IMG/VR virus record: IMGVR_UViG_3300017763_000182
Coordinates: 1-24,236 of that record
Source of the DNA: a virus
Strand: one strand, 5' to 3'
DNA length: 24,236 bases
The notes under the pieces are model-generated. The model was not told the DNA's origin and searched no databases. It was given only the letters and a program-made list of their open reading frames with translations. The position numbers were made by a program, and so were the translations under genes. Numbering within the stretch: the first letter of the stretch is position 1; every line of letters begins with the position of its first letter. This document shows positions 1 through 24,236 of the stretch, piece by piece.

Positions 1-182
1 ACAGCTTCAACAATAGCAGTGGTATAGGCTTGTAGCACAACTTCGCGCTCACTAATCTGCATCTGCAATCGGCTTATTTCTTGACGTAACTCGTTTACAC
101 GAGCAATGTGCGCCTGAGTCTCTACAGCAAGCTCTGATACGTTATGCTCTTCTTCGTTGATTGTTACTGTTTGTTCGCTCAT
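1..182 (-). CDS. N-terminal part of a small coiled-coil protein, unknown function (runs off the left edge)
   Basis: An ATG at 180-182 overlaps the TGA of the upstream gene in an ATGA arrangement. The frame then stays open for 60 codons to the window edge, so the 3' end is missing. The visible protein starts MSEQTVTINEEEHNVSEL. It is acidic at first, then turns into a heptad-like helix (VNELRQEISRLQMQISER), suggesting a coiled coil. It has no signal peptide or membrane segment. Its place at the end of the fibre module would fit a small virion or lysis-associated protein, but nothing in the sequence proves a role. The overlap, good codon structure and the same strand as all neighbours make it a real gene. 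Confidence 0.7.
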   Translation of the reverse strand, partial: MSEQTVTINEEEHNVSELAVETQAHIARVNELRQEISRLQMQISEREVVLQAYTTAIVEA

Positions 183-421
183 GATGCTGTATACCCGTTC
201 CCTGCTGTAATAGCTGCGTTAATTGCGGTCATAGATTCACTACCCCAATCATCTTTAGCTACCATAAGCTCTAGGTGCTGGGTGTTACGGTCTACACAGT
301 CTTGACGGTCTTCTGCTGACTTATCAGCCATTTGATTACCTGCAATAACTGCGGTGATTAGGTCTACACTGTCACCCATTGCTGAGTAGTCTTGTGCGAT
401 TTGTTCTGCTTCTCTAGTCAT
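179..421 (-). CDS. Small conserved marine-phage protein of unknown function (80 aa)
   Basis: This is an 80-residue acidic protein starting MTREAEQIAQDYSAMGDSVD. An AAGGA motif sits about 7 bases before the ATG. I recall similar proteins (AMGDSVDLI, CVDRN..HLELMVAK.DW) in marine phage contigs, always without an assigned function. It follows the 524-residue fibre by 4 bases and overlaps the next gene by 4. The second half, KDDWGSESMTAINAAI, resembles the pattern DDWSGES in the 85-residue protein that follows the other fibre pair. It could be a fibre assembly helper or a minor virion protein, but that is inference from position only. Confidence 0.75.
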   Translation of the reverse strand: MTREAEQIAQDYSAMGDSVDLITAVIAGNQMADKSAEDRQDCVDRNTQHLELMVAKDDWGSESMTAINAAITAGNGYTAS

Positions 422-425
422 TGGT

Positions 426-2000
426 TTATCCTTCTAAGGTTTCTATTCTTGCGGTGAGTGCTGTGATTAGTGCGCTTTGTTCTTGGATGGCTTTGACAAG
501 TACAGGAATCAAGGCTGCTTCAGCTACTTCTTGAGAACCATCATCTCTATCGTCCCAAAGTCTAAATCCATCTTTGATACTGTCATCTGCATCAATAGCT
601 GCTTTAACTTCTTGGGCTATAAAGCCGTGATTGGTTTGGGTGTTCTTGAAGACTTCAGTTGAGTCAGCCTCATAAGCATTGAAAGTTTCTGGAAGTTCAC
701 CAAGAGTTTTGTACTTCCAAGTGCGAGGCTGTAAAGCATTGATGAAGCTAAGACCTGCTGTAGAGTCTGCAATATCTTTTTTGTAGCGTTCGTCAGATAC
801 TGTTGCCCATGTAATGTTACCGTGTGCGGCTCTGATGTCGTTAGTGGCAACACCAATCGTGGTATAACCACCTTCCGAAGATATGTCATGCCCAAAAGCA
901 TTAGCAAGTGTTGTAGTTCCCCCCGGAGTTCGTGCATAAGACCCAACTATTGTATTACCATTACCACTAACTAAGTTGGTTGTATGACTTGCTGCGCTGT
1001 ATCCAATGATTACGTTATAAGCAGCAGTAGTCATAAAGTCTCCAGCATCAGAGCCTATTACAACATTTTGTATGCCTGTGGTGTTTACGGTTAAAGCTGA
1101 CATACCCACAGCTACGTTTCTGTCGCCTGTAGTGTTTGCGAACATAGAAGCATAACCAACTGCTGTGTTGTTAGCTGCGGTATTATTAGTAAGAGATTGA
1201 GAACCTAAAGCAGTGTTTTGATTTCCAGAAGCCGTACTTAAAGCGAAATAACCTAGTGATGTGTTGTTATTAGCTGAAGTACTTGCATCACCTGCACCAG
1301 AGCCTACCGCAGTGTTTTGAACGCCTGTTGTGTTATGATACCCAGCTTGACTACCAAGGAAGGTGTTATTAGTACCCGTGGTGCTGGAAAAACCTGATGA
1401 GAAGCCAACTGCTGTGTTGTGAGTATCGGTTGCTCCTGTAAAGTTTTGTGCTTGTAGTGCTTGTCTACCTATTGCTACAGATGTATTTCCTTTTGTATCG
1501 GAACCAAGAGCATTATTACCAATAGCAATATTAGCCGCCCCTGTAGTAAAAGCATCCCCTGCGGCTACACCAACGGCTACGTTATCTGCGCCTGTGGTGT
1601 TTGCGAGTAAAGCATTTCTACCAACTGCGGTGTTGTTAGATGCTGTAGTATTACTACCCAAAGCACCCGTACCCACCGCAACATTATCAGCGCCTGTGGT
1701 GTTAACGTCTAAAGAAACGTAACCAACTGCAACATTGTTTGTTCCTGTGGTGGTTCCGGTTAGAGCACTAGATCCAACGGCTGTGTTGCCCGTTCCGGTA
1801 GTAATTGCATCACCAGCAAGACCGCCGATGAGCGTATTCTGGGTTCCCGTGGTGACTGCAGTACCCGCAGCACTACCAATGGCTACGTTGTTTGATGCAC
1901 CAGAAGCAATACTATCCAGTGCAGTATCACCTACTGCTACGTTATTTGTACCTGTGGGGAGGTTGCCTAATAAGCCACCTGTAACTTTAGTTAAAGCCAT
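426..2000 (-). CDS. Tail fibre with YadA-head-like repeats and C-terminal S74 intramolecular chaperone (524 aa)
   Basis: This is a probable receptor-binding fibre. Residues about 15-375 are a run of 14-16-residue repeats of the form N-N-V-A-V-G-x-x-A-L-x-x-x-T-T-G. These resemble the head repeats of trimeric adhesins such as YadA, which form left-handed parallel beta-roll trimers. Residues about 398-524 carry an S74 domain with SDERYKKD (Ser, and Lys five residues later, the expected self-cleavage pair), GFIAQEV and a C-terminal helix PVLVKAIQEQSALI. In known S74 fibres this domain guides trimer folding and then cuts itself off. The N-terminus, MALTKVTGGLLGN, shares MALTK with the 273-residue fibre-like protein upstream. 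Shine-Dalgarno AAGGAG lies 8 bases before the ATG. Receptor specificity cannot be predicted. Confidence 0.9.
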   Translation of the reverse strand: MALTKVTGGLLGNLPTGTNNVAVGDTALDSIASGASNNVAIGSAAGTAVTTGTQNTLIGGLAGDAITTGTGNTAVGSSALTGTTTGTNNVAVGYVSLDVNTTGADNVAVGTGALGSNTTASNNTAVGRNALLANTTGADNVAVGVAAGDAFTTGAANIAIGNNALGSDTKGNTSVAIGRQALQAQNFTGATDTHNTAVGFSSGFSSTTGTNNTFLGSQAGYHNTTGVQNTAVGSGAGDASTSANNNTSLGYFALSTASGNQNTALGSQSLTNNTAANNTAVGYASMFANTTGDRNVAVGMSALTVNTTGIQNVVIGSDAGDFMTTAAYNVIIGYSAASHTTNLVSGNGNTIVGSYARTPGGTTTLANAFGHDISSEGGYTTIGVATNDIRAAHGNITWATVSDERYKKDIADSTAGLSFINALQPRTWKYKTLGELPETFNAYEADSTEVFKNTQTNHGFIAQEVKAAIDADDSIKDGFRLWDDRDDGSQEVAEAALIPVLVKAIQEQSALITALTARIETLEG

Positions 2001-2002
2001 GC

Positions 2003-2260
2003 TTAAACTCCTTGAGCGGCTTGTGCAGCATTGTAAGCTGCAATAGCTTCTGTAGTATGAAAAGTATTACACATAGCCTGAACCTCTGTAGATTCACCAG
2101 ACCAATCGTCCGTTGGGCCTACTGTGTGACGATGGAATGTTCTACTGATCTCTACATCATCTCTGCTAATTACTGTAGCTGTACGGACTTGGATAACTTT
2201 CCAGCCGCCCATATCTACTACTTCAATTTTGTCTTGTACTGTTGCTTCTGAAAGTGCCAT
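2003..2260 (-). CDS. Small conserved marine-phage protein of unknown function (85 aa)
   Basis: This 85-residue protein starts MALSEATVQDKIEVVDMGGW and contains VIQVRTATVISRDDVE and FHRHTVGPTDDW. I recognise the VQDKIEVVxMGGWKVIQVRTAT pattern from marine phage and cyanophage contigs, where it has no assigned function. The first half is predicted beta-rich and the end is an Ala-rich helix. An AGGAG site sits 7 bases before the ATG. It ends 2 bases before the 524-residue fibre begins, so it is probably translated in concert with it. A fibre-associated or fibre-assembly role is plausible but unproven. Confidence 0.8.
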   Translation of the reverse strand: MALSEATVQDKIEVVDMGGWKVIQVRTATVISRDDVEISRTFHRHTVGPTDDWSGESTEVQAMCNTFHTTEAIAAYNAAQAAQGV

Positions 2261-2289
2261 GTTTATCTCCTGTTGGTATGGACTGTCTG

Positions 2290-2309
2290 ACCCTAGAATC
2301 CACTAGGGT
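2290..2309 (-). other. Intergenic hairpin without U-tract
   Basis: A perfect 7-base-pair stem (ACCCTAG/CTAGGGT) with a 6-base loop begins at the stop codon of the 273-residue fibre-like gene. Neither strand has a run of T after it, so it is not a standard Rho-independent terminator. It may stabilise the 3' end of a processed transcript or may be chance. Confidence 0.35.
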
Positions 2310-3130
2310 TATAAATTTGTTTCGTAGGTAAAGCTAAAAATAAAATCATAAGAACCGTTAACTTCATTCACATTTAATTGGTTAAAACTACCTCCCGCTG
2401 TGCTGTAAAAATAAACCTCATTGGTACTTGGGCCTACATAGCAAGAAAGTGCCGCCCCTGACTTTAATGAAGTACCTCCATAAAAAACCGCACCTGTCGC
2501 TGTAGCAGCTGTTGCGGGCGTTGCGAACGGCAGAGTAAAACGCAAAGCAGAAGAATTAGATGTTCCTGTCCATGTAACCCTAGCAAGAATGTTGACCACG
2601 CGGCCAATTTTGGTATAACGCATTGATGGGCCGTATCCTGAAGCATTTACCCCCGCACTCACTGTACTAAACGCGCCTTCTTCATAGTCATCCAGCGTAT
2701 TACCCGCAGCATAAACACCCGCGCCTGTTCCTAGCGTCACACCAGCAGGAACGATAAGTTGACCTGCTTCTTTAATGCGTACTTTTTCCGATTGACTTGA
2801 ACCTGTTAGAAAATTCATGTCTCCTGAGCTGGCAATATTCATAATTTCAGGGGAAGCACCGTGGTCATACCCAATAAATCCACGATACGCTGCTGATCCA
2901 GACGTACCATCAGCAAACATCAAATAGGTTTTTTCAGTAGTGGCGGATTCAATAGTAATACCCCCTTCGTCTGCCGCAGCAACTACAAGGTTTTCAGCGT
3001 AGTAGTCAGCGGGATTTGTGACACCTAAGCCAACATTTTCTGAACTATCAATAGTAATCGCAGTGGCATTACCTCCGTCCACAATACTTGGAGTACTTGA
3101 CAGTTCTATAGGGGTTTTTGTTAAAGCCAT
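2309..3130 (-). CDS. Tail-fibre-like protein without chaperone domain (273 aa)
   Basis: The N-terminus (MALTKTPIELSSTPSIVDGG, then AITIDSSENVGLGVTNP) is a common start of marine phage fibre proteins. Around residues 145-180 it has LDDYEEGAFS followed by YTKIGRVVNI, a pattern that in many phage fibres opens a beta-sandwich tip domain. The remaining 90 residues look all-beta. No SDxRxK motif or C-terminal helix is present, so it lacks the S74 chaperone found in its two neighbours. It is coupled to the upstream fibre by a TAATG overlap, with GGAG ahead. It may be a fibre tip or a second, shorter tail fibre. The fibre-like assignment is by family resemblance; the exact place in the particle is unknown. 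Confidence 0.75.
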   Translation of the reverse strand: MALTKTPIELSSTPSIVDGGNATAITIDSSENVGLGVTNPADYYAENLVVAAADEGGITIESATTEKTYLMFADGTSGSAAYRGFIGYDHGASPEIMNIASSGDMNFLTGSSQSEKVRIKEAGQLIVPAGVTLGTGAGVYAAGNTLDDYEEGAFSTVSAGVNASGYGPSMRYTKIGRVVNILARVTWTGTSNSSALRFTLPFATPATAATATGAVFYGGTSLKSGAALSCYVGPSTNEVYFYSTAGGSFNQLNVNEVNGSYDFIFSFTYETNL

Positions 3131-6096
3131 TAGTTGTTCTCCAGTGCTGTTAGTCTTGTAGTCAGGTCAGTTATTGCTGCTGCCTGTGATTCAATTAAGG
3201 CTTGTTGTTCTTGGATTGCTTTGACAAGGATTGGTACAAAATTTTCATACTGTAACCCGTACTGTTTACCGTCCTCAGTTAGATTTGATACAAGGTTTGT
3301 CTTGTCAGAAATTTTATATCCAGCAGCTTCTTCAAGAGCTATAACTTCTTGTGCTCTAAAACCAATGTCCAACCAATCTTCTTTGTGAGTACCGTCTGGT
3401 GTCTGAGCAGCAAGATCATAGTCATCAGCAGTCTTGTCACCATACTTAGAACGCTTGTCCCACTTGTAGGTAACAGGTGCTAGGGCTTTTACAAAGTCTA
3501 GGCCAAGGTCTAGGTCTGTGAAGTCAGTTTTATCCCGCTCGTCAGATGCTGAAATAGTCTGTACTTGAGCATAAATAGCAGCAATATTTTCATCGCCAAG
3601 AACTACATTATTACTGTGCGTAGTAATATTACCGCCGGGGCTACCTGAGCGTCCTGCATCGTGACCTAATAAAAGATTATTAGAGCCGGTTGTTAGTGAG
3701 GCACCAGCCTGTATACCAATGAGGGTATTGCTACTACCTGTAGTAACTGCTGAGCCTGCAGTGCGTCCAACCGCAGTATTACTTGCTGCACCATTCTGAG
3801 TTTTAAGCGCCTCACGGCCTATGGCTACGTTGTTGGCTGATGTTGTTTCAGCGCCTAAAGCATTGACCCCGATTGCAACATTTTGACCGCCTGTAGTCAG
3901 AGCATCACCAGCAAGACTACCGATGAGAGTGTTCTCAGTTGCCGTGGTGACTGACGCACCTGCATCGTATCCCACTGCTGTGTTGTAAACATTTGTTGCC
4001 GAAGTAAAGTTTTGATTCTGTAAAACACCATAGCCTACCGCAACTGACCTTGAACCAAGAGTGTCTGTAGTTAGTGCTGAACGCCCTAAAGCCGTGTTTC
4101 GGTCTGCATCAGTAAAAGCATCACCAGCACGCGCTCCAATTAAGGTGTTGTTTACGCCCGTGGTTATTGCCCCACCTGCGTTAAAACCAAAGGCTGAGTT
4201 AAAAGCATCAGTGGCTGAAGTAAAGTTTTGAGTTTGCAGTGCAGAGTTACCAACCGCTGTGCTGCTTGAGCCTTTTGAATCATTGCCCAAAGCAGACTTT
4301 CCAATGGCTGTATTAAAAGAACCTACATCAGAATTATCTAAAGCCGCATACCCAATAGCTACGTTCTCATCACCCGTAGTTAAATCAGTACCTGCTTCAT
4401 CGCCCACGACCACGTTGTAGTTGCCGCCAGAGGCTATGGAGTTACCTGCGTTGACACCTGCTACAAAGTTAGACGTTCCTGACGTAGTAGTAATTAAATC
4501 ACCAGTAACGGTTAAACTGCTTGGCGTAACCAAAGCACCAGACAACTTATCAGACGTAACACTGCCATCTGTAGGGGTGTTTACATCTAACTGGTTCATC
4601 GTCATTACTTCAACCGCCGTCCCCAAGGGTGGCGCAGTGCTGAAGGTTAATGTAGTCCCAGAAATGCTGTAGGTGTCTTTGTGCTGGTAAGTACCATCTA
4701 TATAAACCTGTGTGTTGTTTTCGTTTACAGGTGCTAAAGAAAGCGTGAGGGTAGTATCTGATCCGTCACCCGTCATCGTGTCGCTATTCAGATTAGTACC
4801 TGAGATAGCAGACGCGACTGAGTAGATTAAAATACTTCGTCCATTAGCTGGCGCAGAAGCAAAAGTTAAAGTAGTTGTGCCGCTTGCCGTAGCAATCGAA
4901 TACGCAGCTTGCTGTTGAAAAACACCTTCTATAAAAACTAATAAATTGTCTTCAGATGTTACTACTTGAGACAGCGCGTAAGCAGTTGTAGAACCGTTGC
5001 CGGTAAAACTATTGGTAGCAAATGTATTAGAACCGCCACCGCCTCCAATCTGGCCCCAATCGTCCGTATAGCCTTCAAATTGCTCTAAGGTGCTATTGTA
5101 CCGCAAGTATCCCGCCGCGCCCGTAGGACGCTGTGCAGTAGTTCCTACAGGCATATGTATCGCATCTGTAGCTGAACCAACATCTAGAGATACATCAGGG
5201 GAAGCGTTAAGAACACCTACGCGGTTAGTGGTAGAATTTACCTTTAGCGTATTCGTGTCAATGGTGAGGTCGCCAGAAACAGCCAGCGAAGTCAGCGTAC
5301 CTACACTTGTAACATTCGCTTGTGCCGCAGTAGCTAACGTACCTGTTATCGTTCCTGAAACAGTTACTCCGCTAGAAGTAACTTCTAATTTGGTTGCGCC
5401 ACCAGTTTGTAACTGTAATGTGCCAGTACCGTTGTCGTTAATTATAGAGTTACTGGCATTGTGAAATATTTCTAAATCATTACCTGCACCAAACACCGCT
5501 TTCGATGCATCCGCAAACGCTAAAGCATTAGCAGAAGAATCCCATACAGCGTTACTAGACGCGCCTGTAAGCGTTAAATCATCACCAGATGAAATAACAA
5601 GGCCCGTTCCACCAGAGGTATTACCTGCGACAAGAACTTCAGCAAGCGTATCTGTAACGCCCGGATCAACCTTTAACATAGCATCAACAACTGCTGCGCC
5701 AGAACCTGCACCGTCTAAATAAACAACAGCAGTTTTTCCAGTAGCAATAGTGACGTTAGCACCAGAACCTTGGCTTATAGCAATACTTTGTGAGCCGGTA
5801 GTCGCGTTCTCAATAAACATTACGCGAGAAATAGTGTTTGGCCCAATAGTCAGTGTGCGTGTTGCTGACAAAGTGGCGGAGGATGTAACTTTAAAATACA
5901 TTGCACGCGCTGGATCTGAAGAACCATCCGCTACAGTAGTTGTTGCATCCGCGTCAGAACTGAAACAATCTTGAGTATTGTACCCAAGAGCCTCACCAAT
6001 CAGTTCTAAATTAGTGTTTGTACTTGTGCCCCATGTTCCGCTTTCATCGCCTGTGGCAATCTCTTTTAAGCGTAAATCATTAACGTAAGTTGCCAT
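3130..6096 (-). CDS. Long tail fibre with adhesin-head repeats and C-terminal S74 chaperone (988 aa)
   Basis: This is the largest fibre of the window. The N-terminus, NDLRLKEIATGDESGTWGTS, is a conserved start in marine phage fibres and probably anchors to the tail. Residues about 200-260 hold a shaft segment (LEIFHNASNSII, then LEVTSSGVTVSGTI). Residues about 360-510 hold two copies of a beta domain starting FTGNGSTT and MTGDGSDTT, each with a VFIEGV/VYIDGT strand and a final SAPANG or TAPPLG. Residues about 545-830 are YadA-head-like repeats (N-T-A-V-G-x-x-A-L). From about 848 an S74 domain follows, with SDERDK (Ser and Lys of the self-cleavage pair), GFRAQEV, YENFVPILVKAIQEQQ and a terminal coiled coil. 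A GAGG site lies inside the end of the previous gene. The receptor is unknown. Confidence 0.92.
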   Translation of the reverse strand: MATYVNDLRLKEIATGDESGTWGTSTNTNLELIGEALGYNTQDCFSSDADATTTVADGSSDPARAMYFKVTSSATLSATRTLTIGPNTISRVMFIENATTGSQSIAISQGSGANVTIATGKTAVVYLDGAGSGAAVVDAMLKVDPGVTDTLAEVLVAGNTSGGTGLVISSGDDLTLTGASSNAVWDSSANALAFADASKAVFGAGNDLEIFHNASNSIINDNGTGTLQLQTGGATKLEVTSSGVTVSGTITGTLATAAQANVTSVGTLTSLAVSGDLTIDTNTLKVNSTTNRVGVLNASPDVSLDVGSATDAIHMPVGTTAQRPTGAAGYLRYNSTLEQFEGYTDDWGQIGGGGGSNTFATNSFTGNGSTTAYALSQVVTSEDNLLVFIEGVFQQQAAYSIATASGTTTLTFASAPANGRSILIYSVASAISGTNLNSDTMTGDGSDTTLTLSLAPVNENNTQVYIDGTYQHKDTYSISGTTLTFSTAPPLGTAVEVMTMNQLDVNTPTDGSVTSDKLSGALVTPSSLTVTGDLITTTSGTSNFVAGVNAGNSIASGGNYNVVVGDEAGTDLTTGDENVAIGYAALDNSDVGSFNTAIGKSALGNDSKGSSSTAVGNSALQTQNFTSATDAFNSAFGFNAGGAITTGVNNTLIGARAGDAFTDADRNTALGRSALTTDTLGSRSVAVGYGVLQNQNFTSATNVYNTAVGYDAGASVTTATENTLIGSLAGDALTTGGQNVAIGVNALGAETTSANNVAIGREALKTQNGAASNTAVGRTAGSAVTTGSSNTLIGIQAGASLTTGSNNLLLGHDAGRSGSPGGNITTHSNNVVLGDENIAAIYAQVQTISASDERDKTDFTDLDLGLDFVKALAPVTYKWDKRSKYGDKTADDYDLAAQTPDGTHKEDWLDIGFRAQEVIALEEAAGYKISDKTNLVSNLTEDGKQYGLQYENFVPILVKAIQEQQALIESQAAAITDLTTRLTALENN

Positions 6097-6795
6097 TTAA
6101 GCTACCTCTTCCCAATTAGGGTCTTGACTGTCTGAAACAGGTGACCAAGTAGGGTCTTGACTGTCTGCGACAGCCGACCAATTTGTTGTTTGACCGGGGA
6201 TAATAATACCCCATATATTTGGTGGAGAAATTTCTCCAGTACCACTAACCCCAATAACAGCAACATCGGCATTGGCTTGAGGCGATACCGTACCAACATT
6301 ACCAGTTCCTTGTACCCCTGCAACATCAATATAGTTGTTGAGCGCAAGCGTAACTGTGCCGATTGCCCCTGTTCCCGCAACGCCTGTAACAGCGAGGGTA
6401 TTATTTGATACGGGGATAACTGTGCCGATTGCCCCTGTACTTTCAACGCCTGTAACCGAAACATTAGCCGCAGCATCCACAGTGACAGTAGTGATTGCAC
6501 CCGTTCCCGAAACACCTGTAACTGCCGTATTTGCGGCAGCGGCAACAGTGACTGTTGTAACCGCGCCCGTTCCAACAACACCAGTGACGGAGGAGTTTGC
6601 GTCAGCGGTGACCGTAACCGAACCAATTGCACCCGTTCCCGAAGCGCCGGTAACAGAGACGTTAGCTTCAGCATCGACGGTAACTGTACCTGCGGCACTC
6701 GTTCCAGCAACACCAGTGACTGAGACAGGAAGGTCGCCTTCGCCCCACTCAAGTTGGCCCCAAGTGCCTCTGCCCCAACCATTAATGATTGCCAC
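6097..6795 (-). CDS. Beta-repeat virion protein, VTGVxGTGAIG repeats (232 aa)
   Basis: This gene uses a GTG start at 6793-6795, giving MAIINGWGRGTWGQLEWG, a start I recognise from marine phage proteins of unknown function. Residues about 24-185 are eight repeats of about 22 residues with core VSVTGVxGTGAIGTVTV, expected to fold as stacked beta strands. The C-terminus changes to a repeat of 11 residues, W-x-x-V-x-D-S-Q-D-P, in TNWSAVADSQDP, TWSPVSDSQDP and NWEEVA. It ends directly against the start of the long fibre, so a role at the tail tip or fibre base is plausible but inferred. A second frame is also open over the same span; it is rejected because it gives a Leu/Gln-rich nonsense-like protein. 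Confidence 0.85.
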   Translation of the reverse strand: MAIINGWGRGTWGQLEWGEGDLPVSVTGVAGTSAAGTVTVDAEANVSVTGASGTGAIGSVTVTADANSSVTGVVGTGAVTTVTVAAAANTAVTGVSGTGAITTVTVDAAANVSVTGVESTGAIGTVIPVSNNTLAVTGVAGTGAIGTVTLALNNYIDVAGVQGTGNVGTVSPQANADVAVIGVSGTGEISPPNIWGIIIPGQTTNWSAVADSQDPTWSPVSDSQDPNWEEVA

Positions 6796-6805
6796 ACGTT
6801 ATAAC

Positions 6806-7237
6806 CTATGCGATGCGAATAATCGCGTTAGATGCGTCAGCAGTAGGAAACTGAATAGTAAAGTCGCCAGCGGTAGATGTCTTATCACCACCAAATGCTA
6901 AAGAACATACCGCTGGGTCACCAGAAGCTGTGTCATTGTAAATCAACGCCCCATTAGCCGTAACTGTTACATTTGAAAACGTAAGATCAGCAAAGTCAGT
7001 AAAGCCCGTTGTTCCACTGCTAGATGGATTTACGTTAGTTAACGCCGAACCGCCAGCACTATAGTTTGTACCAGAAGTTTCGTTGGTAGACGAATACGCA
7101 GTTGTAGCCGCACCTAATGAAGCACTAGAGGTATATAAAGCCAGTTTAAAGCTGTTACCCCCAGACGCTAAAAAATTATGTTTTGCTTCTAACACTTCTT
7201 TTTTAAAAGAAGTACACATTGCCGTAGAAATAGCCAT
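6806..7237 (-). CDS. Conserved marine-phage virion protein, beta-rich (143 aa)
   Basis: The start MAISTAMCTSFKKEVLEAKH, followed by FKLALYTSSASLGAATTAYS, FTDFADLTFSNVTVTANG and FTIQFPTADASNAIIRIA, matches a very common marine phage protein family that I know only as hypothetical or structural. It is Ser/Thr/Gly-rich and predicted all-beta after an N-terminal helix. The ATG overlaps the stop of the previous gene (TAATG) with AGGAG ahead, so translation is coupled. Its place between the neck adaptors and the fibres suggests a tail component. No enzyme motif is visible. Confidence 0.85.
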   Translation of the reverse strand: MAISTAMCTSFKKEVLEAKHNFLASGGNSFKLALYTSSASLGAATTAYSSTNETSGTNYSAGGSALTNVNPSSSGTTGFTDFADLTFSNVTVTANGALIYNDTASGDPAVCSLAFGGDKTSTAGDFTIQFPTADASNAIIRIA

Positions 7238-7527
7238 TATAGACTCCTAATTATGTCTGCCATTTCTTTATGGCCTTGACGTTCTAATTCAGCGGTAAGG
7301 GTAGTCCTATCGCTCTTAATTGCTTCTTGGATGTAATGTAGGGTAGTAGCCTTTACCGCATCCTTGAACTCTTCCGCTTGTTGAGCGATTGCTGGGTGGC
7401 AATTTCCACCGACACTAACAATTCTATCCGCAGCCGTTTGCGCCCAAAACTCTGGAGAATGACCTCCATCATTAGTTACTGCGACAACTACGTTACCTAC
7501 TTCTAATCTAGGCGCTTGTAAAAACAC
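7237..7527 (-). CDS. Conserved small protein of unknown function (96 aa)
   Basis: A GTG start at 7525-7527 lies 2 bases after the stop of the adaptor gene, with a GGGGTG stretch ahead. The protein starts MFLQAPRLEVGNVVVAVTND and contains HSPEFWAQTAADRIVSVGG and HPAIAQQAEEFK. It has a short beta start and two or three long helices, ending DRTTLTAELERQGHKEMADI. I recognise the ADRIVSVG..HPAI pattern from marine phage contigs, where it remains unassigned. The position between the adaptor protein and a tail protein suggests a virion or tail-assembly role. No cofactor or catalytic motif is visible. Confidence 0.8.
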   Translation of the reverse strand: MFLQAPRLEVGNVVVAVTNDGGHSPEFWAQTAADRIVSVGGNCHPAIAQQAEEFKDAVKATTLHYIQEAIKSDRTTLTAELERQGHKEMADIIRSL

Positions 7528-7529
7528 GT

Positions 7530-8168
7530 TTAGGCACCCCTACTTATATCGTAACGGTATTCGTCGCGAGAACCATACCCCTCGCCTAAAGCTTTTAATC
7601 CAGCAACCGCAGCGCCAAACCTTTGTTCGTACTGCGCAACTTCTTCGGGGATTTTTAAAAACGTTGCGGCTTCGACCAAGGTTCCGTAAAGAAGCGCATC
7701 TGGGCCATTTTCGGACAACCATGTTGTTCCGCTTTCAGCACCCGCGGTTAAAGATGCTGGCCTAAATTTGTAATGAAGCTCAAAGCTGTAGGCAGAATCC
7801 GGCGTTGGCGCTACGATAAAGGTAGAGTCATCAAACTGCGCATAGTACTTGGGTTCGCCAGTTGTAGAAGAATTTGGCGTATATGCTCGTATAAACGAAA
7901 CCTGCTTTAAAAATAAATAGTTGTATTCGTCATTTGCAATTACCGCCAAGCTGTATGGCGCAAGAAAATCAGATGGCGTAGACAAATACGGATTGCTTGC
8001 CGTAGCATTTCCAGTAACGTTTTTACGAAAAAACGGAAGTTCAATGTTTTTTAAAATCCTTTCTTCGGCTTCTTTTATAAACGTGGGCAGGTCTGCCACA
8101 AACGTTGTTTCAGATGTTTCGCAATAATCTTGTACCGTAGATTTTAAGGTTGCTAGTGTAAAACTCAT
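7530..8168 (-). CDS. Head-tail adaptor protein, podovirus type (212 aa)
   Basis: The N-terminal helices (MSFTLATLKSTVQDYCETSE, TFIKEAEERILKNIELPFFR), the beta core (NPYLSTPSDFL, FDDSTFIVAPTPDSAYSFEL) and the C-terminal helices (ALLYGTLVEAATFLKIPEE) match the phage adaptor family I know from podovirus-like marine phages. That family covers the role of P22 gp4-like tail accessory factors, bridging portal and tail. Length is normal for the family. It overlaps the previous gene by 4 bases (ATGA) and follows the other neck protein after one small gene. The adaptor call rests on recalled family pattern and gene order; it could be a different neck ring. Confidence 0.75.
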   Translation of the reverse strand: MSFTLATLKSTVQDYCETSETTFVADLPTFIKEAEERILKNIELPFFRKNVTGNATASNPYLSTPSDFLAPYSLAVIANDEYNYLFLKQVSFIRAYTPNSSTTGEPKYYAQFDDSTFIVAPTPDSAYSFELHYKFRPASLTAGAESGTTWLSENGPDALLYGTLVEAATFLKIPEEVAQYEQRFGAAVAGLKALGEGYGSRDEYRYDISRGA

Positions 8169-8470
8169 GTAATTACCACCGTTACTTGGCCGACTTGTCC
8201 TGACCCATTTACGGGCACAAAGGGATAATTGTCAATTGTTGGGACACCTACGGATACTACAAAAGGTTCCACGCGATCTGGGCGAGGGTTTTTTAAAGCT
8301 TGCGGATCATCTATATGACGTGTCGGAAACAACTGTGGTTGTTTTGGCTCAAACTCGTCAAACCCAACTAAATTGCCGGTCCACTCGCGTTTCATGCGAT
8401 TGAGCTTATATCGAAAGCCAGAACGGTCTGATATTCCGTAAGCGTTTTTTCCAGAAGCAAAGCCAGACAC
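8165..8470 (-). CDS. Conserved small neck-region protein (101 aa)
   Basis: A GTG start at 8468-8470 is 2 bases past the stop of the upstream gene, giving MSGFASGKNAYGISDRSGFR. The pattern YGISDRSGFR...EW.G..V...E.EPKQPQL.P is familiar from marine phage contigs and lacks a known role. The C-terminal part (EPFVVSVGVPTI, QVGQVTVVIT) is beta-rich. It sits between the two neck proteins and overlaps the second by 4 bases, so it is probably a neck or tail accessory component. No catalytic motif is visible. Confidence 0.82.
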   Translation of the reverse strand: MSGFASGKNAYGISDRSGFRYKLNRMKREWTGNLVGFDEFEPKQPQLFPTRHIDDPQALKNPRPDRVEPFVVSVGVPTIDNYPFVPVNGSGQVGQVTVVIT

Positions 8471-8472
8471 GG

Positions 8473-9357
8473 TTAAAGCCCGTACTGGTATGAAGGAGGA
8501 CTTATCTTAAAGGAGGCCCTATCACGATCTTCTTCCATTGCGCGAAGCATTTCTTCTTCATAAATAGCTTTAAGTGGAGCCATCAATTGAGGGCTGCGCT
8601 TCATAGAAAGATAGTACGCAAGGCCCGCGGCCAAACAAGGGTAGAACCTAAAAGGTATATCTACCGTGTTTGTAAAAGCATCCGCATCGTCTATTCGGGT
8701 TAAACGATTAAATTTAATAACGTCTGTGTTGTTGTCGGGAACCGGCCATATTTTTAAAACAGGGCTTATTTGCCTGTCTAAAAAGAACTGATTAGGCCGA
8801 CCTGTTTGAGTTTTTGTTGGAATGTTTAAAAATTCAGACCGACTAAGACGAGTGATTTCAAAATCTGTTCCGGTTCTAGTAACCACCGCAGAAAGCATAT
8901 CTATTGTAGATTGCGTGTCCGATAAATCTTGAATCGCCGAAACAGTGGTTGTAGCGCCGCTTGTACCGCCCGTAATCGTTTCGTTAAGCGCAAACGAGCC
9001 TACCGGAATAGTAGTGGCAAAAGCCGTGGTTGTAGGAGAGCTAGTTATAGAAGCAGTAGCGCCGCTTGTACCGCCCGTAATCGTTTCGCCAACCGTAAAA
9101 CTACCTGTAGCCGCTACGGAAAGCGTTAACGAGCCAGAAGGATACTCACTGATTCCGGCGGCAAGCGTTATGGTAGTTTGCTCTATGGTCCATTGATTTA
9201 AACCCCTGTTTGCCCAATCAGCAAACAACAAGTTCAAAGACCTTTTTGCCGTTCTTAGATCGTAGCCCGTGCGTACTTCTTGACCACAGCGTTCAAACGC
9301 TTCTTCAATATATTCAGCGACATCTATTTCAAAATTCTTACTGTTCGAGGTTGTCAT
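8473..9357 (-). CDS. Neck/tail-accessory protein with inserted GGTSGA repeat (294 aa)
   Basis: I chose the ATG at 9355-9357 (MTTSNSKNFEIDVAEYIEEA); an upstream TTG at 9372 would add five residues but is less likely. The helical N-terminus (EEAFERCGQEVRTGYDLRTA, SLNLLFADWANRGL) and the C-terminal part (TGRPNQFFLDRQISPVL, IPFRFYPCLAAGLAYYL, IYEEEMLRAMEEDRDRA) match a neck/tail-accessory family of podovirus-like marine phages. From memory these homologs have a short loop where this protein carries about 60-70 extra residues (about 75-143) with two copies of ETITGGTSGAT. It overlaps the upstream 227-residue gene by 20 bases. It probably joins portal and tail; the exact ring is uncertain. Confidence 0.78.
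   Translation of the reverse strand: MTTSNSKNFEIDVAEYIEEAFERCGQEVRTGYDLRTAKRSLNLLFADWANRGLNQWTIEQTTITLAAGISEYPSGSLTLSVAATGSFTVGETITGGTSGATASITSSPTTTAFATTIPVGSFALNETITGGTSGATTTVSAIQDLSDTQSTIDMLSAVVTRTGTDFEITRLSRSEFLNIPTKTQTGRPNQFFLDRQISPVLKIWPVPDNNTDVIKFNRLTRIDDADAFTNTVDIPFRFYPCLAAGLAYYLSMKRSPQLMAPLKAIYEEEMLRAMEEDRDRASFKISPPSYQYGL
8951..9088 (-). repeat. Pair of exact 33-bp direct repeats inside the neck-protein gene
   Basis: The same 33 bases occur at 8951-8983 and 9056-9088, 105 bases apart, in frame. They encode the two copies of ETITGGTSGAT. The exact nucleotide match suggests a recent in-frame duplication of about 35 codons, or recent gene conversion. Confidence 0.9.
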
Positions 9358-10021
9358 TGTATAAATTATCAAATATTCGGTTAACGTCCAAACTATAGTC
9401 TAAATCAGATTTAGAGTAATGTATGTGCGCCGAAGGTTTAAAATCGGGGGCACCCGAGCCTGTTTCAAACCAAGCGGGATGTGTAACCCGTACTCGGTTG
9501 TTTGGCAACGCTACAATATTGCCCGTCCATTGACCTGCATCTAATAGCTGTAAAACATGCGATTGCTTGTGCTGTGCCGGATCATCCGCTATTTCGCTTT
9601 CCGTATAATCCACAGTAAACAAATACTTTGCAGGGAACATTTCCCCGTTTATTTTAGCCATCCACGGGGACGGCGTTGCTCTATCTAAAACATACACAGA
9701 GTGATGATTAGAAGAACAGTCCCACGGTTGAGCATCATGTACCGCCATAGGCTCCGGCCATTCTTCTAGCGGAATATCCGCAACAAGCGCGGTTATGGGC
9801 ATTCGTGCCCACATTGCCCCACCATGTACGGTATCTTCTTCTTCACCTTCGGCTTCAATCCCAGTGAAAATAATTTGAAAACTTAAACACCTACAAGGCA
9901 TTGTAGTTACAGCAACCACCATTGCATGAAGAAACTCGCCATGAAACTGTTCGTGGTTATGCGTAAATTCTTTTCTGACCCAGCACTTAAAATGCGGGAT
10001 ATTCGACGTTAAGTAAGACAT
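9338..10021 (-). CDS. Conserved marine-phage protein of unknown function, HGGAMWARMP type (227 aa)
   Basis: It contains SYLTSNIPHFKCWVRKEFTH, then QFHGEFLHAMVV, VHGGAMWARMPITALV, AQPWDCSSNHH, KYLFTVDYTESEIADDPAQH, KQSHVLQLLDAGQW and GNIVALPNNRVRVTHPAWF. I recognise this combination as a family present in many marine phages between head and tail genes, without assigned biochemistry. Conserved His, Cys, Trp and Asp residues could bind metal, but I see no known catalytic signature. The start at 10021 is 3 bases after the previous stop. The last 20 bases overlap the neck-protein gene. It may be a structural or assembly factor, inferred from neighbours. Confidence 0.85.
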   Translation of the reverse strand: MSYLTSNIPHFKCWVRKEFTHNHEQFHGEFLHAMVVAVTTMPCRCLSFQIIFTGIEAEGEEEDTVHGGAMWARMPITALVADIPLEEWPEPMAVHDAQPWDCSSNHHSVYVLDRATPSPWMAKINGEMFPAKYLFTVDYTESEIADDPAQHKQSHVLQLLDAGQWTGNIVALPNNRVRVTHPAWFETGSGAPDFKPSAHIHYSKSDLDYSLDVNRIFDNLYNDNLEQ

Positions 10022-10024
10022 GCT

Positions 10025-10282
10025 TTATTTGCTTACTTTGCCACCACTTCGATAACCCTTGGACTTCATCTTACCGCCAGCCGCCATGCCTTTAGATTTC
10101 ATGGCACCGCCCATAGATTTTTTGGCTACCTTACCACCAGCCGCCATACCCTTGGGCTTCATCTTACCACCCGCCGCCATGCCTTTAGATTTCATGGCAC
10201 CGCCCATAGACATACCTTTGGCTTTGATCTTAGTTGTGCTTTTTTTCTTAGGAGCACCGTTTCCTAAATTAACTACGGACAT
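10025..10282 (-). CDS. Lys/Gly/Met repeat protein (85 aa)
   Basis: This tiny, strongly basic protein is built almost entirely of repeats. Blocks of GGAMKSKGMAAGGKMK and KGMAAGGKV recur, and the end is YRSGGKVSK. There are no acidic residues, so it should bind DNA or another polyanion, or sit against an acidic partner. The start has GAGG 6 bases ahead of the ATG. It is the last of four small basic genes in a row. A DNA-binding protein packed in the head, or a minor virion peptide, is possible; the sequence alone does not decide. The repeat is also visible at DNA level (38-bp exact copies). Confidence 0.8.
   Translation of the reverse strand: MSVVNLGNGAPKKKSTTKIKAKGMSMGGAMKSKGMAAGGKMKPKGMAAGGKVAKKSMGGAMKSKGMAAGGKMKSKGYRSGGKVSK
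10080..10210 (-). repeat. Exact 38-bp direct repeats in the Lys/Gly/Met repeat gene
   Basis: Identical 38-base copies lie at 10080-10117 and 10173-10210, 93 bases (31 codons) apart, with diverged half-copies between. They encode the SMGGAMKSKGMAAGG block. Such in-frame repeats can expand or contract by slippage or recombination. Confidence 0.9.
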
Positions 10283-10289
10283 ATCAACC

Positions 10290-10616
10290 TCACAAATATT
10301 TGGTTACTTTTCGACGATCTTCTAATACCGCGCCGCATCCTTTTGCAATTTGTTGACGAACTTCGCCCCCATTCCGCATTCCTTTTACAGTAGCTTTCTT
10401 AGTGTTGGAAACCACCGTCTTGCCTTTACTTCCGGCTTTTTTCTTTTTCCGCGCCGTTGCCGCTCGTTCTGCTTTAGTCAAAGATCGTGCTTTGGCTTCG
10501 GGCAAACAACGGTCTGGATTTTTTTTGTCCGGCGAAGTACCACATTTTCCAACAATGTTGCCTTCGGAGTCGATACGAACCCAGTTTTGGTCGCGCCATT
10601 TCTTTAACTCACCCAT
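10290..10616 (-). CDS. Small basic protein with KWRDQNWVRI start and Gly-Gly motif (108 aa)
   Basis: It starts MGELKKWRDQNWVRIDSEGN and continues with VGKCGTSPDKKNPDRCLPEA, LTKAERAATARKKKKAGSKG, MRNGGEVRQQ and GCGAVLEDRRKVTKYL. The W-x-x-x-x-W-V plus CGTS..KKNP.RCLP pattern and the A-A-T-A-R-K-K-K-K helix are familiar from marine phages, always unassigned. Paired cysteines could bind metal or form a disulphide. It is strongly basic. Translation is coupled by a TAATG overlap with the upstream gene. A DNA- or virion-associated role is inferred from charge and position. Confidence 0.82.
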   Translation of the reverse strand: MGELKKWRDQNWVRIDSEGNIVGKCGTSPDKKNPDRCLPEAKARSLTKAERAATARKKKKAGSKGKTVVSNTKKATVKGMRNGGEVRQQIAKGCGAVLEDRRKVTKYL

Positions 10617-10831
10617 TACTTTTTCTTTTTACTGCTTTTGGCGTAATTGGGATCTTTGCAATACTTTGACGCAGCCATGTTGGCATAGGCAGAAGGGTAG
10701 GTATCAAAAGTTCTTTTTGCCCAAGCCTTACCTGAAGGACAAATTTTACTCCCTTTGCTTTTTTTAGACGCAGCACCACCTTTTCGGTAATACGTTAGTC
10801 CTTTAGGCATGTCGCCTCTAGTCATCACCAT
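10616..10831 (-). CDS. Small basic protein with Lys-rich tail (71 aa)
   Basis: This 71-residue protein contains GLTYYRKGGAASKKSKGSKI, then CPSGKAWAKRTFDTYPSAYA, NMAASKYCKDPNYAKSS and a lysine tail. The TF..YPSAYAN.AAS.YC pattern is known to me from marine phage contigs without function. The two Cys flank a short helix. The start is either the ATG at 10831, overlapping the previous gene by 7 bases, or the ATG at 10825 or 10810; I keep the longest. It is a member of the basic cluster, probably made late with the virion. Confidence 0.8.
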   Translation of the reverse strand: MVMTRGDMPKGLTYYRKGGAASKKSKGSKICPSGKAWAKRTFDTYPSAYANMAASKYCKDPNYAKSSKKKK

Positions 10832-11109
10832 GCTTTACACGACCAATAACGGGCACTGAATTTATCTTTGGCAGTATCGCAATTATGGCGTGCCCTAAAA
10901 TTAGAACGTCTAGCAGGTTGATCTTTCTTAATAGACATTTTAGGGTCCCCAAAGCGTACTATCTTGATTTCACTACCTTTTTTAGCCAAAACCGCACTTT
11001 TTTTAGGCTTATTAGGAGTTCTTTTTGGTTTATTAAAACCCGAAAAAGTTTCTCCACGATACTTTATACGACCCGAAGGAGTCCGAGTAACGTCTTTAGT
11101 TGTCGCCAT
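10825..11109 (-). CDS. Small basic protein, FSGxNKPKRTP family (94 aa)
   Basis: It contains SGRIKYRGETFSGFNKPKRT, PNKPKKSAVLAKKGSEIKIV, RFGDPKMS, SNFRARHNCDTAKDKFSARY and WSCKAW. This is a widespread marine phage family (FSG.NKPKRTP, KS.VLAK.G, IRFG, FRARH...A.YW). The core looks like a small beta barrel (SAVLAKKGSEIKIVRFGD) followed by a basic helix with an RARHxC region and a final W..C..W. It is strongly basic, consistent with nucleic-acid binding. The gene begins 19 bases after the upstream stop with AAAGG ahead. No function is established to my knowledge. Confidence 0.85.
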   Translation of the reverse strand: MATTKDVTRTPSGRIKYRGETFSGFNKPKRTPNKPKKSAVLAKKGSEIKIVRFGDPKMSIKKDQPARRSNFRARHNCDTAKDKFSARYWSCKAW

Positions 11110-11128
11110 AAATACAACCTTTTAATTA

Positions 11129-11533
11129 TCACGCAAATTTTTTGCGCAGATGAAAAACAACTGTGTACGTGTCACCACTAGTGTGACCCACCGTAGTAAA
11201 GTTAATATCGCCCGTTTTACCGCTACCGGCATTATTGGTAAGGCCCCCAAAAAGCGTGTAGTCGTGATAACCACTTTGATTTTCGCCAAGCTCTATACAA
11301 AATAAATCGGTGCTTGCGTCCCACAAAATTTGAACTTTCATGCCTATGCACTGCCACCAAATATGCTCAATAACTACATCCGTGCAAGCGTCTCCATCGG
11401 CACTAGGCTGCAAAGCGGAAACGTCTACCTTGGTGACTGCGCTTTCGCCTGTTCCGTCTGAAACATTGGTTAGCTTTAAAACCGCCGATTTAGGGCCATC
11501 AATAATTATCTGTGACGCGACTGTATCAGCCAT
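11129..11533 (-). CDS. Conserved virion-type protein, beta-rich (134 aa)
   Basis: The start is MADTVASQIIIDGPKSAVLK, then LTNVSDGTGESAVTKVDVSA, VIEHIWWQCIGMKVQILWDA and GDINFTTVGHTSGDTYTVVF. It resembles a family common in marine phage head regions. It is predicted all-beta, with a conserved WW pair and a short basic end (HLRKKFA). AGGAG precedes the ATG, and a terminator-like hairpin lies between it and the upstream gene. I infer a head-surface or stabilising protein from location; no experimental role is known to me. Confidence 0.82.
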   Translation of the reverse strand: MADTVASQIIIDGPKSAVLKLTNVSDGTGESAVTKVDVSALQPSADGDACTDVVIEHIWWQCIGMKVQILWDASTDLFCIELGENQSGYHDYTLFGGLTNNAGSGKTGDINFTTVGHTSGDTYTVVFHLRKKFA

Positions 11534-11540
11534 ATATTTC

Positions 11541-11570
11541 TCCTAAAAGAAGGGGCGAATAACGCCCCTT
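11541..11570 (-). terminator. Terminator-like hairpin after the 168-residue gene
   Basis: On the minus strand an 8-base-pair GC-rich stem (AAGGGGCG/CGCCCCTT, 11550-11570) with a 5-base loop is followed only by CTTTTAGG. The U-tract is weak and merges with the Shine-Dalgarno site of the next gene. It probably causes partial termination or marks an RNA end. Confidence 0.6.
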
Positions 11571-11586
11571 GCAGCCTACAGGGTTA

Positions 11587-12093
11587 CTATTGATCGGCAA
11601 ATGCAGGGGCGGTTGCGCTCGTAACGGTGCCAAGAATCTGATAATTAGTGGAGTTTAAACCAATAATCGTCACGTCAAATCCCGCAGGTACGTTTAGCTG
11701 AATACTGCTGTTTGAATTACCGTCCGAAAATACTGCGCTAACTTCGTTATCAGTGTCTAGGAAAGTAACGCCACCAATGTAAAAGTTGGTGTTGCCGGGG
11801 GTGACAATGATCGCGTCCGTAGCATCCGCAGCACCACCCGCGTAGACAAATCTAAAAACAGATCCAGCAACGGGTGCCGGTAGTGTGTAAGTGTTGTCTT
11901 GACCGCCATCTGGAACAAGAAGAACTCGTCCGCTATGGGTAGCGTTAGTTAGGGTTACATTTGCGTCAGCAAGGCTTACAGGAGCACCACCATATGTGCT
12001 GATTTCTGTAATGCCGCCGGTAGCTGCATTTTTGCTTACGGCAATAAAACCGTTTTCTGAACGGACGGGACCGCTAAAAGTTGTGTTCGCCAT
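11587..12093 (-). CDS. Conserved head-region virion protein, MANTTFSGPVRSENGF type (168 aa)
   Basis: The start MANTTFSGPVRSENGFIAVS, with GRVLLVPDGGQDNTYTLPAP, FYIGGVTFLDTD and VTIIGLNSTNYQIL, is familiar from many marine phages, located right after the capsid gene. The fold is predicted all-beta (FRFVYAGGA, IQLNVPAGFDVTI). Structural or decoration function is inferred from position and strong expression signals: AGGAG site, its own gap of 119 bases, and terminators on both sides. Length and sequence are complete. Confidence 0.85.
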   Translation of the reverse strand: MANTTFSGPVRSENGFIAVSKNAATGGITEISTYGGAPVSLADANVTLTNATHSGRVLLVPDGGQDNTYTLPAPVAGSVFRFVYAGGAADATDAIIVTPGNTNFYIGGVTFLDTDNEVSAVFSDGNSNSSIQLNVPAGFDVTIIGLNSTNYQILGTVTSATAPAFADQ

Positions 12094-12118
12094 GATTATC
12101 TCCTGTCGTGGCTAGTGT

Positions 12119-12137
12119 CAGGCACGGAATGCACCTG
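12119..12137 (-). other. Small hairpin upstream of the 168-residue gene
   Basis: A 7-base-pair stem (CAGGTGC/GTGCCTG on the minus strand, two G-U pairs) with a 5-base loop lies between the capsid terminator and the Shine-Dalgarno site. It may protect a processed 5' end, but chance is possible. An AT-rich stretch with TATATTTAAT at 12145-12156 could be a promoter -10 region; I see no convincing -35. Confidence 0.3.
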
Positions 12138-12157
12138 TCAGGAATAAATTAAATATA

Positions 12158-12190
12158 CACAAAAAGAAAAGGGGCAACAAGTGCCCCTTT
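12158..12190 (-). terminator. Rho-independent terminator after the major capsid gene
   Basis: On the minus strand a perfect 9-base-pair stem (AAAGGGGCA/TGCCCCTTT, 12168-12190) with a 5-base loop is followed by a T-rich tail (TCTTTTTGTG). It starts 22 bases after the capsid stop. It fits a terminator that ends or attenuates the capsid transcript. Confidence 0.85.
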
Positions 12191-12212
12191 CTTAATAGCT
12201 AGCTCAAAAGAA

Positions 12213-13118
12213 CTAGGCTCCGGGTGTGCCGATAACGGAACGCCAATCAGATACGCCGAACGAATAACGTTCACGTGCCTTGAAGCGCATGTTACCTGTA
12301 TCAAAGTCACCTTCCATCGCAGTTTTGATGGGAGTTCTTTGAAACAATTTAAAGCCACTTGGAGCGTCAGTCTTTATGAAGTATGCGTCTGTGTCCGTAA
12401 GGAAGTGGTTTACAACCGCTCCTTCTGGAAGCATTCCCATAGACTTCATAGCGTTGACATCGTTGTCAGCCGTGCTTGATCGCAGGGTAGAGTTCATAAC
12501 TCTTTCTGCAATAAATTGAAGCTCTTTAGGAATTACTAACTTCATTCCACGAACTGCAATCTTTAAGCCACGCTCATCGGTGAAGCCTGCAATATCAATT
12601 AGCATCTGCTCAAGAGATGTTTCGTTGAGATCGGCGGCTACGGCCAATACGTTTGACTGATTACCAGAGATTGACGGGTGATCTGCTGCACACAATGCCG
12701 AGCCGTCACCGATAGGCGAAGCAGTGCTGAACGCATTGTTCAGTACGCTTGCTGCGCGGATTTGCTTGGTTTGTGACATAGAACGTGCCAATGCACGGGT
12801 ATAGCGTGCTGCCAGCTTGTCATAAAGGTTATCTTCAATAGCTTCCTCAGTGATCGAAAAGGCTAGTGCAATAGTTTCATGTGAGTAGCGTGCAGTATAA
12901 GTCTCCTGCGCTTGGTCAAATGAAATTGAACCACCTTCAGATTTAACTGGGGCTGTACCAAAGCCAGAAAGCATCACTTCTTCTTCAAACGCTCTGTCCG
13001 AAGACTCTTCGTCAAAGATTTCAGAATGCTCTTGGTCATATCGATCATACTCTAAGCCGAACAAAGCGTTTAGGCCGGGTTCAAGCTCTTTCGCCAGTTG
13101 GGCGCGTGTAATAGGCAT
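12213..13118 (-). CDS. Major capsid protein (301 aa)
   Basis: Recognised by position after scaffold and head accessory genes, by length (301 residues) and by the C-terminal pattern TDTDAYFIKTD, GFKLFQRTPI and MRFKARERYSFGVSDWRSVI, which I associate with HK97-fold capsid proteins of the Mu gpT-like group. The N-terminal part (ARYSHETIALAFSITEEAIE, LARSMSQTKQIRAASVLNNA) fits the extended helix and A-domain entry seen in such proteins. There is no N-terminal extension that would suggest a cleaved propeptide, in keeping with a separate scaffold. It has a strong AGGAG site and its own terminator, both fitting high expression. Fold assignment is recalled, not computed. Confidence 0.88.
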   Translation of the reverse strand: MPITRAQLAKELEPGLNALFGLEYDRYDQEHSEIFDEESSDRAFEEEVMLSGFGTAPVKSEGGSISFDQAQETYTARYSHETIALAFSITEEAIEDNLYDKLAARYTRALARSMSQTKQIRAASVLNNAFSTASPIGDGSALCAADHPSISGNQSNVLAVAADLNETSLEQMLIDIAGFTDERGLKIAVRGMKLVIPKELQFIAERVMNSTLRSSTADNDVNAMKSMGMLPEGAVVNHFLTDTDAYFIKTDAPSGFKLFQRTPIKTAMEGDFDTGNMRFKARERYSFGVSDWRSVIGTPGA

Positions 13119-13133
13119 TGAATTTCTCCTACC

Positions 13134-13784
13134 TTATATGCCAGTTGTAGTGGCTGTAGTTTGTGAATCGAATCTCGCATTCGGAGAGTTATAGTGTGCA
13201 TTTAATCGCACAATCAAGCCAATCCCTGCTGAAGCAAAATCACTGTTAGCATCGTCATCAACGATACCCATGATTTTCAACGGCAGCGTAGCTGTAGTTG
13301 CGATTGTAGACACGCCTAACGCCGAGTTAGAGCGACCTGTGTCGGTTGAACCGGTTCGAGCAGAAGTGCCAAGACTAGCATTAGCGAATACTGCCGCCAG
13401 AGCAGTAGCTCTGTTGGTAATAGATGCGTCTGTAGCAACTTGGAAAGTTTGCATCGGATTATCTGCAACGAGTGCTTTGACAGGAAAATTCGTGTCAACG
13501 CTTACGCTGTTAGATCCGGGCCAATAGTTAATGAAAGTGGGCTTCTTAGTTACAGAATCCACATATTCAACACCAACTAATACACCGAGGGCTTGCGTAG
13601 TGCCGCCATCAGTTGCGCCTGCTTGAGCAATTACCCCAGCAGCTAACGGAACAACGATGCCATATTGAAATATAGCGCCTGTGTTATCCGAAGCGATTTC
13701 GTATTGAGTTAGACCATTTGAATTTGCGGCTGCTCCTACTAGTCCAATAGGACGAAGCCCGTAAGCAGTTTCTTGATTTGCCAT
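13134..13784 (-). CDS. Probable head accessory/decoration protein (216 aa)
   Basis: The start MANQETAYGLRPIGLVGAAA is a typical opening of proteins encoded next to the capsid gene in marine phages. The body is Ala/Thr/Gly-rich and beta-predicted (FQYGIVVPLAAGVIAQAGAT, QALGVLVGVEYVDS, GIGLIVRLNAHY). It precedes the capsid gene with a 15-base gap and has its own AGGAG site. Position and composition point to a head stabiliser or decoration protein; a different minor head role is possible. No enzymatic motif is present. Confidence 0.72.
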   Translation of the reverse strand: MANQETAYGLRPIGLVGAAANSNGLTQYEIASDNTGAIFQYGIVVPLAAGVIAQAGATDGGTTQALGVLVGVEYVDSVTKKPTFINYWPGSNSVSVDTNFPVKALVADNPMQTFQVATDASITNRATALAAVFANASLGTSARTGSTDTGRSNSALGVSTIATTATLPLKIMGIVDDDANSDFASAGIGLIVRLNAHYNSPNARFDSQTTATTTGI

Positions 13785-13803
13785 TTAATTGCTCCTAAAA
13801 GCG

Positions 13804-14289
13804 TTACTTACGAGGACCACCAAAAGTTACACGGGATTGACGTTCTGGTTTGTCAATCACCATAGTCGAGTGTGCATTTTCGCGAAGAATGTCCGTTTCA
13901 ATCGCTTCGATCTGATCTGCGCTCTTCCGTTGGAAGTACTCAGTTCTTTCAGCCACGGTTTCTAACGGTATTCTTGCTAGCAACAATCCGCCTACACCAA
14001 ACACGCCTTCATATTTCCCTGATTCTATAGTAGGTGCCTCAAAGTCGGGATATTCATCGCGTCTGACTAGTTCATAGCCTTCTCTAATACGAGCAGAAAT
14101 ATTGGTGCGGTCTTCAAAACCACGCACTTCCGCACGTATCCAACGATGTTTATACCCTTCTGGCGCAGGGGGCGCGTCTAACTTAGACGGTGGACTCCAA
14201 GGCGTTCTTCTTGCCTTTGCAGCCCGTGATGATTTAGCGCGGGAAGTTCTCTTGATAGCTTCAATTTCATCATTTTGATTATCTGTCAT
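13804..14289 (-). CDS. Head-module protein of unknown function (161 aa)
   Basis: The N-terminus is basic and disordered-looking (IKRTSRAKSSRAAKARRTPW). The core is GYKHRWIRAEVRGFEDRTNI, SARIREGYELVRRDEYPDF and GVFGVGGLLLARIPLETVAE, followed by a helical end and a basic tail (TFGGPRK). The RWIR....G..D..N...R...G...V.....P pattern is familiar from marine phage genes between scaffold and capsid. It overlaps the scaffold gene by 4 bases (ATGA), so it is made at a linked rate. It may be a head assembly or minor head protein; no known function is assigned. Confidence 0.8.
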   Translation of the reverse strand: MTDNQNDEIEAIKRTSRAKSSRAAKARRTPWSPPSKLDAPPAPEGYKHRWIRAEVRGFEDRTNISARIREGYELVRRDEYPDFEAPTIESGKYEGVFGVGGLLLARIPLETVAERTEYFQRKSADQIEAIETDILRENAHSTMVIDKPERQSRVTFGGPRK

Positions 14290-15221
14290 TGTCCTTCCTT
14301 CACGTACTTAGCGTACTCTTCGAGTGGCACTCCCAATCTTTTTGCAATGGTAACTTGGCTCGGGGAGAGGCGAACCTTTTTACCGCGTCCTGTTCCTTTA
14401 GAGCGAGATACTCCCGCTACAGTTTGTCCAGAACGATTTTGTTTTGTTACTTCTTCATCCGGAAACCGGTGAGGAAACGCATTTTTCATGCGAGAATCTA
14501 ACGCATCATAGTAATCATTACTAGCTGGGTCAAACCCTTCTTCTTGAACTAATTTCTTGTGCAAACCAAAGGCTGCAAACGTCATTGCGTCATCTTCGCC
14601 AAACCAATCGTTTTTAGAAGCCCATTCTTCGGCTTTTTGATCAGGTGCGGCTTGTCGAGGAGCCGGTTGGTATTGCTGTTGTTGCGTTTGCTGTTGTTGC
14701 GCATATTCTTGTTGCTGCTGCGCTTGTTGCGCTTGAGCTTCTCTACTAGCTTTAGCTTGCGCATGTTTATCCGCGGCTAAAGTTAGCTGTGTAATTCTTT
14801 CTTGAGCCTGCATCTGGCGATCTGTGTCGCCCATTTCAATAGCAGACTTTAACTCGTCTTTAGCTCTAGCCTGCTCCGAGCTAACTCGGTGCCCGTACTC
14901 ATCTATATAGCTACGGTCTAAAGTTTGAAGCCTTTGCTTAACATCCGTGTTTTCAGCTTGAATGTTTTGAGCATAGCGCAACGCCTCTTCACGCTCTCTT
15001 TCCGCTTCTTTAGCTCTTTTAGTAAGCTGATTGATGCGTTTTTGAACTGAGTTGCTGTACTTTTCGTGATCATCTTCGTCCGCACTTGTTTCTACTACAG
15101 GGGCTTCGGCGGTAGATTCACTCTCATTATCGTCTTCTAAAATTACATCTTGAGCTTCTTCCGTAAACTCAAGGTCTATCTGTCCATCGTCGGCCTCATG
15201 GGCCTTTAACTTTTCACTCAT
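14286..15221 (-). CDS. Scaffold (head assembly) protein, Gln-rich coiled coil (311 aa)
   Basis: Scaffold call from position between portal and capsid plus composition. The N-terminal 45 residues are very acidic (LEFTEEAQDVILEDDNES). Residues about 50-165 form a long charged coiled coil (RINQLTKRAKEAEREREEAL). A Gln-rich linker at about 165-200 follows, then WASKNDWFGEDDAMTFAAFG, a motif I associate with phage scaffolds, and a basic C-terminus (KGTGRGKKVRLSPSQVTIAK). The basic end would bind capsid subunits. I prefer the ATG at 15219-15221 because AAGGGA then lies 7 bases ahead; an ATG at 15227 adds two residues but is too close to that site. Confidence 0.85.
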   Translation of the reverse strand: MSEKLKAHEADDGQIDLEFTEEAQDVILEDDNESESTAEAPVVETSADEDDHEKYSNSVQKRINQLTKRAKEAEREREEALRYAQNIQAENTDVKQRLQTLDRSYIDEYGHRVSSEQARAKDELKSAIEMGDTDRQMQAQERITQLTLAADKHAQAKASREAQAQQAQQQQEYAQQQQTQQQQYQPAPRQAAPDQKAEEWASKNDWFGEDDAMTFAAFGLHKKLVQEEGFDPASNDYYDALDSRMKNAFPHRFPDEEVTKQNRSGQTVAGVSRSKGTGRGKKVRLSPSQVTIAKRLGVPLEEYAKYVKEGQ

Positions 15222-15232
15222 CTGCATGTCCC

Positions 15233-15679
15233 TTAACTATGGTGTATATCGTTAGGATCAAGAATTGTGGCTAAAATCTCATCATCATTAAGAATTCTAA
15301 CCTCGCTGCCAAAGACCGCGGCATCTTCTCCGTTCAAACGAAATCTAGAACCGGCGTAACGAGCAAAAATTACCCATTTTCGTTCTTCACACCACGGCCC
15401 ACGGGGGTACTTTTCTTTATCTTCGTAGGCATCTGGCCCAAGTTTAAGAATGTAACCGACATTTGTTTGAACAGCGTCTTCTTCTAAAGTCTTAGTATTT
15501 AACAAAATACCGCCTTTACTTCGTTTCGGTGCTCGAAACGGCATAATCAAAATCCGCCAACCTGTTGGTTGAGGAAGTCTTTCAATTGCACTTGCTGTAA
15601 TCAAAGTGGGGTCTAACACGCGCTCCTCTTCGGGAACGTATAGCTTGGATAAATCCAAGGGTTCTTTACTTTCAGACAT
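15233..15679 (-). CDS. GroES-like co-chaperonin (148 aa)
   Basis: Residues about 36-140 fit the Cpn10/GroES fold: PTGWRILIMPFRAPKRSKGG opens the barrel, GGILL (56-60) corresponds to the GroEL-binding mobile loop (GGIVL in E. coli), and VGYILKLGP, RKWVIFARYAGSRFRLNGED and VRILNDDEILATI follow the later strands. GroES is about 97 residues; this protein has about 35 extra at the N-terminus (LSKLYVPEEERVLDP) and a short tail. It would cap host GroEL to help fold the capsid or other virion proteins, like T4 gp31 in role. Start ATG overlaps the upstream gene by 8 bases with AGGA ahead. Assignment by motif is strong; client proteins are inferred. Confidence 0.88.
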   Translation of the reverse strand: MSESKEPLDLSKLYVPEEERVLDPTLITASAIERLPQPTGWRILIMPFRAPKRSKGGILLNTKTLEEDAVQTNVGYILKLGPDAYEDKEKYPRGPWCEERKWVIFARYAGSRFRLNGEDAAVFGSEVRILNDDEILATILDPNDIHHS

Positions 15680-15869
15680 CCATATATTCCTGTTTGTCTA
15701 GCATTTCAGAAAGTTCTACAAGAACGTAATCACAATTGCGGATTTCGCCCATGCACTCCCTGTAATGTTCCATATCTTTAACGCCACCCTCTGACATAAG
15801 TTCAGAGATCTGGCCCTTGCGATCAAGCAGCGTCTTGCGAACAAACTGCACGATATCGATACCGTCCAT
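15672..15869 (-). CDS. Small conserved helical protein of unknown function (65 aa)
   Basis: The 65-residue protein reads MDGIDIVQFVRKTLLDRKGQ, then MSEGGVKDMEHYRECMGEIR and VLVELSEMLDKQEYMDV. The GGVKDMEHYRE.MGE pattern is known to me from marine phages next to portal genes, with no assigned role. It is predicted as three helices and is slightly acidic. An AAGGA site precedes the ATG. It overlaps the co-chaperonin gene by 8 bases, which suggests linked translation. A portal or scaffold helper is possible but unsupported. Confidence 0.82.
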   Translation of the reverse strand: MDGIDIVQFVRKTLLDRKGQISELMSEGGVKDMEHYRECMGEIRNCDYVLVELSEMLDKQEYMDV

Positions 15870-15945
15870 GCTAATTATCCTTAATTATCTGACGATATCC
15901 GATATTGTCGCTTCTTTTATATGGGAAAGCAAACAAGCAATGCCT

Positions 15946-16152
15946 TTAACAGCTTGTGTAACGCCCGCCACGCTCCGCAGCACCCATGCCCCTCTTAGTG
16001 CCTCGGGTAATCTTACCCATCATGGTGTTGGGCGTTTTTTCTTCCTTTAATTGAGCGTATGGAATACTACCTTGGCCTTTGATTTCTGCTTTGTTAACAG
16101 GCTTAGGCGGCTCTTGGATTGGTCCGCCCATTGTTTTAACTACTCCGGTCAT
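15946..16152 (-). CDS. Small basic protein of unknown function (68 aa)
   Basis: The ATG overlaps the stop of the portal gene (ATGA) with AAGGTGA ahead. The 68-residue product begins MTGVVKTMGGPIQEPPKPVN and ends MGKITRGTKRGMGAAERGGR plus YTSC. It is basic, Gly-rich and probably unstructured, with a Gly-Gly near the end like several other proteins here. A 76-base gap follows, carrying an imperfect palindrome but no clear promoter or terminator. Function unknown; likely a virion or assembly protein by location. Confidence 0.72.
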   Translation of the reverse strand: MTGVVKTMGGPIQEPPKPVNKAEIKGQGSIPYAQLKEEKTPNTMMGKITRGTKRGMGAAERGGRYTSC

Positions 16153-18593
16153 AAATCACCTTTTTGAGATTGTTGTTTTAAAAGTTCACGCTGCATACCC
16201 GCATCTATACGTGCGGCAGTCATGTTTTCTTGGCTTTGTAGCCGTTGCTGGAACTGAGCTTCTCGTTGAGCAAGCTTTTCACGGTCTAGTTGAAGCTGTT
16301 GTTGCTCCATAGCCATGTCATTTTGCTCTTGTTGAGATTTAAGCTGCAACTCTTGTTGTTTTAATTCAATCAACGGATCTGGTGCCTGCTCTTGCCCACC
16401 ACCCTGTATCTGCTTTCCAAGCTCTACAAGCTGTTGAGTGCCTTGAGCTACAAACTGCGCCAACATAGCTTGATACTGAATGTTGGTTGCAGGATCTTGC
16501 AACGCTACGTTGGGGTTTTGTTGAGCAAATTGCTGGTCCGCCTGCTCTTCTGCCTGCAACTGTATGTGGTTTAACAGGTGTTTTTGCATGGCTAGCTGCA
16601 CATTCGGCATCTGAGACGCAGATCCACCTGTTATAAACAACAAGTGCGATTGCATGTGCGCCATGTGATTCTGACCCTTAAAAGCCTGTAAAGCCCCATT
16701 TTCAAGCGAATCTATGTTTTCTTGCGCCGGATCTTTAGGGGAAATGTCGTTTGGCGTGTCTGAGATCAATATCATGTCAGTGTTTTTAACGCCCAAGGCA
16801 TCATAAACACGGCGATATACTTCCGGAATGTTGTGTATGTCCGGAGCCTGCATAGCCATTTGAAGCTCTGTCTGAGCCAAAGCAATACGCTGGCTTTGAG
16901 AAAAGATATTAGGATCTGAAACAGGTAAAACATCTACCTTGTCATCAAAATCCGTTGCTTTTACCGTGGCTTCTGCACCCGGAACTTCATACGGGTAAAC
17001 CGGAGGCAAACTTTCCTCCATTACCCGCGCTAAAATCTTAAACTCAGTCTTCATCGCATAATGCAAACGCTTGTGTATTGCGCTCATTACACGGCTACCC
17101 TGCTCCAATAACGCAACAGTAGTGCCGACAGCCGCGTTTTGGTTGCCATCACCTACTTTCATGTCAGTGATGGTGGCAAACCGCTGTGCAGCGTCTACAA
17201 CAAAGCCTAATAGCTGGTATAGCGTCTGATCTGGCCCTTTGAACGGTAACGGCATCAAGCTGTCACGTATTTGACCGCCCGGAGCGTCTACATCCCTAAA
17301 TTCACCCGGCTGTAACGGAGTATCATCGTCCCTGATCCGCAGGCCGCGTGCCTTAAAGCCCGCAGGAAGGTTAGATAACGTACCCGCATCAATCAATTGC
17401 CGCAGTGCAGCAGTCGCGGTGCGGGATAAGCCGCCAATGGTGTGAATCAAGCCTAAGCCGTAGAAACCAAAGCCCGGAAGAAATTTGTAGTGTACAAAGT
17501 ACTGAATCTTAGTAGTTAGCGGGTCTTCTTCCTGATAATTACGGCGAATAGCTAAAACTTTGCTGTTTTCTTCACTAATAGTGACGATATACGGCACTTT
17601 TATGCCTGTTTCTTCGCCATCTTCGTCTTTATGCTCATAGCCCGCTAGATCTAAGTCCGCGTGAAACTCTAAAAGTGTGCAGTCGTAGTCCACATTAGAG
17701 GCGCTCATGCCGTCGATATAGTCTGTTTCTTCTGAAATACTGGTGGTGCCTTGCTGAGACGGTAAAACCGCAACGTCTCTATAGAAACCGCTTACCTGCT
17801 GCTTGCGCAAATCGTTTAAAGAAGTACGAACAACGTGTGTTACACACGGGCAAGTCAACAAATCTGTTGTTTCATACGGGACAACAAGGTATTCCGCCGG
17901 TACAAACTTGCTTACTGGACGGCCAAGCGTGTCATCAAAATAAACTTTTTTAAACGTACTGCCCGCCAAGGGCAGGTTAAACAACATCTGGTCAAATTCT
18001 GGTGTGTACTCTTCCATTACATTAGTAATGTAGTAGTTCATAAAGTTTTTAACGCGAGAAGCCTGCTCTACTTTGGCATGAGTCTGTGACCCGAGAACCG
18101 CGGTGCGTACAGGGCCGTCAGGAGGCAGTAGCTCGTTAAAAGCTTGTGCTTGGAACTGTACAGCCGCTTCGGCCAATACGGGGTGTGTGACACCGGTAGC
18201 GCCTCTAAACGGCACGGTGCGGTCTTCGTACTTAAAGCCTAGTAGCTCTAAGCCGTTAGAATACGTCTCTTCCCAATCTTGGCGAGATGCCTTGTTCGAG
18301 GTGTACTGATCCATCAGGTCGTTCGACACTTCAGCAAGCTCGGAATCCGATAAAAACTCAGCCAAGTTGTCAAAGAAATCGTCTTCACGTTCTTTGTTAC
18401 GCAACGGGTCAAAATCAAAAGTGACACCACCGTCTTCGTCTTCGGTGATCTCAATACCTTCAATACTTAGAGCACTGTTGGTTTCTAAGCCGCTGGGCAG
18501 TGCTTCAACTTCTACGGCTAAAAGCTCTTCGTCTCCAAGCTCCATGCCTTCTCGTTCCATTAACGATACGGGAGGTCTGTTTTCATTTGCCAT
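16149..18593 (-). CDS. Portal protein, podovirus type (814 aa)
   Basis: Recognised by position downstream of terminase, by length (814 residues; P22 portal is 725) and by core patterns: TVPFRGATGVTHPVLAEAAV, QAFNELLPPDGPVRTAVLG, FNLPLAGSTFKKVYFD, FVPAEYLVVPYE and HYKFLPGFGFYGLGLIHTIG. Residues about 690-814 are Gln-rich and helical (LKQQELQLKSQQEQND, QREAQFQQRLQSQENMTAAR), resembling the long C-terminal helical barrel of P22-like portals. The N-terminal 70 residues are acidic. Twelve copies would form the ring through which DNA enters and leaves. The portal call is strong; the P22-like subtype is from memory. Confidence 0.9.
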   Translation of the reverse strand: MANENRPPVSLMEREGMELGDEELLAVEVEALPSGLETNSALSIEGIEITEDEDGGVTFDFDPLRNKEREDDFFDNLAEFLSDSELAEVSNDLMDQYTSNKASRQDWEETYSNGLELLGFKYEDRTVPFRGATGVTHPVLAEAAVQFQAQAFNELLPPDGPVRTAVLGSQTHAKVEQASRVKNFMNYYITNVMEEYTPEFDQMLFNLPLAGSTFKKVYFDDTLGRPVSKFVPAEYLVVPYETTDLLTCPCVTHVVRTSLNDLRKQQVSGFYRDVAVLPSQQGTTSISEETDYIDGMSASNVDYDCTLLEFHADLDLAGYEHKDEDGEETGIKVPYIVTISEENSKVLAIRRNYQEEDPLTTKIQYFVHYKFLPGFGFYGLGLIHTIGGLSRTATAALRQLIDAGTLSNLPAGFKARGLRIRDDDTPLQPGEFRDVDAPGGQIRDSLMPLPFKGPDQTLYQLLGFVVDAAQRFATITDMKVGDGNQNAAVGTTVALLEQGSRVMSAIHKRLHYAMKTEFKILARVMEESLPPVYPYEVPGAEATVKATDFDDKVDVLPVSDPNIFSQSQRIALAQTELQMAMQAPDIHNIPEVYRRVYDALGVKNTDMILISDTPNDISPKDPAQENIDSLENGALQAFKGQNHMAHMQSHLLFITGGSASQMPNVQLAMQKHLLNHIQLQAEEQADQQFAQQNPNVALQDPATNIQYQAMLAQFVAQGTQQLVELGKQIQGGGQEQAPDPLIELKQQELQLKSQQEQNDMAMEQQQLQLDREKLAQREAQFQQRLQSQENMTAARIDAGMQRELLKQQSQKGDL

Positions 18594-18609
18594 AAATATT
18601 TACTCTTGT

Positions 18610-21600
18610 TTACATCCCGCCATTAAAATTTATATCGCCAATATCCGTCTGCAAATCTTGCAAGCGGGGAAGGCCCATACGAAGTCGTTCGGCATTAATT
18701 TCTCGAAGTTCTGCGAGAGTATACCCATATCTATCGGCATAATCTTGCTCGGGATTGTACGCTTGTTGGTTAGACGATAAAGAGTCTAACGAAGCAAACG
18801 AAGTTCCTTGCGTAGTATCCGTAGTATCCGTAGTATCCGCAGTCCCCGCAGTATCTTCGGTGTCTGTTTCGGCGGTGGAATCTTCAGAAGTTGTTCCTTC
18901 GGTGGCATCGAGGTCACTTAACGTAAACTGGGGCATAGGTCTATAAATTTGCGGGACATACACGTTGTCGCTCATCTCCTGATCTGGAGAATATTGATAC
19001 TCCGTAGGGTTAATGACCATACCTTGAGTAGGCGCGTAACCGCCCGTTTGAGTTTTAATCACATCCGAGAGGTCAAAATCAGGCCGAAGATCTTGCAAGT
19101 ACTGATAATCTTTTGCGTCCGGTACATCAAAAACTTCCGGCGGAGTAAACAAAGTTTCGGGAGTATCTACCACCGTGGCCGCAGGAGGCGTGTAAACAGC
19201 TTCCTCTGGAGGCGCGGGCGGGTTGTAAACCGAAGGCGGTAAGGGTGTATTGTCAATCGGATTAACAATAGGCTGTGATGCGACTACCGGTGTAGTGGTT
19301 CCCGGTGTAGTGGTTCCCGGTGTAGTGCTGACCGCTAAATCAGAAGTCAACGGATCGGTAGTTGCCGGTGTCGTAGATGCAGGAGTCACCACGGGAACAC
19401 TTGTCACAGGGTTATCTTCAGAGTTATCCGTTTGTGAAACAGGGGCATCTTCATACGCAGGCGTAGTTGATACCGGCCCGGTGGAAATCGGTCCCGTAGA
19501 CGTGCCAGAACCGGGCAAGTTGTAGTCAATAGAGGTAACCGGGATAGAACTGACCGGATCTATCATTATCTTCGGGCCACTGCCGCGGGCATAATCGCCC
19601 GGATCATAGTTTGTATACCGTTGGTCCCCTTGCGGAGAGTTCATCATCTGCGACTTAGTTTCGTATGAATTAAAATAAGGCGACTGATCCAACTGCAACC
19701 CTGCTTTTTCCGCCTTGCTTAAATTTTCTACAGAGCCATAGCCGCGGTCAGCCGCTCGTTGAGATAACTCTTCGGAAGTGAAAGTGCGAGGAACTATAGG
19801 GTTAAAATCGCCTTGAGGAACATTTTTGTTGCTGCCGTAGTTTCGGTACTCCAGACTCTTTACCAAAGGCTGTGACGGCGTGTTTCCTATCCCAGAACTT
19901 GCCCACGCCTCGGGACCCAGACGTTTGGCTAAATTCATCCTATTTGGGTCGTTTAACGCTTCTTCGTATGTTTGCGCGGCACCACCCTGATTAAACGGCT
20001 GCACAGGTGTTCCACGTGAAACATTGCCGGCTCCCGCTAGAGGACCCGTACTGTATTTATTCAACAGGTTTGTTAAACCCTGCGTAACTCTAGGTTTGTT
20101 CATAGGGGACACCATACCACCTTGATTAAATCTTTGTACCGCGCCGCCTTGGGCACGACCTACTTTGGCTTTTAAAATAGCCTTACGAGCTTCGGGCGTG
20201 ATCCGCAAGCCGCGAACCGAGATGTGCGCTTGCTCTCTGTTCGGGGTGTTGTACAACTCTTCGTTTATATAAGCTTCTTCGCCAATCTGCCTTTCTAGTT
20301 GATCAATCATCAACGGTTTACCACGGTCATTTTCTAACGGCAAAGAAATCTCATCGTCGTAATCCATCCCGTATTTTTTAGCCATTTTCTTTAGCAACGC
20401 GGGTATTTTTTTATCGTATACGTCGATGTAGCCTTTTTTGGTAGGACCGGTGTTATACATACTGTGTGGAACAAACCCCGGTGGAACTGCAAACGTATCA
20501 AAGCCCTCTTCGGCCGCGGCCAACAACATACGTTCTACGGATAGGTTTAACCAATCGCTTCGGTGAGGAAGAGCTACGCCCTCTGATTTAAGCTTATCTT
20601 TGTCGCGTTTCTGTGGTTTAAAAGCTTCTGATTGAAACTCTTCTGCAAGAAAAACTTTGTTGTCATCAACATCTACTCTAGATGTAACGCGGTTATGCGC
20701 AAAAGTGTTTATCTTCCCCTCTGTGGGGTTTTCTCTATCAAAATGCTGTTCTATAAAAAAATCCGTGTCGCCTTCTTTGGGCAAAGATCTAAAAACAAAC
20801 GTTCGCGCAGTGTCTCGCCCTTTTCCCGGTAATAAAAAAGTAGTGTAAGATTTAGAACTACCCAAGACTTCAACATCTACCGGACGATCTTGCCGTTCAA
20901 ATACCGCTAAAACCTCTTCCCTAGTTAACGTGCCTTTCTTTCTAGTTGAAGATTCAAAACCGACTTGATCTTCGTCTAGTTGTCGGAGCCGCTGCTCTTC
21001 TAGTTTTAGCTCTTCTTGCAGGTTTAGCAGCTTCAAAGACTCTTCTTTAATCCCTAAAAGATCTTTTTGGTTTTGTTTTCGGATGTCGGCCATCCACTGC
21101 TCCGGAGTGCCTCTTTCTCGTTTAACATTGGTAATAGCCACCGGAATTTTAGCAACAAACGGCTTTTCAGGATCGTAAACAGGGGTTCCTTGCCTTGCCG
21201 CTTCTTCCGTGCGTTGTCGTAAGTTTGTGTCACCCCTATCTAAAGCGTCATAAAAACCTCTGTCGCCGTACAACAGACCTTCCGTATTGTTCATTACGTC
21301 TTGCCGCATTGTTTGAGACTGCGCGGTGGCAGTTGTTGGGTCTAACATCTCCAGCGCGTTTCTTTCCGCACGCAAAACAAAATCGCGATCACGACCAGCC
21401 CGAATAGCCAACTCCGCAGCAACATCTTGCTCCATACGGGCCGCTCCGGGCGCACGATTTTTATCTTCTTTTGCTATTTTTAAAGCTTTAGTGGCCGTTG
21501 CTTGTTGTTTAGCAAAGCCAGCTTGGTTTTGCCAAAACTGTTTGTTTGGGGCCTTAAAATCCTTCGCCATGCCTTCTAGCATAGTAATAGTCTTAGATAC

Positions 21601-23385
21601 GTCTTGCGCAGTAAATTCAGCGTCCGCAGGTACGTTAAACGAGCCGGGTTCCGAAGACTGCGCTCCGCGAATTCTATCAACAATGCTTGGTTTATCGCCA
21701 AATTTTGATCTAAGTTGATTTGCCGCCTTCGTCAACTTTGCTGCGCTCCTAGCGCCTAGCTCACCCGATTCCGCGTAGGATATAAAATCTGGCCGCGAAA
21801 TTGTAAGAGCATCCTCTGGTAACTCGTCTATAACGTTTTTACCTAAAATATATCTATTAGCTATATTTGTGGACGAATTAGCGTCATACACGTATGAAGT
21901 AACAATAGCATTTGAAAGTGTACCCAAAGAGTCTTCTAGACTTCCACGGTTACTTCTTTCTCGTATGCTAGCGTCAGAACTTAACGGGGCTATAGACTGT
22001 ACTTGTTCCGATTGCAGTGCTTCTCGCCCCTTTTGCAACTCATCAAAATAAGCGTTTATTTCAACATCGGTGGTTAAACCCATGTTTCGCATGGCAACTA
22101 TTTCCGGGTTAGTTCCCGCAAGAAGATAATCCCCCGTGGGTCTGGGTGTCGCAAAGCCTTCTTGAAACTGAATAGCTTCTTGAATATTTTTTGCTAAAGC
22201 TTCTTTTATTTGTTTGAAGCGATAGTCTTTTAACTTCTCGGCTTGCGTAAAATCTTGTCTCGGCATTTTTGCATCTGCCCGCAAATAAAAAGTATTTGTT
22301 TCTGAGTCGTAGAAATTATTGCTTTCCTCCATCTTTAACAGGGAAGACTTTTTACCTAATCTTTCAGCCGCCGCTTCATATTCAATAGTGTTTGGATTTT
22401 CCGGGCTACCGAAAGAAGGACTAAGCACTACCTTGGCCTCCGCAAGAGTTGGATAGTTTTTTTCTAAACCCGGAAAATAAATAACAGAAGATAAAGGAAC
22501 TTTTAAAGGCTTCCCGTCTCTAGCGGCCAAACCATCTTTGATTTCTTTACTTAGTGCAAAAAAACTGTCTTTGATTTTAAAATCGCCCAAAAACTTGCGC
22601 GGTTGATTGTCTACGCCTAAAAATACGCCCGTTTCGGCAGCGGCTAAATTAGGTGGCTGCTGCTCTTCAAAACGCAACCGCTCATATTCCGCGACATCTG
22701 CGCCAATCTCTACGCCCGTGCGACCACCAAATACGCCAAACGAAGTGCCTTCCGGTACAGAAGAAAAAGCCCTTGCCGCAGGGAACATAGCAAGCCCTTC
22801 CGCAAACTGACCGGGGCGAGTAATGTTGCCTTCAGCATCTTGCGTAGTAATGTTTCCACGGGCAACGTTCCGCCCGCCACCAATGACGCTTTCAACCATC
22901 GATTTAGGTAAACCCGGTAATGCACCAATGCCTTGGCTTACCTTTTCGCGGGCCTCGGCTTGTTCGCTAGCATCCCCAAACAATAACTTGTTGCCAAACT
23001 TTAAGCCGCCACTAATTGAATCGACAATAGGCGGCGCTGCTAGCCGTGGGTTTGCATATCTACCCGGCGTATAGCTGGTGCGAAGTAATTCTGGATTACC
23101 CATGTCCGCAGGGTTTTGGAAAGCTTCTGGGATCTGGGTATAGGTGGACTCTGGCTCCCTAACTACGTCCGTTTCAAGCGGTACAAGAGGGCTTACCAGC
23201 GTTTTAAGTAGGTTTTCGTCGGCTTCTGGTATGCCTCGGACGGTCTTCGGGCCATAATTTTCCGGCTGTACTTGGTTTACCGCGCCAAAAAGCTCGGCAT
23301 CCGCATCCTGACCCGCCAACGCCTCTTCAAGCATTCGTTGACGTGCCAATATCTCAGCGGGTGTTAAATCTGACCGTTCAGCCAT
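18610..23385 (-). CDS. Giant multidomain protein, unknown function, between terminase and portal (1591 aa)
   Basis: The ATG overlaps the terminase stop (8 bases). Residues 1-250 are of unknown type. Around 775-800 lies a charged coiled coil. Residues about 900-1010 (LAEEFQSEAF, VERMLLAAAEEGFDTFAVPP, YDKKIPALLKKMAKKYG) resemble a domain in large polyvalent phage proteins where I recall EEIQSDW, AA..GYD..A and LP.....KKYG; its activity is not known to me. At about 1078-1135 Gly-Gly motifs occur (RAQGGAVQRFNQGG, PFNQGGAA). From 1280 onward the chain is Pro/Thr/Asp-rich with TTPGTTTPGTTTP (about 1355) and TTDTTDTT (about 1520), ending in a helix ELREINAERLRMGLPRLQDL. No signal peptide is seen. 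An ejected internal virion protein is one option; an early cytoplasmic role is another. Confidence 0.75.
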   Translation of the reverse strand: MAERSDLTPAEILARQRMLEEALAGQDADAELFGAVNQVQPENYGPKTVRGIPEADENLLKTLVSPLVPLETDVVREPESTYTQIPEAFQNPADMGNPELLRTSYTPGRYANPRLAAPPIVDSISGGLKFGNKLLFGDASEQAEAREKVSQGIGALPGLPKSMVESVIGGGRNVARGNITTQDAEGNITRPGQFAEGLAMFPAARAFSSVPEGTSFGVFGGRTGVEIGADVAEYERLRFEEQQPPNLAAAETGVFLGVDNQPRKFLGDFKIKDSFFALSKEIKDGLAARDGKPLKVPLSSVIYFPGLEKNYPTLAEAKVVLSPSFGSPENPNTIEYEAAAERLGKKSSLLKMEESNNFYDSETNTFYLRADAKMPRQDFTQAEKLKDYRFKQIKEALAKNIQEAIQFQEGFATPRPTGDYLLAGTNPEIVAMRNMGLTTDVEINAYFDELQKGREALQSEQVQSIAPLSSDASIRERSNRGSLEDSLGTLSNAIVTSYVYDANSSTNIANRYILGKNVIDELPEDALTISRPDFISYAESGELGARSAAKLTKAANQLRSKFGDKPSIVDRIRGAQSSEPGSFNVPADAEFTAQDVSKTITMLEGMAKDFKAPNKQFWQNQAGFAKQQATATKALKIAKEDKNRAPGAARMEQDVAAELAIRAGRDRDFVLRAERNALEMLDPTTATAQSQTMRQDVMNNTEGLLYGDRGFYDALDRGDTNLRQRTEEAARQGTPVYDPEKPFVAKIPVAITNVKRERGTPEQWMADIRKQNQKDLLGIKEESLKLLNLQEELKLEEQRLRQLDEDQVGFESSTRKKGTLTREEVLAVFERQDRPVDVEVLGSSKSYTTFLLPGKGRDTARTFVFRSLPKEGDTDFFIEQHFDRENPTEGKINTFAHNRVTSRVDVDDNKVFLAEEFQSEAFKPQKRDKDKLKSEGVALPHRSDWLNLSVERMLLAAAEEGFDTFAVPPGFVPHSMYNTGPTKKGYIDVYDKKIPALLKKMAKKYGMDYDDEISLPLENDRGKPLMIDQLERQIGEEAYINEELYNTPNREQAHISVRGLRITPEARKAILKAKVGRAQGGAVQRFNQGGMVSPMNKPRVTQGLTNLLNKYSTGPLAGAGNVSRGTPVQPFNQGGAAQTYEEALNDPNRMNLAKRLGPEAWASSGIGNTPSQPLVKSLEYRNYGSNKNVPQGDFNPIVPRTFTSEELSQRAADRGYGSVENLSKAEKAGLQLDQSPYFNSYETKSQMMNSPQGDQRYTNYDPGDYARGSGPKIMIDPVSSIPVTSIDYNLPGSGTSTGPISTGPVSTTPAYEDAPVSQTDNSEDNPVTSVPVVTPASTTPATTDPLTSDLAVSTTPGTTTPGTTTPVVASQPIVNPIDNTPLPPSVYNPPAPPEEAVYTPPAATVVDTPETLFTPPEVFDVPDAKDYQYLQDLRPDFDLSDVIKTQTGGYAPTQGMVINPTEYQYSPDQEMSDNVYVPQIYRPMPQFTLSDLDATEGTTSEDSTAETDTEDTAGTADTTDTTDTTQGTSFASLDSLSSNQQAYNPEQDYADRYGYTLAELREINAERLRMGLPRLQDLQTDIGDINFNGGM
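18814..18842 (-). repeat. 9-bp tandem repeat encoding Asp-Thr-Thr
   Basis: Three near-identical copies of the 9-base unit gtagtatcc run in frame within the C-terminal linker of the giant gene, followed by diverged copies. They encode DTT units in an acidic threonine-rich segment. Copy number is likely variable between relatives. Confidence 0.75.
19285..19330 (-). repeat. 15-bp tandem repeat encoding Gly-Thr-Thr-Thr-Pro
   Basis: Three copies of a 15-base unit (cggtgtagtggttcc, the last one diverged) lie in frame in the linker of the giant gene. They encode GTTTP units, an extended proline/threonine linker. Slippage or recombination would change linker length without breaking the frame. Confidence 0.8.
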
Positions 23386-24236
23386 AGTACGCTCCAGCGT
23401 TAATATTTACGTATTCGTCGCCTTCTTCCCAATCATCCGTAGGCAACTGTACAAAATTTCCCTGCCGATAGCGCATCAAAGCCTGAGTAGTACTATCAAC
23501 CAAATCATCGTGGGTCCCGTTAGGAAAAGCTGCGCATTCTTCAATAACTTCATGCGCCCACGACTCATCCGGTGCCCATATCATACCAGCTTCAAATAAA
23601 GGTGAAATACTGTGGACCCTAGAAAGCTTGTCATTTCCACGACTTGGAGTGAAATTTACCACAGGAATGCCAACTTGTCGCAATTCCTGCGTCAAAGGGG
23701 TCCCTGATGCCTTCGCCTCAACAATAACCGTCTCAGGCTCCCAATACTTGTACTGCTCCATCGCAATTTCTTTTAACTCAGGGAAATCCCACCGACCCTT
23801 CTTCGCATCCAACAATATTAAATGCGCCGCACCACCTATCTCCTCCGGATAAAATACACCCCAAGTAGTAATAGCACTATAGTCCGCCGTCTCCCGCTTA
23901 CTGAACGCCGTGTCATAACTCTGGATCACATACTGCAAATTAGGGATATGATCCTTCTCCCACACGTTCCACCACTCACGCTTCAAGATAGCCAACGTCT
24001 CAGACGTGGGGTTCTGCTGATACTGCGCGTTCCACTGATAAGCAGGAATAGATGCCTTAACCGACTCCAACTCCTCCTTCTTCCAAAACTCAGGCCAACA
24101 AGGCTCACCCGACTCAAATATAGCCGGTAACTCAACTACCTCCCACTGATCCGCAAAAGGGTCTTTAGTCATTTGACGGATCAAGTTGCCCGTCATGTCC
24201 TTCTCCGACCACCGCGTCTGGATCAAAACAATAGCT
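23378..24236 (-). CDS. terL: Terminase large subunit, C-terminal part (285 aa visible, runs off the right edge)
   Basis: The frame is open to the window edge, reading A-I-V-L-I-Q-T-R-W, so the N-terminal ATPase is upstream of the window and the TTG at 24226 is not a real start. AIVLIQTRWSEKDMTGNLI is the typical end of the ATPase domain (motor coupling region). The nuclease domain follows with its acidic residues: Asp in VIQSYDTAFSK, Glu in ETVIVEAKASG, and Asp in GTHDDLVDST. These are the expected metal ligands of the RNase H-like nuclease that cuts concatemeric DNA during packaging. The end is acidic (DDWEEGDEYVN). It overlaps the giant gene by 8 bases. Terminase assignment is firm. Confidence 0.95.
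   Translation of the reverse strand, partial: AIVLIQTRWSEKDMTGNLIRQMTKDPFADQWEVVELPAIFESGEPCWPEFWKKEELESVKASIPAYQWNAQYQQNPTSETLAILKREWWNVWEKDHIPNLQYVIQSYDTAFSKRETADYSAITTWGVFYPEEIGGAAHLILLDAKKGRWDFPELKEIAMEQYKYWEPETVIVEAKASGTPLTQELRQVGIPVVNFTPSRGNDKLSRVHSISPLFEAGMIWAPDESWAHEVIEECAAFPNGTHDDLVDSTTQALMRYRQGNFVQLPTDDWEEGDEYVNINAGAYYG

Follow-up and report, generated by a model that had tools for sequence, protein, structure and literature searches.

The window, the whole stretch of 24,236 bases of DNA from a marine tailed phage analyzed here, carries a block of late genes that lies on the minus strand throughout. The genes follow in the order TerL (cut), giant ORF, portal, GroES-like protein, head proteins, and further late genes. 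As the preliminary description had stated, a gene for a 1591-residue protein lies between terminase and portal and overlaps the former: the giant ORF is intact and starts inside the TerL end with an overlap of 8 nt, and the portal begins 16 nt past its stop. The GroES-like co-chaperonin gene in the head block (15233-15679; Cpn10, PHROG 3188) is common to kin phages, and a further ORF at 6097-6795 contains tandem repeats of 33 bp (6112-6181) and 66 bp (6479-6654). The main features are given below by window position and by residue of the giant protein.

23378..24236, minus strand: TerL, C-terminal part, cut by the contig end, the upstream border of the slot (Terminase_6C, PHROG 38)
18610..23385, minus strand: giant ORF, 1591 codons, a single intact frame with an ATG start
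22756..23385, minus strand: N-module, residues 1-210 (omega 0.06-0.08; HMM and alignment)
20104..23377, minus strand: stretch of 3274 nt (residues 3-1095) missing from contig L005, in which start codon, frame, and flanks are retained
22096..22755, minus strand: LPD23/zincin metallopeptidase-like region without HExxH, residues 211-430, rapidly diverging (alignment, hhalign, omega)
22177..22191, minus strand: KNIQE, residues 399-403, opposite the HEIQH zinc site of relatives (alignment)
21151..22095, minus strand: variable region, residues 431-745 (24% identity to L003)
20161..21150, minus strand: divergent EEIQSDWHQ domain with a predicted GNAT-like fold, residues 746-1075 (alignment and structure model)
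20101..20160, minus strand: paired GG tags, RAQGGAVQRFNQGGMV, residues 1076-1095 (two tags)
18613..20100, minus strand: C-module, residues 1096-1591, a Pro/Thr/Asp linker and a conserved end, alone in L005
16149..18593, minus strand: portal, the downstream border of the slot (PHROG 1216, 3e-54)

The giant protein itself had no match in sequence searches of Pfam, PHROG, NCBIfam, or PDB, and a match to RavA with an E value of 1.6 was disregarded. A tblastn search of phage records with the whole protein returned no match, and residues 746-1105 gave a single weak match in HTVC028P (E = 3e-4). Full-length versions were found in the viral contigs L002, L003, and L004 (best-segment identity of 88, 68, and 81%, respectively) and a version of 513 aa in L005, and all four carry the gene between TerL and portal. 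In comparisons with L002 and L004, residues 1-210 and 746-1075 show omega values of 0.06-0.14, indicating strong purifying selection. Residues 211-745 are more diverged (dS of 0.2-0.4 versus 0.07-0.13; omega of 0.5-0.8), with omega reaching 0.77-0.80 in residues 211-430, as would be expected if the central part has been exchanged or evolves fast. Because copies occupy the same place in four contigs and omega is low, the giant ORF is not a chance frame but encodes a real protein.

The protein also appears to be modular. When positions 1-1118 of L005 are aligned with window positions 20103-23603, 7 nt replace the missing 3274 nt and the frame is preserved; identity is 96.5% before the giant gene begins and 96-99% from residue 1096 onward. 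Read from these two sequences, the pair is a natural cassette polymorphism, with L005 as the cassette-minus version. C-module relatives also occur in L012 and L013 (portal identity of 84 and 83%), where L012 carries the module behind a different N-terminal part and L013 is cut at its start. The N-module is near-identical in close relatives and is related to the beginnings of slot proteins in L020, L024, L029, and L096; the helical front once proposed for this end is weakly borne out, residues 90-210 being modeled at a pLDDT of about 30-55.

The C-module is probably disordered. Its Pro/Thr-rich stretch (residues 1286-1425; 20% P, 19% T) and the 15-bp (19287-19327) and 9-bp (18811-18855) arrays in the giant ORF agree with the Pro/Thr/Asp linker and tandem repeats described earlier. 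A loose GG tag pattern matches slot proteins 89 times, versus 22 in shuffles, but its density is equal in ORFs downstream of the portal, which rules out the tag in this simple form as a slot-specific signal. A strict pattern, which was picked after inspecting the data, is in excess in slot proteins, in small basic proteins encoded between portal and GroES, and in the right-end cluster of four kin genomes, with no excess in their head, tail, or early genes. In phage DSL-LC04, MANGGIVQRFQEG occurs in a right-end-cluster protein adjoining an annotated "DNA transfer protein" and is near-identical to RAQGGAVQRFNQGG of the window. From these patterns, GG tags may reasonably be supposed to signal packaging or ejection. 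Several short GG-bearing ORFs are present in the window, among them a small basic protein with MKSKGMAAGGK-type repeats (10025-10282).

Over residues 211-430, the giant protein aligns with a group of HEIQH- or HEVQH-bearing slot proteins, some of which match LPD23 or DUF6782 (Pfam LPD23 is matched by 4 of 7 members). Comparison of this region with the HExxH-bearing set by hhalign gave a probability of 97% (E = 7e-11), versus 0.3% for a control with an unrelated profile. The link of the giant protein to LPD23 is one of homology to LPD23-matching sequences, which spans the zincin part, rather than a direct Pfam match. Residues from about 300 to 412 share the FPxLxxxYP...IQxxxxxxEGF frame of the putative metallopeptidase families LPD23 (PF18838) and DUF6782 (PF20573), but the window protein reaches neither model and KNIQE replaces HExxH. 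By alignment, then, the zincin-like domain of the giant protein no longer bears its zinc site. HExxH is absent from all proteins found with both the zincin region and a downstream EEIQSDWHQ-type domain, and present in all those without that domain. Independent losses were considered and set aside; since the tree fits one origin of the loss (support 72/92), this exceptionless division of GNAT-fused from HExxH-bearing proteins may go back to a single event. A structure search with a model of the zincin-like region found no zincin fold, and its list was filled by helices.

The domain that follows, at residues of about 738 to 1075, is shared by about 80 viral loci, nearly all of which encode large multidomain phage proteins, mostly of 500-4000 residues, and by 16 loci in genome assemblies of bacteria or archaea. 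The ORFs that bear it have terminase, internal virion protein, portal, tail, and endolysin genes among their neighbors. Across the domain regions of L095-L172, no Pfam or NCBIfam model or name was found, and it could be a published LPD that lacks such a model. The window copy retains the near-invariant H881, N893, H897, R899, R903, E916, Q918, and S919, and EAFK takes the place of DWHQ in other members. An AlphaFold2 model built from 62 sequences (pLDDT 69.8, pTM 0.62) was compared with known structures, and GNATs made up 50 of the 50 PDB matches listed by Foldseek (best E = 1.5e-3) and 50 of the 50 listed by VIA-align (Z of 8.3 to 6.6, best over 103 residues), although the pLDDT is no more than 69.8 and such Z values lie at a level where chance matches occur. 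The best 14 structure matches in BFVD are all large phage proteins. Because all listed PDB matches are GNATs, the predicted fold is likely GNAT-like. The similarity to GNAT N-acetyltransferases concerns the predicted fold; the canonical Q/RxxGxG/A acetyl-CoA loop is absent from residues 905-960, read directly, and the domain carries instead an EEIQSDWHQ-type signature that is partly lost in the window copy. For want of the loop, we have not filed the domain as a GNAT.

The preliminary description had recognized a domain resembling those of polyvalent phage proteins. The resemblance holds and its motifs are present (EEFQSE at residues 915-920, AAEEGFD at 957-963, and KKYG at 1003-1006), but residues 880-1020, singled out there, cover too little of it: the similarity reaches about 211-430 and 738-1075. 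With a degenerate zincin-like region and a GNAT-like domain both recognizable, the statement that no function is visible was too pessimistic.

The position of the gene between TerL and portal, to which importance had been attached, stands, but it is not peculiar to the giant protein. A search with the zincin region that made no use of the portal found 18 loci, 16 of which are immediately upstream of the same portal family, so relatives do keep the gene at this place. Throughout the portal lineage, 0.1-6.1 kb lie between TerL and portal, filled by mostly unrelated large proteins; in 35 further portal-bearing loci with TerL visible, including one duplicate, this distance is 214-6140 nt, and the insert is at least 700 nt in 33. 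For most inserts neither Pfam nor PHROG gave a match, and those matched include DUF6884, LPD23, a Hint module, PcfJ, and DUF6782. Within the intervals of L012-L090, one slot protein matches Hint (autoprocessing) and four match DUF6884. By portal and TerL, the named kin are Pelagibacter phages HTVC027P and HTVC023P, 023Pt_psg01, and DSL-LC04, with portal identity of about 50%. Two proteins fill the slot of HTVC027P and two that of 023Pt_psg01; DSL-LC04 has a PcfJ-like protein of about 825 aa there, and HTVC023P one protein of about 200 aa. These proteins share the slot, the portal family, and in most cases GG tags with the window protein, but have no detectable sequence similarity to it. The interval is empty in MinM2, CRP-901, L062, and L087. 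The TerL-portal interval is a variable slot of the whole portal lineage and not the oddity of one phage.

The genes of phage polyvalent proteins lie near virion genes, and two of these proteins, P1 DdrB and the N4 virion RNA polymerase (vRNAP), are packaged (Iyer et al. 2017, PMC5512222). Like these, the giant protein is a large multidomain chain with a zincin-like region, encoded among the packaging and head genes of a portal-terminase phage; unlike domains, both degenerate, are combined in one chain, and the gene lies near virion genes, between TerL and portal. It differs from them in having no zinc site, in occupying a fixed TerL-portal slot, in its fusion to a GG-tagged Pro/Thr/Asp module, and in bearing a domain that neither Pfam nor NCBIfam lists. 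Architecture and context thus agree with those described by Iyer et al. for polyvalent proteins, in a degenerate, rearranged form, and we are highly confident of the polyvalent-protein architecture. The zincin match, the EEIQSDWHQ kinship, the GNAT-like fold, the virion-gene context, the kept position, selection, modularity, the recurrence of GG tags, and precedent together support our preferred reading, that this is a divergent phage polyvalent protein in a TerL-portal cargo slot, presumably packaged and delivered, which we consider reasonably probable. Against it count the failure of the protein itself to match any Pfam, PHROG, or NCBIfam model, the decay of both enzymatic signatures, the zincin fold search that found nothing, and the equal density of GG tags downstream of the portal. 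With regard to a tail tape-measure protein, which would be a long helical chain matched in length to the tail and encoded with tail genes, the gene sits in the packaging block and the recognized domains are unlike tape-measure.

The protein might instead be a morphogenesis factor that stays outside the host cell, such as an internal core, portal-plug, or packaging-assistance protein placed here for assembly reasons. Its fixed position beside the portal, strongly conserved N-module, lost enzymatic sites, and long low-complexity tail would suit such a role, but the slots of relatives hold unrelated proteins or, in a few, none, so an essential assembly part is hardly plausible; together with domains that are those of polyvalent proteins, this makes the explanation unlikely. 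An intracellular host-takeover protein that merely lies in the late operon and stays unpackaged is less probable still. Polyvalent-type domains have been reported outside polyvalent proteins too, and no virion proteomics for pelagiphages or this lineage was found in the literature; however, the translational overlap with TerL, the late-block position, and the typical link of polyvalent phage proteins to virion genes argue against it. Neither gp41 nor gp42 is mentioned in the text of the HTVC027P transcriptome paper. A decaying polyvalent-protein remnant kept by chance would account for the lost HExxH and DWHQ, the missing residues 3-1095 in L005, and the omega of 0.5-0.8 in residues 211-745, but is very improbable given an intact frame in four contigs and the low omega of residues 1-210 and 746-1075.

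As a divergent polyvalent protein, the giant protein would be made alongside the packaging and head proteins, as the observed gene order and translational overlap indicate, and presumably expressed late. It would then become part of the capsid interior and enter the host together with the DNA; packaging and ejection are probable, whereas loading through the portal, which the preliminary description had suggested, would be conjecture. In the host, the GNAT-like domain and the variable central cassette may act on host factors, and the zincin-like domain without its zinc site would most likely serve as a binding or spacer domain. With HExxH and DWHQ lost and no acetyl-CoA loop, an enzymatic effector role is uncertain. 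The GG-tagged C-module perhaps attaches the protein to the virion, because it can occupy the slot by itself when the first 1095 residues are absent; that it is a packaging signal is a tentative and somewhat doubtful suggestion.

A bolder proposal, which we regard as speculative and rather unlikely, is that the interval is an exchangeable cargo dock in which a constant GG-tagged C-module loads fused cassettes into the capsid, recombination swaps the cassettes, and the EEIQSDWHQ domain represents a new GNAT-like effector family. If true, the slot would be a natural protein-delivery system. Polyvalent proteins were already known; what is new here is the slot, the domain without a name, and the contig that naturally lacks the cassette. 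With the GNAT-like prediction, a recurrent domain of giant phage proteins that is nameless in Pfam and NCBIfam receives its first structural hypothesis, and the natural pair with and without the cassette offers a way into how capsid cargo is chosen. The slot defines one fixed, testable place in marine phages, whose named kin infect SAR11, where each phage carries a different large protein.
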